From assembly GCF_000761485.1 (NCBI RefSeq), contig NZ_JPMX01000003.1, forward strand, positions 87,441-145,369: 57,929 nt of DNA. The letters run 5' to 3'. The notes under the pieces were generated by a model. It saw nothing but the letters and a program-made list of their open reading frames with translations. It ran no database searches and was not told the origin of the DNA. Position 1 is the first letter of the stretch. Each line of letters begins with the position of its first letter. This document shows, one piece after another, positions 1 through 57,929 of this stretch. The stretch is from Modestobacter caceresii. Lineage in GTDB: Bacteria; Actinomycetota; Actinomycetes; Mycobacteriales; Geodermatophilaceae. The position numbers were made by a program, and so were the translations under genes.

Positions 1-753
1 ACGACGGCGGTAGGCGATCGCACCGGCACCCGCAGCACCGGCGGCGGCCAGGACGCCGACGCCGATCACGGCGGTGTTCTCGGTACCGGAGGTGCTGCCG
101 GCACCGGTCTCGGCGCCGCCGGCCGGCGCGGCACCCATCTGCGCGACCTCGAGCGCACCACAGGCGGCGGGGGCGGTGGCCTCCATCGGCAGCGACGGGT
201 CGAGGTCGCTCATGACGTCACCGTCGTAGGCACCGGAGTCGTTCTTGTCGACGCCGTGCACGACCAGGACGGCCGTGCCCGCCTCGAACGCCGCGTGGAC
301 GTCGTCGGTGACCTCGAAGGTGCGCTCGTAGCTGAGCGTGCCGTCGTCCGCGGTCGGGAAGCGGTCGATGGCCAGGCCGCTGTCCGGGCTGGTGTCGCCG
401 GTGGTGGTCAGCGACGTGCCGATGGCGCCGTAGGCCGGTGCACCCTCGGTGGTGCTGAGGAAGCCGTCGCCGTCCGTGTCGTCGGCGTCGGTCGGGCACT
501 CGCCCAGGGCGCCGATGTGGAAGTGCTGGGCGTGCGGCGAACCCGCCAGCAGCCCGGACGCCTCGATCATGACGGTCGCCGTGTTGCCGTCCAGCGTGAC
601 CATCCCGGTGCCGTCGACGCCCGACTGGTTGAGCGCACCGAGGTCGGCCTGGTAGCTGGTGGCCCCCTCGTGGGCGAAAGCGGTGCTCATGGTGAGCAGC
701 GGGAACGCTGCAGCGGCGATGGCGATGGCCGGGAATGCGTGTGCCTTGCGCAA
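1..753 (-). CDS. Secreted CHRD-type protein with C-terminal membrane anchor (partial)
   Basis: At least 251 codons are present; the stop lies outside the window. I chose a TTG start (753) because AGGAG sits six bases upstream. The first ~30 residues are a signal peptide (basic start, alanine-rich core, cleavage near AFA-HE). The mature part resembles a CHRD domain: histidine-rich HAQHFHIG around residue 70 and VVHGVDKNDSGAYDG near residue 160, an arrangement also like Cu/Zn superoxide dismutase folds. After a Gly/Thr-rich linker comes a hydrophobic segment followed by YRRR, so the protein is probably anchored with its domain outside the cell. No LPXTG-type motif was seen before the membrane segment. 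The function of CHRD domains is poorly known; metal binding is inference, though the copper genes next door fit. Confidence 0.75.
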   Translation of the reverse strand, partial: MRKAHAFPAIAIAAAAFPLLTMSTAFAHEGATSYQADLGALNQSGVDGTGMVTLDGNTATVMIEASGLLAGSPHAQHFHIGALGECPTDADDTDGDGFLSTTEGAPAYGAIGTSLTTTGDTSPDSGLAIDRFPTADDGTLSYERTFEVTDDVHAAFEAGTAVLVVHGVDKNDSGAYDGDVMSDLDPSLPMEATAPAACGALEVAQMGAAPAGGAETGAGSTSGTENTAVIGVGVLAAAGAAGAGAIAYRRR

Positions 754-1107
754 GGTGTGCTCCTCGTGATCGGAGTGCCGCACCCACCGTGAGGTGGGAG
801 CAGCGGACGGCGGCTGACACCGCTCGTCCGGTCGGTCGGCGGGTGCACCGTTGCCCCCACCGCGGAACAGGTCTGACGACCCCGGACAGCCGACGGATCC
901 CCCAGCGGGGATCTCCCCACTGCCGCGCTGACCACCCGACATTCGGGAGGTGGTGCGGGATCGGTTCACTGCCGCCCAGGAATTTCCTGATGCCGGGCTG
1001 TGCAGCGGGTGGGAGTCCGGCCTCGTACGGGCGGAGACGACGATCAGCACATGGCGTTCGGCGAGGGCCGGACCAACCGGAAGGGCGGTCGCGGACGAAG
1101 AACGGGC
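754..1107. other. Intergenic region between divergent CHRD and copC genes
   Basis: About 350 bases separate two divergent genes, so promoters for both must lie here. A small hairpin (GATCCCC at 896-902 with GGGGATC at 907-913) is the only structure seen. No clear copper-repressor (CsoR-like) operator was recognised. Confidence 0.4.
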
Positions 1108-1671
1108 ATGACTGTTCTGCGCGCCCTCCCGATCGCCGGTCCGCGCCCCGGGCCGGTGCTGCTGGTGGGGTTGCTGACCGTGCTGCTCCTCGGCATCGGG
1201 GCGCCTCCCGCCCGGGCCCATGACGCGCTCGTGAGCAGCAGCCCGGTAGCCGGCGCCGCCGTGCCGACAGCTCCGTCCTCGGTGGAGCTGGAGTTCAGCG
1301 CGACGCCGCTGCCGCTGGGCACCGAGGTGCTGGTGCTCGGCCCGGACGGCGCCGTGGTGTCCACCGGCGCCGCCGAGATACGGGACACGACCGTCGTCCA
1401 GTCACTGACCGCCGAGCTCTCCGCAGGGAGCTACACCGTGCAGTGGCGCAGCACCTCCTCGGACGGGCACCCGCTCACCGGCTCCTGGGACTTCACGGTC
1501 GCCGCGGGGAGCACGCCGGCCCCGGACGCGGCGACCCCGGACGCGGCGCCCCCGTCGGTGGCGGCCGCGGCGGCCGACCCCGCCCTCCCGGTCGGCTGGC
1601 TGGTCGGTGGCGTCCTGGCCCTCGGGGCGGCGGCTGCGCTGGTCCTCGGCCGGCTGCGCAGCCGGCGGTGA
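1108..1671 (+). CDS. copC: Copper-resistance protein CopC
   Basis: A 187-residue exported protein. Residues 1-35 form a signal peptide ending near ARA, so the mature chain starts with the copper-binding histidine (HDALVSSSP), as in CopC. The single CopC beta-sandwich spans roughly residues 36-130 and ends with the family motif DGHPLTGSWDF. A Pro/Ala linker and a C-terminal membrane helix ending in RLRSRR follow, so the protein is tethered outside the membrane rather than free. The ATG at 1108 is preferred over an in-frame upstream ATG because it begins the signal peptide directly. Its stop overlaps the start of the next gene (GTGA), giving translational coupling with the CopD partner. Likely role: copper binding and delivery at the cell surface. 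Confidence 0.88.
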   Translation: MTVLRALPIAGPRPGPVLLVGLLTVLLLGIGAPPARAHDALVSSSPVAGAAVPTAPSSVELEFSATPLPLGTEVLVLGPDGAVVSTGAAEIRDTTVVQSLTAELSAGSYTVQWRSTSSDGHPLTGSWDFTVAAGSTPAPDAATPDAAPPSVAAAAADPALPVGWLVGGVLALGAAAALVLGRLRSRR

Positions 1672-3035
1672 CCAGCACCGTGGTCCGCCCGGACCAGGAG
1701 CAGCGTGCGCCGCAGCGGGCCCGGTGGCGGGTGCCGACGGCCACGGCCGCGGTGGCCGGCCTGCTCGCGGTCCTGGGCTGGGCGATCGCCGTGGGCAGCG
1801 GCCCGACGACTCCCGCCGCCGTCGGGCTGCGCGAGGCAGGCCTGCTGGTGGAGTGGGGTGGGCCGGTGATCACACTGGCCGCCCGGATCGCCGCGGTGGG
1901 CACGGTGGGGACCCTGCTGTTCGCCGCCGTCCTGCTCCCCGCAGGCGCCGGGCAGCTGGCCCCACAGGCCAGGCGCGCCGTGTCGACGGCGTCGGCGTGG
2001 GCGCTGGCCTGGGCGCTGGCGACCTCGCTCGGCGGCCTGCTCACCGTCAGCCGGCTGGTGGGCGTGGCCCCGACCGCGCTGGACGGGTCCTCGGTCCGGG
2101 TGTTCCTCCTCGACACCGGCGCCGGCCGTGCCGTGCTGCTGGTCACCGCGATCACCGCAGGGCTCGCGGTGGCGGCCCGGCCCGGCACCGGCCGCGGGGG
2201 TGCGCGGCTGCTGCTGGCCGGTGCGCTGGCCGCCCTGGTCGTCCCGGTGGTGCTCAGCGGGCACTCGTCGGCCGCGGAGGACCACCTGGTCGCGGTGACC
2301 ACCCTCGCCGTGCACGTCGTCGCGGCGAGCCTGTGGGTCGGCGGGCTGGGCGCCCTGCTGCGGTACGGCCGGGCCACGCCGGCGGCCGCCGGGCGGTACA
2401 GCGCGGTCGCGCTGTGGTGCTTCGGGGCCACCGCGGTGTCCGGGGTGCTGGCGGCGGGGGTCGTCCTGGGCGGCGCCGGGGCCGTGGTCGCCGCGCTGGG
2501 CACCGGCTACGGCGTGCTGCTGCTCGGCAAGACGCTGGGGCTGACCGTCGTGGGCCTGCTGGGCTGGCAGCACCGGCGCCGCACCCTGCCGCAGCTGCGG
2601 GCGGGGCAGCCGGGCGCCTTCCGGCGGCTGGCCGTCGTGGAGACGGCCGTGCTGCTGGCGACGGTCGCCCTGGCCGTGGCACTGGCGGCATCCCCGCCCC
2701 CGGTCGCGGCCGGGGTGGGGTCAGCGACGGCCGCGCCGGCAGCTCCCGCGGCGGCTGCGGACCCCATGGCCGGGCACGACCACGGCGAGCTCTCGGTCGG
2801 CGTCCTGGTCGACGAGGACCGCTTCCACGTGGCCGGCCCGGTCGCCGCAGGGTCGCGGGTGACCGTGCACAACGCCAGCGGTCAGCCGGTGACGATCACC
2901 GCGGACGACGCCTCGTTCGACGTCGATGTCGCCGCCGGGACGCTGCTGACCTTCGCGGCGCCCGACCAGCCGGGTCAGTACGCCTTCAGCAGCCGCCACT
3001 CGGCGACCTACACCGACGTCCTCGTCGTGGAGTGA
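1668..3035 (+). CDS. copD: CopD-family copper membrane protein with C-terminal cupredoxin-like domain
   Basis: 455 residues, starting at a GTG that overlaps the copC stop. The first ~350 residues hold about eight or nine hydrophobic helices of the CopD family, including a conserved histidine segment (SGHSSAAEDH, then a helix with HVVAASLWVGGLG). The last ~100 residues are different: a His-rich start (MAGHDHGEL) followed by a beta-rich domain ending in QYAFSSRHSATYTDVLVVE, which resembles a cupredoxin-like fold. The pairing with CopC, and copper uptake or handling across the membrane, follow from the family. The extra domain suggests an additional copper site on the outer face; that is inference. 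Confidence 0.85.
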   Translation: MTSTVVRPDQEQRAPQRARWRVPTATAAVAGLLAVLGWAIAVGSGPTTPAAVGLREAGLLVEWGGPVITLAARIAAVGTVGTLLFAAVLLPAGAGQLAPQARRAVSTASAWALAWALATSLGGLLTVSRLVGVAPTALDGSSVRVFLLDTGAGRAVLLVTAITAGLAVAARPGTGRGGARLLLAGALAALVVPVVLSGHSSAAEDHLVAVTTLAVHVVAASLWVGGLGALLRYGRATPAAAGRYSAVALWCFGATAVSGVLAAGVVLGGAGAVVAALGTGYGVLLLGKTLGLTVVGLLGWQHRRRTLPQLRAGQPGAFRRLAVVETAVLLATVALAVALAASPPPVAAGVGSATAAPAAPAAAADPMAGHDHGELSVGVLVDEDRFHVAGPVAAGSRVTVHNASGQPVTITADDASFDVDVAAGTLLTFAAPDQPGQYAFSSRHSATYTDVLVVE

Positions 3036-3048
3036 GCCCGGCTCACTC
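3030..3048. other. Palindrome joining the two convergent stop codons
   Basis: GAGTGAGCC and GGCTCACTC form a perfect inverted repeat with a one-base centre. It contains the stop codons of both copD (+) and metH (-), which converge with a gap of only seven bases. It may act as a shared terminator, although a hairpin would have to open its inner pairs to form a loop. Confidence 0.45.
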
Positions 3049-6000
3049 GTCCTCGGTGCGGTAGCCCAGGTTGGGTGAGAGCCAGCGCTCCGCCTCGGCG
3101 ACCGTCCAGCCCTTGCGCCGGGCGTAGTCCTCGACCTGGTCGCGGCCGATCCGGCCCAGCACGAAGTACCGCGACTCCGGGTGGGCGAAGTACAGACCGC
3201 TGACCGCCGCCCCCGGCCACATGGCCATGCTCTCGGTGAGCTGGATGCCGGTGGCGGCCTCCACGTCGAGCAGCTCCCAGATCGTCTGCTTCTCGGTGTG
3301 CTCGGGGCAGGCCGGGTAGCCCGGTGCGGGGCGGATGCCGGCGTACTTCTCCGCGAGCAGCCCGTCGGCGTCCAGGTGCTCGTCGGGGGCGTAGGCCCAG
3401 AACTCGGTGCGCACCCGCTCGTGCAGCCGCTCGGCGAACGCCTCGGCCAGCCGGTCGGCCAGCGACTCCAGCAGGATCGCGCTGTAGTCGTCGTTGGCCT
3501 TCTTGAACTCGGCCACCTTCTCCGCCGAGCCCAGGCCGGCGGTGACGGCGAACGCCCCCACGTGGTCCCGGAGCCCGGTCGCCTTGGGTGCGACGAAGTC
3601 GGCCAGCGACTTGCGCGGCGAGCCGTCCCGGCCCTCGGTCTGCTGCCGCAGCTGGTGCAGCGTCGCCCGGACGGCGGTGCGGGACTCGTCAGTGTAGACC
3701 TCGATGGAGTCGCCGTCCACCTGGCTGGCCGGGAACAACCCGAAGACGCCGCTGGCCCGCAGCCACCGCTCGGCGATCAGCTGGTCGAGCATCGCCTGCG
3801 CGTCCTCGTACAGCCGGCGGGCCGCCTCCCCGGTGGTCGGGTTGTGCAGGATGTCGGGGAACCGGCCGCGCATCTCCCAGGCGTTGAAGAACGGCTGCCA
3901 GTCGATGTACTCCCGCAGCTCGTCCAGCGGGTAGTCGGCGAAGCTGCGCACGAACTGGGTGGCCACCCCGTGCCGGTGGTCGCAGCTGGGCCCGGCGCAG
4001 ACGTCCTTCGTCTGCTGCAGCAGCATCCGGGGCCGCGGCGGGTGGTGGTCGGACCAGTCGATCGGGGTCGCCGCCGCGCGGGCAGCGGCCAGCGGGAGGA
4101 GCGAGCGGGTGTCCTGCCGGGCCGCGTGCCGTTCCCGCAGCGCGGCGTAGTCGGCGTCGGTCTCGGCGAGCAGGGCCGGGCGCTGCTCATCGGACAGCAG
4201 CGCGGCGACGACCGGCACCGACCGCGAGGCGTCCTTCACCCAGATGACCGGCCCGGAGTACTTCTGCGCGACCTTCACCGCGGTGTGCGCGCGGGAGGTG
4301 GTGGCCCCGCCGACCAGCAGCGGGATGGTGAACCCCTGCCGCTCCATCTCGGTGGCCAGGTTGACCATCTCGTCGAGGGAGGGGGTGATCAGCCCGGAGA
4401 GCCCGATGATGTCGGCGCCCTCCTCCTTGGCGGCGTCCAGGATCCGCTGGGCGGGCACCATCACGCCGAGGTCGACCACGTCGTAGTTGTTGCACTGCAG
4501 GACGACGCCGACGATGTTCTTCCCGATGTCGTGGACGTCGCCCTTCACGGTGGCCATCACGACCTTGCCGTTGCTGCGCTCGGCGTCCCCGGGCTGCTTC
4601 TCCGCCTCGATGAACGGGATCAGGTGCGCGACGGCCTTCTTCATCACCCGTGCCGACTTCACCACCTGGGGCAGGAACATCTTCCCGGCGCCGAACAGGT
4701 CGCCGACGACGTTCATGCCGGCCATCAGCGGCCCCTCGATCACCTCGATGGGCCGGCCGCCGCGGGCGCTGATCTCCTGGCGCAGTTCCTCGGTGTCGGT
4801 CTCGACGAACGCGTCGATCCCCTTCACCAGGGCGTGGGTGATCCGCTCCCCCACCGGCAGCGACCGCCACTCCTCGGTGGCGACCTCCTTGGCCGCCCCG
4901 TCGCCGGCGAAGTCCGCGGCGATCTCCAGCAGCCGCTCGGTGCTGTCCGGGCGGCGGTTGAGGACGACGTCCTCGATCCGCTCGCGCAGCAGCGCCGGCA
5001 CCTCGTCGTAGACCTCCAGGGCGCCGGCGTTGACGATCCCCATGTCCATGCCGGCGGCGATGGCGTGGAACAGGAAGACGGCGTGGATCGCCTCCCGCAC
5101 CGGGTTGTTGCCGCGGAAGGAGAACGACACGTTGGAGACGCCGCCGGAGACCAGCGCGCCGGGCAGGTTCTGCTTGATCCACCTCGTGGCCTCGATGAAG
5201 TCGACCCCGTAGGTGGCGTGCTCCTCGATGCCGGTGGCCACGGCGAAGACGTTGGGGTCGAAGATGATGTCCTCGGCCGGGAAGCCCACCTGCTGGGTGA
5301 GGACGTCGTAGGCCCGCCGGCAGATCTCCTGGCGGCGCTGCAGGCTGTCGGCCTGGCCGTCCTCGTCGAAGGCCATCACCACGACCGCGGCGCCGTACTT
5401 GCGGCAGAGCCGGGCCTGGGTGACGAACTCCTCCTCGCCGTTCTTCAGCGAGATGGAGTTGACGATCGCCTTGCCCTGGACGCACTTGAGCCCGGCCTCG
5501 ATGACCTCCCACTTCGAGGAGTCGATCATCGTGGGCACCCGGCAGATGTCGGGCTCGGTGGCGACCAGCTTCAGGAACCGGTCCATCGCCGCGACGCCGT
5601 CGATCATCCCCTCGTCCATGTTGACGTCGATGACCTGCGCGCCGGCCTCGACCTGCTGGCGGGCGACGGCGAGGGCGGTCGGGTAGTCGCCGGCCTTGAT
5701 GAGGTTGCGGAAACGGGCCGAGCCGGTGATGTTGGTCCGCTCGCCGACGTTGACGAACAGGCTGTCCTCGGTGACCGTCAGCGGCTCCAGCCCGGACAGC
5801 CGCAGCGCCGGGGCGACCTCGACCGGCGTCCGCGGGGCCCGGCCGGCGACCGAGCCGGCGATGGCGGCGATGTGGGCCGGCGTGGTGCCGCAGCAGCCGC
5901 CGACCAGGTTCACGAAGCCGCTCTCGGCGAACTCCCCGACGATCGCCGCGGTCTCCTCGGGCGACTCGTCGTACTCACCGAAGGCGTTGGGCAGCCCGGC

Positions 6001-6837
6001 GTTGGGATAGCAGGAGACGAAGGTGTCCGCGATCCGGGAGATCTCGGCGATGTAGGGCCGCATCTCCTTGGCACCCAGCGCGCAGTTCAGCCCCACCAGC
6101 AGCGGCTCGACGTGCCGTACCGAGTGCCAGAACGCCTCGGTGACCTGCCCGGAGAGGGTGCGCCCGGAGGCGTCGGTGATCGTGCCGGAGATCATCACCG
6201 GCCAGCGGCGCCCGCGGTCGGCGAACAGCGTCTCCAGCGCGAAGATGGCCGCCTTGGCGTTCAGGGTGTCGAAGATCGTCTCGATCAGCAGCACGTCCGA
6301 GCCGCCGTCGACCAGCCCGTCGGCCTGCTCCAGGTAGGCCTCGACGAGCTCGTCGAAGCTGACGTTGCGGGCGCCGGGGTCGTTCACGTCGGGTGAGATG
6401 GACGCCGTCCGGCTGGTCGGGCCGAGCGCACCGACGACGTAGCGCGGCTTCTCCGGTGTGCTGACCGCGTCGCAGGCGGCGCGGGCGAGCCGGGCGGAGG
6501 CGACGTTCAGCTCGTACGCCAGGTCGGACATCCCGTAGTCGAGCAGCGAGATCCGGGTCGCGTTGAACGTGTTGGTCTCGATCAGGTCCGCGCCGGCGTC
6601 GAGGTACTCGCGGTGGATGCCGCTGATGATCTCCGGGGCGGTGATGCTGAGCAGGTCGTTGTTGCCCTGGACGTCGCTGGGCCAGTCGGCGAACCGCTCA
6701 CCGCGGTAGCCGGCCTCGTCCGGCCGGTCCCGCTGGATGGCCGTGCCCATCGCCCCGTCGAGCACCAGGATCCGCTGCTGCAGCAGCGCGGTGAGCGCGG
6801 TCGTGGCGTCAGGGCGGACGTGCGGGGATGCAGGCAC
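3043..6837 (-). CDS. metH: Cobalamin-dependent methionine synthase
   Basis: 1264 residues, the full length of MetH. Domains in order: homocysteine S-methyltransferase (about 12-330) with the zinc cysteines in GLNCALG and [11 protein letters not shown]; pterin-binding domain (about 360-620, [11 protein letters not shown]); cobalamin-binding cap and Rossmann domain (about 650-870) with the cobalt-ligand motif [13 protein letters not shown]; and the AdoMet reactivation domain to the C-terminus ([12 protein letters not shown]). It transfers a methyl group from 5-methyltetrahydrofolate to homocysteine in the cytoplasm. The GTG start has GAGGA six bases upstream. No cobalamin or SAM riboswitch was recognised in front of it. 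Confidence 0.97.
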
Positions 6838-6884
6838 GGGCAGTCCTCGGTGGTCGATCGGGCACGGTCACGGAGGCGTCCGGC

Positions 6885-6898
6885 GCCAGGGCCCTGGC
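6885..6898. repeat. 14-bp perfect palindrome upstream of metH
   Basis: GCCAGGGCCCTGGC lies about 50 bases upstream of the metH start, in the divergent metH/PAC2 control region. It has the size and symmetry of a dimeric repressor site, but I cannot assign it to a regulator. Confidence 0.3.
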
Positions 6899-7037
6899 AA
6901 CTCCGACGGGCGAGCGGCCTCGTCGTCCTCGAACAGCGCCCCCATCGTCGCACTTCCCTCCCCTGCCCGGGTGCACCCCGTGGCCCGGGCGGTCCCGGAC
7001 GCCCCACGAGCAACCGGGGCGGCGGGCCAGATCGACG

Positions 7038-7043
7038 TAGGCT
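7038..7043 (+). promoter_or_regulatory. Putative -10 box (TAGGCT) of a leaderless PAC2 transcript
   Basis: TAGGCT matches the actinobacterial TANNNT -10 pattern and ends six bases before the GTG start, with no ribosome binding site between. This places the transcription start at or next to the start codon. No good -35 box is visible. Confidence 0.5.
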
Positions 7044-7049
7044 CGAAGG

Positions 7050-7910
7050 GTGATCGATCCGAAGTCCGACGCTGACGACCTGCCCGAGCTGGACGACCCC
7101 GTGGTCGTGGTCGCGTTCGAGGGATGGAACGACGCCGGGGACGCCGCCACCGGTGCCGTGGAGCACCTGGAGCTGACCTGGAACGCCACCCCGCTCGCTG
7201 CGCTGGACCCCGAGGACTACTACGACTTCCAGGTCAACCGGCCGACCGTCTCCCTGATCGACGGCGTCACCCGCCGGGTCGAGTGGCCCACCACCCGGCT
7301 GTCGGTGGTCAAGCCGCCGGGCAGTGAGCGGCACGTCGTCCTCATCCGCGGCATCGAGCCGAACATGCGCTGGCGCAGCTTCTGCGACGAGCTGATCGAG
7401 CTGATCCAGGAGCTCGGCGCCCAGACGGTGGTCGCGCTCGGCGCGTTGCTGGCCGACACGCCGCACACCCGGCCCACGCCGGTGACCGGCTCGGCCTACG
7501 ACGCCGAGTCGGCGCGGCAGTGGGGTGTGGAGACGTCCACCTATCAGGGTCCGACCGGCATCCTCGGCGTCTTCGCCGATGCCTGCGTGCAGGCCGGGCT
7601 GCCGGCGGTGAGCTTCTGGGCGGCCGTGCCGCACTACGTCTCCCAGCCCCCCTCCCCCAGGGCGACGATGGCGCTGCTGACCCGGGTCGAGGAGGTCCTC
7701 GAGGTCACCGTGCCGCTGGGCACCCTGCCCGACCAGGCCGACGAGTGGGTGAAGACCGTCGACGAGATGGCCCAGGAGGACGAGGAGGTCGTCGAGTACG
7801 TGCGCTCCCTGGAGGAGCGGCAGACGGCCAGCGACCTGTCCCAGGCCAACGGCGACCAGATCGCCCGCGAGTTCGAGAGGTACTTGCGCCGCCGCGGCGG
7901 CACGAGCTGA
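7050..7910 (+). CDS. PAC2-family (proteasome assembly chaperone-like) protein
   Basis: 286 residues with the PAC2 opening pattern DPVVVVAFEGWNDAGDAAT at about 15-33 and the internal VVALGALLADTPHTRP motif near 130-145. The C-terminus is acidic and likely helical or coiled (EDEEVVEYVRSLEERQ). Actinobacterial members are about this size and commonly lie near mshC and metH, as here. The family name comes from eukaryotic proteasome chaperones; the bacterial role is not established. The GTG start is supported by a leaderless -10 box just upstream. The final codons are part of a 21-base direct repeat found again at 7985. Confidence 0.88.
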   Translation: MIDPKSDADDLPELDDPVVVVAFEGWNDAGDAATGAVEHLELTWNATPLAALDPEDYYDFQVNRPTVSLIDGVTRRVEWPTTRLSVVKPPGSERHVVLIRGIEPNMRWRSFCDELIELIQELGAQTVVALGALLADTPHTRPTPVTGSAYDAESARQWGVETSTYQGPTGILGVFADACVQAGLPAVSFWAAVPHYVSQPPSPRATMALLTRVEEVLEVTVPLGTLPDQADEWVKTVDEMAQEDEEVVEYVRSLEERQTASDLSQANGDQIAREFERYLRRRGGTS

Positions 7911-8005
7911 CCTGCGGCCCCGTCGCAGGGGCCCGCCGCGAGCCCGCGAGTGGTGGGGGGCGGCGGGGTCCTTCCGCTGCGCCCCCGCGGCGGCACGAGC
8001 TGACC
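7892..8005. repeat. 21-bp direct repeat flanking a dispersed element
   Basis: The same 21 bases (beginning CCGCGGCGGCACGAGC) occur at 7892-7912, where they encode the end of the PAC2 protein, and at 7985-8005. A copy of the dispersed palindromic repeat lies between them. The arrangement looks like a duplication made when the element arrived, or a later tandem duplication. Confidence 0.7.
7916..7975 (+). repeat. Dispersed palindromic repeat, copy A
   Basis: About 60 bases running from GGCCCCGTC through GCGAGCCCGCGAGTGGTGGG to GGGGTCCTTCC. The ends (GGCCCCG and CGGGGTCC-type) are partly complementary and the middle contains a second small palindrome around GCGAG. Close relatives lie at 13185, 13263, 15924 (reversed), 20401 (reversed) and 20451. 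Confidence 0.7.
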
Positions 8006-8022
8006 CCGGTCGCTTCAAGATC

Positions 8023-8075
8023 AGAACGGGCTGAAGGTCGTCATCTCGACGGGATGACGACCCTCAGCCCGTTCT
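8023..8075. terminator. Long bidirectional hairpin between convergent genes
   Basis: A 22-bp stem with one mismatch (AGAACGGGCTGAAGGTCGTC against its complement at 8054-8075) and a nine-base loop lies between PAC2 (+) and dgt (-). It has no long T run, as is usual in GC-rich actinobacteria, and should stop transcription from both sides. Confidence 0.75.
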
Positions 8076-8091
8076 CGTCGCCAGCCCTTTC

Positions 8092-9201
8092 TCAGGGTGT
8101 GACGAGCAGCGGGCGCATCCGGACGGTGGCCGTGTCGTCGAAGAGCCGGTCGTACGTGGCGAGGGCGAACCGGTCGGTCATCCCGGTCACGTAGTCGACG
8201 ACCTGGGTGACCAGGCCGGCCTCGGTGTCCCGGTAGCTGGCCGGCATGAGCTCGGGATGGGCCAGGTGGTGGTCGACCAGCCGGCGGATCACCTCGATCG
8301 CCACGTGCTTCTGCCCGGCGGCGATCTCGGACTCGTAGACCCGCTCGAACATGAACGCCCGCAGCTCGTTCATCGCCTCGAGGGCGTCCGGCGCCATCCG
8401 CACGGCCGGTGCCGGCGGGCCGCCGGGGACGGCGTGTCGGGCCTCCTCGCGCGCCGAGGCGTACGTGCCGTCGACGACCGCCTCGATCATCGCGCCGACC
8501 ATCGCCCCGCCGGGCGGGCCGAAGGTGGCCAGCGTGCGGGCCGGCAGGTCACCGGCGCGCAGCACCCCGGCCCGGACGGCGTCCAGCGCGTCGTGGGAGA
8601 GGTAGCCGATCCGGTCGGCGAACTTCACGCACTCCGCCTCCCGGGTGGCCGGCGGCGGGGTGATCTTCCAGCTGTGTGCCCGGACGCCGTCGCGCACCTC
8701 CCAGGTGAGGTTGAGGTCCTCGAGCACCTCGACGATCCGCACCCCCTGGGCGGCGTGGTGCCAGCCTCCTGCGACGTAGGGCTCCAGGGCCTCCTCACCG
8801 ATGTGCCCGAACGGCGAGTGGCCCACGTCGTGGGCCAGCGCGATCGCCTCGGCCAGGGTCTCGTGCAGGCCCAGGGCCCGGGCCAGTGACCGGGCGACCT
8901 GGGTGACCTGGAGGGTGTGGGTGAGCCGGGTGACGAAGTGGTCGCCGTCGGGGTGCAGGAAGACCTGGGTCTTGTGCTTGAGCCGGCGGAAGGCCTTGGC
9001 GTGCAGCACCCGGTCGCGGTCGAGCTCCCAGCAGGTGCGGAGTCCGTCGTCGGGCTCAGGGCGCGCCCGTCCCCGGCTCCGGGAGGACCGCGCGGCCGCC
9101 GGGGCAAGAGCTGCCTCGGCGTCCTCCCGTGCCTGCCGGTCGATCCGGGTGAAGGCAGGCGGGTACGCCAGCCACTCGAACCCCGTCCCGCCCTCGCTCA
9201 C
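8092..9201 (-). CDS. dgt: Deoxyguanosinetriphosphate triphosphohydrolase-like protein
   Basis: 369 residues. The HD-domain metal site is clear: [19 protein letters not shown] (first His), then [19 protein letters not shown] with the HD pair, and a later [10 protein letters not shown] segment supplying the distal Asp. It hydrolyses dNTPs to deoxynucleosides and triphosphate by family. The start is the GTG at 9201, which overlaps the mshC stop (GTGA), so the two genes are translationally coupled in one transcript. The N-terminal ~55 residues are variable and charged (Ser/Arg-rich). Confidence 0.9.
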
Positions 9202-10481
9202 GGCGTGAGAGCGACGCCGAGCAGTGCGTCGACCACGTCGCGGACGACGGCCGGCGACTGCTCGTCCCAGTCGTCGGTGGCCTGGGCGGCGGGCAGGCCC
9301 GGACCGGAGGCGGCCTCGGCGAGGCTGGCGGCGGCCCAGCGGTCGACGGCGGCGATCGCGCCGGGGGTGTCGAGGTCGTCGGCCAGCCGCTCCCGGACGG
9401 CGGCCAGCACGGGGCCGGCCGGCGCGCCCAGCGGCAGCTCCACGGCCCGCCGCCAGGTGTCCAGCCGCCGCTGCGCCTGCGCCAGCAGCTCGGGGGCCCA
9501 GGCCCGGTCGGTGCGGTAGTGCCCGGACAGCAGGGCCAGCCGGATCGCCATCGGGTCGGTGCGGTCGCCGCGGAGCCGGGAGACGAAGACCAGGTTGCCC
9601 CGGCTCTTGCTCATCTTCTCGCCGTCCAGCCCGATCATCGCGGCGTGCACGTAGGCCCGGGCGAAGGGCTTGGTGCCGGTGAGCGCCTCGGCGTGGACGG
9701 CGGAGTACTCGTGGTGCGGGAAGACGAGGTCGCTGCCGCCGCCCTGGACGTCGAAGCCCATGCCGATCCGGTCGAGTGCGATCGTGGCGCACTCGACGTG
9801 CCAGCCCGGGCGGCCCGCGACGCCGCGCGGACCGGGCCAGGACGGCTCGCCCTCGCGAGCCCCTCGCCACAGCAGCGGGTCGAGCGCGTGCCGCTTGCCC
9901 GCCCGGTCGGGGTCGCCGCCCCGCTCGGCGGACAGCCGCAGCATGGTCGCCTCGTCGTAACCGGACTCGGAGCCGAACCCGGGTGCCTGGGCGACGTCGT
10001 GGTAGACGTCCCCGGTGCCGTCCTCCAGCTGGTAGGCCAGGCCGGCGTCCCACAGGCTCTCCACGTGCGCGGCGATCCGCGGGATCGACTCGACGGCGCC
10101 GACGAAGTCCTCCGGCGGCAGCACCCGCAGCGCGGTCATGTCCTCGCGGAACAGCGCCGTCTCGCGCATGCCCAGCACGATCCAGTCCTCGCCGTCGCGG
10201 TCGGCCCGCTCGAACAGCGGATCGTCGACGTCGGTGACGTTCTGCACGTAGTGCACGGCGTGCCGGGCGTCGCGCCACACCCGGTTGACCAGGTCGAAGG
10301 CCAGGTAGGTGGCCGCGTGGCCGAGGTGCGTGGCGTCGTAGGGCGTGATGCCGCAGACGTACATCCGGGCGGTGCGGCCCGGGGAGGTCTCGACCACCTC
10401 GCCGCGGGCGGTGTCGTACAGCCGCAGAGCGGGGCCGGACCCGGGCAGGGTGGGGAGCAGCGGGGCAGGCCAGGAGAGCAC
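9198..10481 (-). CDS. mshC: L-cysteine:1D-myo-inositol 2-amino-2-deoxy-alpha-D-glucopyranoside ligase (mycothiol synthesis)
   Basis: 427 residues of the cysteinyl-tRNA-synthetase-like ligase family. The class I signature is in [16 protein letters not shown] and the KMSKS loop in [12 protein letters not shown]; zinc ligands fit C of YVCG, WHVEC and the FPHHEYS histidines. The first ~30 residues (LSWPAP.LPTLPG) are characteristic of MshC rather than CysS, and the chain lacks the CysS C-terminal anticodon-binding length. The enzyme joins cysteine to GlcN-inositol with ATP, the penultimate step to mycothiol. The GTG start has a -10 box (TAGGCT) six bases upstream, so the mRNA is probably leaderless. 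Confidence 0.93.
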
Positions 10482-10487
10482 GTCAGG

Positions 10488-10493
10488 AGCCTA
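10488..10493 (-). promoter_or_regulatory. Putative -10 box of leaderless mshC-dgt transcript
   Basis: On the minus strand TAGGCT ends six bases before the mshC GTG, with no ribosome binding site. A weak TTGCCG lies 19 bases further upstream. Confidence 0.5.
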
Positions 10494-10561
10494 GATCCGG
10501 CCACCGACAGGGCGGCAATGCACCCGGTCCCCGGCGCGCTCCACCGCCGTCCGGCGGTCCG

Positions 10562-10948
10562 TCAGGGCCAGGTGGTGGCGTGCCGGTCGAACTCCTCACC
10601 GGTCTGGACGCCGACCACGCAGAACAGCAGCCCGGCGGGGTCCTTCATCTGCCAGAACCCGCCCATGTCGGCCATCCGGAGCGCCCCGAGGGCCTCGAGC
10701 CGGGCCACCTCCGCGTGCACGTCGTCGGTCTCGATGTCCACGTGCCAGCGCGGCGGGGTGCCCACCCCGGTGCGCTGGACCTCCAGGTGGAACCCGTCGG
10801 CGAAGGAACCGAGCGAGGACCACGCGTCGTCGATGGTGTCGGGCTCCACGGCGTGACCGGTGGCGGCGGACCAGAACTGCTGGCCCCGGTCGTGCAGCTG
10901 GGGAGGGAGGTCGATCAACAGGATCGCGAGTCGGCTGCGATGAGGCAC
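10562..10948 (-). CDS. VOC-family (glyoxalase-like) protein
   Basis: 128 residues with the two beta-alpha-beta-beta-beta halves of a vicinal oxygen chelate fold: LAILLIDLP at the start, a central WHVDIETDDVHAEVARLEALG stretch whose His-containing strand and helix are typical, and a final strand FWQMKDPAGLLFCVVGVQ. Small actinobacterial members are mostly of unknown substrate. It lies alone between mshC and the SCO1664-family gene, transcribed in the same direction. Confidence 0.8.
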   Translation of the reverse strand: MPHRSRLAILLIDLPPQLHDRGQQFWSAATGHAVEPDTIDDAWSSLGSFADGFHLEVQRTGVGTPPRWHVDIETDDVHAEVARLEALGALRMADMGGFWQMKDPAGLLFCVVGVQTGEEFDRHATTWP

Positions 10949-11013
10949 CCACCCACCCTGGCAGCCCGCGCCCGGGAAGTCAGCCGCCCGGGCCCGGCCA
11001 CTGCCGCTGTGCT

Positions 11014-11889
11014 CTAGAACGGGGGCCAGGGCAGCGCGGGCCAGTCACCGCTGGGCTGGGGGTGCAGCCCGCTGCGCAGCAGCTCGGCCACCCGCTGCTG
11101 GGTGCGCCGCACCTCGCGCCGGGTGAGGTGCTCGTGCAGCTGGTCACCCAGGTCGCCGCGGAGCTGCTCGGCCAGCTGCTCCAGCACGGCCAGGTGCTCC
11201 GCCAGCAGGGGCCTGCCGGCCCAGCGCCACAGCAGGGTGCGCAGCTTGGGTTCCACGGAGAAGCAGATGCCGTGGTCGACGCCGTACACGTGTCCACCGC
11301 GCATCGGGATGATGTGGCCGCCCTTGCGGTCGGCGTTGTTCACCACCGCGTCGAAGACCGCCATCCGGCGCAGCTCGGGGACGTCGAGCCGGACGAACTC
11401 GGTGAGCTCGACGGCGGGGTCGGCGTCCATCCACAGCTGGACCATGCCGGGGCCGAACGGGCCCTCGCGCAGCACGGTGGGCGGCACGATCGACCAGCCG
11501 GTCGCCTCCGACACCAGGTGCGCGCTGATCTCGCGGCCGGCGAGGGTGCCGTCGGGGAAGTCCCACAGCGGCCGCTCCCCCGCCACCGGCTTGTACACGC
11601 AGGTGGCAGCCAGCTGGTCGGTGCGGATCCCCCCGATGAGGGTGACGTTGCTGGCGTCGAGGAGGCGGCCCTCCATGTCCAGCACGCCCTCGCGCAGCAG
11701 GGCGGTGACCTCGTCGGCGCCGCTGGGTGGCCGGCGGTCACCGTGGTCGAACGCGGCGACATCGAGCTCGACGACGTCGCCGTCGTCCCCCTCGAACTCG
11801 TCGTCGTCCAGCTCGTCGTCGTCCAGCTCGAGGGGCTCGTCGGTCAGCGGGTGCTCCAGCCGGTCGTCGCGGGGATCAGGCGCGGTCAT
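11014..11889 (-). CDS. SCO1664-family (phosphatidylinositol-kinase-like fold) protein
   Basis: 291 residues. After a very acidic N-terminal tail (about 1-60, runs of Asp/Glu) comes a conserved kinase-like core: LIGGIRTDQLAATCVYKPVAGERPLWDFPDGTL with a candidate ATP lysine, AVFDAVVNNADRKGGHI with a catalytic-loop-like D.NN.D arrangement, and YGVDHGICFS as a possible DFG equivalent. The family is conserved next to DUF3090 and a histidine phosphatase in actinobacteria; its substrate is not known to me. The gap to the upstream DUF3090 gene is 12 bases, so they are co-transcribed. Confidence 0.85.
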   Translation of the reverse strand: MTAPDPRDDRLEHPLTDEPLELDDDELDDDEFEGDDGDVVELDVAAFDHGDRRPPSGADEVTALLREGVLDMEGRLLDASNVTLIGGIRTDQLAATCVYKPVAGERPLWDFPDGTLAGREISAHLVSEATGWSIVPPTVLREGPFGPGMVQLWMDADPAVELTEFVRLDVPELRRMAVFDAVVNNADRKGGHIIPMRGGHVYGVDHGICFSVEPKLRTLLWRWAGRPLLAEHLAVLEQLAEQLRGDLGDQLHEHLTRREVRRTQQRVAELLRSGLHPQPSGDWPALPWPPF

Positions 11890-11901
11890 CGCAGCGCCGG
11901 C

Positions 11902-12453
11902 TCAGCGGCGGTAACCGTTCTGCCGCGGGCAGACGTGGCCGGTCGGGTCCAGCGGCAGGGAGCACAGCGGACAGGAGGGCCGGCCGGCGGCGATGACCCG
12001 GCGGGCGCGGGCGACGAACGCCCGGGCCGCGACCGGGGTGATCGTCACCCGCAGGGCGTCGGGGCCCTCGTCGCTGTCGGAGAGGATCACGTCCTCCTCG
12101 ATCGGCTCCTCGCCGGCGGCGACGGCCTCGACGACGACCGCGTCCTCCTCGCCGTCCCAGGCCAGCCCCATCGCGGCGACGCGGAACTCCTCGTCGACGG
12201 GCGCGGTGAGCGGTTCGAGGTCGTCGACGTCGGCGTCGGGCGGGACGACGACGGCGGCGCGGTTGGCCACCTCGTCGAGCAGCTCGCTCATCCGGTCGGC
12301 CAGCACCTGGACCTGCGTCTTCTCCAGCGCCACGCTGATCGTGCGGCCGGCCTCGTCGGAGGCCTGCAGGTAGAAGGTGCGGTCGCCGGGCTGGCCCACC
12401 GTGCCGGCGACGAACCGGGTGGGACGGTCGAAGAGGAAGACCTGACGAGGCAC
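11902..12453 (-). CDS. DUF3090-family protein with C-terminal zinc-ribbon
   Basis: 183 residues beginning PRQVFLFDRPTRFVAGTVG, the hallmark of DUF3090. The C-terminus carries CPLCSLPLDPTGHVCPRQNG, a three- to four-ligand cysteine/histidine knuckle that probably binds zinc. The middle is highly acidic. The role is unknown; conserved linkage with the SCO1664-family gene suggests a shared process. The GTG start is supported by a -10 box seven bases upstream that overlaps the stop codon of the preceding phosphatase gene. Confidence 0.87.
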   Translation of the reverse strand: MPRQVFLFDRPTRFVAGTVGQPGDRTFYLQASDEAGRTISVALEKTQVQVLADRMSELLDEVANRAAVVVPPDADVDDLEPLTAPVDEEFRVAAMGLAWDGEEDAVVVEAVAAGEEPIEEDVILSDSDEGPDALRVTITPVAARAFVARARRVIAAGRPSCPLCSLPLDPTGHVCPRQNGYRR

Positions 12454-12460
12454 GGCGATC

Positions 12461-12466
12461 AGGTTA
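12461..12466 (-). promoter_or_regulatory. Putative -10 box overlapping the upstream stop codon
   Basis: Minus-strand TAACCT contains the TAA stop of the histidine phosphatase gene and ends seven bases before the GTG of the DUF3090 gene. It gives DUF3090 and the SCO1664-family gene a leaderless internal promoter. Confidence 0.45.
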
Positions 12467-13165
12467 CGCGGCGCCGGAGCCCGCGCCGCCGCCGACGACC
12501 GCGTCGGAGGAGGGCTTGCGCCGACCGCGCTTCTTCTTGGGCGGGATGAGGGCGGAGACGTCGCCGCCGGTGTCGTTGACCCGCACCAGGAACGGCCGGG
12601 TGTCGGTGTAGGTGACCACCGACAGCGACGCCGGGTCGACGACGATGCGCTGGAAGGAGTCCAGGTGCATCCCCAGAGCGTCGGCCAGGACCGCCTTGAT
12701 CACGTCACCGTGGCTGCAGACCAGCCAGACGGCGTCCGGCCCGAGCTTCGCGTTCCACTCCCGGACGGCGGCCACCGCGCGCGCCTGGGTCTGGGCGAGC
12801 CCCTCCCCCTCCGGGCCGGGGAAGACCGCGGCGGAGGGGTGCTGCTGCACGACCTTCCAGAGCGGGTCCTTGGTCAGCTCCTTGATCGGGCGGCCGGTCC
12901 AGTCGCCGTAGCGGGCCTCGCCGAACCGGTCGTCGGTCTGCACCTCCAGCGCACGCCCCTCGGCGACCGTGCCGGCGGTCTGCTGGCAGCGCTCCAGCGG
13001 GCTGCTCACCACCGCGGCCAGCGGCACCTCCGACAGCCGCTGCGCGACCGCCTGCACCTGAGTCTGGCCGGTGTCGTCCAGCCGCACCCCGGGGGTCCAG
13101 CCGGCCAGCACGCCGGCGGTGTTGGCCGTCGTCCGGCCGTGTCGGAGCAGGATGACCGTCGTCAT
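12464..13165 (-). CDS. Histidine phosphatase superfamily protein (MSMEG_4193-type)
   Basis: 233 residues. The phosphohistidine motif LLRHGRTTAN is at about 6-15, the second catalytic region is VSSPLERCQQTA, and the second His is in WLVCSHGDVIKAVL. These mark a phosphoglycerate-mutase-like phosphatase. A lysine/arginine-rich tail follows (PPKKKRGRRKPS), unusual for the family core but common in this actinobacterial subgroup. A strong GAGGAGG lies upstream of the ATG. It sits downstream of uppP in the same direction, separated by two dispersed repeats. Confidence 0.88.
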   Translation of the reverse strand: MTTVILLRHGRTTANTAGVLAGWTPGVRLDDTGQTQVQAVAQRLSEVPLAAVVSSPLERCQQTAGTVAEGRALEVQTDDRFGEARYGDWTGRPIKELTKDPLWKVVQQHPSAAVFPGPEGEGLAQTQARAVAAVREWNAKLGPDAVWLVCSHGDVIKAVLADALGMHLDSFQRIVVDPASLSVVTYTDTRPFLVRVNDTGGDVSALIPPKKKRGRRKPSSDAVVGGGAGSGAA

Positions 13166-13184
13166 GGGGCTTGCCTCCTCGATC

Positions 13185-13244
13185 GGCCCGCGAGCAGGGG
13201 CCCGGCGCGAGCCTGCGAGCGGTGGGGGGCTCGCGGGTCCTTCC
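13185..13244 (+). repeat. Dispersed palindromic repeat, copy B
   Basis: GGCCCGCGAGCAGGGGCCCG through GCGAGCGGTGGGGGGC to GGGTCCTTCC. It lies just upstream of the histidine phosphatase gene and shares its core and right end with copy A. Confidence 0.65.
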
Positions 13245-13262
13245 GCACTCCGCCGACTCTAA

Positions 13263-13319
13263 GGCCCCGCCCACAGGCTCGCCGCGAGCTCGCGAGGGGC
13301 GAGGAGGACGGGGTCCTTC
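13263..13319 (+). repeat. Dispersed palindromic repeat, copy C
   Basis: GGCCCCGCCC through GCCGCGAGCTCGCGAGGGGC to GGACGGGGTCCTTC, ending two bases before the uppP stop codon. In this position it may double as part of the uppP terminator. Confidence 0.65.
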
Positions 13320-13320
13320 A

Positions 13321-14154
13321 TCAGGTCGGCTCGAGGACGCCGGTGCCGACGAGCACCAGCACCAGGCCGCCGAGCACGATCCGGTAGACCACGAACGGGG
13401 CGAAGCTGCCGTGGGCCAGGTACCGCAGCAGCCAGGCGATGACGGCGTACCCGATCCCGAAGGCGATGACGGTGGCCAGGATCGTCGGGCCCCACGAGAG
13501 CGCCTCGCCCTCGGTGTCGCCGGTCAGGGACTCGTAGGCCTGGAAGAACCCGGCGCCCAGCACGGCGGGGACGGCGAGCAGGAACGAGTAGCGCGCCGCC
13601 GCGGCGCGGTTGTAGCCGAGGAAGCGACCGGCGGTGATGGTGCCGCCGGAGCGGGAGACCCCCGGGATGAGCGCCATCGCCTGGGCGAACCCGAAGGTCA
13701 GGCCGTGCTTGACGGTCAGGTCGGGCAGGTCGCGCTCGGTGCTGCCCACCCGGTCGGCCCAGTAGAGGACCAGCGAGAAGACGATCAGGGCGACGGCGAT
13801 GATCCGCAGGTCCCGGAACGTCGTCTCGATCGAGTCCTGGAACAGCAGCCCGAGGACGACGATCGGCAGGCTGCCGATGATGATCAGCCAGCCCATCCTG
13901 GCGTCGGGGTCGCTGCGGGCCGAGCGGTCGAACAGCCCCCGGACCCAGGCCGTGATGATCCGCCAGATGTCGTGCCGGAAGTAGATGAGCACGGCGAGCT
14001 CCGTGCCGATCTGGGTGATCGCGGTGAACGCCGCCCCGGGGTCGCCCCAGCCGAACGCCTCGCCGACCACCCGCAGGTGGGCGCTGGAGGAGATCGGCAG
14101 GAACTCGGTGAGGCCCTGGACCACCCCGAGGACGAGAGCTTCGAACCAGCCCAC
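13321..14154 (-). CDS. uppP: Undecaprenyl-diphosphatase
   Basis: 277 residues, all-membrane (about eight helices). Both catalytic motifs are intact: [14 protein letters not shown] at about 14-27 and [13 protein letters not shown] in the middle. It removes a phosphate from undecaprenyl diphosphate at the outer membrane leaflet face, recycling the lipid carrier for peptidoglycan, and confers bacitracin tolerance in other bacteria. The GTG start has GGAGG eight bases upstream. Upstream lies a divergent aldo/keto reductase gene. Confidence 0.95.
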
Positions 14155-14301
14155 GGTCAGCGCCTCCGCTGCTCGGCCGGGCGGTGGTCAGGGCAGGTCG
14201 GGGGCTCGCGCACGACAGGCACCCTAGGTGGCCGGGACACCGGGGCCCGGCACCTCGGCAGGAGACGTTCGTCGCTGCCGGGGAGCGTCGGTGGGCAACG
14301 G

Positions 14302-14307
14302 TAGGTT
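14302..14307 (+). promoter_or_regulatory. Putative -10 box (TAGGTT) of a leaderless transcript
   Basis: TAGGTT ends eight bases before the GTG of the aldo/keto reductase, with no ribosome binding site between them. Confidence 0.5.
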
Positions 14308-14315
14308 GACCCGTC

Positions 14316-15296
14316 GTGGAACAGCGGGCGCTCGGGCGCAGTGGGCTCGTGGTCTCCCGGCTGGGGCTGGGCACCCTCACGTGGGGCCGGGACACCGACG
14401 AGGACGAGGCCGCGATGCAGCTCACGGCGTTCGTCGACGCCGGCGGCACGCTGGTCGACACCGCCGACGTCTACGCCGACGGGGAGAGCGAGCGCACGCT
14501 CGGGCGACTGCTGGCCGACGTCGTCCCGCGCGACGACGTGCTGGTCGCCACGAAGGCGGCGGGCCGCACCGGGCCCGGGCCGATGGGCCGGGGCGCCTCC
14601 CGCGGGCACCTGCTCTCGGCGCTGGACGCGTCCCTGGAGCGGCTGGGGATCGACCACGTCGACCTGTGGCAGCTGCACGCCTGGGACGACGCGACGCCCC
14701 TGGAGGAGACGCTGGCCGCCTGCGACCTGGCCGTCTCCTCCGGCCGGGCCCGCTACGTCGGGGTGAGCAACTTCTCCGGCTGGCAGACCGCCCAGGCCGC
14801 CACCTGGCAGCGCGCCTGGCCCGGGCGCACCCCGATCGTGAGCACCCAGGTCGAGTACTCGCTGCTGCAGCGCGGCGTCGAGCGGGAGGTGCAGCCGGCC
14901 GCGGAGGCGCTGGGGCTGGGCATCCTGCCGTGGTCGCCGCTGGGCCGGGGGCTGCTCACCGGCAAGTACCGGGACGGCACACCCGCCGACTCGCGTGGCG
15001 CGTCCGCCCAGTGGCTGGGGTTCATCGACGGGCTGCGGTCGGCGACCGCGGACCGGGTGGTGGAGGCGGTCGTCACCGCCGCGCAGGGGCTGGGCACCAC
15101 GCCGCTGGGGGTCGCCCTCGCCTGGCTGCACGACCGGCCCTGCGTGGTCGCCCCGATCGTGGGCGCCCGGACCGCCCAGCAGCTGCAGGCCGCCCTCGAT
15201 GCCCAGGGGGTCCGGCTGCCGCCGGCGATCACCACGGCGCTGGACGACGTGTCCGCGCCGCACTTCTCCTATCCCGAGCAGCGTCGGGAGCACTGA
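14316..15296 (+). CDS. Aldo/keto reductase
   Basis: 326 residues with an (alpha/beta)8 barrel. The catalytic tetrad is visible: Asp and Tyr in DTADVYADGESE, Lys in VLVATKAAG and His in LWQLHAWD. The NADPH-binding end has PIVGARTAQQLQAAL. It is of the AKR11/12-like group (LGLGTLTWG start). The physiological substrate cannot be read from the sequence. Its stop codon is followed by a ladder of short repeated GTG starts leading into the RecD2-like gene, so the two are probably one transcription unit. Confidence 0.9.
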   Translation: MEQRALGRSGLVVSRLGLGTLTWGRDTDEDEAAMQLTAFVDAGGTLVDTADVYADGESERTLGRLLADVVPRDDVLVATKAAGRTGPGPMGRGASRGHLLSALDASLERLGIDHVDLWQLHAWDDATPLEETLAACDLAVSSGRARYVGVSNFSGWQTAQAATWQRAWPGRTPIVSTQVEYSLLQRGVEREVQPAAEALGLGILPWSPLGRGLLTGKYRDGTPADSRGASAQWLGFIDGLRSATADRVVEAVVTAAQGLGTTPLGVALAWLHDRPCVVAPIVGARTAQQLQAALDAQGVRLPPAITTALDDVSAPHFSYPEQRREH

Positions 15297-15299
15297 ACA

Positions 15300-15352
15300 G
15301 TGAGCACCCGAACCGTGAGCACCGAGTTGTGAGCACCGAGCCGTGAGCACCC
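15300..15352 (+). repeat. Four tandem GTGAGCACC repeats forming coupled mini-ORFs before recD2
   Basis: GTGAGCACC occurs at 15300, 15315, 15329 and 15343, spaced 15, 14 and 14 bases. The first frame reads ten codons to a TGA at 15330-15332 that overlaps the third GTG. That frame reads five codons to a TGA at 15344-15346 that overlaps the fourth GTG, the recD2 start. Each junction is GTGA, so ribosomes could pass by termination-reinitiation. Confidence 0.7.
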
Positions 15353-17325
15353 CGACGCCTGCGGGCGACCCCGTCTTCACCGCCTTCTGCGCCGCCGGCC
15401 TGTGGCCGGGCCTGGGCAAGCGGACGGCGGCCGACCTGCCGGCCGCCGGCATCACCGGCCCGGACGACGTCACCGCCGACCGGCTGCTCAAGCTGCCCCG
15501 GGTGGGCCGGCAGCGCGCCGAGCGCTTGTTCAGCTCGTTCCTGGCCGCCAGGTCGACCTACGAGGTCGTCGAGCTGCTGGTCGGCGCGGGGCTGAACGCC
15601 CGGCTGGCGGTGAACTCCGCGGACGCCCTCGGCCCCGACGCCGCCCGCCGGCTCCGGGACGACCCGTGGGCGCTGCTCGGCCTGACCGGGGTGACGCTGG
15701 CCGACGCCGACCGGCTGGCGATCGCCGTCCTCTCCGGTGCCGACCGGCAGGACACCCGCCGCGGCCGGGCGATCGTGGCGCTGACCTTGCGCACCGCGAC
15801 CCGGGACGGGCACACCGTGCTCCCCGCCGACCTCGTGGTAGCGGCGCTGCGCGCGGAGCAGATCGACGACCCGGCGGCCGCGGTGGTGGCCGCGGTGGAG
15901 TCCGGTGAGGTGCTCGAGCACGCGGAAGGACCTCGGTCCCCCCTCCACTCGCAAGCTCGCGAGGGAACCCTGACCGAGGCCGAGGACGAGGACCCCGATC
16001 ACGAGGACGAACCGCAGTCACTGAGCCTGTCGCTGGCCCGGTACGGGATGGCGGAGGAGGCGGTGGCGGAGAACGTGCACCGCCTGTCGGCCACCAGCGG
16101 ACGGATCGCCGACCCTGCCTCGGTCCGGTCGGTGGCCAAGGGCCTGGACCCGGCGCAGCAGGCTGCGGTGGCCCAGGTGCTCGGCGCCGGCATCTCGCTG
16201 CTGACCGGCGGGCCGGGCACCGGGAAGAGCCGGACCGTCGCCTCGCTGGTGAAGCTGCTGCAGGCCAAGGGCACCGAGGTGGCCCTGGCGGCGCCGACCG
16301 GCCGGGCGGCGAAGCGGCTGGAGGAGCTGACCGACCACCCGGCGGTGACCGTGCACCGGCTGCTCGGCGCGCAGGGCATGACCGGTGGGTTCGCCCGCAA
16401 CGAGGAGTGGCCGCTGGACGCCGACGTCGTGGTGGTCGACGAGGCCTCGATGCTGGACGTCGAGCTGACCGCGGCGCTGCTGGAGGCCTGCCCGGACGGC
16501 ACCCACCTGCTGCTGGTGGGCGACCCGGCACAGCTGCCCTCGATCGGCCCCGGTCACGTCCTCGGTGACCTGATCGACTCCGGCGTGGTGCCGGTGACCG
16601 AGCTGACCACGCTGCACCGCCAGGCCGAGGGTGGGGCGATCGCGCGGCTGGCCACCGGGGTGCGCGGCGGTGAGCTGGTGCACGTCGACTCCCCCGACCG
16701 GGAGGTGGTGATCGTGCCGGCCACCGGGAGCGCCGAGGCGGCCAAGCGGGTCGTGCAGCTGGTCACCGACTCCATCCCGCGCGCGCTGGGCATCGACCCG
16801 TCGACGGTGCAGGTGGTCACCCCGGTGCACCGTGGGCCGGCCGGCACCATCGAGTTGAACAAGGCGCTGAAGGCGCAGCTCAACCCCGGCGAGGGCACGG
16901 TGTTCGGGTTCGACGTCGGCGACCGGGTGGTCGCGACGGCGAACCACCTCGACCTGGAGCCGATCGGGTTCGCCAACGGTGAGGTCGGTGTCGTGACCGG
17001 CACCGGTGAGGGCTCGCTGGACATCGCGTTCGCCTCCGGGCCGGTCAAGGTGAACGGCAAGGCGCTGTCGGACCTCCGGCACGGCTGGGCGATCACCGTG
17101 CACCGGGCGCAGGGCTCGGAGTGGCCCGGTGTCGTCGTGGTGTTGCCGCCGGAGGCCGGCGGGATGCTGTCCCGGCCGCTGGTCTACACCGCCCTCACGC
17201 GGGCGCAGCAGCACCTGTCGATCGTGCACGCCAGCGGCGCTGCGCTGGCCCGGGCGGTCCGGGAGGTCGACGTCCGGCCGCGGCGGACCCGGTTGGCGAC
17301 GCTGCTCGCCGAACTGGCGGAGTGA
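15343..17325 (+). CDS. recD2: RecD2-like superfamily 1 DNA helicase
   Basis: 660 residues. An N-terminal region of helix-hairpin-helix character (LPAAGITGPDDV, LLKLPRVGRQRAERL; about 25-75) precedes the helicase core. Walker A is GGPGTGKSRT at about 288-297, motif II is VVVVDEASMLD, motif III LLLVGDPAQLPSIG, and the C-terminal UvrD-like motif is YTALTRAQQHL. This is the RecD2 plan, shorter than Deinococcus RecD2. It is a 5'-3' helicase of DNA repair by family. Residues about 195-212 are encoded by a reversed copy of the dispersed chromosomal repeat, followed by an acidic stretch, so this linker is likely disordered. Confidence 0.88.
   Translation: MSTPTPAGDPVFTAFCAAGLWPGLGKRTAADLPAAGITGPDDVTADRLLKLPRVGRQRAERLFSSFLAARSTYEVVELLVGAGLNARLAVNSADALGPDAARRLRDDPWALLGLTGVTLADADRLAIAVLSGADRQDTRRGRAIVALTLRTATRDGHTVLPADLVVAALRAEQIDDPAAAVVAAVESGEVLEHAEGPRSPLHSQAREGTLTEAEDEDPDHEDEPQSLSLSLARYGMAEEAVAENVHRLSATSGRIADPASVRSVAKGLDPAQQAAVAQVLGAGISLLTGGPGTGKSRTVASLVKLLQAKGTEVALAAPTGRAAKRLEELTDHPAVTVHRLLGAQGMTGGFARNEEWPLDADVVVVDEASMLDVELTAALLEACPDGTHLLLVGDPAQLPSIGPGHVLGDLIDSGVVPVTELTTLHRQAEGGAIARLATGVRGGELVHVDSPDREVVIVPATGSAEAAKRVVQLVTDSIPRALGIDPSTVQVVTPVHRGPAGTIELNKALKAQLNPGEGTVFGFDVGDRVVATANHLDLEPIGFANGEVGVVTGTGEGSLDIAFASGPVKVNGKALSDLRHGWAITVHRAQGSEWPGVVVVLPPEAGGMLSRPLVYTALTRAQQHLSIVHASGAALARAVREVDVRPRRTRLATLLAELAE
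15924..15978 (-). repeat. Dispersed palindromic repeat, copy D, inside recD2
   Basis: Read on the minus strand it gives GCGAGCTTGCGAGTGGAGGG followed by a GGTCCTTCCGC end, matching the core and right end of copy A. It lies within the recD2 reading frame and is translated as about 18 residues without a stop. Confidence 0.65.
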
Positions 17326-17382
17326 CCCACCTGTCAGGTGGACCACGTTTCACAGGTTGATCTTGAGGGCACCCACGAGGAC

Positions 17383-17649
17383 ATGGGCATCATCGGTTTT
17401 CTCGTCTTCGGTCTCATCGTCGGTGCGCTCGCTCGGCTGATCAAGCCGGGCAAGCAGAACCTCAGCATCCTGGCCACCCTGGCCCTCGGCGTCGTCGGCT
17501 CCCTGATCGGTGGCGTCGTGGCCACCCTCCTGGGCACCGGTGACTTCGGCGAGCTCAACATCATCGGCGGGATCGTCGCGATCGTCGCCGCCGTGCTGTT
17601 GATCGGCGTGGCCGAGGGCATGAGCGGCGGTCGGCGCAAGGTCCACTGA
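17383..17649 (+). CDS. GlsB/YeaQ/YmgE-family small membrane protein
   Basis: 88 residues, three hydrophobic helices with the family pattern GIIGFLVFGLIVGALARLIKPG at the start and GGIVAIVAAVLLIG near the end. Such transglycosylase-associated proteins are membrane proteins often linked to stress; the mechanism is unknown. The ATG at 17383 is chosen because GAGG lies just upstream and it begins the first helix; an upstream in-frame ATG would add 15 hydrophilic residues not typical of the family. Confidence 0.85.
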   Translation: MGIIGFLVFGLIVGALARLIKPGKQNLSILATLALGVVGSLIGGVVATLLGTGDFGELNIIGGIVAIVAAVLLIGVAEGMSGGRRKVH

Positions 17650-17680
17650 CCTCGCCCCCGCTCGACGCACCACTCCCCTG

Positions 17681-17714
17681 CCCGGGGCGCTGACCTCGCG
17701 GTCAGCGTCCCGGG
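17681..17714. terminator. Bidirectional hairpin terminator
   Basis: CCCGGGGCGCTGACC, a four-base loop TCGC, and GGTCAGCGTCCCGGG form a 15-bp stem with one mismatch between the convergent GlsB-type and DUF2470 genes. The right arm overlaps the DUF2470 stop codon. Confidence 0.7.
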
Positions 17715-18496
17715 CAAGCGCGTCTCGCGGCGCAGAGCAACCGGTGCACCGCCGGGCCGAGGTCGTCGGCACAGGTGACGGGCGCGGTGAAGGGCACGCG
17801 CACGTCCCGGTGGCCCGTGCGCTGCTCGATCCGCAGCCGGAACCCGTACCGGTCCAGGCCCAGCGGGCGGACGACGTCGCCCCTCCCCACCCAGGCGGCC
17901 GGCACCCGGGAACACAGCAGGTCCAGCTCCTCGGGGTGGGCGACGTCGAGGTGCTGCAGCGCCGGCCCCTCCACCGCGATCAACGGGTCGGGCGCCGCGG
18001 CGAGGAAGTCGTCGGGGTCGATCTCGGTGACCGAGCCGCACTCCCCCAGCACCACCTCGGCCAGGTCCAGGCGCAGCAGGGTGGCGCTGCGCCCGACGTC
18101 CAGCAGCGCGCCCACCGGGGCGACGTCGGCGAACGCCAGCGCAGCGTCCCGCTGGTCGGTCTCGAGCAGCGGCGTGAGCCACCCGGACAACCAGACCTGG
18201 GCGCGCACGGGCTCGCGCAGGGGCACCGGGGCGTGGTCGGTGACCATCAACAGCGCCGCGAGGTCGCCGTCGGCAGACGCCTGGACCGTGCGGCAGACCT
18301 CACCGTCGGTCGGCACCACCACGAGCACCTGCCCCTCGGCGGTGAGGGCGTGCCCGAGCACACGACTGCCGTCGATGCCGGCAGCACAGACGGCGGCCGC
18401 CGGCCGGGCCGCCACGGTGCGCGCCCGTTCGGCTCCGGTGGGCCGGAGGGCGTCGGACGAGGGCCCGGGGGCGGCGGGGCGGGTCGATCGTGTCAT
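17702..18496 (-). CDS. DUF2470-domain protein, possible haem/iron utilisation
   Basis: 264 residues in two parts. Residues ~20-160 form a split-barrel-like region beginning GAERARTVAARPAAAVCAAG, as in HugZ-like haem-utilisation proteins. Residues ~175-260 match DUF2470 (EIDPDDFLAAAPDPL, ALQHLDVAHPEELDLLC, ending VHRLLCAARR). The catalytic role is uncertain; haem or iron handling is inferred from the family. A DtxR/IdeR-like iron box 37 bases upstream of the ATG supports iron-dependent control. It is divergent from rpsD. Confidence 0.78.
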   Translation of the reverse strand: MTRSTRPAAPGPSSDALRPTGAERARTVAARPAAAVCAAGIDGSRVLGHALTAEGQVLVVVPTDGEVCRTVQASADGDLAALLMVTDHAPVPLREPVRAQVWLSGWLTPLLETDQRDAALAFADVAPVGALLDVGRSATLLRLDLAEVVLGECGSVTEIDPDDFLAAAPDPLIAVEGPALQHLDVAHPEELDLLCSRVPAAWVGRGDVVRPLGLDRYGFRLRIEQRTGHRDVRVPFTAPVTCADDLGPAVHRLLCAARRACPGR

Positions 18497-18532
18497 GCGG
18501 CACTCCGGGTTCAGGACGACTCGACATCGCGG

Positions 18533-18551
18533 TAAGGTGAGCCTAACCGAA
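18533..18551. promoter_or_regulatory. DtxR/IdeR-like iron box
   Basis: TAAGGTGAGCCTAACCGAA agrees with the palindromic consensus TTAGGTTAGGCTAACCTAA at 14-15 of 19 positions, including the key AGGT and CTAACC blocks. It lies between the DUF2470 gene (-) and rpsD (+), close enough to affect both; its TAAGGT could also be the rpsD -10 box. Confidence 0.6.
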
Positions 18552-18563
18552 CCGGAGGATCGT

Positions 18564-19169
18564 GTGAACAGCTCCCGCCCCAAGGTCCGGCGCTCACGTG
18601 CGCTGGGCATCCCGCTCACCCCCAAGGACGTGCGCTACTTCGAGCGGCGCCCGTACCCGCCCGGTGAGCACGGCCGCAAGCGCAAGAACACCAGCGACTA
18701 CAAGACGCGACTGCTGGAGAAGCAGCGGCTGCGCGCGCAGTACGACATCAGCGAGACCCAGCTCCGCTCGGCGTTCGACCGGGCCAAGCGCACCGGCGGC
18801 AAGACCGGCGAGGAGCTGATCACCCACCAGCTCGAGGCACGGCTGGACGCGACCGTGCTGCGCGCCGGGTTCGCCCGCACGATCTACCAGGCCCGGCAGA
18901 CGGTCAGCCACCAGCACGTCACGGTGAACGGCAAGCGGGTCGACCGGCCCAGCTACCAGGTGCAGCCCTACGACGTCGTCGAGATCGCCGAGCGCAGCAA
19001 GTCCAAGCTGCCGTTCCAGGTCGCCGCCTCCGGCGCGCACGCCGCCGCCCCGGCCTACCTGGAGGTCCAGCTCTCCGAGCTCCGCTGCGTGGTCGTCCGC
19101 CGGCCGCAGCGCTCCGAGGTCCCCGTGGTGTGCGAGGAGCAGCTGGTCGTGGAGTACTACTCCCGCTGA
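18564..19169 (+). CDS. rpsD: 30S ribosomal protein S4, cysteine-free stand-alone type
   Basis: 201 residues. The N-terminus (NSSRPKVRRSRALGIPL) lacks the zinc cysteines of C+ S4 proteins and resembles the Streptomyces S4 encoded away from the main ribosomal cluster. The S4 RNA-binding domain is clear (LDATVLRAGFARTIYQARQ, then VSHQHVTVNGKRVDRPSY), and the end EEQLVVEYYSR is typical. GGAGGA precedes the GTG by four bases. It nucleates assembly of the small subunit. Whether a second rpsD exists elsewhere in the genome cannot be seen. Confidence 0.93.
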   Translation: MNSSRPKVRRSRALGIPLTPKDVRYFERRPYPPGEHGRKRKNTSDYKTRLLEKQRLRAQYDISETQLRSAFDRAKRTGGKTGEELITHQLEARLDATVLRAGFARTIYQARQTVSHQHVTVNGKRVDRPSYQVQPYDVVEIAERSKSKLPFQVAASGAHAAAPAYLEVQLSELRCVVVRRPQRSEVPVVCEEQLVVEYYSR

Positions 19170-19170
19170 G

Positions 19171-19202
19171 CCGGGCCGGGGCCCGTCAGGCCCCGGCCCC
19201 GG
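19171..19202. terminator. GC-rich hairpin after rpsD
   Basis: GCCGGGGCC (19175-19183) pairs with GGCCCCGGC (19189-19197) around a five-base loop, with further CCGGG/CCCGG pairing outside a bulge. It starts right after the rpsD stop and ends inside the convergent gene. Confidence 0.6.
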
Positions 19203-19701
19203 TCACCGGTCCGCTGTTGACCCGGATCGCGCGCTGCATCTTCCGCCGCTGTACCAGGGGGATGCCGACGATGGCGGCGATGCTCACGAGGCCGAACCAC
19301 GGGATGTCGGACAGACCACCGACGACCAGGTCGTGGACGACGTTCGACACCAGGCCGACGAACCACACCACGGCCACCGGGCACACGATCCGCTGGGCAC
19401 GGGAGCCACCGCTCCACAGGACGTCGAGCTGCACCACCTGGCTGCGGGCCACGTCGACCGCGGCGGCACGGAGCCGATCGTCGTCCAGCGCGTGGCCGCG
19501 GTTGACCGCTGCTCCCACCCGGGACTGCTCGGCGGGGGTCAGGCGGTGCCTGCGGACCAGGTCACCCCAAGGGTCCGGGTCCCGGCGGGGCTGCAGTCGG
19601 CCCCACAGCGAACGGCCACCGACCCACCAGGCCAGCAGCGGCAGCCCCACGAGGATGAGCAGCACGGTCGTCAGCGCGGCGGTCACGGGCGCGATCCTCA
19701 C
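19186..19701 (-). CDS. Small membrane protein of unknown function
   Basis: 171 residues. One hydrophobic helix lies at the N-terminus (about 8-27, TTVLLILVGLPLLAWWVGG) and two in the second half (about 108-128 and 135-152). The region between them is cytoplasmic-looking and charged, with LTPAEQSRVGAAVNRGHALDD resembling a short helical repeat. The C-terminus is basic (QRRKMQRAIRVN). I do not recognise the family. It converges with rpsD. Confidence 0.7.
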   Translation of the reverse strand: MRIAPVTAALTTVLLILVGLPLLAWWVGGRSLWGRLQPRRDPDPWGDLVRRHRLTPAEQSRVGAAVNRGHALDDDRLRAAAVDVARSQVVQLDVLWSGGSRAQRIVCPVAVVWFVGLVSNVVHDLVVGGLSDIPWFGLVSIAAIVGIPLVQRRKMQRAIRVNSGPVTGAGA

Positions 19702-19790
19702 CCGCCGTGACGGGCGGTGCGGACGACCGGCGCCCGGACCACCCGATCAGGCGATGCCCGACACCCGGCAGCCCGTGGCCCCGGACGGGG

Positions 19791-20048
19791 TCAGCCGCGC
19801 TGCTCGTCCTCGTCGTCGTCCGGCACGGCCGCCCGCTGCTCGAGGACGTCGTACTCGTCGGCCTCCGGGTCGGCGTCCCGCATCGTCGAGTAGGTGCCCG
19901 GGGTCGCGCTGAGCTGCTGCTCGATGGCGTCGGCCTCGGGGACCTCGGCGCCCAGCGGCGGCACCTCGTCGGCGAGTTCCGGGCCGGTCGAGGCGGTGGT
20001 GCGCTGCTGCTCCAGGCGGTCGGCGTCGTTGGCTTCGGGGTCGGTCAT
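19791..20048 (-). CDS. Small acidic hypothetical protein
   Basis: 85 residues, strongly acidic and without cysteine. Two related blocks, DPEANDADRLEQQ at the start and DPEADEYDVLEQRA near the end, suggest an internal duplication. GGAG precedes the ATG. Probably intrinsically disordered; no function can be assigned. Confidence 0.55.
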   Translation of the reverse strand: MTDPEANDADRLEQQRTTASTGPELADEVPPLGAEVPEADAIEQQLSATPGTYSTMRDADPEADEYDVLEQRAAVPDDDEDEQRG

Positions 20049-20196
20049 GAGGGCTCCTCGCCGGTCGGGGGCCCGGCCGGGTGCCGGGCCGCGCCGTCCT
20101 CCCCTGCCCGCACTCCGCCGGGGCGACACCCGGACCGGGTGGCTCCGTGGTGACCACCACATGACCCGCAGGCGTCCGGCAGGCACAATCGACGAG

Positions 20197-20400
20197 GTGT
20201 CAGCACCCGGCGAGTACGAGTACGCCCCGCTGCGCATCCCGGCGGGCATCTCCCGCTCCGCGGCGGCGCAGCTGATGAGCATGCAGTCCGACACCGGCGG
20301 CTGGGAACTCGCCCGGCTCCAGCTGCACGCCGACGGCACCCGCAAGGTGATCATGCGGCGCCGGATGCGGCTGTCCTACCTCCCCCGCCCCATGGTGTGA
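20197..20400 (+). CDS. DUF5703-family small protein
   Basis: 67 residues from the chosen GTG. The family pattern is present: EYEYAPLRIPAGISRSAAAQL, then GGWELARLQLHADGTRKVIMRRR. Function unknown. I prefer GTG 20197 over the in-frame ATG at 20161 because a CACAAT element lies seven bases upstream, in line with the leaderless pattern of this region, and because family members start shortly before the EYEY motif. Confidence 0.7.
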   Translation: MSAPGEYEYAPLRIPAGISRSAAAQLMSMQSDTGGWELARLQLHADGTRKVIMRRRMRLSYLPRPMV

Positions 20401-20436
20401 GGACCCTGTTGCCCCCACCACTCGCGAGCTCGCGGT
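20401..20436 (-). repeat. Dispersed palindromic repeat, copy E1 (reversed, partial)
   Basis: On the minus strand it reads GCGAGCTCGCGAGTGGTGGG and ends in AGGGTCC, matching the right half of copy A. It starts immediately after the DUF5703 stop codon. Confidence 0.6.
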
Positions 20437-20450
20437 GCGGCCCTGCTGAT

Positions 20451-20506
20451 GGCCCCGTCCAGCGGCTCGGCCCGAGCTTGCGAGCGCTGAGGAGGACGGG
20501 GTCCTC
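20451..20506 (+). repeat. Dispersed palindromic repeat, copy E2
   Basis: GGCCCCGTCCAGCGGCTCGG through CCGAGCTTGCGAGC to GGACGGGGTCCTC. With E1 it fills the gap between two convergent genes as a head-to-head pair. Confidence 0.6.
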
Positions 20507-20508
20507 TC

Positions 20509-21474
20509 TCAGGGGGTGAGGACGACCTTGCCGACGGTGCTGCGGTCGGCGATGGCGGCCATCGCCTGCGGCAGGTCGGTCAGCGGCAGCGACTGACCGA
20601 CCAGCGGGTCGATCGCCCCGTCGGCGAACAGGTCGCACAGCGCCTCGTGCACCAGCCCGATCCGGGCCGGGTCGTGCTTGCGGTAGAGGCCCCAGTGCAG
20701 CCCGACGATGCTGTAGTTCTTGACCAGGGCGTGGTTGACCGGCGCCTGCGGGATCGTGCCGCTGGTGAAGCCCACGACCACGAGCCGCCCCTCGAAGGCG
20801 ATGCACTTGCGGGACTTGTCGAACACCTCCCCGCCGACCGGGTCGTAGACGACGTCCGCACCGTGGCCGCCGGTGATCTCCTTGACCAGCGGGACGAAGT
20901 CCTCCGCGGTGTAGTCGATGACGTGGTCGGCGCCGAGTGAGCGGCAGACCTCGGTCTTGCGCTCCCCGCCGGCGGTGGCGATCACCTTCGCGCCGGCGGC
21001 CTTGCCGAGCTGGATCGCCGCCGTCCCGACGCCGCCGGCGCCGGCGTGCACCAGCAGCCACTCCCCCGCCTGCAGGGCTGCGCGCCGGTGCAGGCCGACG
21101 TAGCCGGTCTGGTAGGTCAGGTACAGCGAGGCGGCCTGCTCGTCCGACATCGCATCGGGCACCGGCCAGGCCGCGGCGGCGTCCATCAGCGCGTACTCGG
21201 CGAACGCCCCGGGACCGCCGGACGGCGACCCGAGCACCCGCTGGCCGGTCTCCACGATCTCACCGCACAGCTCCACGCCGGGGGTGTAGGGCAGCGGCGG
21301 CCGCTCCTGGTACTGGCCCATCGCCATCAGCACGTCGGGGAAGTTCAGCCCGGCCGCCCGCACCTTGACCAGCACCTGGCCGTCGGCGGGGATGGGCTGC
21401 TCGACCTCGTCGAGGGACATGACCTCGGCCGGGTTCCCGAGGCTGTGGACTCGCCATGCACGCATGCCCGGCAC
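20509..21474 (-). CDS. NADPH:quinone oxidoreductase-like MDR protein
   Basis: 321 residues of the medium-chain dehydrogenase/reductase family. The N-terminal GroES-like half has AAGLNFPDVLMAMGQY and PGVELCGEIVETG; the nucleotide-binding motif is HAGAGGVGTAAIQLGKAAGA. The structural-zinc cysteine cluster and catalytic zinc ligands are absent, as in quinone oxidoreductases. Substrate unknown. The gene is followed by a double copy of the dispersed repeat. Confidence 0.88.
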   Translation of the reverse strand: MPGMRAWRVHSLGNPAEVMSLDEVEQPIPADGQVLVKVRAAGLNFPDVLMAMGQYQERPPLPYTPGVELCGEIVETGQRVLGSPSGGPGAFAEYALMDAAAAWPVPDAMSDEQAASLYLTYQTGYVGLHRRAALQAGEWLLVHAGAGGVGTAAIQLGKAAGAKVIATAGGERKTEVCRSLGADHVIDYTAEDFVPLVKEITGGHGADVVYDPVGGEVFDKSRKCIAFEGRLVVVGFTSGTIPQAPVNHALVKNYSIVGLHWGLYRKHDPARIGLVHEALCDLFADGAIDPLVGQSLPLTDLPQAMAAIADRSTVGKVVLTP

Positions 21475-21525
21475 CTTGCCAGAGCGACCGTGACGCCGAT
21501 CACCCGGGCTGTGCCCGTGCAGACG

Positions 21526-22350
21526 TCAGCGCATGGACGGCGGGCGCAGCGCAGTCGGGACGACGGCGGTCTCCCCGCTCGCCGTCCGGGCGGCCGGCAC
21601 GCCCTTGAACTTGTAGGGCACGGCGCCCACGCCCGGCTGGACGACGTAGGCCGCGCCCGGCTCGGCGCCGGCCCAGGCGGCGACCATCGCCTCGGCGACC
21701 TCGCCGGCCGAGAGCACCGGGAAGTCGGCGGCGGCGAACTCGTCGCGGAGCGGGTCGATGATGGCGGTGTCGGCGAACCCGGGGCAGATGGCGGAGATGG
21801 TGATGCCGTCGTCCACCAGGCGGGAGGACATCGACCGGACGAACGCCACCGCCCCGCCCTTGGCCACGCTGTAGCCGGGGTCGGTCGCCATCGGCGAGAG
21901 TCCGGCCAGCGAGGCGGTCACCACGATCGACCCGCCACCGGCGCGGCGCAGGGCCGGCAGCGCGGCCTCGGTGCCGTAGACGACGCCGAAGAGGTCGACG
22001 TCGACCACCTTGAGGAACTCGTCGACGTCCAGGCCGTGCCGGGACTGCCCGGCGATGCCGGCGTTGAGGAAGACGGCGTCCAACCGGCCGTGCTCGGCCT
22101 CCACCGCGGCGACCACGGCGGCGTTGGCCGCCCGGTCGGTGACGTCCAGGGCAGCGAAGTGTGCGCCGAGGCCGGCGGCGACCTCGCGGTTGGCCGGGCT
22201 GTCGAGGTCGGCGAGGACGACGGTCACCCCGCGCTCGCGGAGCAGCGCAGCGAGGGCGCGGCCGAAACCGCCGGTCCCTCCGGTGACGAGGGCGACGTCG
22301 CCCTGGGCGGGCGAACCGGGCGCGGGAGTGGTGTCGGTCACGCCCGGCAT
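21526..22350 (-). CDS. Short-chain dehydrogenase/reductase
   Basis: 274 residues. Cofactor motif TGGTGGFGRALA near residue 20, NAGIAGQ in the middle, catalytic Ser in VVTASLAGLSP and the YxxxK pair in GYSVAKGGAVAF. A C-terminal extension of about 25 residues (VPYKFKGVPAA) is unassigned. The ATG at 22350 starts four bases after the stop of the M20 peptidase gene, implying co-transcription and probable coupling. Substrate cannot be read from the sequence. Confidence 0.88.
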   Translation of the reverse strand: MPGVTDTTPAPGSPAQGDVALVTGGTGGFGRALAALLRERGVTVVLADLDSPANREVAAGLGAHFAALDVTDRAANAAVVAAVEAEHGRLDAVFLNAGIAGQSRHGLDVDEFLKVVDVDLFGVVYGTEAALPALRRAGGGSIVVTASLAGLSPMATDPGYSVAKGGAVAFVRSMSSRLVDDGITISAICPGFADTAIIDPLRDEFAAADFPVLSAGEVAEAMVAAWAGAEPGAAYVVQPGVGAVPYKFKGVPAARTASGETAVVPTALRPPSMR

Positions 22351-22354
22351 CACA

Positions 22355-23677
22355 TCACGCCTGGCGCAGGAACCGGTCGAGCACCCGGATGCCGAACTGC
22401 ATGGAGTCGATGGAGATGCGCTCGTCAATGCCGTGGAACAGCGACGCGAAGTCGAGGTCGGCGGGGAGCTTGAGCGGAGAGAAGCCGAAGCAGCGCATGC
22501 CCAGGGTTTCGAAGCTCTTGGCGTCGGTGCCGCCGCTCATGGTGAACGGGACGGCGCGGGCGCCCGGGTCCTCGGCCTGCAGCGCCTGGACCATCAGGTC
22601 GACCGACGGACCGTCGAACGTCGTCTCCACGGCCTGGTCGTAGGTGATCCACTCGCGGCTGACGCCCTCGCCCAGGAGCTCGTCGAGCTGCTTCTCGAAC
22701 TCCGCCTCCTGCCCGTACAGGAAGCGGCCGTCGACGGTGGCGCTCGCGGAGCCGGGGATGACGTTGGTCTTGTAGCCGGCGTCGAGCATCGTCGGGTTGG
22801 CGGTGTTGCGCAGCGCCGCGCCGATCATCCGGCTGATGCTGCCGAGCCGGGCCAGCGCCTCGTCCGGGTCGTTGGGGTCGATCTCGACCCCGTACGCGTC
22901 GCTGACCGCGTCCAGGAACTCGCGCATCGGCGGGGTGAGCACGGTGGGCAGCCGGGTGGAGCCGATCCGGGCGATCGCCTCGGCCAGCCGGGTGACGGCG
23001 TTGTCCTCGTGCACGAAGGAGCCGTGGCCGGGCCGCCCCTGGGCGGTCAGCTTCATCCAGGCCAGCCCCTTCTCGGCGGTCTGCACGAGGTAGAGGCGGA
23101 GGTCGTCGCGGACGGTGATGCTGAACCCGCCGACCTCGCTGATCGCCTCGGTGCAGCCCTCGAAGAGGTCGGCGTGGTGGTCGACCATGAAGTGCGCGCC
23201 CTTGCGGCCGCCGGCCTCCTCGTCGGCGACGAAGGCCAGCACGATGTCGCGGTCGGGCTTCACCCCGGTGCGGGCCCAGTCGCGCACCAGCGCCAGGGTC
23301 ATCGCGTCCATGTCCTTCATGTCGACCGCGCCGCGGCCCCACACGTAGCCATCGCGCTGCTCACCGCTGAACGGGTGGACGCTCCACTCGGCCGGGTCGG
23401 CCGGGACGACGTCCAGGTGGCCGTGCACCAGCAGCGCCGGGCGGTCGCGGTTCGTGCCCTCGATCCGGGCGACCAGGTTGGCCCGGCCCGGCTCGGACTC
23501 GTGGATGACGCTGTCGATCCCGACCTCGTCGAGCTTGGCGGCGACCCACTCGGCGGCCTTCCGCTCCCCCGCGCTGGTCGCTGAGTCACCGGTGTTCGTG
23601 GTGTCGATGCGGATGAGGTCGGAGAGCAGGTCCGCGACCTCGGACTGGGCACCGGCCAGGGGCGTGGGCTGCGACAT
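22355..23677 (-). CDS. M20-family metallo-hydrolase (peptidase/deacylase-like)
   Basis: 440 residues. Zinc-site motifs are intact: LLVHGHLDVVPAD (first His and Asp), WGRGAVDMKDM (bridging Asp) and AFVADEEAGG (catalytic Glu pair); a dimerisation lid follows in the middle. Family members hydrolyse peptides or N-acyl amino acids. It resembles the M20 protein near uppP in mycobacteria. It lies just upstream of the SDR gene and divergent from tRNA-Leu. Confidence 0.9.
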   Translation of the reverse strand: MSQPTPLAGAQSEVADLLSDLIRIDTTNTGDSATSAGERKAAEWVAAKLDEVGIDSVIHESEPGRANLVARIEGTNRDRPALLVHGHLDVVPADPAEWSVHPFSGEQRDGYVWGRGAVDMKDMDAMTLALVRDWARTGVKPDRDIVLAFVADEEAGGRKGAHFMVDHHADLFEGCTEAISEVGGFSITVRDDLRLYLVQTAEKGLAWMKLTAQGRPGHGSFVHEDNAVTRLAEAIARIGSTRLPTVLTPPMREFLDAVSDAYGVEIDPNDPDEALARLGSISRMIGAALRNTANPTMLDAGYKTNVIPGSASATVDGRFLYGQEAEFEKQLDELLGEGVSREWITYDQAVETTFDGPSVDLMVQALQAEDPGARAVPFTMSGGTDAKSFETLGMRCFGFSPLKLPADLDFASLFHGIDERISIDSMQFGIRVLDRFLRQA

Positions 23678-23763
23678 GCGGTCGATGGTGCCACCGGCCC
23701 CTGTCCCAGACCGGCGGTGGCCTCGGTTATGCTCATCGAGGCGCTCCGCGGAGTGCCCACCTT

Positions 23764-23848
23764 GTCCGGGTGGCGGAATGGCAGACGCGCTAGCTTGAGG
23801 TGCTAGTGCCCTTTATCGGGCGTGGGGGTTCAAGTCCCCCCTCGGACA
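23764..23848 (+). tRNA. tRNA-Leu (anticodon GAG)
   Basis: 85 bases. Acceptor stem GTCCGGG pairs with CTCGGAC (one G-U pair). The anticodon stem CTAGC/GCTAG encloses the loop TTGAGGT, giving GAG, which reads CUC/CUU. A long variable arm (TGCCC...GGGCG) marks a class II leucine tRNA, and the T arm is GGGGG-TTCAAGT-CCCCC. No CCA is encoded. Its 3' end is the probable attachment site for the recombinase encoded ~0.9 kb downstream. Confidence 0.97.
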
Positions 23849-23946
23849 CAAGATCGTGGGAGCCGTCCCACCCTCCTTCGGGTGAACTGCACCCGGTTCG
23901 GCCCAATCCGAGCCCCGCTGGCGAAACGCCCGGCACAGCTGCGGCC

Positions 23947-24717
23947 ATGCCCCGAACAGCACCACCGGCCCCGCTGCACGCCCGGCGCCGCGGCGGCCAG
24001 TCCGCACGCACGCACAGCTCCGCGCTTCAGGCGGCCACCGTGCCCGCCGTCACCAGCCCGGCAGTCGGCCCGGCCCCGGCCGGCGGCTGGGCGTTCGGCG
24101 GCGGCGCACCGTCCGCGGCGGAACTCACCGAGCTGTGGCTGAACACCGACCTGCTCCAGGAGCGTGCCCAGCGGCCGCCGGCCGCCGTCGACTTCACCCC
24201 GTTGCACGCCCGCGCCGCCGACCCGGCGCCTGCGCGCACGGAACTGACCTTGACCAAGCTGGATACCAAGGGCCGGCTTCCGCTGCCCCTGTGCCCGGTG
24301 CTCGACGCGCAGTTGCCGGCCGAACGTGACGGCGGTGTGCTGGTCGTCTTCCTGCCCGGTGGCTCCGCGGCTCCGCGGCCCGGCTACGGCACCGCGCCGC
24401 TGCGCGTCGACGGCCGCCGCCGGCTGCTGCTCGGCCCGGCGCTGCGTGCGCAGCTCGGCCTGGCCGCCAACGCCACCGTCGTCGCCCGCACCGACACCGA
24501 GCGTGGCGTGCTGGAGCTGATGCCCGCCAGCCGCCTCGAGCCGCAGCTCGACGAGCTGTTCGACAGCCACCGCGCCCCTCGGCGGGGCACGCCGCCCGGC
24601 GCGGAGGAGCAGCCCGTGCCGCGACTCACCGCTCTGCCCGGCGGGCGAATGCACCTCTCCCCCGGCGCCGCACCGTCTCCGTCGACGGTGGCCCCCGCCG
24701 CCGACGACGCGAACTGA
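23947..24717 (+). CDS. Tandem AbrB/SpoVT-like DNA-binding protein (predicted)
   Basis: 256 residues from the ATG at 23947 (upstream GTG starts are possible). Two swapped-hairpin-like segments are visible: LTLTKLDTKGRLPLPLCPVL at about 101-120 and LRVDGRRRLLLGPALRAQLG at about 152-171 followed by a beta strand GVLELMPASRL. The spacing and the turn-DxxGR-leucine pattern resemble MraZ/AbrB double domains. The termini are Pro/Ala-rich and likely disordered. It ends nine bases before the recombinase gene, so it may regulate excision or integration; that is inference. Confidence 0.55.
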   Translation: MPRTAPPAPLHARRRGGQSARTHSSALQAATVPAVTSPAVGPAPAGGWAFGGGAPSAAELTELWLNTDLLQERAQRPPAAVDFTPLHARAADPAPARTELTLTKLDTKGRLPLPLCPVLDAQLPAERDGGVLVVFLPGGSAAPRPGYGTAPLRVDGRRRLLLGPALRAQLGLAANATVVARTDTERGVLELMPASRLEPQLDELFDSHRAPRRGTPPGAEEQPVPRLTALPGGRMHLSPGAAPSPSTVAPAADDAN

Positions 24718-24726
24718 GGAGACGAC

Positions 24727-26040
24727 ATGACCGACCAGACCATCGCCGGCCAGCCCGGCGACGGGGACGACTTCGCCGCCCGGATGGCCGAGATGGTCAC
24801 CGAGGCCCGCAGCCGCGGCGTGGACCTGAGCAGCGTGCTCGCTGCTGCGGACGGGACTTCGCTGCGCGAGCAACTGGACCTGCGGCTCCCGGTCTTGCGC
24901 CGGGACCACAAGGGCACCTACGGCACCTGGGCGCTGTACCTGCGTCGCCTGGCCAATGGGCTGCCCGACTTCTGCCCGTGCGTGTGCCTGCCCTGCGCCT
25001 CGGGAACCTGCCCCTGCTCCGCCGGAACCCACTCCGAGGGCTGCTCCCCCGATGCGGATGTCGACTGCGGGGACCGGATGGGTGCCCGGGGCGACGATTC
25101 CGTGCGCGTCGTCACCCGCCACCACATCGCCGACGCGGCGTGGTGGGCCCGCCGGCACGCCATGCAGCGCACCGTCGTGCGCAACGCCAAGCGAGAGGCC
25201 GCCGGCCGGGTGCTGCACGACCACGACGGCCGCGGCGCCCAGGAGGCCATGGTGCAGGCCTGCCGCTGGCTGTGGAATGAGATGCGCCGCGACGACGTCG
25301 TACCGGCCAACGTCGCCCGCGACGTCCGTCTGCCCACGCGTCAGGAACGCGGGGCGCGCAGCCTCGACGTTCCCGACTTCCTCACCGTGCACAGCCTGGC
25401 CACCACCACCGGGGACGACCCGGCTCTCGACGGCCTCATCCTGCGGCACATGGTCATCCAGGCCACCCGCCGCGGCGGTGTCCTGGCCCTGCGCTGCCGC
25501 GGCATCAATCGCGACGACTGCACCATCACCTACTGGGACGAGAAGCGGGACACCTACCGCACCCGTCCCTCGACGCCCGACCACCTCGACGCGCTGGTCG
25601 CGCACGCGCTCGAGCGGGGTCCGCGCGTACCAGCGCCGGCGGACGCGCCCGACGAACTGCGGCGAACAGGCATCCCGGACCTGTCGCCCAACAACGCGGT
25701 CTTCTACTACCAGCCGAAGGACGTCCTCGATGTCGACGGGTTCCTCGTCGCCCGTGAGGCGCGCCCGCTGACCCGCAAGCGCTTCGAGACGCTGTTCGGC
25801 CGCATCCGCCGTCACCACCCCGGTTTCGATGCCCGCGGCCTGCGGCCACACGACATCCGCCACACCAGCGGCCGCCTCTTCTACGAGGCCGGTGGCGAAG
25901 CGGCCGCGAAGTTCCAGCTCGGGCACGACGGCGGCTCCACCAGCGAGCATTACTACAAGGAGCACATGGACACGCTCGGGCAGCTCAAGCGCGCCCTGTT
26001 CTCCCCACCCGGCGCTGCCACGGAGAACCCAGAGGCCTGA
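24727..26040 (+). CDS. Tyrosine recombinase (integrase) with cysteine-rich insert
   Basis: 437 residues. Catalytic residues fit R248 or R249 (ATRRGGVLALR), H375 and R378 (PHDIRHTSGRL), H400 (QLGHDGG) and Tyr 409/410 (TSEHYYKEH). In the N-terminal core-binding region, residues 83-114 hold eight cysteines (83, 85, 87, 90, 95, 97, 106, 114), an unusual metal-binding-like insert. GAGGAGACGAC precedes the ATG. Placed just downstream of tRNA-Leu, it is the likely integrase of the accessory element that fills the rest of the window. Confidence 0.85.
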   Translation: MTDQTIAGQPGDGDDFAARMAEMVTEARSRGVDLSSVLAAADGTSLREQLDLRLPVLRRDHKGTYGTWALYLRRLANGLPDFCPCVCLPCASGTCPCSAGTHSEGCSPDADVDCGDRMGARGDDSVRVVTRHHIADAAWWARRHAMQRTVVRNAKREAAGRVLHDHDGRGAQEAMVQACRWLWNEMRRDDVVPANVARDVRLPTRQERGARSLDVPDFLTVHSLATTTGDDPALDGLILRHMVIQATRRGGVLALRCRGINRDDCTITYWDEKRDTYRTRPSTPDHLDALVAHALERGPRVPAPADAPDELRRTGIPDLSPNNAVFYYQPKDVLDVDGFLVAREARPLTRKRFETLFGRIRRHHPGFDARGLRPHDIRHTSGRLFYEAGGEAAAKFQLGHDGGSTSEHYYKEHMDTLGQLKRALFSPPGAATENPEA

Positions 26041-26347
26041 TGGCCTGCAAGCTGCAGGGGAATCGCTTGCCGAGTCCCCTTCCCCCGGCTGGAACGCTGG
26101 AGGCAGGTGCGGCAGAGCGCGGGACGACCGCCTGGCCGGCGGCGCACTGTGGCCTCCCCGAGGTGCTCCGACCCTGGCGCGCCACGGTCGACGGCCGGGT
26201 CGCCGGCCCATAGGTACGCCGACGTGACAGCCGAACAGCACTGCTGCGTCGACGTGCTCGCCGACCGAGTGCCCCCAGCGGGTGAGCGGTGGAGCGCGCT
26301 TGCGCCGCCGGGTTCAGTCCGAGTCGGCGAGGGCCGATAGGAATCAC
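26041..26347 (+). other. Intergenic stretch after the integrase
   Basis: About 300 bases with no convincing gene. The last 15 bases carry AGGA upstream of the next ATG. No repeat of the tRNA 3' end was found here. Confidence 0.4.
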
Positions 26348-26842
26348 ATGCCCAACTGGACCGACAATCTGCTCACCGTCACAGGGTCCGCTGATCGTCT
26401 CAACGAGTTCCTGGCTGCGGTAAATGGCGAGAACGGCGTCGTCGACTTCGCGACTCACCTACCGCAGGCCCCGGTCGATGACGAGGGTCACGAACAGTCC
26501 TGGTGGGGCTTCAACGCATGTGCCACCGAACTCACCGAGCACACCCCCGCGAGACTCGTCTTTTATTTCCAGACGGGATGGGAACCTCCGCTGGCGTGGG
26601 CGGAATGCGTCGCCGAGAAGTACCCGGATCTCCGGATGTCATTGCTCTACGCCGAAGAGGGCGAGGGCTACGCCGGACTGTGGATCTCGAACGAGAACGG
26701 AACAGCGGACAACTGGCTCAACGTCAATGTGGTCGGCTATCCCGCGGTGTGGGCTTTTCTCGACAGTCTCGGCTGTGACTTTGGGTGGAACGCCCCCGAC
26801 AACGAGCCTTACGACCGTGACTCGGTCCCCCAGGTTGGCTGA
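26348..26842 (+). CDS. YubB/Api92-like ferredoxin-fold protein
   Basis: 164 residues beginning MPNWTDNLLTVTGSADRLNEF, the characteristic start of the YubB ferredoxin-like family found on plasmids and phages. Conserved Trp-rich features follow (SWWGFNACATEL, FQTGWEPPLAW, GYAGLWISNENG). The codon use is visibly less GC-extreme than its neighbours, which fits recent transfer. Function unknown. A ribosome binding site AGGA lies seven bases before the ATG. Confidence 0.75.
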   Translation: MPNWTDNLLTVTGSADRLNEFLAAVNGENGVVDFATHLPQAPVDDEGHEQSWWGFNACATELTEHTPARLVFYFQTGWEPPLAWAECVAEKYPDLRMSLLYAEEGEGYAGLWISNENGTADNWLNVNVVGYPAVWAFLDSLGCDFGWNAPDNEPYDRDSVPQVG

Positions 26843-27165
26843 CCCGGACTCATGACGCGAGGGCAGACATCGCACACGCCCTGACGGCAACGTCGGTGAG
26901 TCTGCGTGGCATGACGGCCACAGCCCGCGGACGCGTGTCGACTCTGCCGGCCGCTCGTCTGAAGCTCGGATCGGGCTGGTGCGGCCAAGGGATGAATCTG
27001 CCGGGGTGTGCCTCGCACTCGCGCGAGAGATGTCCCCGTCCTCGCCCCCGAAGTCGCGGCGAACAAGCGAAGCCGCACGTGGCATACATCACTCGTATCC
27101 GACTGCGCTGTCCGCGCTCCTCCGCACCGTCCAGGTGGCCAAGACCACGAGCCCCTGGAGACCCG
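26843..27165. other. Intergenic region before the helicase
   Basis: About 320 bases with no gene I would support; open frames on both strands look like shadows. GGAG at 27157-27160 serves as ribosome binding site for the helicase TTG start. Confidence 0.4.
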
Positions 27166-29278
27166 TTGACCCACACCGCGATACCCACGCACGTCCACGT
27201 CCAACTCGCTGATGCTGCCTCCGTCCCCGGCGCAGGCATTCAGCTTCGTCCGCATCAGCTCGCGGCCCTTTTCGCCGCCACGGAGGCCCTTGTCCATCAC
27301 GACCGCGGGCAACTGCACATGGCCTGTGGCACCGGCAAGACCCTGACCGCGCTCCGGCTGGCCGAGCGGCTGGAGGCCGACCTGGTCCTGGTGCTGGTCC
27401 CGAGCCTGTCTCTGCTTGCGCAGACCCTGCGGGAGTGGCGTCAGCATTGCCTCAGCCCGTTCGACGCCATCGCCGTCTGTTCCGACGACACCGTCACCGA
27501 CGCCGAGGCGTCAGCCGCGGCCGCCGACATCCCGGCACCGGTCACCACTCACCCGGACGTCCTCGCCGCACACCTCATCGGCCGGCGCGCTGGCCGGACG
27601 GTGGTGTTCGCCACGTACCACTCCGCGCTCGTGGTCGCCGCTGCCCAGACGATGGGCGCACCTGCCTTCGACCTGGCGCTGGCCGACGAGGCTCATCGCA
27701 CCGCCGGACAGGCGGCAACAGCGTTCCGGCTCATCCTGAATGGCGACCGCATCCACGCCACGAAGCGGGTCTTCATGACCGCCACCCCACGGCTGACGAA
27801 GGGCGCGTCTGCCACGTCGATGGACGACGAGACCCTCTACGGGCCAGTCATGTACCGCTTCGGCTTCGCGGAGGCCATCGAGGCTGAACTCCTGTGCGAC
27901 TACCAGGTCGTCGTCGTCGGCGTCACGGACGACTCCATCCGGGAGCAGCTCGAGGAGGGCGCGGAGCTCGTCGTCGGAGAGCACGTGCTGACTGGCCACG
28001 AGGGTGCCGCAGCCGTCGCTGTCCTCAAGGCGATGGAGGACTACGGCATCACCCGCATGATCACTTTCCACGGAAACGTCGACCGCGCACAGCGTTTCGC
28101 GACCGCGCTGCCAGACGTCGCCGCATCGCTGCTCGCCCCGGGCGAGGCGTTCCAGCTGTCCGCAGGACATGTCAACGGCGGGATGTCAGCCGGCGAGCGA
28201 ACCGAACTGCTGAACAGCCTGCGCACGCTGGCCCCGGGACATCGGCGCGTACTGACCAACGCCCGCTGCCTCACCGAAGGCGTCGACGTACCGGCCATCG
28301 ACGGCATCGCCTTCATCGACCCGCGCAGTTCCTACGTCGACATCGTCCAGGCCGTTGGCCGGGCGAACCGCACCCGGCAAGACCATCGGCACCATCCTGC
28401 TGCCCGTCTACCTCAGCGCCGACGAAGACCCCGAGACAGTCCTGTCCTCGTCGGCCTTCGACGACGTGTGCACCGTGTTGCACGCGCTGCGCGACCACGA
28501 CCCAGCGTTTGGTGCCGCGCTGGACGCCGCTCGAGGGCAAGTCGGCACACGAAGGATGACGCCGTCGCTTCCAGGCAAGGTCATCGCGGACCTCCCGGAC
28601 CGACTCGATGGCGACTTTCATACAGCCCTTTGCACGCGCCTACTGATGCAGACCACGAAGCCCTTCTGGGAACGGCTGCAGCAGCTCGCCGATTACATCA
28701 GCGCGCGCGGCGACCTCCCTGGGCCGAGCACGGCGCCGGAGCTGCACCAGTTCGTGAAGACTCAGCGCAATCGCCGTCGCCACGGCTACATGGGTTCGGA
28801 GGAACTAGCGGCTCTGGAAGCGCTTCCAGGTTGGCTCTGGCAGGCACCGCGCATCAGCGAAGAGCTCAGGTCCCGCGCGAGGGCCATGCGCGACGCCGGC
28901 CTGTCCCTCAACGACATCGCCAATCACTTCGCGACCGAGGGCGTCGAAAGCGCCTCCGGTCCAATCACCTGGAAGAGTTCCGCCATCAGAAGCATGCTCA
29001 CCACTAACGAGGAACGCACGGCCATCGCCAGTAGTCGAGACGAGCGCTGGGAGCGCCGGTACGCCGCGCTTAGGGAATGGACCGAAGTTGTGGGGGCGCT
29101 GAAGTGGCGCAACGCTGGAATGGACCCGGTGTTGCAGCGCTGGATGATTCGCCAGAAGTCCGACTACCGAGCAGGCAACCCTCGGATGACGTCCGAACTG
29201 GTCACTCGGCTCGAGGCGCTCCCCGGCTGGTTCTGGGAGCATGCGAAGCCCGCTCGGGGCGACCGCGAGGCGGCTTGA
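27166..29278 (+). pseudogene. DEAH-box helicase with helicase-associated domains, frameshifted
   Basis: A superfamily 2 helicase read in two frames. Frame one (TTG 27166 onward) has LRPHQLAAL, Walker A MACGTGKTLTAL, motif II LADEAH, motif III MTATPR and motif VI VQAVGRANR. There it should meet PGKTIGTILLPVYL, but that sequence lies in the next frame; the break is at about 28370-28382. The second frame continues with two helicase-associated repeats, each ending in LEALPGW(L/F)W. One base too many or two too few would explain it. Whether this is decay, a sequence error or a recoding site cannot be told. If intact, about 700 residues. Confidence 0.75.
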
Positions 29279-29512
29279 CAGGTCATGGCAGGCAGTCGCC
29301 GTGGTGCGATTGCAGTACCAGGGTTTCCAGGCCTTGGGTACGGCCGTCGGGTATTGACCGGCGTCTGCCTACGTCCAGCTGCTCGACGTCTGACGAAGCC
29401 ACGCCATGCCGCCGGGCCCCGCACCACTAATCTGGGTGCGGGGCTTGGAAGGCGGCGCTGCCGTATCGCAGGGTTCGAAAGGAGCATGGGGCCAGCGCAG
29501 TACCTGGTCAGA

Positions 29513-30481
29513 TCAGCCGCCGTCACCGACTGACGCCGGGGGCTCCGTTGCGGCGGCCGGGTTGCGACTCCTCCGACCGGCGGCGACGTACTTGCCGACG
29601 ATTCGTCGGAACTGCTGCTCTTCGGCGGGGGTTAGGTCGATCTCGTAGGTCTGCCCCTCCAGGCCGAACCGCACCGGTGTTGCGCTGGCCGGCCGGGGCC
29701 GAGACCGCCGAACCGGCGTTCGTCCGGTGCCGGTGGTGGTGAAGCGGGCGGGCAGGGAGTACAGGTCGTCGGCGGTGAGCACGAGTAGCTCGATGCCCAG
29801 GTCGGTGGCCATCTGCCTCTTTGCCTGGATCTTGCCGAAGTAGGCGGGGTAGTCGAGCATCCCGGCGTACTCGATCATCGTGCCGTCGAGCAGTCGCCAG
29901 TCCGCGCGCAGCCGACCGTTCGGGTTGACCTGCGGATGAACCGGCCAGGCCGGTTCGTGCACGTGGGTAATGCCGTGGGCTGTGAGGAAGTCGTCGACGG
30001 TCTTCTCCGCCAGAGAACGCATCCACTGTCCGTCCTCGGCCAAGCAGTGGGTGCCGCGCGCGGGGCGCCACGTGTCGCCGATGATGCCGAGGCCGCGCAA
30101 GACCGCGGTCCAGGGGCGGCCGTAGTCGGCGTACAGCTCTTCGATGCCGGGGACGGCGGCCAGGGCGGCGACGATTCGGTCCCGCCGCTGGAGGTCGGCC
30201 GGCAGTGCGGCCAGCCGACGGTAGCCGGCGCCGCCATCGATCAGACGCAAGTCAGGAATGGCGCCGAGCTGCTCGACCAATCGCAGCATCGCACGAGCCC
30301 GCTGCTCGCGGGTGTTCGGTTCACCTTGCCATTGAGGCCGGCCGTCATCGGGCCTGCGGTAGCCGGATTGCGCGGTCAGCGCACGGATCGAACATCCGTA
30401 GCAGTAGCGCAGGCCAGGCAACCGGAGGGCGATCGTGTCAGTGAGGTCGGCGTCTCTAACGCCGATCCGCAGATCGGGCAC
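29513..30481 (-). CDS. PD-(D/E)XK-like nuclease fused to an Lsr2-type dimerisation domain
   Basis: 322 residues as an independent ORF (GTG start), overlapping the preceding gene by 106 bases. Residues ~20-35 contain CYGC, probably half of a zinc knuckle whose other half lies in the upstream frame. Residues ~170-240 look like a nuclease core: HEPAWPVHP (E176), RLRADW (D194), TMIEYAG (E205), then K217 and K221. Residues ~269-305, VRFGLEGQTYEIDLTP then FRRIVGKYVAAGRR, closely match the N-terminal dimerisation domain of the xenogeneic silencer Lsr2. The fusion suggests a nuclease that joins Lsr2 filaments on foreign or AT-rich DNA; this is inference. Confidence 0.7.
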   Translation of the reverse strand: MPDLRIGVRDADLTDTIALRLPGLRYCYGCSIRALTAQSGYRRPDDGRPQWQGEPNTREQRARAMLRLVEQLGAIPDLRLIDGGAGYRRLAALPADLQRRDRIVAALAAVPGIEELYADYGRPWTAVLRGLGIIGDTWRPARGTHCLAEDGQWMRSLAEKTVDDFLTAHGITHVHEPAWPVHPQVNPNGRLRADWRLLDGTMIEYAGMLDYPAYFGKIQAKRQMATDLGIELLVLTADDLYSLPARFTTTGTGRTPVRRSRPRPASATPVRFGLEGQTYEIDLTPAEEQQFRRIVGKYVAAGRRSRNPAAATEPPASVGDGG

Positions 30482-31512
30482 TGCCCCCGGCCGCGGGATT
30501 CGACGATCCCGCCGCGGGTGCTGGCTAGGCGGAACACCGCTTGGTGGAGCAGGGTGACGCCCACGAACGTGTCGCCGTGCCTACGGACGTGATACGGGAA
30601 CTTGCGCGCCGCAGCCGGGCCAAGGATGTCGATCAGCCGGGCGTGCAGCTCCGGTAGACGTGTGGACAGGGCCCGGACGGCGAAACGGTCCCAGAAGCCA
30701 CCGTAGCGTTCGGCGAGCTCGTCGGTGAGCGCCTGCCCCTCGTCCGTCCATGCCGCCTGCATGCGGGCCCACAGCCCCCGCGGCCACGGCTCGCCCCACA
30801 GCTGGTTGAGGTAGCGGCGCGGGACCGGGTCGTAGTCGACGCGCGTGATCGGAATGGGCACCTGGTAGCTGTTGATCGCCTCGGCCAGCCACGGCTCGGT
30901 TGCGGCGAGCCCACCCATGGGCCGGTCGGGGGCGATGATCATCGTGCGGATCGCATCGACCACTCGGAGAGCGACCGAGCCCTGCTCCTTGCTGGCGGCC
31001 GCGTAGGAGACGGCGAGCCGGAGCGTGCGGTCCCCGCCGACGGAGCTGTGCACCCCCAGCCTGCGCCACCGGGTGCCGCGCTGCGGGGCGAGCACCAACG
31101 CGAACTCGCCATGGGCGAAGTCGTTGATGGCAGTGTCGTGTATGTCAGTTGCCGCGATTACCGGCCCGGGAACCCACTGTCGCGACTTTGGTGGCCGCGC
31201 GAGGAATACCAGCGCTGTGCTCGTGACCAGCAGAATCGCCGGGCTCAAGAGCGGCGAGCCGGAGCGGCCGTTGACTTTGACTGGGCTGATGGCGCGCACC
31301 GTGTCAGCCGGATCGGCGGCAGCCAAGTACCTGATCAGCGCCGCCCTAGCGGTCTCTCCCGGCAGAGGCGCGCCGGGTCGGCCGGTCAACAGGAGCGCAA
31401 CGTACTCATCCAGCTTCGCTAGGTTCAGCCCGGAAAGCAGTTCCGGCGTCAGCGGCGGACGTGGAGGCTCCGGGGCCGGCCGTGGAGGCATAGGCCGGAT
31501 GGTCGCATCCAT
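30376..31512 (-). CDS. Hypothetical protein with C-terminal zinc-ribbon half, upstream partner of the Lsr2-nuclease
   Basis: 378 residues from the ATG at 31512 (31491 also possible). A Pro-rich start is followed by a beta-rich region (about 75-170, ISPVKVNGRSGSPLLSPAIL and VTSTALVFLARPP) with a pleckstrin-like look, then a helical part (WAEAI-type segments, FWDRFAVRALSTRLPELHAR). The end has GQCPICGSAL, then by chance or design a second CXXC (GCLACATAT). The downstream frame offers the better match for a second knuckle (LRYCYGCSIRAL), so this gene and the Lsr2-nuclease may be one protein split by a one-base deletion near 30465-30475. Function unknown. Confidence 0.6.
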   Translation of the reverse strand: MDATIRPMPPRPAPEPPRPPLTPELLSGLNLAKLDEYVALLLTGRPGAPLPGETARAALIRYLAAADPADTVRAISPVKVNGRSGSPLLSPAILLVTSTALVFLARPPKSRQWVPGPVIAATDIHDTAINDFAHGEFALVLAPQRGTRWRRLGVHSSVGGDRTLRLAVSYAAASKEQGSVALRVVDAIRTMIIAPDRPMGGLAATEPWLAEAINSYQVPIPITRVDYDPVPRRYLNQLWGEPWPRGLWARMQAAWTDEGQALTDELAERYGGFWDRFAVRALSTRLPELHARLIDILGPAAARKFPYHVRRHGDTFVGVTLLHQAVFRLASTRGGIVESRGRGQCPICGSALETPTSLTRSPSGCLACATATDVRSVR

Positions 31513-31787
31513 CCATGGACGACCGATGCATTGACCGGATCCGCGTGCCGCGGCCGCTCGACGTTGAGAGGCAGCCCGACCGGCCAGCGCTTCAACGTCG
31601 AGCACTACACCCGTCCTGTGTGCGCCCGCCCTGCGCAGCAGGTCGGTGTCTGCTGACGAACATCTGCCGGTCGACAGTCTTGCGGCTGCAGTTCTCGCCC
31701 CGACGGTCCAAGTCGGACATCTGACGTGTCCCGCGCGGATCCGCCGGGACAGCGTGTCCTGGCACGCGCCTCTCATCGGAGGGCCGC

Positions 31788-32186
31788 ATGCCCCAACCGA
31801 TCACCCGCACCGCCTCGAGCGCCGCTCGGCCGGTGCCCCGCCAGCGGAACCAGTCACGGCCGCCGCTCCTCCGTCACCTGCGTGAGCAGGAATGGCGGAC
31901 GATGGTCGGAACGTACCGCCTGCTGTCCCGCCTCATAGTGGAGCGCAGCAAGCACCACCTGGTCGACGAGGCGGACGACTACGCTCGGCAGGCGACAGCG
32001 GTCGAGGAGGAACTGGAGCGTCTCTTCGCGCTCCGCTGGGCACGCCGACGGCCCAATCTCCTGCTGGAACAGGCCCGCTGGTGGAGCGAGCCGCACGAAG
32101 ACGATCCACTGAACTGCCGCTTCTGCCAGCTGCAGATCGGAAACGCTCCCGAGCGAACCAGCCTCTCGCCCCTGCGTCGCGACTAG
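31788..32186 (+). CDS. Hypothetical helical protein with CXXC
   Basis: 132 residues with GGAGG six bases before the ATG. A basic N-terminus (PRQRNQSRPPLLRHLREQEW) precedes a long amphipathic helical stretch (about 55-90, DEADDYARQATAVEEELERL), and the C-terminal part has NCRFCQLQIG. It is divergent from the zinc-ribbon/nuclease pair and ends at a strong terminator. No family recognised. Confidence 0.6.
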   Translation: MPQPITRTASSAARPVPRQRNQSRPPLLRHLREQEWRTMVGTYRLLSRLIVERSKHHLVDEADDYARQATAVEEELERLFALRWARRRPNLLLEQARWWSEPHEDDPLNCRFCQLQIGNAPERTSLSPLRRD

Positions 32187-32198
32187 GGAAGGCACCCC

Positions 32199-32228
32199 CG
32201 ATGGCCCCGCCTTAGAGCGGGGCCATCG
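32199..32228 (+). terminator. Hairpin terminator
   Basis: CGATGGCCCCGC, loop CTTAGA, GCGGGGCCATCG: a perfect 12-bp stem 12 bases after the stop of the preceding gene, followed by TCCTCTTC. Confidence 0.75.
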
Positions 32229-32478
32229 TCCTCTTCAGCCAGTCTTGGCACCCCGCTCCCTTGCTCGGCCGACCGGAAGACGCCTCGCCGCCCGAGGATG
32301 AGGCACGTAGAGCGGCGTGCCCCAGGGCAGGTTCCGCGACACTGATGGCGCTCAGTTGAAAGTCCTCAGTCCTGCTCACTGAAAGTCCCCACCTGTGGAG
32401 CTCCGCCGAGACGGCGGGGGCTCCTCCGAGGATGGCGGTCTCTGACCACCGCACCACCTCGAAGGAGCCCTGCCTCTC

Positions 32479-33840
32479 ATGCTCACACGGGAGGACGACA
32501 TCGACGTGCACGCGCTACGTCGCCAGGGCTGGACGATCTCGGCGATCGCCCGGCACCTGGGTCGCGACCGCAAGACCATCCGCGCCTATCTCAACGGCCG
32601 CCAGGCCGGGGTCCGTACCCCGGCCGGCCCGGACCTGTTCGATCCGTTCGTCGACTACTGCCGGGCCCGGCTGACCGAGGACCCGCACCTGTGGGCCATG
32701 ACCCTGTTCGACGAGGTCACCGGGCTGGGCTACGACCGGGCGTACTCCACGTTCACCCGCCAGCTGCGGGTCCGGGGCCTGCGCCCGGCCTGTGAGCCGT
32801 GCGCGCCGGCGAAGGGCCGCCCGGCGGCGGTGATCGACCACCCGGCCGGTGAGGAGACCCAGTGGGACTGGGTGGAGCTGCCCGACCCGCCGGGCTCCTG
32901 GGTCGCCGCCGGCTACACCGGCCGGGCGTTCCTGCTGGTCGGGGCGCTGGCGCACTCCGGCCGCTGGCGCGGGGTGCTCTGTTCCTCGATGGAGCAGCCA
33001 CAGCTGATCGACGCCCTGCACCGGGTCACCGTCGCCCTGGGTGGGCTGACCCGTAGCTGGCGGTTCGACCGGATGGCGACGGTCTGCCACCCCGGCTCGG
33101 GGAAGGTGAGCGCGTCGTTCGCCGCGGTCGCCAAGCACTACGGGGTCACCGTGGCGATCTGCCCGCCGCGGCGCGGAAACCGCAAGGGCGTGGTGGAGAA
33201 GGCCAACCACACCGCCGCCCAGCGCTGGTGGCGCACCCTGGGCGACGACGTCACGCCGGAGCAGGCGCAGGCCGCACTCGACGAGTTCTGCGCCACCCGG
33301 GGCGATGCCCGGCTCCGCACACTCGGCGGCCGGCGGGGCACCGTCTCCAGCTTCCTCGCCGACGAGCGGCTCGCACCGCTGCCGGCCCCGTTCCCCGCCG
33401 TGCTCACCGCGGAGCGGAGGGTCTCCGCGCAGTCCTTGGTCGCCTACCGCGGCAACTTCTACTCCGTCCCGCCGGAGCTGACCGGCACGACGGTGACCGT
33501 GGCCCACCGTCTCGGCGCCACCAGCATCGACATCACCACCGGGCAGACCACCGGCCGGCTGCCGACGGTCATCGCCCGGCACCGGCTGGCCGCCGACGGG
33601 GCCGGGGTCATGGTCCGCGACTCGATCCACATCACCGCGCTGGAGACCGCCGCGCTGGCCGCGTTCACCACCGCCGCCCCGCACCGCCGCAAGCAGCGCA
33701 TCCCACCCGGCCCCGCGGCCCAAGCCGCCGCCGACCATTTCCGCGACAAGACCACCGCGACCGCCCCAGATCCGGGCCGGGTCGTCATCGACCTGGCCGC
33801 CTACGACCGCGCCGCCCGAGGAAGGAACACCCTCCGATGA
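32479..33840 (+). CDS. istA: IS21-family transposase IstA
   Basis: 453 residues. An N-terminal helix-turn-helix (WTISAIARHLGRDRKTIRAYL) binds the ends; the DDE catalytic domain follows with Asp in EETQWDWVELP, a second Asp in WRFDRMATVCH and Glu in RKGVVEKANHTAAQRWW. A C-terminal beta-barrel region includes YRGNFYSVPPEL. It catalyses cut and joining of the element. Its stop overlaps the istB start. Confidence 0.93.
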   Translation: MLTREDDIDVHALRRQGWTISAIARHLGRDRKTIRAYLNGRQAGVRTPAGPDLFDPFVDYCRARLTEDPHLWAMTLFDEVTGLGYDRAYSTFTRQLRVRGLRPACEPCAPAKGRPAAVIDHPAGEETQWDWVELPDPPGSWVAAGYTGRAFLLVGALAHSGRWRGVLCSSMEQPQLIDALHRVTVALGGLTRSWRFDRMATVCHPGSGKVSASFAAVAKHYGVTVAICPPRRGNRKGVVEKANHTAAQRWWRTLGDDVTPEQAQAALDEFCATRGDARLRTLGGRRGTVSSFLADERLAPLPAPFPAVLTAERRVSAQSLVAYRGNFYSVPPELTGTTVTVAHRLGATSIDITTGQTTGRLPTVIARHRLAADGAGVMVRDSIHITALETAALAAFTTAAPHRRKQRIPPGPAAQAAADHFRDKTTATAPDPGRVVIDLAAYDRAARGRNTLR

Positions 33841-34676
33841 GCACCCCACACACCACACCACCGCCCGAGCCGAGCACGAACCTGCAGGCCAGCGTCTACC
33901 AGCAACTGCGCGGGCACCTGGCCACCCTGAAGCTGCACGCCGCCGCCGAGGCCCTGCCTGGGGTGCTCGACGCCGCCCGCGCCGAGAACCTGAGCCTGAC
34001 CGCCGCCCTCGAACGCCTGCTGGCCCTCGAGGTGAACGACACCGAGGCCCGCCGGCTGGCCGGCCGGCTGCGGTTCGCCTCCCTGCCCAGTCCTGCCTCA
34101 CTCGAGGACTTCGACTACGACGCCGCCCCCGGCATCGACCGGGCGCTCATCCAGGAGTTGGCGACCTGCCGCTACCTGGAGTCAGCGACGAACGTGCTGC
34201 TCATCGGCCCACCGGGAGTTGGCAAGACCCATCTCGCGGTCGGCCTCGCGCGGGCCTCCGCGCAGGCCGGCTACCGCACCTACTTCACCACCGCCGCCGA
34301 CCTGGCCGCCCGCTGCCACCGCGCTGCGATCGAGGGCCGCTGGGCCACCACCATGCGCTTCTTCGCCGGCCCCACCCTGCTAGTCATCGACGAACTGGGC
34401 TACCTCCCGTTGCCCGCCGAGGCCGCCTCCGCCCTGTTCCAGGTCGTCTCCCAGCGCTACGGCAAGACCTCGATCGTGCTCACCACCAACCGGGGAGTCG
34501 CCTCCTGGGGTGAGGTCCTCGGCGACACCACCGTTGCCGCCGCCATGCTCGACCGGCTCCTGCACCGCTCGGTCGTGCTCAACCTCGACGGCGACAGCTA
34601 CCGGCTCCGCGACCACCACGCCCGCACCGACACCCTCCGCCGCGCCGCCACCGGCACCCGACGACCGCTAACCTGA
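33837..34676 (+). CDS. istB: IS21-family helper ATPase IstB
   Basis: 279 residues, DnaA/DnaC-like AAA+ ATPase. Walker A is LLIGPPGVGKTHLAVGLA, Walker B LLVIDELGYLPL, sensor I IVLTTNRGVASW. The ATG overlaps the istA stop (ATGA). It selects target DNA and stimulates IstA. Confidence 0.94.
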   Translation: MSTPHTTPPPEPSTNLQASVYQQLRGHLATLKLHAAAEALPGVLDAARAENLSLTAALERLLALEVNDTEARRLAGRLRFASLPSPASLEDFDYDAAPGIDRALIQELATCRYLESATNVLLIGPPGVGKTHLAVGLARASAQAGYRTYFTTAADLAARCHRAAIEGRWATTMRFFAGPTLLVIDELGYLPLPAEAASALFQVVSQRYGKTSIVLTTNRGVASWGEVLGDTTVAAAMLDRLLHRSVVLNLDGDSYRLRDHHARTDTLRRAATGTRRPLT

Positions 34677-34818
34677 CCGCGCACCCGGGTGGGGACTTTC
34701 GATGAGCACCCCTGGGGAACTTCGGCGAGCGCCATCAACACCGTCGCCACCGGCGGGGGCCGGACCTGAGTGGAGCCCACGAACCTCTGGGGTCCGAGAC
34801 TTCGAGGAGTTCGCCGGT

Positions 34819-35154
34819 TCAGCCGTCCCCCGGGACTGCCGTCGGAGACCAACGGAGCAGCTGTGCCCGCTCGGCGTAGTAGACGTTCTCCGCCACATTG
34901 ACCAGTCCCGTCATGGTCGCCGCCAGCTCGACGTCGCTGCCCTCGGGCATCGTCCCGAGCCTGCTCTTGGTCGACGCAGTCACCCGGACGCTGCCCGTCC
35001 GAGTCTCGATCCGCAGCCAGACGTTCCGGTACGTCCCGCTGTAGCCGTCGCCGCACTCGGCGACCGTCCCCTGGATGCGTACCCGCTCCCGCCCAGTGGC
35101 AGCGCTGAGCAACTGCTTGCGGGTCTTGACCATCATCAGCTCGTGGGCCGGCAT
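34819..35154 (-). CDS. Hypothetical small beta-rich (OB-fold-like) protein
   Basis: 111 residues from an ATG preceded by GGAGAGCC, the same leader as the 640-residue gene to the right, which supports this start. Alternating strands (VRIQGTVAEC, NVWLRIETRTGSVRVTAS, DVELAATMTGLV) with small turns suggest a barrel such as an OB fold. No motif identifies a function. It lies next to the right end of the IS21 element, which inserted just beyond its stop codon. Confidence 0.55.
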   Translation of the reverse strand: MPAHELMMVKTRKQLLSAATGRERVRIQGTVAECGDGYSGTYRNVWLRIETRTGSVRVTASTKSRLGTMPEGSDVELAATMTGLVNVAENVYYAERAQLLRWSPTAVPGDG

Positions 35155-35501
35155 GGCTCTCCGCCTCATCGCCCCGGGTCGTGCCCGGCTACCAGGGAAC
35201 GTCCCGGCCGCTTCGCGGAGCACAAGCAGGTGAGCGGGTTCCGGGGTCGCCGCCATTTCATGCCCAGCCGGACGGCCCGCGCTGCCGGCAGCGTCTCGCA
35301 GCGGCGACCCCAATGGCTCGCACCCACCGTCGAGGCTCGCCGGCATGAAGCCTCCTCCAGCACGCCCGCGGGGACTCCGGGTGTGCGGTGCTCAACCAGA
35401 GGACGTCACAACGCTGCACCGTGGCGCCGCCGGACGGCGCAAGTCGCCTACGCATGACCGGGGGCGCGATCCACGGCGATTCCGTCAACGGTGACACCCG
35501 C
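35155..35501. other. Intergenic region
   Basis: About 350 bases between two minus-strand genes. No gene, repeat or strong hairpin recognised. Confidence 0.4.
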
Positions 35502-37424
35502 CTACGGACTCAAGGCCTGGGGCGGCAACGCCTCACGCGCGGGCTTCCACGCCTTGTCCACCAGTCCGGCGAGCCGCCGGGATCGGGCGAAGTCGTAGCG
35601 GCACTCGCGCATCACGTAGCCGCGCAGGCTGTCCCTGAACAGGGTGGCGTGCTCCTTGCCGGCCAGCACGTCACGTAGGCCTGGGCCGCCCGACTCGGCC
35701 AGACCTTCGAGCAACTCCAGTTCCACGGTGTCGACCACTTCAAGCGGGCCGATGTTGGCTTCGGTCAACAGACCCCGCTGTCGGACCCGGTTGCGCAGCA
35801 ACTCGACCGAGACCGGATTGACCGGGAACCCTTCGGCGACGACCAGCAGCGGGAAGAACCGCCGCGTCGGGCCGCTCGGGGCCCCGGTGAGCCGGCTGGG
35901 ATCGGCGCGCAGTGCGGCGATTGTGTGGTCGAGCTGTTCCACCTTGTCGACCAGCTTGTCCAGATCCCGGCTAAGCGCCTCCATGTCAGCCCCAGCCACG
36001 GTGTCGCGCGTGAGCCGGCTGGTGGTGATCTCCACGACGACCCACGCATCTCCGTAGTCAACGGCCGCATCTGCGATCCGGCGTCCCCGCTGTCGGTAGG
36101 CGGTCAGCAGCGTGGCTTCGTCGAACACCCGCGGGCACGCTTCGCCGCTTCCAACCAGCGAGTGCAGCACCTCCAGGGCGTAGGCCTCGCCCAGGTGCTG
36201 GAGGTAGGCCTGGATCTGAGCAGCGCGCTTCGCGCCGGCCGTGTCCCCGCGGGCCTTGAGCGCGTCGATGACGTCGAAGCCCAGGAGCCCCCCGAAAATG
36301 CGGCGGACTAGCAGCTGGACGTCCAGGACGAGCAGCGACCCGTCGTCGAGGCGGGCGACCGGGTACCGCTCCAGTGAGCTGAAACCCCACACCGGGCCGT
36401 GCGCGTCCAGTTCCGTCCGCAGCGCACGACGCAAGGTCGGTAGGTCGGCGGTGTACACCCCCAGCGCCGCCTGCAGGCGCTGGTCCGTCCATCCGAGCGC
36501 AGTGAAGTAGTCCAGGCGCACCTGTGGAAGGCCCTGCAGCGTCGCCGTCCACAGCAGGATTGCGGTGATGGTGACGTCCCGCACTGACGACCCTGTCACG
36601 GCGGCGAACTCGCGCTCCAGGTCGACCACCCCTGCGGCGTCGGCTCGCTCCCGCGGCAGCTCGAGCCACTGACGGACCAGCCGTGCCATCAAGTGGACCT
36701 CGTCGCCGGGCCGGTTGAAGTACTGGCTGATCAAGGCGAACTGGGACAGCTCTCCGACGGCGGTGTCGACGACCACCTCCTCGTCGCCCTCGTCGAGATG
36801 GTCGGTGGCGTCGTCCAGCACCTGCAGCGCGCCGAAGTACGTCAGGACGAGCATCTGGGGTTCCGCGTCGGGCGACGTCGTGGTTCCGCTGTCTCGGGCG
36901 GCCAGCTTCGCCAGGGAGTACAGCGCCTGCGGCACGACCAGCCGTCGGGAAGGGTCTCGCAGCAGGTTCCGGGCGCGCAGCAGCGCCTCGTTGGCCAGTT
37001 GCTTCTCGGCGAAGTCCCGGTCCGTCTGACGCACGTCGATCCGTGGATTCCGGTACCCCGCGAGTGTGGCGGCGATGAACCCCAGCACGTCGGTGAACGA
37101 CAGCTGTTGCAGCCAGTCGCGGGTGAGAGCCTCTGACGGGGCGGCCCCGAACAGCTCGTCGGCGCTGATCCAGCACAACGTGTCATCCAGTGGCTGGGGG
37201 GCCGCGGCGGCGGGGACGAAGAGTCCGCTCGTCAGGCGGACGAACGGGGTCCGGAGTGGCGGCAGGGTCGTGCCGGTGACCATGACCTGCCCGTCGGTGA
37301 TCGGCGTCAGATGAGTCCGGACGGCTCCAGTCTCTCGGCCGGCGAACACCGTGCGCAGTCGCGCCAGCTGAACGCGCAGCTGTGCGGACGTGCCGGGCTG
37401 GCGAGCCTGCACCGGCGGAAGCAT
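35502..37424 (-). CDS. 640-residue protein of unknown function with nuclease-like segment
   Basis: 640 residues, ATG preceded by GGAGAGCC. The first ~300 residues are mostly helical. Residues ~330-470 contain strands reminiscent of a restriction-endonuclease fold: FDEATLLTAYRQRG, then DYGDAWVVVEITTSRLT with D456 and E465, but the usual lysine after E-X is a threonine, so it may be degenerate or unrelated. A helical, coiled segment follows (about 480-510, LSRDLDKLVDKVEQLDHTIA). I do not recognise the family. Lone placement in the island and the nuclease-like strand are compatible with a defence role, which is a guess. Confidence 0.6.
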   Translation of the reverse strand: MLPPVQARQPGTSAQLRVQLARLRTVFAGRETGAVRTHLTPITDGQVMVTGTTLPPLRTPFVRLTSGLFVPAAAAPQPLDDTLCWISADELFGAAPSEALTRDWLQQLSFTDVLGFIAATLAGYRNPRIDVRQTDRDFAEKQLANEALLRARNLLRDPSRRLVVPQALYSLAKLAARDSGTTTSPDAEPQMLVLTYFGALQVLDDATDHLDEGDEEVVVDTAVGELSQFALISQYFNRPGDEVHLMARLVRQWLELPRERADAAGVVDLEREFAAVTGSSVRDVTITAILLWTATLQGLPQVRLDYFTALGWTDQRLQAALGVYTADLPTLRRALRTELDAHGPVWGFSSLERYPVARLDDGSLLVLDVQLLVRRIFGGLLGFDVIDALKARGDTAGAKRAAQIQAYLQHLGEAYALEVLHSLVGSGEACPRVFDEATLLTAYRQRGRRIADAAVDYGDAWVVVEITTSRLTRDTVAGADMEALSRDLDKLVDKVEQLDHTIAALRADPSRLTGAPSGPTRRFFPLLVVAEGFPVNPVSVELLRNRVRQRGLLTEANIGPLEVVDTVELELLEGLAESGGPGLRDVLAGKEHATLFRDSLRGYVMRECRYDFARSRRLAGLVDKAWKPAREALPPQALSP

Positions 37425-37565
37425 GGCTCTCCTTGGTTCCGATGGCGACTACAGGTCGGTGGCGGTGCGCAGTCAGCCGATCACATGGGTCCGACAGTCC
37501 TGGTCAGACGTCCCTTCCCCTAACCGGCATTGCGCTGTCTCACGGCGCTTTCACGGTTGCCGGGC

Positions 37566-37748
37566 ATGACTGCTGGCTGCCCGACTCGACTTCCCGCCAA
37601 CGACGACGATGCGCTCTCTGCCTTTCACGCCGAGCTTGCCCACCTGATGTCCCTGAGTGAGGAAGCCTTCGCCGTGCTGTCCCCAGACGCTCTGACGCCG
37701 CTCGTCGCGAAAGTCCGGGCGACCCCCAGTGAAGTCTCCCTCTCGTAG
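37566..37748 (+). CDS. Short hypothetical protein
   Basis: 60 residues (TAGCPTRLPANDDDALSAFH at the start), helical and acidic. No clear ribosome binding site, so support is limited to reading-frame character and its position 104 bases before the large recombinase-like gene. Confidence 0.35.
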   Translation: MTAGCPTRLPANDDDALSAFHAELAHLMSLSEEAFAVLSPDALTPLVAKVRATPSEVSLS

Positions 37749-37852
37749 GACTCGGCGCTGGTTTCGACCATCGCCAACTTCTTCAGCAAACCGATTGCCT
37801 TGCTGGACCTCGCGCGCACTGTGCAGCCCGCCGTCTCGACGAAGGAGGAACG

Positions 37853-40800
37853 ATGGCAGGACTGGAGTCGCTGTACACGCCGCAGAAGGTCTACCGGCCG
37901 TTGGCCGATGTACTGGACGTCGCGCGTGACGCTGAGGAAGTGCACTACGACCGGTACAGCGTGCAGGACGGCAGCGGGATCGAGAGCCAGGTCGCGCGAC
38001 ACTGCGCCCTGTACCCGGACGACCCGGACGTCGCCGCCTACCGCGAACTGCCTTCCACGGCATTCGACAGCCCCTCCGCCGGGATCGCCTACGGCATCCG
38101 CTGGCTGAGCCTGGCCGACATCCATCACAGCCTGACCGACCGTCGGCCGGTCGTCGCCGTCGTGGTGATCGGCAGGACGGTGTTCTTCCGGGTCGAGCTG
38201 TCGGCGGTGGAGCGACAGATCCAGCGTGCCGACGGCGACTCGGAAAATGCTTTCACGGCGCTGGTCCTGGCGGTGACCAACCACCTGCGCGGGCTGCGGG
38301 TGAGCCGGTGGGCCGACGACGTCACGCGAGCGGCGCGCGAGAACGTCAACTGGGGTCTCATCATGCGCCGACACCACGAGCGCGGAATCTCCATGCGCCT
38401 GGGTGGGGTCGTCTACAACCTCGCGAAGAAGGGCGACCGGACCAGCCTCAAGCTGCTGGGCGCGGTGGGTTCTGAGGACGACCCCGAGCGCCGCAAGAAA
38501 CTGCTCGGCGCCCGGTTGACGGCCATGCTGGCCGGCGGCGCGGCGCTGGCGGAGGACCAGATGCCCTATGGCTGGACCCTCGACAAAGACGGCCGCGGCC
38601 GTCCCCGCCGGGTCAAGGGGCAGGGCCTGGTCCCGGTCGCGGCGGTCGCCGATGCGACGGCGCTGGCCGAGGTCTACAGCCTGCACGCCGAGGGGGCTAC
38701 CTATGAGTCGATCTGCACCAAGCTCGCGGAGCTCGAGAAGGACGGCGGCATCCGCCGGCGCAGCGGCCAGCGCTACGACCTGACCTTCACCGACGCCCTG
38801 GGCGATCGCATCCGGATGTACGACGCGGCACTCACCGTCTTCCAGGGCCACTGGCCCACCGGCGTGCCACGGCCGACGGCACCGAGCGAGGAGCAGGTGC
38901 TGGCGTACGAGGCCGGTACCGACCCGGCGCAGCTGTTCACCTACGAGCAGCGGCTGGTCATCGCCCGGCCGGAGCTGGTGCGCACCGGCGTGCTGCTGCG
39001 CGCGATCGTCAACGACATACGCGAACGGGGGCTCGAACTCGCCGGACTGACCCCTCGCTACGCCGATGACTACGACGAGACCGGCGTCTTCTACGTCGAG
39101 GCTCGCTGGCCCTGGCCGGTCGACCCGAGCACCGGCGCGGAGCTGATCCGCTTCGGTATCCCGGACGAGACGTTGCGTCTGGCCGGAGGGCGGCTGCTGC
39201 GCTCGCTGCGTGCGCCCCGGAAGCGCACCGGTGGCCAGGCACACGTCAGTCGCCCGGAGCGGCGGGTACTGCAGGGCTTCGGCGCCTGGCTGCTGTCGGA
39301 CGATGCGGAGGCGACTCTCATCGCCCGAGCGAACAACAACGGCCGCGCCAACCTCGTGCTCCTCGTCCGGGCCGAGGGGGACGGACGGCCCCGGCCCGGC
39401 GCGACGCACCGGCGTGGGTGGACCGAGCAGCTCAGCGACCCAAAGAAGTCCGTCGCCGGGACCCTGAACCTCGACATCCTGTGCGGCGACGTCGCACATC
39501 GCATCACCGAGGCCGTTGCCGCGCAGATCGACCCGGCGATCCTCGCCCCGGTGCGTGCTGTGCTGCACGTCGACCTGGCCGAGCAGACCCAGCGGCTGCG
39601 GTCTGGACTGCTGGCCCGGGCGCAGGCGGCCGACGACGCGGCGGAGAAGGCGGAGAAGGCCGCCCGCGGTGCCCGGACCACCGCTTCGCTTGCGGCGGAG
39701 GACGGTGACATGGAGGAGGCCCGGGCGTACCGCCGGGACGCGGCCCGCCACACCGAGCGGGCACGCAGGTCTCGCCAGGAGGCCGAGAGGCTGCGGGAGC
39801 AGGCGGCCGCCCTCCACGAGCAGCTGCCCGACGACGAGCGGAACGTCGAGACAAACCTGTCCACAATCGCCTATCTCGTCGCGGGTCTGCGGCGCGCGGC
39901 CACCAACAACGGCATCGGCCTCGCCGTCCTCGGCGAGCTCGCCGACAAGCAGCTTCACGGCTGGCGTGCGTGGCCCGAGCAGGACAACCAGGGCCGCTGG
40001 ATCGACTACGAGGTGACGCTCCGGGTGCCGGTGCTACCCCAGGGGCACGTCGAGTTGCCGGTCCGCGGGCGGGTACGCGACGTGCGGCCCCGTGGCGACA
40101 GCGCCGGCAATCGTCGCGCCGGCAAGTCCGGCGGTCGGGCCGGCACCGCCGAGGCCGTCTTCGCGAAGGGAATGCCGGTCGATGACCTGGTCACCGACGA
40201 CCTCAGTCGCAAGACGTTGTTCACCAAGCACGTCATGCCCTGGCTGACCGAGCACGGCGTGACTGCCCGCGGCGCCAAGTGCTCGCTCGTCGATCACCCG
40301 CTCCCCGCGGTCCGCCAGGTGCTGTACGCCCAGCTGACCGGGACAACCCTCCCCCAGCTGGCTGCCTACTCCGCCGGCTGGCGGGCCCACGTGGCGGCGA
40401 CCTACCTCGACGCCGGGCTGCAGTGGCACAACGCTGCCTGTCCCGACGACACCACCCTCGTCCGGCAGCTCGTCGCCACCCTCGGGCAGCCGGCCCCCTA
40501 CACCTGCGGCATGGGGCTGGACATCGCGGCGATCACGCGGCACTGCGCCGTCTCCCCCGACGCCATCCGCGAGTTCGTCGTGCCCACCAAGCGCCAGGGG
40601 CTCAGCTTCGACCGGCCGCAGTACCTGGCCTACGCGGACCGTCGCAAGAAGCGCGTCCGGATCATCGCCTGTCCCCACGGGTGCCGGCGCGGCCGGTGCG
40701 ACGTCGTCGTCCTGCTGCCCGAGGTCGCCACCAGCGGCTACGGCGTCCTCTGCAGCACCTGCTGGCGCGCTCCCAACGTCACCGACACGAAGTGGGCGGC

Positions 40801-40930
40801 GATCGTCTTCCCGCCGGCCTACGCCGCCCCGGTCACCCGGGTGGCGGCGAGGGGGTCGCTCCGGTCGGTCGCGCAGACGGTGCTGGCGGCACCGGCGGTT
40901 CCCCTGGCGATCGCCTCGACCGCAGGCTGA
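37853..40930 (+). CDS. Giant serine-recombinase-like protein
   Basis: 1025 residues with a strong AAGGAGG before the ATG. Residues ~135-215 follow the second half of a resolvase domain (LRVSRWADDVTRAA, MRRHHERGISMRLGGVVYN, GDRTSLKL), and 225-300 follow the recombinase domain (AEDQMPYGWTLDKDGRG, LVPVAAV, LAEVYSLHAEGATYESICTK). I cannot place a catalytic serine in the first 130 residues, which are atypical. A coiled coil spans ~590-660 (AEKAEKAARGA, ERARRSRQEAERLREQ). Near the end, CPHGCRRGRC and CSTC form a zinc-finger-like site. The length is about twice that of ordinary large serine recombinases. It may mobilise the element or be an inactive derivative. Confidence 0.6.
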   Translation: MAGLESLYTPQKVYRPLADVLDVARDAEEVHYDRYSVQDGSGIESQVARHCALYPDDPDVAAYRELPSTAFDSPSAGIAYGIRWLSLADIHHSLTDRRPVVAVVVIGRTVFFRVELSAVERQIQRADGDSENAFTALVLAVTNHLRGLRVSRWADDVTRAARENVNWGLIMRRHHERGISMRLGGVVYNLAKKGDRTSLKLLGAVGSEDDPERRKKLLGARLTAMLAGGAALAEDQMPYGWTLDKDGRGRPRRVKGQGLVPVAAVADATALAEVYSLHAEGATYESICTKLAELEKDGGIRRRSGQRYDLTFTDALGDRIRMYDAALTVFQGHWPTGVPRPTAPSEEQVLAYEAGTDPAQLFTYEQRLVIARPELVRTGVLLRAIVNDIRERGLELAGLTPRYADDYDETGVFYVEARWPWPVDPSTGAELIRFGIPDETLRLAGGRLLRSLRAPRKRTGGQAHVSRPERRVLQGFGAWLLSDDAEATLIARANNNGRANLVLLVRAEGDGRPRPGATHRRGWTEQLSDPKKSVAGTLNLDILCGDVAHRITEAVAAQIDPAILAPVRAVLHVDLAEQTQRLRSGLLARAQAADDAAEKAEKAARGARTTASLAAEDGDMEEARAYRRDAARHTERARRSRQEAERLREQAAALHEQLPDDERNVETNLSTIAYLVAGLRRAATNNGIGLAVLGELADKQLHGWRAWPEQDNQGRWIDYEVTLRVPVLPQGHVELPVRGRVRDVRPRGDSAGNRRAGKSGGRAGTAEAVFAKGMPVDDLVTDDLSRKTLFTKHVMPWLTEHGVTARGAKCSLVDHPLPAVRQVLYAQLTGTTLPQLAAYSAGWRAHVAATYLDAGLQWHNAACPDDTTLVRQLVATLGQPAPYTCGMGLDIAAITRHCAVSPDAIREFVVPTKRQGLSFDRPQYLAYADRRKKRVRIIACPHGCRRGRCDVVVLLPEVATSGYGVLCSTCWRAPNVTDTKWAAIVFPPAYAAPVTRVAARGSLRSVAQTVLAAPAVPLAIASTAG

Positions 40931-40991
40931 AACCCGTCGCGCCCAGTCCAGGCTGCACCAGGACAGGGCGGTGGGCAGGAGGGCGATGAGG

Positions 40992-41534
40992 TCAGGCCAG
41001 CGCGGACGCTGGAAGTCCGTCGCGCTTGAGGTCGGCCAACGTCACTCCGAGCGGGTCGCGAAAGTCCAACTGGTCTCGGTTCATCAGGTGGGCCAGGGTG
41101 AGGGGTACGCCGACGTAGCCGCACCGCGGAGCGTCATCCCACGTCGGGTCAATCACCCGTCCGGCAGCGTCGACCGCCCAGGCGTGCTCGACTGCGAGTT
41201 CCAGGGACGCTGGGAGAGCGAATCCCTCGCAGTAGGTCAGCTGGTCCGCTGTTCCCAGGCTCTCCACGACCGCGTGGAACGCGTTGTTGTAGCACTGCCT
41301 CATCGGGCCGAGCTCGTGGCCGACGGGAATGCGCACCTTGGTGAAGCGGCGGCCGTAGGCCAGGACCACCGATTCGAGACTGGCGAATCGCTGGCGCGGG
41401 GACCGCTGCCCCTCATAGCGCGCCGCTTGGGCGGTCAGTGTGTTGACCAGAGTGGCCGAGCCTGCTCGGACGGAGTGAATGCGCCCCGGGCGAGGCGAAC
41501 GGGGTGGGCGCGAGGTCACGGTGGTTTGCGTCAT
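40992..41534 (-). CDS. Transglutaminase/papain-like fold protein (predicted)
   Basis: 180 residues from ATG 41534 (a longer form is possible). A Cys-His-Asp order is visible: Cys in MRQCYNNAFH, His in VEHAWAVDAAG and Asp in VIDPTWDDAP, followed by YVGVPLTLAHL. This pattern resembles cysteine-protease/transglutaminase-fold proteins of mobile elements. A YCEGFALP segment lies between them. The activity is inferred only from residue order. It converges with the recombinase-like gene. Confidence 0.55.
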   Translation of the reverse strand: MTQTTVTSRPPRSPRPGRIHSVRAGSATLVNTLTAQAARYEGQRSPRQRFASLESVVLAYGRRFTKVRIPVGHELGPMRQCYNNAFHAVVESLGTADQLTYCEGFALPASLELAVEHAWAVDAAGRVIDPTWDDAPRCGYVGVPLTLAHLMNRDQLDFRDPLGVTLADLKRDGLPASALA

Positions 41535-41777
41535 GCGGGGACCGGTCCGGCCGTGCGGACTCCCGTCAAGCAGGTAAACCACGGGTCCCTCTGAAGGGGT
41601 AGCCGCCAGCGGACGTCGCCGGGCCGTCGTGGGCGTCAATGCCACGGCAGCGGACGGCATCCTCCGGGGCAGCGCCCCGCGGAAGGCGGTGTTCTACGTC
41701 ACTCGAGACCTACTGGCGTCGTCCTCCGACGAGCGCACTGTCCGGGCCGTCCGCACCCCACACCCCAGGAGAGACCC

Positions 41778-42299
41778 GTGACAGACCGAATCACCATCCT
41801 CGAGGCCATCCACACGCGGCTGGCCGACGCCGCTCTCGGCGGCACACTCGTCGTCGACGACCCGCTCTGGGTCGGCGTGCTCACGAGCATGGCCCCCGAC
41901 CCCGAGACCATCCGCCGCGGAAACCGCTGGGTGGAGAGCCGACACGAGCGACTCGAGGGAGGTCGGGCCCTCTTCGCCGTCATCTCTCGCGATGGGGACG
42001 GCCAGTCCCGGGTGACTGCCCACAGTGACGCTTGGACGATGGGTTCCGAGCTACGCCGCATCGCCGAGGACATCCTCGGCCGGCCGCGAGGCGTGCGCAT
42101 CCAGAGGATGAACGCCCTCGAACTGCTGCACCGAACCGTCGTCAACGATAACGGTGCTGTTTTCCACGTGGGCGGCCTGTACCTGAACGCCCGCAACGGG
42201 CGCATCGTCATCGACCTGCTCGAGTTGGACGACGAGGACAACCCCATCCCCGGCACGGAGTGCGGCCTCGAGACTCTCGAGGGCTGGCACGTGCACTGA
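41778..42299 (+). CDS. Hypothetical protein, first of a plus-strand accessory cluster
   Basis: 173 residues, GTG with AGGAG eight bases upstream. Mixed alpha/beta, cysteine-poor, with TDRITILEAIHTRLADAAL at the start and FHVGGLYLNARNGRIVIDLL late. A hairpin lies just after its stop. No family recognised. Confidence 0.6.
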   Translation: MTDRITILEAIHTRLADAALGGTLVVDDPLWVGVLTSMAPDPETIRRGNRWVESRHERLEGGRALFAVISRDGDGQSRVTAHSDAWTMGSELRRIAEDILGRPRGVRIQRMNALELLHRTVVNDNGAVFHVGGLYLNARNGRIVIDLLELDDEDNPIPGTECGLETLEGWHVH

Positions 42300-42309
42300 G
42301 GTATGTCGC

Positions 42310-42362
42310 TTCCCGAAGCCTCCGCTGGCGCTGCCGCCTGTGGAGGCTCTCGGCTTCGGGAA
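42310..42362 (+). terminator. Hairpin after the 173-residue hypothetical gene
   Basis: TTCCCGAAGCC and GGCTTCGGGAA form a perfect 11-bp stem; inside it AGCCTCC can alternatively pair with GGAGGCT. It may attenuate transcription into the next gene. Confidence 0.55.
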
Positions 42363-42485
42363 CCACCCGCATACGCAATCCCCATGACGAATGCAGCAAG
42401 GGACCGCGACGGCAGTGTCCTCCCGCGGTGCTGGTGAGCCCCGTCCCCGCCGGCGGGTCGTCGGCCGCGCCCGTGGGGGCTCCCT

Positions 42486-42872
42486 GTGCTCTTCATTCCC
42501 ATCGACGCCCGGGGCGCGCACGTCATGGTCTGCGACGACGTGTGCCTGAACGCCGTGCGTGATCAGCTGCCCGCCGAGGGCCCGCTGGCACTGACGACGA
42601 CCGTGGTGTGTGCGACTTGCCTCGCCTGCTCGCTCACCGTCGAGGGCACCCACTGTCCGTGCAGCCGGCTGGAGGTCAGTTGCTCGAGGCCGTCGTGGCT
42701 GCTCTGCACCCAGGCCCGGACTGCGTTGGACACGATTTACGAAACCTGCGGCCCGACGACCCTCACCGATGCCGACTGGCAGCAGCTGCTCGGTTGGGCC
42801 GAGGAGGTGTGGAACGGCGGCCTGGTGGGCCTGCTGTGGGCGCGCGAACACCAGCCTGACGCGGGTCAGTGA
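42486..42872 (+). CDS. Cysteine-rich hypothetical protein
   Basis: 128 residues, GTG start with a G-rich stretch upstream. Seven or more cysteines occur in the first 75 residues (VCDDVCLNA, VVCATCLACSL, THCPCSRLEVSC), which suggests a zinc-binding module. The C-terminal part is helical with LTDADWQQLLGWAEEVWNGG. Function unknown. Confidence 0.55.
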   Translation: MLFIPIDARGAHVMVCDDVCLNAVRDQLPAEGPLALTTTVVCATCLACSLTVEGTHCPCSRLEVSCSRPSWLLCTQARTALDTIYETCGPTTLTDADWQQLLGWAEEVWNGGLVGLLWAREHQPDAGQ

Positions 42873-42983
42873 CTGCCCTTGCGTCAGCCATCGGCGCCGC
42901 AACTGTGCCCCGTGGTGGACGAGAGCCACCCCGCGGGACTTGCGGGGGGCTGTCCTCCGCGCCGCGCGACCCATGGGGGTCAC

Positions 42984-43361
42984 GTGTCATCACAACCCAT
43001 CAACCTGCGCCCGCTGCCTGGGCGGCGCACCGCCGATCTGGCGCACCGCCGCCGTGACCTGCACCGCCTGCTCACCCTTCGGTGGGCACTGGGCGGTCGG
43101 CTGATCACCGCACAGGCGCACGGCGGGGCCGACGACCACGCCGAGCTGGCCGACACTGTCGCCGCCCTCGAGGACGCTCTGGACTCCAGGCATCCGCTGA
43201 TGTGGCACGCCATCGAGGCGGATCTGCATCTGGCGCTGCTGGACGCCGAGCACCCCGGTGACCGGTCCACACCGACAGCCGACTGCCTGGTCTGCCGGCG
43301 GCTCGCCGACGGCCTGCCGAACTCGATCAGGCAGCTGGTCGGCCTGGGGATGGCGCGATGA
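42984..43361 (+). CDS. Hypothetical helical protein with CXXC
   Basis: 125 residues, GTG start preceded by GGGGG. Helical (RRRDLHRLLTLRWALGGRLI, ADTVAALEDALDSR) with a single DCLVCRRLADG knuckle near the end. Its stop overlaps the ATG of the coiled-coil nuclease gene (ATGA), so the two are coupled and may act together. Confidence 0.6.
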   Translation: MSSQPINLRPLPGRRTADLAHRRRDLHRLLTLRWALGGRLITAQAHGGADDHAELADTVAALEDALDSRHPLMWHAIEADLHLALLDAEHPGDRSTPTADCLVCRRLADGLPNSIRQLVGLGMAR

Positions 43362-44686
43362 CCGCCATCCCCGCACAGCGCGACCATCGGGTCGACCCCG
43401 TCAGCGTCACCGATGACGCTGTCGAGATCTCGCGGATCCGGGTCACCCACCCGGAAACGGTCGCGATCGCCCGGCGCGAACTCGCCGAGCACGGGCCGTC
43501 CGCACTGGCCGACACCGTCGCCACCGCCGTCGTCGTCGGCATGGTCGCCACCGGACTGCAGCGCAGCACCGGTGACACCACCGCCGCAATGCAGCGAGTC
43601 CTCGCCGGCTTCGACGAGGCTATGCAGGCGCGCGCGGCGAGCACCGTTGCCCAGCTGGACGGGCTGCTCGGGCGGATCGACACCACCGAGCAGGCCACCC
43701 GTGAGGCGGCCACCGCAGCTCTGGCCGGGCTCCCCCTCCAGATCGAACGCGGGTTGACCACCGCACTGGCTGGCGGGGCGAACGACGTCCAAGAGGCCGT
43801 CCGTAAGGCCGCCGCCACGGCTCAGGCCGAGGCCGTCACCGCCCTGGAACGGGTGGTGGCCCTGCACAGCGAGCAGGTGCGCGCGGTCGTCTCCACGGAG
43901 AACCCCGGTTCACCGATCGCCGCCCTTCGCCGTGACCTCACCGCCACGATGGAGGGCACAAGACGCGAACTCACCGAGGGACTCGCCACGGTGCGCGCTC
44001 TCGTCCAGGCCCAACAGGCCGGACACGCCGCCGCCCAGAAGAACTCGAACACCGTCGGCAAGGACTGGGAGGACGCCGTCGCCGAGGCGGTGGCCGGATG
44101 GAGCCAGGCCAGCGGCGACGTCGTCGAGCATGTCGGGACCCGGCCTGCTCCCGGGTCCAGCACCCGCAAGACCGGGGACGTCCTCATTCGCGTCATGACC
44201 GGCACCCACCCGGTAGTGATCGTGGAGGCCAAACGGCGGCAGAAGGCCCTGACGATGCGGCAGTACCGCGACGAGCTCGCCGAAGCACGACGGATCCGCC
44301 GTGCCCATGCGGCCTTGGCCGTCGTCCCTACGCCGGAGGGCGTACCGGGGCCTGGGCGCTGGGCCCGCGTCGACGCGAACTCGTGGGTGGTGGCCGCCGA
44401 CGACTACGGCCTGCTCAACCTCGTGCTGGCGGTCGTCCGGGAGCTGGCGCTCCTCTCGGCTGCGGCTGACGACGGCGAGAGCGCCGTGAACGCTGGCCAG
44501 GCGAAGACCGCAGTTGGTCACGCGCTCGACCTGTTGTCCCGGTTCGATGACGTCACCAAGCACGTGTCAACCGCGGAAGGCGCCCTCGCGAAGGTGAGGA
44601 GCACGGCCGATGGCCTCCGGGCCTCCCTCCTGACCCAAATGCAGGAGGCGACCCGGGCGCTGCGACCCGGAACGACCGAGGCATGA
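43358..44686 (+). CDS. Coiled-coil protein with PD-(D/E)XK nuclease domain
   Basis: 442 residues. Residues ~30-225 are long Ala/Gln-rich helices, probably coiled coil. Residues ~233-310 match a restriction-endonuclease fold: GKDWEDAVAEA (E238), STRKTGDVLIRV (D274) and PVVIVEAKRRQKA (E290, K292), i.e. the D...E-X-K site is intact. The C-terminal ~100 residues are again helical. The layout recalls RmuC/DUF2130-type proteins, which have a coiled coil and a nuclease core. A 15-bp terminator hairpin follows. A DNA-cutting or defence role is inferred. Confidence 0.7.
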   Translation: MTAIPAQRDHRVDPVSVTDDAVEISRIRVTHPETVAIARRELAEHGPSALADTVATAVVVGMVATGLQRSTGDTTAAMQRVLAGFDEAMQARAASTVAQLDGLLGRIDTTEQATREAATAALAGLPLQIERGLTTALAGGANDVQEAVRKAAATAQAEAVTALERVVALHSEQVRAVVSTENPGSPIAALRRDLTATMEGTRRELTEGLATVRALVQAQQAGHAAAQKNSNTVGKDWEDAVAEAVAGWSQASGDVVEHVGTRPAPGSSTRKTGDVLIRVMTGTHPVVIVEAKRRQKALTMRQYRDELAEARRIRRAHAALAVVPTPEGVPGPGRWARVDANSWVVAADDYGLLNLVLAVVRELALLSAAADDGESAVNAGQAKTAVGHALDLLSRFDDVTKHVSTAEGALAKVRSTADGLRASLLTQMQEATRALRPGTTEA

Positions 44687-44691
44687 ACACC

Positions 44692-44726
44692 GCTGGGGGG
44701 AGGAGCATCACGCTCCTCCCCCCAGC
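44692..44726 (+). terminator. Strong hairpin terminator
   Basis: GCTGGGGGGAGGAGC, loop ATCAC, GCTCCTCCCCCCAGC: a perfect 15-bp stem five bases after the stop of the nuclease gene. Confidence 0.85.
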
Positions 44727-44851
44727 CCATCTGCAGCTGTGTCAACGCGACCTTCACTCGTTCGGGTCAGGACGTGGGCAATCCCCATGTCGCCCCTGCC
44801 GGGCCTCGCACGGTCCCCGCTCGTCAAGCCCAACCCACGAGTGGAGGACAC

Positions 44852-44932
44852 ATGAAGATGCGTGAAACGGACCGGGGCCCCCTGCCCGCGGTCGCCGAAG
44901 TCACCACCGGCGATGAGGCGGCCGTCCAGTGA
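44852..44932 (+). CDS. 26-residue coupled leader ORF
   Basis: MKMRETDRGPLPAVAEVTTG and six more residues. The ATG has an excellent GGAGG seven bases upstream, better than that of the following gene, and its stop overlaps the next start (GTGA). It is either a real small protein or a leader that delivers ribosomes to the downstream gene. Confidence 0.5.
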   Translation: MKMRETDRGPLPAVAEVTTGDEAAVQ

Positions 44933-45708
44933 GTGCCCTGTCCGCCGCCCTCGAGCACGCCGTCCGTGGAGCCCGGCGCCTGAAGGAGGCGCAAGTTCGA
45001 GACACCCACGACCCCACGCGTGGGGCTACCGACATCTCGCCGGTGATTCAGGGCTGGCGGGGGGCGCAGCCCGTCGTCCTGCTGGCGCCGGCACGGGTGA
45101 ACCGCGACGACGCTCTGTACGCCGCGCGACTGGCCGCCGTCGGCTTCGGTTGCGACATCCTGTCGTTCACCGTCGAGGGCTGGCAGGCCGCCGACCCTGA
45201 GCGCAACCCGACAACCGGGAAGCTCTGGGGACCCGGGGAGATGCAGCGCGCAGTCGAGGAAGAAGGCGCGCTCGAGGCCGGCTGGATTACCGAGGCCCTG
45301 ACGACCAACGTCGTCAATCGCGCCGGCGACGTGCTCGGCGCGGTCCTCCCCTACCGGGTCGACCCGCGGGTGTCTGCGCTGGACATCACCTCCTACGGCC
45401 TCGAGTGGGGTCAGCAGCCGGACCTGGCGCAGGAGGCCGAATGGGGCGGCCTGGTCGTCGACCACCTGGTCGACTTCATGAACGAGCCACCGGTGGATGC
45501 GCTCATGGCTCAGGCCGACCTGCCGCCGGCCGATTCGTTCCGTCTGTCCGACGAAGAGGCACGGGCACACATCGACTGCGCCGTCGTGAAGACCCTGCGC
45601 CGCTCCGGATTCGAGGGCGCAGTCATGCTGCAGGCCGACTCCCCCGTGCGGGCTTCGGTCATCGAGCGTTCGCTCGTCGGCTACAGCGGCATACCCAGTC
45701 CGTGGTGA
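44929..45708 (+). CDS. Hypothetical protein
   Basis: 259 residues. The GTG overlaps the stop of a 26-codon leader ORF and has no ribosome binding site of its own, implying reinitiation. Mixed alpha/beta with VVLLAPARVNRDDALYAARL, GFGCDILSFTVEGWQAADP and AHIDCAVVKTLRRSGFEGA. No family recognised. It is the last gene of the plus-strand run and is followed by the convergent hsdR. Confidence 0.6.
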   Translation: MSALSAALEHAVRGARRLKEAQVRDTHDPTRGATDISPVIQGWRGAQPVVLLAPARVNRDDALYAARLAAVGFGCDILSFTVEGWQAADPERNPTTGKLWGPGEMQRAVEEEGALEAGWITEALTTNVVNRAGDVLGAVLPYRVDPRVSALDITSYGLEWGQQPDLAQEAEWGGLVVDHLVDFMNEPPVDALMAQADLPPADSFRLSDEEARAHIDCAVVKTLRRSGFEGAVMLQADSPVRASVIERSLVGYSGIPSPW

Positions 45709-46035
45709 CCAGCGAACAGTCCTGGGCCTTCCTGGACTGACACTCCTCACGCCCTCCACCGACGTCCGACTCTCGACCGACAGCCCCTTGACGGTCGTTG
45801 AGGACTCGGGACTCCGGACGTTCACAGACGTCGGTGGCACGACCCGCCCCAACCAGCCTCGCGGGCACAACCGGTTTCACACTCCCCGAGGCGCCCACGG
45901 CTGGCGGCCACCGACCTGCTCAGCCCCCGGGCTCTACCGGTTCCCGGAGGCTTTCGAAGTAGACGAGCCACCGACTGTCTTCTCGCTCGAACTGCAACGG
46001 TTATCCGCGGTGCCGCTGGTGCGCGCCCGCGTGCA
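45709..46035. other. Intergenic region between convergent genes
   Basis: About 330 bases upstream of the hsdR stop. No gene or convincing hairpin recognised. Confidence 0.4.
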
Positions 46036-49000
46036 TCAGGCGGTTTCTGCCTCCCCGGTGAGGCGTCGGTAGACGCGTCGACGCAGGTAGTTCTTGATCA
46101 GCCCGTTGAAATCCTGATCGTCCATCAGGCGACGGAAGAGGTCTTCGTTGGCGGTCTGTCGATCGATGATTGCGCCCTCGAAGGTCTTCTCGAAGCCGTA
46201 GGAGAAGTTCTCCTCCGTGTTGGCTTGGGCCTGCGCCGCCAGCTCGCTGTCTTCGGTGAGGGCCTGCTCCAGTTGGTCGAAGTACAGCTGGTCAGCCTGG
46301 GTCAGGTTGGTGCCGAACCGCTCGTTCAGGGTGTCAATGATCTTGGACAGGCGCGCCTTCTCGGCCTCGTGCTGCCGGCCGGTGCCCTCACCGGTGAACC
46401 CGGGGAGCATCTGGTCGCCGCTGCCCCCGCCGAGGGACACGTCATGCAGGCCGGTGGCCTCGATCCGCAGGTGAGACAGGCGGACGTCGTCGCCGAGGTC
46501 GACGGTGGGTTCCGGTCGGCCGGGCAGGCGCAGCAGCAGGTAGCGGGCGTAGAGGTAGAGCCGTTCGAGGTCCGGGTCGCCGTAGGACAGCACCTGGGCC
46601 AAGAAGGCGTAGGCACGCGTGTAGCCGGTCAGCAGTCGCCGGAACTCGTCCTGGTCGTCGACCGACAGCTCCTTGAACCGCGCCACGGCTGGGCCCAGGT
46701 GGGCATACAGGGATGCGTGCGTGCCGGTGCCGGTGCCGGTGCCGGTCCCGGTCAGCGCCGCGACGAACGCGTCGGCGTCGGCCTCGGCGATTACGGCGTA
46801 GCCGTCGATCTCATCGGCGTAGGCGTACAGCAGGTGGTCGTCGGTGGGCTCGGCGATGGTCGTCTCGTAGAACGGCTTGAACTGCTCACCGATGTCCTCG
46901 GCAGTGTTGACGAAGTCGAGCACGAACGTGTCGACCTTGCCCGGCGCGGTGCGGTTGAGCCGGGACAGCGTCTGCACCGCCTTGACGCCATCGAGCTTGC
47001 GGTCGACGTACATCGTGTGCAGAAGTGGCTGGTCATAGCCCGTCTGGTACTTCTCGGCCACGACGAGCACTTGATAGTCGTCGGAGTCTAACCGCTCGGG
47101 CAGCTCCCTCTCGGAGAAGCCATTCATCCCGGCCTCGGTGTAGACGACGTCGGCGCCGACGGTCTCCGCGTCTATGACCTTTCCGGAGAACGCGACCAGC
47201 GCGTGCAGGTCGGCGTAGCCCTTACGAGCCAGGTAGGCGTCGATCGCCTGCTTGTACCGAACGGCGTGCAACCGGGAGCGGGTGACGACCATCGCCTTCG
47301 CCTTGCCACCGATCTTGGCCGCGGTGTGCCGGCGGAAGTGCTCGACGATGATCTCGGCCTTCTGCGCGAGGTTCGTCGGGTGTAGCGAGACGAACCTCGC
47401 CAGCGCGGCGGCGGCCTTCCCCTTGTCGACCTCGGGGTCGTCGACCGCGGCGTTGGCCAGCTTCCAGTATGTCTTGTAGGTCATGTAGTTGCGGAGAACG
47501 TCGAGGATGAAGCCCTCCTCGATCGCCTGGCGCATCGAGTACAGGTGGAACGGCCGCAGCTGCGCACCGCCGGGGCCGTCGACGCGGGTGCCGAACAACT
47601 CCAGCGTCTTGCCCTTCGGGGTGGCGGTGAACGCGAAGTACGACAGATTGGCTTGCCGGCCGCGGGCGCTCAGCGACGCAACCAGGGCCTCCTGCGGGTC
47701 GTTAGCCTTCTCGAGTGCGGCGTCGAATGCCTCCGCCGCCGACAGGACCACGTCGCTCAGCTCGTCGTCGGCGGCGCCAACCGCGCCGGCGCCGAGGACG
47801 GCCTTGAGCGCCTTCGCCGTCTCGCCGGTCTGCGAGGAGTGGGCCTCGTCGACGAGGATCGCGTAGTTTGCGTCGGTGAGTCCGGCGACCTGGTCGAGGA
47901 CGAACGGGAACTTCTGCAGCGTGGTGATGATGATCTGCGCGGTGCCACCAGCCAGCGCCTCGGCCAGCTGCGAAGAGCGCTTGTCGATCCGGGCAACCAC
48001 GCCGGGGGTGTGGTCGAACTGGAAGATCGTGTCCTGCAGCTGCTTGTCCAGCACCACCCGGTCGGTGATGACGATGACCTTGCTGAACACCTTGCGATTA
48101 TCCGCGGTGTGCAGGCTCATCAGCCGGTGCGCCAGCCAGGCAATGGTGTTCGACTTGCCCGACCCGGCGGAGTGCTCGACCAAGTAGTTGTGCCCGGCGC
48201 CGTGCTCGCGGGCGTGCGCGATCAGTGCCAGGACGGCGTCCCACTGGTGGTAGCGGGGGAAGATGATCTCCCGCTGGGACGGCTTGGCCTTCGCCGCGCG
48301 CTTGGCCCCGCCCTTTGCGGGTGCGGCGTGCACGAACCGGGCCAGCAGGTCCATCCATGCGGCGCGGGCCCACACCCGCTCCCACAGGTAAGCCGTGGCG
48401 TACCCGTCGGCCGGCTGAGGGTTGCCGGCGCCGCCGGGCAGGGCCGGCCCGCCGCTGCCCTGGTTGAACGGCAGGAACCGGGTTTTCGGTCCGGCCAGCC
48501 GAGTGGTGAGGAAGACCAGGTCCGGGTCGACGGCGAAGTGCGCGACCGCCCGCCTGCTAAGCAGCCGATCGTGCGGGTCTCGGTCGCGGCGGTACTGCTC
48601 CTTCGCGTCCTCGACGTCCTGCCCGGTCAGTGGGTTCTTCAGCTCCGCGGTCGCGGTGGGGACGCCGTTGACGAACAGCGTCACGTCGAGGGTGTTGTGA
48701 TGGTCGGGACTGTAGGGCAGCTGGCGGGTGACGGTGAGCCGGTTGGCGGCGTAGGCCGTGGTCGTGGCCTCGGTCAGCGCGTGCGCCGGCGCGAAGAACG
48801 CTAACCAGATGGTCTGCCCCTTGACCTTGACCCCGCGGCGCAGCACGTCGACGGTGCCGCGGTGGTCCAGCTCGTCGGCGACCAGCCGGGCGAACTCGCG
48901 CTGCGCCAGGTTCGGGTCGCCGCCATAGCGGGCCACCACCGCGTTCCAGGTCTTGACTTGGGTGGCCCCGATGAACACGAACAGCTCCGCGGTGTCCAGC

Positions 49001-49110
49001 GCGAGCTTGCGGTCGTAGTTGCCGACATCCCCGCGGCCCCAGCCGACTTTGAGGAGATGGTCCTCGACGGCGTCCTCGAACCGACGCTCGGTGTGCACCC
49101 CGGCACTCAT
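46036..49110 (-). CDS. hsdR: Type I restriction enzyme subunit R
   Basis: 1024 residues. The N-terminal nuclease domain has the type I pattern TLDVTLFVNGVPTATAELKNPLTG (D, then E-X-K) at about 145-170. The helicase/translocase core follows: Walker A EHSAGSGKSNTIAWL, motif II LVDEAHSSQ, motif III FAFTATPKG, motif VI VQTLSRLNRTAPGK. It cleaves DNA at a distance from unmodified sites after ATP-driven translocation. Around residues 780-795 a short (Thr-Gly)n run is encoded by a hexanucleotide repeat. Its ATG overlaps the hsdS stop (ATGA), so production depends on hsdS translation. Confidence 0.94.
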   Translation of the reverse strand: MSAGVHTERRFEDAVEDHLLKVGWGRGDVGNYDRKLALDTAELFVFIGATQVKTWNAVVARYGGDPNLAQREFARLVADELDHRGTVDVLRRGVKVKGQTIWLAFFAPAHALTEATTTAYAANRLTVTRQLPYSPDHHNTLDVTLFVNGVPTATAELKNPLTGQDVEDAKEQYRRDRDPHDRLLSRRAVAHFAVDPDLVFLTTRLAGPKTRFLPFNQGSGGPALPGGAGNPQPADGYATAYLWERVWARAAWMDLLARFVHAAPAKGGAKRAAKAKPSQREIIFPRYHQWDAVLALIAHAREHGAGHNYLVEHSAGSGKSNTIAWLAHRLMSLHTADNRKVFSKVIVITDRVVLDKQLQDTIFQFDHTPGVVARIDKRSSQLAEALAGGTAQIIITTLQKFPFVLDQVAGLTDANYAILVDEAHSSQTGETAKALKAVLGAGAVGAADDELSDVVLSAAEAFDAALEKANDPQEALVASLSARGRQANLSYFAFTATPKGKTLELFGTRVDGPGGAQLRPFHLYSMRQAIEEGFILDVLRNYMTYKTYWKLANAAVDDPEVDKGKAAAALARFVSLHPTNLAQKAEIIVEHFRRHTAAKIGGKAKAMVVTRSRLHAVRYKQAIDAYLARKGYADLHALVAFSGKVIDAETVGADVVYTEAGMNGFSERELPERLDSDDYQVLVVAEKYQTGYDQPLLHTMYVDRKLDGVKAVQTLSRLNRTAPGKVDTFVLDFVNTAEDIGEQFKPFYETTIAEPTDDHLLYAYADEIDGYAVIAEADADAFVAALTGTGTGTGTGTHASLYAHLGPAVARFKELSVDDQDEFRRLLTGYTRAYAFLAQVLSYGDPDLERLYLYARYLLLRLPGRPEPTVDLGDDVRLSHLRIEATGLHDVSLGGGSGDQMLPGFTGEGTGRQHEAEKARLSKIIDTLNERFGTNLTQADQLYFDQLEQALTEDSELAAQAQANTEENFSYGFEKTFEGAIIDRQTANEDLFRRLMDDQDFNGLIKNYLRRRVYRRLTGEAETA
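46721..46756. repeat. In-frame hexanucleotide repeat in hsdR
   Basis: Four perfect GTGCCG units (46721-46744) followed by two imperfect ones encode a Thr-Gly run. Because the unit is six bases, copy-number change keeps the frame and would alter linker length only. Confidence 0.7.
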
Positions 49111-50312
49111 GCTGCCTCCCTCGTGACATCCATCCGGCCGGTCACGGCCGTGGTGATCAGTGCTTGCCGACGCTCTTCTAGCAGCTGCAGTTGGTCATTG
49201 ACGGCTTCGCGGAGTTCGTCGAGCAGGGCGTGCTGCTGCTGCACGGCCCGCACCGCCGCCTCCTGCTCAGCGCGCGGCGGCATAGGGATGACGATCTGCT
49301 TCATCGCCTCAACGTTGAAGTGGGCCTGCCCTGACCCGACCGAGTGCCTGGCGATGTGCTGGCGCGTGATGTCTGCGTTGATGACGAGCTGCAAGTAGTC
49401 CGGCGAGAGCTGACGACCGGGCCGGATGAGGACAAGGTCGATGCAGTTGGCTCCGTCGTATCGCTCGGGGACGACCGCCGCAGCACCAGTTCCCGCGCCC
49501 GTGCGCACCACAACGACGTCGCCCTCCCGCAGCGCGGACTTGGCGTGCAGCCCGTGTCCCTCGGTACTGATCTGGATCACCTCGTCATCGACGAGTCGTC
49601 CCGGCCGGACGTTCGCGCTGCGGAGCGCGGGCACGCCCCCGCTCTGCACGTAGTAGGCGCTGGGGGTCACGACGATCCCGACGGTCACCCGGGCGAGGTA
49701 CTTCAGCGGGCGCATGGTGGCAGTCGGGTGCAGACGTTCCAGGGCCTCGGTGACCGTCGCCTGCCTGCGCTCGCCGATCAGCCGGGCCAGCCCCAGCAGC
49801 TGGTCTCGCATCTCGTCAAGCACCGCAGTCTCCGCGTCGAGCGCAGCCGCGATCGCGCGCTGCTGCGGCAGCTGCGGCAGATCGACGTGGAAGTCACCCA
49901 GCTCGGAGGCGTTGATCGCGGGGTAGCTGACCCCCACTGAACGCGCCACTACCTCCTGCACGAACGGTTCAGAGCGGCAGAGGTAGAACAGGTAGCCGGG
50001 ATCCACGCGAGCGGTCGGCGTCAGCACGGCGAAGCCGGTAGAGAAGACGACGGGGTCCTCCACAGTCGGCACGCGGGCGATGGCGCGCAGATACGTGCGC
50101 ACCGTCGAGACGATGACGTCACCGGGCGCAGCGAGGCGACGCGCCCGGCTTGGAGCCGCGTCGAAGGTGACCTTGTTGTCCGGCAGGCTGATCTTGCCGT
50201 CCGGGTTGACGCAGGAGATGTCGATGTAGCGGAACGCAAAGTCCGACGCAGAGCTGTCAGGCAGCGCTCGCTGGTTGATGGCGACGATGTCCTTGAGCCG
50301 TACGGCTGTCAT
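49107..50312 (-). CDS. hsdS: Type I restriction-modification specificity subunit S
   Basis: 401 residues with two target-recognition domains, each followed by a conserved helical repeat: LPQQRAIAAALDAETAVLDE after the first and RAEQEAAVRAVQQQHALLDE after the second. Each recognition domain starts with a typical segment (VRLKDIVAINQRALPD; MRPLKYLARVTVGIVV). The target sequence cannot be predicted. Both ends overlap neighbours by ATGA. Confidence 0.93.
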   Translation of the reverse strand: MTAVRLKDIVAINQRALPDSSASDFAFRYIDISCVNPDGKISLPDNKVTFDAAPSRARRLAAPGDVIVSTVRTYLRAIARVPTVEDPVVFSTGFAVLTPTARVDPGYLFYLCRSEPFVQEVVARSVGVSYPAINASELGDFHVDLPQLPQQRAIAAALDAETAVLDEMRDQLLGLARLIGERRQATVTEALERLHPTATMRPLKYLARVTVGIVVTPSAYYVQSGGVPALRSANVRPGRLVDDEVIQISTEGHGLHAKSALREGDVVVVRTGAGTGAAAVVPERYDGANCIDLVLIRPGRQLSPDYLQLVINADITRQHIARHSVGSGQAHFNVEAMKQIVIPMPPRAEQEAAVRAVQQQHALLDELREAVNDQLQLLEERRQALITTAVTGRMDVTREAA

Positions 50313-52291
50313 CGAGCGACTCTGCTGAGTAGGCGCTGGATTTTCTCCTCGGCCAGGCGAAGGTCGGCGTCGATCTCGGTCACAGGACGCGGCTCCACGT
50401 ACCTGAAGAAGTGGCGCGTGAACGGGATCTCATAGCCGATCTTGGTCTTGCTGAGGTCAGCCCAGGCGTCGGGTGCGTGAGGGGTGACCTCGCGCTGCAG
50501 GTAGCCGGCGATGGAGTCGGATAGCGGCACGTTCTCGTAGTCACGGGCGTCTGGATCCGCCAGCGGGTTGCCCTTGCGGTCGGTGACGATTGGGGCGTCG
50601 GGATCGCTGACCGCGAGGGAGTCCACGACCGTCTTCGTCAGCGCTGGACTCAGGCCGACAGCCTGGGCGGCAGCTGCCTTCTTCAGCTGCTTCTCCACGT
50701 CGGCCCTGTCGATACCGGCGAGCCCGCTGAGGGACTCGAGAGCACGCTGCAACCGCGTCTGGTCGACCGGCGCGTTGGCGTCGTCGACAGGGAGCTTCGT
50801 GACCGGTCGGCTCGCCAGTGCCGCAGCGACGGTGACCTCGCTCACCTCGTAGCGCAGTCGGAGTGGCTGGTCGACGGTGATGCGCTGGTAGCCGAAGTCG
50901 GTGGCTTCGAAGACCTTGACGTGCGGGTCGCCGTCAGCGAGCGGCAGCGCGTCGGTGAACCAGCGGGTGATGGTGGCGACCTGTTCCTCGCTGATTGCCT
51001 TGCGCTTCTCGCCGAGGCTCTTGGGCATCTTCACCCACTGGTCACGGGCGTCGATGAGGACGACCTTGCCGACACGGTCGTCGGGTTTGCGATTGCTCAG
51101 CACCCACACGTAAGTGGTGATGGGGGTGTTGTAGAACAGCTGGTCGGGCAGGCCGACGATGGCCTCCAGCCAGTCGTTCTCGAGGATCCAGCGGCGAATG
51201 TCGCTCTCGCCGGAGCCGGCGGCGCCGGTGAACAGCGGGCTGCCGTTGAAGACGATGGCCAGCCGCGAGCCGCCGGCCTCGACCGGCTTCATCTTGCTGA
51301 TCATGTGCTGCAAGAACAGCAGCGAGCCGTCGTTGATGCGCGGAAGGCCAGCGCCGAATCGACCGCGCAACATCTTGGTCTCGTGCTCGTCGCGGACGGC
51401 CTTCTCGATCTTCTTCCACTCCACACCGAAGGGCGGGTTGGCGAGCATGTAGTCGAACCGGCCGTCGGGCTCGCCGTCTGCGGTGAAGCTGTTGCCGAAG
51501 TGAATGTGGGTCGGGTCCTGGCCCTTGAGCATCATGTCCGAGCGGCAGATCGCCCAGGTCTCGGCGTTGAGCTCCTGACCGAACACCTCCAGGCGGGCGT
51601 CCGGATTCAGTTCCCGCAGGTATGCCTCGGCGACCGAGAGCATGCCGCCGGTGCCGCACGCTGGGTCGTAGAGGGTGCGCACGGCCCCGGGCACGGCAAG
51701 GGCATCTGAGTCCTCGGCGAAGACGAGGTTGACCATGAGCCGGATGACCTCGCGGGGGGTGAAGTGCTCACCGGCGGTCTCGTTCGACTGCTCTGAGAAC
51801 CGCCGGATGAGCTCCTCGAAGAGGTAGCCCATCGCCAGGTTGCTGACTGCGTCCGGGTGCAGGTCGACGTCGGCGAACCGGGCGACGACCTGGTACAGCA
51901 GGCCAGCCTCGTCCAAGCGCTTGATCTGGTCGTCGAAGCCGAAGCGGGTGATCGCCTCGAGGGAGCCCAGGGAGAACCCGGCGATGTAGGCCGTGAGGTT
52001 CGCGGCGACGTTCTCCGAGTCGTCGCGGAGCTTGCCGAAGGTGAGCGGGGAGACGTTGTAGAAGCTCTGCCCGGACGTCCGCCGCAGTACCGGGTCGACG
52101 TTGTCAATCCTTCCGGCGAGCGCGGCAGCCTTCGCGACGACGGCGTCCTTCGTCGGCTCCAGCACGCAGTCGAGCCGGCGCAGCACGGTCAGCGGCAGGA
52201 TCACCTTGCCGTACTCGGACTGCTTGTAGTCGCCGCGGAGCAGATCAGCGATCGACCAGATGAAGCCGACCTTGTCCGCAAACCCCTCCAC
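50309..52291 (-). CDS. hsdM: Type I restriction-modification methyltransferase subunit M
   Basis: 660 residues from the GTG at 52291. N-terminal HsdM helical domain (FADKVGFIWSIADLLRGDYK), SAM motif I DPACGTGGMLSVAEA and catalytic motif IV ANPPFGVEW, i.e. N6-adenine methyltransferase. I chose this GTG because GGAGGG lies three to four bases upstream and homologues begin near FADKVGF; an ATG at 52351 would add 20 residues. First gene of the hsdM-hsdS-hsdR operon. The last ~150 residues are a helical tail typical of larger HsdM proteins. Confidence 0.93.
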   Translation of the reverse strand: MEGFADKVGFIWSIADLLRGDYKQSEYGKVILPLTVLRRLDCVLEPTKDAVVAKAAALAGRIDNVDPVLRRTSGQSFYNVSPLTFGKLRDDSENVAANLTAYIAGFSLGSLEAITRFGFDDQIKRLDEAGLLYQVVARFADVDLHPDAVSNLAMGYLFEELIRRFSEQSNETAGEHFTPREVIRLMVNLVFAEDSDALAVPGAVRTLYDPACGTGGMLSVAEAYLRELNPDARLEVFGQELNAETWAICRSDMMLKGQDPTHIHFGNSFTADGEPDGRFDYMLANPPFGVEWKKIEKAVRDEHETKMLRGRFGAGLPRINDGSLLFLQHMISKMKPVEAGGSRLAIVFNGSPLFTGAAGSGESDIRRWILENDWLEAIVGLPDQLFYNTPITTYVWVLSNRKPDDRVGKVVLIDARDQWVKMPKSLGEKRKAISEEQVATITRWFTDALPLADGDPHVKVFEATDFGYQRITVDQPLRLRYEVSEVTVAAALASRPVTKLPVDDANAPVDQTRLQRALESLSGLAGIDRADVEKQLKKAAAAQAVGLSPALTKTVVDSLAVSDPDAPIVTDRKGNPLADPDARDYENVPLSDSIAGYLQREVTPHAPDAWADLSKTKIGYEIPFTRHFFRYVEPRPVTEIDADLRLAEEKIQRLLSRVAR

Positions 52292-52579
52292 GGGCCCTCC
52301 CAACGGTTGCGCCTGGCCTCGCAGGCGGATGAGCTGAAGAACCATCTTCACCCGTCATCGTCACGCGACGTTGCAGCGTGGTCTCCTTGCGTTCCCGCGT
52401 CGCTGCCTCGCCCCTCGTCGCGAAGGCCCTCTTCATCCCCACCGCGGCTGACTCGACGCGTACGCCCGCAGCGGCGGACCAGGGCGCGCCCAGGTTGGTC
52501 AGCGAGATGGCCCGTCCTAACGGACACTCGCGAGGCTTCCAACCCGGGCGCAGCTTCCGGCGCCCCCGGCATCCGGGCC

Positions 52580-54004
52580 TCAGAACGGGTCTGTCGAGGC
52601 CCAACTGCCCGCGGCTGCACCGCCCCCGAACCCGCGACCCGAACTCATTGTTGTCGTTGGCTTCTGCGTACCGGCGACCTTGCGGCCGTCCTCTGTGGGG
52701 CGCCAGACCGCGGCGCCCACCCCGGGAGCGCCGCCACGCGTGCCGGCCTCTTCGTCGGCGAGGCCGGCCTTCACCAGCTGGCGAAGCCTCCGCCGCGCCT
52801 TCTCCACGTCATTCGCCTTCGGAGCGTCCACCGTCAAAGCCGCCGCGGCCGCCGCCGTCAGCGCTCCCTTCTGCACAAGCGCTTCGAGCATGTCGAACTG
52901 CTCCTGCACCTGAGAGACACCCGCCTCGTGGTCATGCACGACATTCAGCAGACCGACGTCGTCGTTCACGAGCTTGAGCATGGACAGTTCGACGACAAGG
53001 TCACCGGTCTTGCCCCAGAGGTTGACGATGCTGCCGTGGCCGGCGGTCAGCCACGTCGACCCGTAGATGTCGTCGACGCTCTTGGCCTTGTTCGCGTTGT
53101 CCGCATTCGCTTTCCGCGGATGGTGCAGGTCGCAGACCTGGATACCGGCGACCAGGCACATCTGGATGGCGGTGTTGTAGTTCGACCCGTGCTCGTCATC
53201 AGACAGCTTCGCGACGGCGTCCTTCAGCGAGTCGACGACGATGACGTCGCAGCTGAAGTGGCGTGCCAGGTCCCGCAGCAATGCGGGATGGCTCAGGAGT
53301 GGCGCCGGTAGAGGCCCCTTCCAGACGACCAAACGCTCGTCGACGACGGCGCGCTCCTTCTCGGTGCAGGTCGCGTAGAGCCGCTTCATGGCCCGCGCCG
53401 CCTGCCGCGGACGGTCCATAGCGAGATACAGCACCTTCTTGCGGGTCGGCGCGACCGCGAACCCGAGCACCTCGGGCTGCAGGCCGAGGAGCGCCTTCAC
53501 CAGCTGCTGCGCCAGCGTCGTCTTCCCGGTGCCCTGCGGGCCGTGAATCATCACGGCCTCGCCCGCCGCCCACAGCGTCTGGTCGGTCGAACCCCAGATG
53601 GGCTCGAGCTCCGCGTCCGCGCCGAACAGGAACTCGCCCCCCTGCACAGCCCGGCTGAGGTCCAACCCGTCCAGGCCGCCGCCTTCCCGGCGAGCCTGCG
53701 TCTGCTCGGCGACTCGTGCCTGGGCCTCCAGGCGTGCCTTTAGCCTCCGCTCCTCGGTCTCGACCATCCGGGCGTACGGGTCGCTACCGGCTGCGGTCTC
53801 CTCCTGGTCGAGCAGACGGCGAGCCTCACGATTCGCCTTCTCCCGGACGAGCGCCTCGGCGAGCATCCAGTCGAAGTCCAGTGGGTCACGGGCCAGTCGG
53901 CGCGGCTCAACGTGCTGAGCAGCGCGTGTCTGATGGAGTTGAGTGAGCCCGCCGTCCTTGTCGCGGGCATCCCAGCCGGCCCACATGTCGTCAGGGGTGC
54001 TCAC
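52580..54004 (-). CDS. RepA/DnaB-like RecA-fold ATPase
   Basis: 474 residues, GTG start with GGAG five bases upstream. After a charged helical N-terminus, the ATPase core has Walker A MIHGPQGTGKTTLAQQL, a KKVLYLAMDRPRQAARAM strand-helix, Walker B-like CDVIVVDSLKDAVA and a histidine motif VCDLHHPRKAN. This is the RepA/KaiC-like hexameric helicase family carried by plasmids, prophages and integrative elements. A winged-helix-like tail (LEALVQKGALTAAAAAALT and RRRLRQLVKAGLADEEAG) follows, then a Gly-rich end. It probably serves element replication. Divergent from the DUF6308 gene. Confidence 0.78.
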   Translation of the reverse strand: MSTPDDMWAGWDARDKDGGLTQLHQTRAAQHVEPRRLARDPLDFDWMLAEALVREKANREARRLLDQEETAAGSDPYARMVETEERRLKARLEAQARVAEQTQARREGGGLDGLDLSRAVQGGEFLFGADAELEPIWGSTDQTLWAAGEAVMIHGPQGTGKTTLAQQLVKALLGLQPEVLGFAVAPTRKKVLYLAMDRPRQAARAMKRLYATCTEKERAVVDERLVVWKGPLPAPLLSHPALLRDLARHFSCDVIVVDSLKDAVAKLSDDEHGSNYNTAIQMCLVAGIQVCDLHHPRKANADNANKAKSVDDIYGSTWLTAGHGSIVNLWGKTGDLVVELSMLKLVNDDVGLLNVVHDHEAGVSQVQEQFDMLEALVQKGALTAAAAAALTVDAPKANDVEKARRRLRQLVKAGLADEEAGTRGGAPGVGAAVWRPTEDGRKVAGTQKPTTTMSSGRGFGGGAAAGSWASTDPF

Positions 54005-54144
54005 AGCAGCTCCAGTTCTGCCGCGAACCGGGGGACCAGAAGAGCCGGTCCAAGTGGTAGCCAGCAGGCGGCGACCGAGACCGTTCGAACAATCCGCGGG
54101 AACGCATGGGGCCCACCCGAAGGAGTGATCAGCGCCAGGGAAGA

Positions 54145-54168
54145 GCCCCCGGCTACCACCCCGGGGGC
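54145..54168. terminator. GC hairpin in the divergent spacer
   Basis: GCCCCCGG, an eight-base loop and CCGGGGGC form a perfect 8-bp stem. Since both flanking genes point away from it, it is more likely a regulatory or operator structure than a terminator. Confidence 0.35.
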
Positions 54169-54240
54169 CCTTCGAGCGGTCGGAGCCCAACCGCCCGCCC
54201 CTGCCCCTGGGACTGTGCGGGCGAGCCAGCGCAGCGCAAG

Positions 54241-54246
54241 TAGCCT
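54241..54246 (+). promoter_or_regulatory. Putative -10 box (TAGCCT) of a leaderless transcript
   Basis: TAGCCT ends eight bases before the GTG of the DUF6308 gene with no ribosome binding site between, as in several core genes of the window. Confidence 0.45.
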
Positions 54247-54254
54247 GCGGGGCC

Positions 54255-54977
54255 GTGGAGGCAGTGCGTGTGGGCGGGATCCGGGTGCCTCGGGTCGAGG
54301 CTTGCGACCACACCCGGCAGTACCTCACGGACGGGTCCGGATGGGGGCACCCGGCCTATGAGCGGTACGAGGCCCGTCGGGCGCTCGGGCCGCTGACGGA
54401 CGCCGACCTGCTGGCGCCACCTCTGCTCAACGTCCAGCCCTTCGACCTGGGCGTCTACGAGAGCCTGCAGGCGGTCCGGCCGCAACTACAGGAGTCGCTC
54501 GACCAGATCCGGCCTGCGGCGTCGGTCTTCGATGCGACTGACAACGAGCGCGAGCACGTGCGCCGCATGTTCGCGCTGATCGACCGCCGCGGGATCCCCG
54601 GCGCGAAGGGTACGATCCTGTCGAAGGTTCTGCATCGCAAGCGGCCGGACCTCATCCCGCTGTGGGACGGCAACGTCGAGAAGGTCTACCAGTACGGCGA
54701 GACGCCACGGATCCCGCCGGTGAATGGCCGCTCCTGGGGTGAGTTCCACCTCGTCTTCTCCGACGCTGTCCGGGCAGACATCGAGGCGGACCCGGGGTTC
54801 TTCGAGGACGTCGCCGCGCTCGCAGTCGATCCGCCGATCTCGCTGCTCCGGGCGGTCGACGTCGTGGCCTGGTGGGCCGGAGACCCGAAGCGCTGGCATC
54901 GCTTCCGCGACTCCGGACCGAGGTCCAGTGCGGCGGTCGACAGCGGCACCGCGTCGATGGACGTGCCGCGGCTGTAG
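54255..54977 (+). CDS. DUF6308-family protein
   Basis: 240 residues. The family core is IDRRGIPGAKGTILSKVLHR followed by KRPDLIPLWDGNVEKVY, a helix-hairpin-helix-like region as in DNA-glycosylase-type folds. The N-terminal part is mixed (GIRVPRVEACDHTRQYLTDG). Role unknown; DNA binding is plausible from the fold. It converges with the frameshifted GIY-YIG gene 12 bases downstream. Confidence 0.75.
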   Translation: MEAVRVGGIRVPRVEACDHTRQYLTDGSGWGHPAYERYEARRALGPLTDADLLAPPLLNVQPFDLGVYESLQAVRPQLQESLDQIRPAASVFDATDNEREHVRRMFALIDRRGIPGAKGTILSKVLHRKRPDLIPLWDGNVEKVYQYGETPRIPPVNGRSWGEFHLVFSDAVRADIEADPGFFEDVAALAVDPPISLLRAVDVVAWWAGDPKRWHRFRDSGPRSSAAVDSGTASMDVPRL

Positions 54978-54989
54978 GCCAGAACGGGA

Positions 54990-55465
54990 CTATCCGCGGT
55001 TCCATCCGGTAGTACGCAGGCGCCAGCTAGTGATGAGCGCCTCCTCCGCGGTGACGAGCTCCGCCTGGGGCAGTGGGCGGACCCAATGACGGACCCGGCG
55101 GCCGAGCGCATGCTCGGCCGCGATGAGATGTTGACGCGCTGGCGGGTGACACCAGCGTGCTTCGGGCGGCCGTATCGCTGGCCGCCGCGGGCGCCGCCCG
55201 AGCGAGGCAGGTACCCCTTCGTCACCATCCACAGGTGGCTGGTGAGCCCGACGTAGGCGACGTGCTGGACAGCACCGTCAGACATCGTGAAGGCGTACAG
55301 CCCTGGATCGTCCGGGACGTCGCTGAGCGTCGTCCAGGAGCACCCCATGCCGGTCGCGAGTGGAACCGGGTCGACCGCGAACCGCAGCTCGAGCGGGACG
55401 AACCCGAGTGCGCACAGCTCGGCGTCCGGGACCGGTGTCCCGGGCAGCGCCGCGGCCACCGTCAC
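54990..55465 (-). pseudogene. GIY-YIG-like nuclease, frameshifted
   Basis: Frame one (GTG 55465) has DDPGLYAFTMSDGAV and AYVGLTSHLWMVTKGYLP, the GIY-YIG half with its conserved Gly, Tyr and following lysine/arginine region, to HAGVTRQRVN. At about 55121-55135 the sense continues in another frame with LIAAEHALGRRVRHWVRPLP and EEALITSWRLRTTGWNRG, the normal C-terminal pattern with the catalytic-type Glu and the WN ending. One missing or two extra bases explain it. The start overlaps the stop of the upstream small gene (GTGA). Confidence 0.65.
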
Positions 55466-55752
55466 GTCGCGGGGGCGTCGTCAGGGGTGAGGTACCCGAC
55501 CGCGCGCGCCAAGTTCCACCACGACTCCCCCATCCCTTCGAGGTCGTCGCGCACGGCGAGCAGCAGTTCACGCGCCTGCTGCACCGTCGCCTGCAGCGGG
55601 TCAACCCGGCGCCGTACGCGCAGGTGGGCGGTGGTGGTCAGCGCCGCCATCGCGCCGTTGAACCAGTCCTCTTCGACGGTCGCTGCATCGTGGGCTCGCG
55701 TCGGTCGGGCGACGTCGCCGGAGTCGATGACGAGCTCGTAGTCCCGCTTCAC
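55462..55752 (-). CDS. Small helical hypothetical protein
   Basis: 96 residues. GTG directly abuts the stop of the upstream nuclease-like gene, and the stop overlaps the start of the GIY-YIG gene, so it is the middle gene of a tightly coupled trio. Sequence features: MKRDYELVIDSGDVARPTRA at the start and a helix VQQARELLLAVRDDLEGMGE. Possibly a helper or regulator of the flanking nuclease-like genes. Confidence 0.6.
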   Translation of the reverse strand: MKRDYELVIDSGDVARPTRAHDAATVEEDWFNGAMAALTTTAHLRVRRRVDPLQATVQQARELLLAVRDDLEGMGESWWNLARAVGYLTPDDAPAT

Positions 55753-56922
55753 CTAGTGGATGGCATTTACGAGGTTCGGGAGGTGGTCGGGCCATCCGGG
55801 CTGCACGGCGGCGACACCCGGACCCGGGATGGACAAACCGACCTCCAAAGCGGGATTCAGGAAGTCGAAAAGCACGTAGAGGGCGAGGTTGCTGCCGAGC
55901 CGACCATGCCGCTGCGGCCACGCCTTCGGCCAGAACTGCGCGCCCAGCCAGCCACGCGTGCAGTCGGTCGGCTTGCTGGTGGAGGCGCCCAGGGGCAGCC
56001 ACATGGATCGGCAGCCCGGCTGGGACCAGCCGATTTGGTCGCTGTCCAGGACTGCGGCGAGGTCCTCGACGAACGTGCGGACCTGCGGATAGACCCGGTC
56101 GCCGGCGACGCGCTGCGCTGCCGAGATGAGCCAGTAGTCCTCGGCCTGGAATCCGGTGAACACCCGGCGTACCCCCTTCTTCTCCATGTATCTGAGCAGG
56201 TCGTCGACGAGCGTGCGCTCATGGACGCGCAACTCGGGCAGACCGTCGAGTACCTCGGCGATCCGCCACCACGGCAGCCAACGGAACACATCCGCGCTCG
56301 TGCCCCGAGACAGACGGGTCACGTCGTGCGAAGCGCGCGCCAAGTCGATCGACGGCCGCTGTGGAGGTGCGGTGACTGCGGCGACCACCGGCGGCAGCAG
56401 GCGCTCACCGGCGGCCCACGCGCTGACCGCGGCGTACTGGACCGCAAGCTGGTGCAACGGCTGCCCGCTCGGCTCGTTCGGATCCAAGTACAGCCCGAAC
56501 GGCGAGTGCAGCTTCGCCTCGAAGACCACCGGCTGACGCCCAACGACGACGATCACATCGGGCTCGATGACCTTTCCGGGCCACTTCGGCATTGGCACCT
56601 GTGGCCACAGCAGGATGCGTGCTGCCCGAGCCGCCTTCGCATCGGCGGGCAGGCCGATCGCCGCACAGAGCGCCGCGAGCGCCGCCCGTGGCAGGTGCCG
56701 CACGGCACCGAACACGGCGGAAGTGAGCAGGTCTTCGCTGCGGTCGGCCGTCTCGGGCCGGTCGGGATCGAACTTGCCGTGGAGCTCAGCGAGCATGCCC
56801 AGACCCGTGCCGACAGCTGACCGCCATGTGCGCCTGCCCCCGTGCTTCCCGATGACCGAATGCCGTCCTACCACGGCCAGCCGGCGGCGTCGGGTGGCGG
56901 CGCCGAAGCCCTCTGACGCCAT
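55753..56922 (-). CDS. PD-(D/E)XK-like nuclease family protein
   Basis: 389 residues from ATG 56922; longer forms up to 57054 are possible. The restriction-like core runs through DRSEDLLTSAVFGAVRHLP, then VIEPDVIVVVGRQPVVFEAKLHS, which has D...E-X-K spacing, followed by basic and aromatic segments (LHQLAVQYAAVSAWAAGERL). The C-terminal part (FLNPALEVGLSIPGPGVAAV) is unassigned. It heads the trio with the small helical protein and the GIY-YIG gene. A DNA-cleaving defence enzyme is the most economical guess. Confidence 0.65.
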   Translation of the reverse strand: MASEGFGAATRRRRLAVVGRHSVIGKHGGRRTWRSAVGTGLGMLAELHGKFDPDRPETADRSEDLLTSAVFGAVRHLPRAALAALCAAIGLPADAKAARAARILLWPQVPMPKWPGKVIEPDVIVVVGRQPVVFEAKLHSPFGLYLDPNEPSGQPLHQLAVQYAAVSAWAAGERLLPPVVAAVTAPPQRPSIDLARASHDVTRLSRGTSADVFRWLPWWRIAEVLDGLPELRVHERTLVDDLLRYMEKKGVRRVFTGFQAEDYWLISAAQRVAGDRVYPQVRTFVEDLAAVLDSDQIGWSQPGCRSMWLPLGASTSKPTDCTRGWLGAQFWPKAWPQRHGRLGSNLALYVLFDFLNPALEVGLSIPGPGVAAVQPGWPDHLPNLVNAIH

Positions 56923-57052
56923 CGTGCACCAGTCGGCGTGGTCTGCGAGGTACTGGAACTCCAGCGGAGCACCCTTGCGGAGTCGCTCACATGAGGCGGG
57001 AGCCCGGCGCGTCAGCTTCCGACCGCCGGAGCCGGCTCGCAGACTCAGGCGC

Positions 57053-57268
57053 ATGAGTGGGCTCGCCGCATTCGAGGATGGGGTCGTTGAAGGGATGCAG
57101 CGGGCGCGCAGCATCGTCGAGGAGGAGTGGGATGAGGGCTCAGACCTTGATGACATGCTGGCGGTGCTGGACCGGGCGATCAGCCGGACTGAACTCGAGG
57201 TGCGCGCCCGGCGGGGCAGCGAGCGGCGGGAGGCAGCGGCGACCCAACAGGCCGAGGACGATGACTGA
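57053..57268 (+). CDS. Small acidic hypothetical protein
   Basis: 71 residues: MSGLAAFEDGVVEGMQRARS then helix EEEWDEGSDLDDMLAVLDRA and a charged tail. Helical and compact enough to be real, but the ribosome binding site is weak. It is divergent from the nuclease-like gene. Confidence 0.45.
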   Translation: MSGLAAFEDGVVEGMQRARSIVEEEWDEGSDLDDMLAVLDRAISRTELEVRARRGSERREAAATQQAEDDD

Positions 57269-57360
57269 CGTGAGTGTGCCGGCTGTGGCCTGAGCGCCGG
57301 ATGGCTGACCCGCATCGGCCCGACTTGAAGAGCCGCCTGCGGCGGCCTGACCAAACGGCA

Positions 57361-57450
57361 CTACTCCCCCAGGTCCTTCTCCCGACCGTCTTGACAGGAC
57401 TCGCAGTCGCACGCCCATCCATCGAGGTCGGCGCACGCTCCGCAGTACAC
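57361..57450 (-). CDS. Very small cysteine-rich ORF
   Basis: 29 residues from a GTG: five cysteines in YCGACADLDGWACDCESCQD. Cysteine spacing suggests a zinc knuckle. An in-frame extension to about 57627 exists but is low-complexity. Tentative. Confidence 0.3.
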   Translation of the reverse strand: MYCGACADLDGWACDCESCQDGREKDLGE

Positions 57451-57475
57451 GCCAGCGGTAGCGGAGGAGGACGCC

Positions 57476-57631
57476 CTAGTCGTCGATGTGGGCGCACGAC
57501 TCCCAAATACCGAGGTCGGTGTCATCGAGGATGAGTTCGCCGCTCTCGACGAGGGAGGGCGGCCAGGCGCAGCCCCACCACACCCACTTGCCTGCTGAGG
57601 TGACGCGAGTGCCCGTGGCCCGGGCAATCAC
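57476..57631 (-). CDS. Small tryptophan-rich ORF
   Basis: 51 residues from a GTG within the first iteron copy: SAGKWVWWGCAWPPSLVESG then ILDDTDLGIWESCAHIDD. It reads like real protein rather than a shadow, but has no clear ribosome binding site. Confidence 0.35.
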   Translation of the reverse strand: MIARATGTRVTSAGKWVWWGCAWPPSLVESGELILDDTDLGIWESCAHIDD

Positions 57632-57796
57632 GTGATCAGCCGCCGCTCAAAGTGAGGCGCGAGCTTCAGGTGTGACTCGTAGGAATCACGATGAATCGCC
57701 TCTCCGCTGGTCAGGCAATCACGCGCGCGATCACGGCAATCACGCAGGGTGGAATCACGCTCGGCCCCCCGTCTTACAAGGGGGCCAAGTGATTGC
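57624..57796. repeat. Iteron-like array of nine-base repeats
   Basis: GCAATCACG or close variants occur at 57624, 57682 (GGAATCACG), 57715, 57727 (GCGATCACG), 57736 and 57751 (GGAATCACG), all in the same direction, plus a reversed partial copy near 57787-57796 (GTGATTGC). Direct repeats of this kind mark replication origins bound by an initiator, or operators. No other gene fills 57632-57929. Confidence 0.6.
57763..57786. terminator. Hairpin inside the iteron region
   Basis: GGCCCCC (57763-57769) and GGGGGCC (57780-57786) form a 7-bp stem around a ten-base loop, between the last direct and the inverted iteron. Confidence 0.45.
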
Positions 57797-57929
57797 TCCT
57801 GGCAACCTGGCGTTTCAGCGATCGTCGTCCGCCACAACGACCGCTGCGGACGGCTCACGGGAAGCCGTCGACTAGTGGTTCCCGTCGTTGATTCGTCGAG
57901 GGTCAGGCGGCCTTCGGTTCGTGGGCGGC

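Follow-up and report, generated by a model that had tools for sequence, protein, structure and literature searches.

A probably decaying island gene of Modestobacter caceresii joins a predicted PD-(D/E)XK nuclease core to half of an Lsr2-type dimerisation domain

A single open reading frame (ORF) of Modestobacter caceresii carries both a predicted nuclease core and an Lsr2-type C-terminal tail in one frame, and this domain combination looks real. The ORF lies in a stretch of 57,929 nucleotides that was analysed as a whole (hereafter the window, whose numbering is used below). It runs from a Cys pair through a helical linker and the nuclease core to the tail, and third-position GC marks its frame as coding from ~30460 to ~29600. 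It is not the whole gene, a point that the first-pass annotation had missed. The explanation that we favour, with modest confidence, is that an ancestral zinc-ribbon nuclease used the Lsr2 half as a pairing module, and that the copy now present is probably decaying. An island-borne zinc-ribbon protein with a Vsr/EDxHD-like nuclease would thus have gained the C-terminal beta-beta-alpha half of the Lsr2 dimerisation domain. The main features are as follows.

Contig NZ_JPMX01000003.1, 87,441-145,369: source DNA from Modestobacter caceresii (the window)
29513-30481, minus strand: ORF of the finding, 322 aa from a GTG start, forming the 3' part of the gene
29732-30016, minus strand: PD-(D/E)XK nuclease core, residues 156-250, with E159, D194, E204, K217 and K221
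29567-29686, minus strand: Lsr2 dimerisation half-domain (beta-beta-alpha), residues 266-305

A nuclease fold had been proposed for residues 160-240, together with a D...E-Y-A site and conserved lysines, and both proposals were supported. The AF2 model of the ORF contains the alpha-beta-beta-beta-alpha-beta core fold of PD-(D/E)XK nucleases (H157-168, E173-175, E195-197, E202-205, H212-228, E232-235), modelled confidently with pLDDT block means of 78-93 across residues 161-240, and the site reads D194...E204-Y-A with K217/K221. VIA matched this core to many members of the PD-(D/E)XK superfamily, while all Foldseek matches of the ORF model have E > 0.1. When a nuclease profile was built from nine relatives, with the window left out, the ORF scored 162.8 bits against 7.2 for the best of 2000 shuffles. 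In Pfam, residues 1-260 gave no match with E values up to 1 allowed, and in NCBIfam a single one, at chance level (E 0.063); no Pfam model was found for the family core in scans of the window and its relatives. In alignment A1 (nine sequences, window included), E159, D194 and E204 are invariant columns, and we infer that they form the active site; K221, in the helix after E204, is also invariant. The lysine of the (D/E)XK position is absent from the window (E-Y-A-G), relatives having other non-lysine residues there, and migration of this lysine is known for the superfamily (PMC1189080). The window copy has further lost the His and Cys of the family's DGHxC motif, which are kept in 21 of the 22 other places outside UvrD-like helicases; the exception, L059, has no match to its N-terminal part.

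Taken together with the model, the core is best explained as a predicted Vsr/EDxHD-like PD-(D/E)XK nuclease domain of homing-endonuclease or candidate-defence type. It has the catalytic-domain fold of EDxHD homing endonucleases (I-Bth0305I), but is 12-16% identical to I-Bth0305I and Vsr, and the available text on I-Bth0305I describes no Lsr2 tail. The ORF also matches the PADLOC model PDC-S69 (positions 179-273 of 289, E 9.2e-5), although the match covers only the C-terminal, nuclease third, ~100 of 289 positions. Eight of nine scanned relatives match PDC-S69 as well (E 3.5e-8 to 6.3e-11), the ninth, UvrD-like L051, not being among the matches listed (best 25 of 51), and five of those eight match a further PADLOC candidate-defence model, HEAT_CxxC_PDDEXK, at E up to 0.01. 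Neither model is described in the available text of the literature matches listed. For PF18780 (HNH_repeat, from homing-endonuclease-associated repeat proteins), a search accepting E values as high as 1 gave no match in the window ORF; among relatives it is above cut-off in L060 and L061 and slightly under it in L058.

The nuclease family itself is varied in its attachments. UvrD-like helicase frames (L050, L051, L052, L063, L064) contain a distant form of this nuclease core as an insert, with E values from 6e-8 to 9e-12; the UvrD identity was confirmed by Pfam for L051 only. A second family member in the same genome (L033:6084-8453, minus strand) is a single frame of 790 aa whose HIRAN match (E 0.0012) does not reach the cut-off. 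The long relatives L034, L039 and L045 share, as judged by eye, a helix-turn-helix-like stretch with an LLRDG motif at their C-termini, another C-terminal add-on of this family.

An Lsr2-type segment at residues 265-305, likewise proposed earlier, was supported by matches to PF11774, a PHROG Lsr2-like family (E 3.8e-10) and the solved M. tuberculosis Lsr2 domain 4e1p (phmmer, E 6.5e-4). The PF11774 match spans residues 269-305 and profile positions 21-57 of 58, at 39 bits against a Pfam cut-off of 29.6. Against a profile built from 12 Lsr2 genes the ORF scored 47.9 bits, the best of 2000 shuffles reaching 7.3. The AF2 model of this part is modest (pLDDT block means of 42-68 over residues 261-310), and its structural match to 4e1p_A has 41% identity at E 0.3. 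Crystallography shows the Lsr2 dimer as a sheet of four strands plus two helices; Asp28 and Arg45 hold it together, and the N-terminal strand joins dimers into chains (PMC3374832). The phmmer alignment to 4e1p places E275 of the tail at Asp28 and R292 at Arg45. We compared the ten conserved Lsr2 residues named in the available text of PMC3374832: F25, Y32, I34, D35 and L36 are identical in the tail, L44, L48 and W51 are changed to F, V and Y, and nothing in the tail corresponds to D11 or D12. More generally, the N-terminal segment of Lsr2 (the chain-forming strand and the Asp11/Asp12 loop) has no counterpart before residue 266, and the C-terminal DNA-binding domain is absent, the ORF stopping 17 residues after the PF11774 match. 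The tail shares with Lsr2 the beta-beta-alpha dimer core (residues 266-305), but differs in its C-terminal position in an enzyme and in lacking both flanking parts. Based upon the residue comparison, the tail can plausibly pair, without extending a chain in the known way. An ordinary Lsr2, encoded on contig C22 of the same genome, could be its partner; the two are 46% identical over 39 residues, the tail being closer to Lsr2 of another family (58-61% over 38 residues).

In an intact ancestor, the tail would have acted as a pairing module, and could have done so in either of two ways. First, it may quite possibly have joined two nuclease chains. Second, and with less probability, it could have docked the nuclease on Lsr2 of the host that had already settled on AT-rich DNA, where it would end the Lsr2 chain rather than extend it, because it is without the chain-forming strand. 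The first-pass annotation had gone further, proposing a nuclease that would polymerise together with Lsr2 on AT-rich invading DNA and cleave that DNA. Docking on Lsr2 is a possible part of that model, but polymerisation and cutting are unsupported. Both domains are present, restriction genes are among the neighbours and the core resembles PADLOC candidate-defence models; against this, the tail has no chain-forming strand and no DNA-binding domain after it, and the fusion is a singleton in a gene split over two frames. We therefore regard co-polymerisation followed by cutting as very unlikely. The likelihoods that we attach to these and the following explanations overlap.

The tail might instead be a dominant-negative antagonist that pairs with the host's Lsr2 and thereby weakens silencing of the island, with the nuclease part incidental. 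There are precedents in H-NST, a dimerisation domain that is encoded on an island and counteracts H-NS, and in an N-terminal CgpS fragment that derepresses a prophage when overexpressed (PMC7074111), and the tail resembles both in being a dimerisation domain that no DNA-binding domain follows. Yet no enzyme fusion of either is described in the available text of PMC7074111, and the window segment is without the N-terminal loop, occurs once, and is attached to a nuclease core rather than standing alone, which makes the antagonist a rather improbable account. Another fusion with some likeness is the Ku-Lsr2 protein of cluster J mycobacteriophages, a DNA-end protein with a C-terminal Lsr2 piece; there, according to the available text of PMC8612146, the piece is the DNA-binding domain, whereas in the window it is the dimerisation domain. 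No fusion of a nuclease with the Lsr2 dimerisation domain appears in the available text of the literature matches listed.

The favoured ancestor would have been a longer protein than the ORF, and the remainder of the gene lies upstream in another frame:

30376-31776, minus strand: 5' portion of the gene, in a different frame; it carries the first Cys pair, and its coding signal sets in only at about the ATG at 31491
30469-30480, minus strand: CPIC, which supplies the zinc ribbon with its first Cys pair and is read in the upstream frame
30392-30403, minus strand: CYGC, the second Cys pair of the ribbon, read in the frame of the finding's ORF

An intact Streptomyces plasmid protein of 364 aa (L038; residue numbers refer to a frame that has four more residues than its annotation) spans both parts: its residues 157-355 align with ORF residues 25-243, and its residues 34-138 match residues 331-438 of the upstream ORF (E 1.4e-5). 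A second relative, L056, matches upstream residues 331-384 (E 1.2e-6), and third-position GC switches frame between ~30576 and ~30456. Relatives such as L038, L036, L041 and L057 have CxxC...CxxC within one protein. However, at the CYGC site the upstream frame has a Cys pair too (CLAC), 16 residues after CPIC as against 22 in L038, so the divided zinc ribbon does not by itself prove the split. Over this Cys pair lies a weak zinc-finger match that falls far short of the cut-off (E 0.096), and the upstream frame could thus encode a protein of its own. Two separate proteins are nevertheless thought unlikely, since intact relatives carry both Cys pairs in one chain. A programmed frameshift was rejected: there is no in-frame -1 slippery heptamer in 160 bases, and the break in L056 lies elsewhere, near L038 residue 225 rather than at ~138-157 as in the window. 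A sequencing error could explain the split; unless the frame change is such an error, the window copy is probably a decaying gene. Other members of the family are also broken, L056 lying in two frames and L054 in four, and only the C-terminal part of the family is found in L059.

The surroundings of the gene fit an integrated island to the right of a tRNA gene:

23764-23849, plus strand: tRNA-Leu(gag), at which the island probably has its left edge
24727-26040, plus strand: phage-type integrase gene close to the tRNA; its PF00589 match (E 6.5e-5) does not reach the Pfam cut-off
26896-29278, plus strand: DEAD/DEAH helicase gene, split over two frames at ~28340
46036-52351, minus strand: type I restriction-modification genes, with HsdR, HsdS and HsdM matches in Pfam and PADLOC

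GC is lower to the right of the tRNA (0.67-0.72 vs 0.71-0.75 in 4-kb windows), and since the contig ends with the window, the right edge of the island is outside view. In the split helicase, ResIII and Helicase_C lie in one frame and HA in the other (Pfam and frame plot), and the frame change adjoins what we take to be a GRxxR-type motif. A transposase with rve and Mu-type domains is nearby, at 32479. This setting bears on whether the fusion is a functionless relic, a recombination scar in which a decaying nuclease gene met a fragment of a mobile lsr2 gene. The split of the nuclease gene and of the adjacent helicase, the nearby transposase, the loss of the DGHxC motif and the broken copies elsewhere in the family all argue for a relic; but the tail is in frame with a high match score, and coding-type third-position GC persists nearly to its end, and a pure relic seems to us on the whole unlikely.

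A search for other proteins with the same domain order, as had been suggested, came up empty: none of the 27 other places with the nuclease core has the tail (22 outside and five inside UvrD-like helicases, the identical L047 and L056 being counted once). In the loci scanned, the core was found in 42 open frames, and the four that match a half-Lsr2 profile are all the window gene. The fusion has therefore been seen once, and no conservation backs its function. Of two scans of genome contigs, the first gave no relatives and the second four. Plasmid relatives were found in six records; the tail is absent from the four inspected, and the other two agree with H1 in match coordinates, identity and score. 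The whole ORF had no match in phages, and three pattern-based scans found no relatives of the nuclease core in viral contigs. Within the family, 105 of 108 genomes contain PF11774, and within the class 310 of 394 do. The family matches listed all begin no later than profile position 4, but the half-match of the window ranks below those listed, so further half-matches may exist. With the Lsr2 tail alone as query, 50 plasmid records matched, 45 with a feature named Lsr2, as did 73 phage records (58 of the 60 listed named Lsr2). A selection of the long open frames around Lsr2 matches was considered as further fusions, in ten stretches comprising nine such frames and a recombinase locus; nine proved to be the start of an ordinary, separate Lsr2 gene, and the tenth was a tyrosine recombinase (L016/L076).

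This recombinase, from another genome of the same order (L016:31-1740, minus strand; identical to L076 and L079), is a frame of 570 aa with an Lsr2 beta-beta-alpha half-domain at its N-terminus (PF00589 E 3.5e-11; PF11774 E 7e-6, below cut-off). The recombinase had matches in 22 of the 249 genomes searched for the order and in one of seven from its genus, and among 16 places scanned of 28 listed, only the query's own has the half-domain (15 others without). With the window's homing- or defence-type nuclease and this recombinase as examples, it is conceivable, if unlikely, that mobile elements of actinobacteria recruit enzymes to silencer-coated DNA through a stripped Lsr2 pairing module, which would guide the enzyme to AT-rich DNA occupied by Lsr2. 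If intact versions of the nuclease fusion exist and bind Lsr2, a nuclease could be aimed at foreign DNA by the host silencer rather than by sequence, and xenogeneic silencing could in this way be linked with DNA cleavage. As found, it is one damaged gene, pointing mainly to a rare, little-studied nuclease family and to Lsr2 half-domain fusions.

Several other arrangements of Lsr2-like proteins were observed. In L014, L019, L069, L070 and L075, the Lsr2 dimerisation domain leads into a long Lys/Ala/Thr-rich tail, and no Lsr2-type DNA-binding end is recognisable by eye. Gp49 of Streptomyces phage Sujidade (L066:526-741) is a 71-aa Lsr2-like protein with a full dimerisation domain and no DNA-binding domain, possibly an H-NST-like antagonist. 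Finally, the Cellulosimicrobium plasmid pCPRO01 (L040) encodes a relative of the nuclease and, ~3 kb away, Lsr2 as a gene of its own (4459-6420 and 9602-9916).
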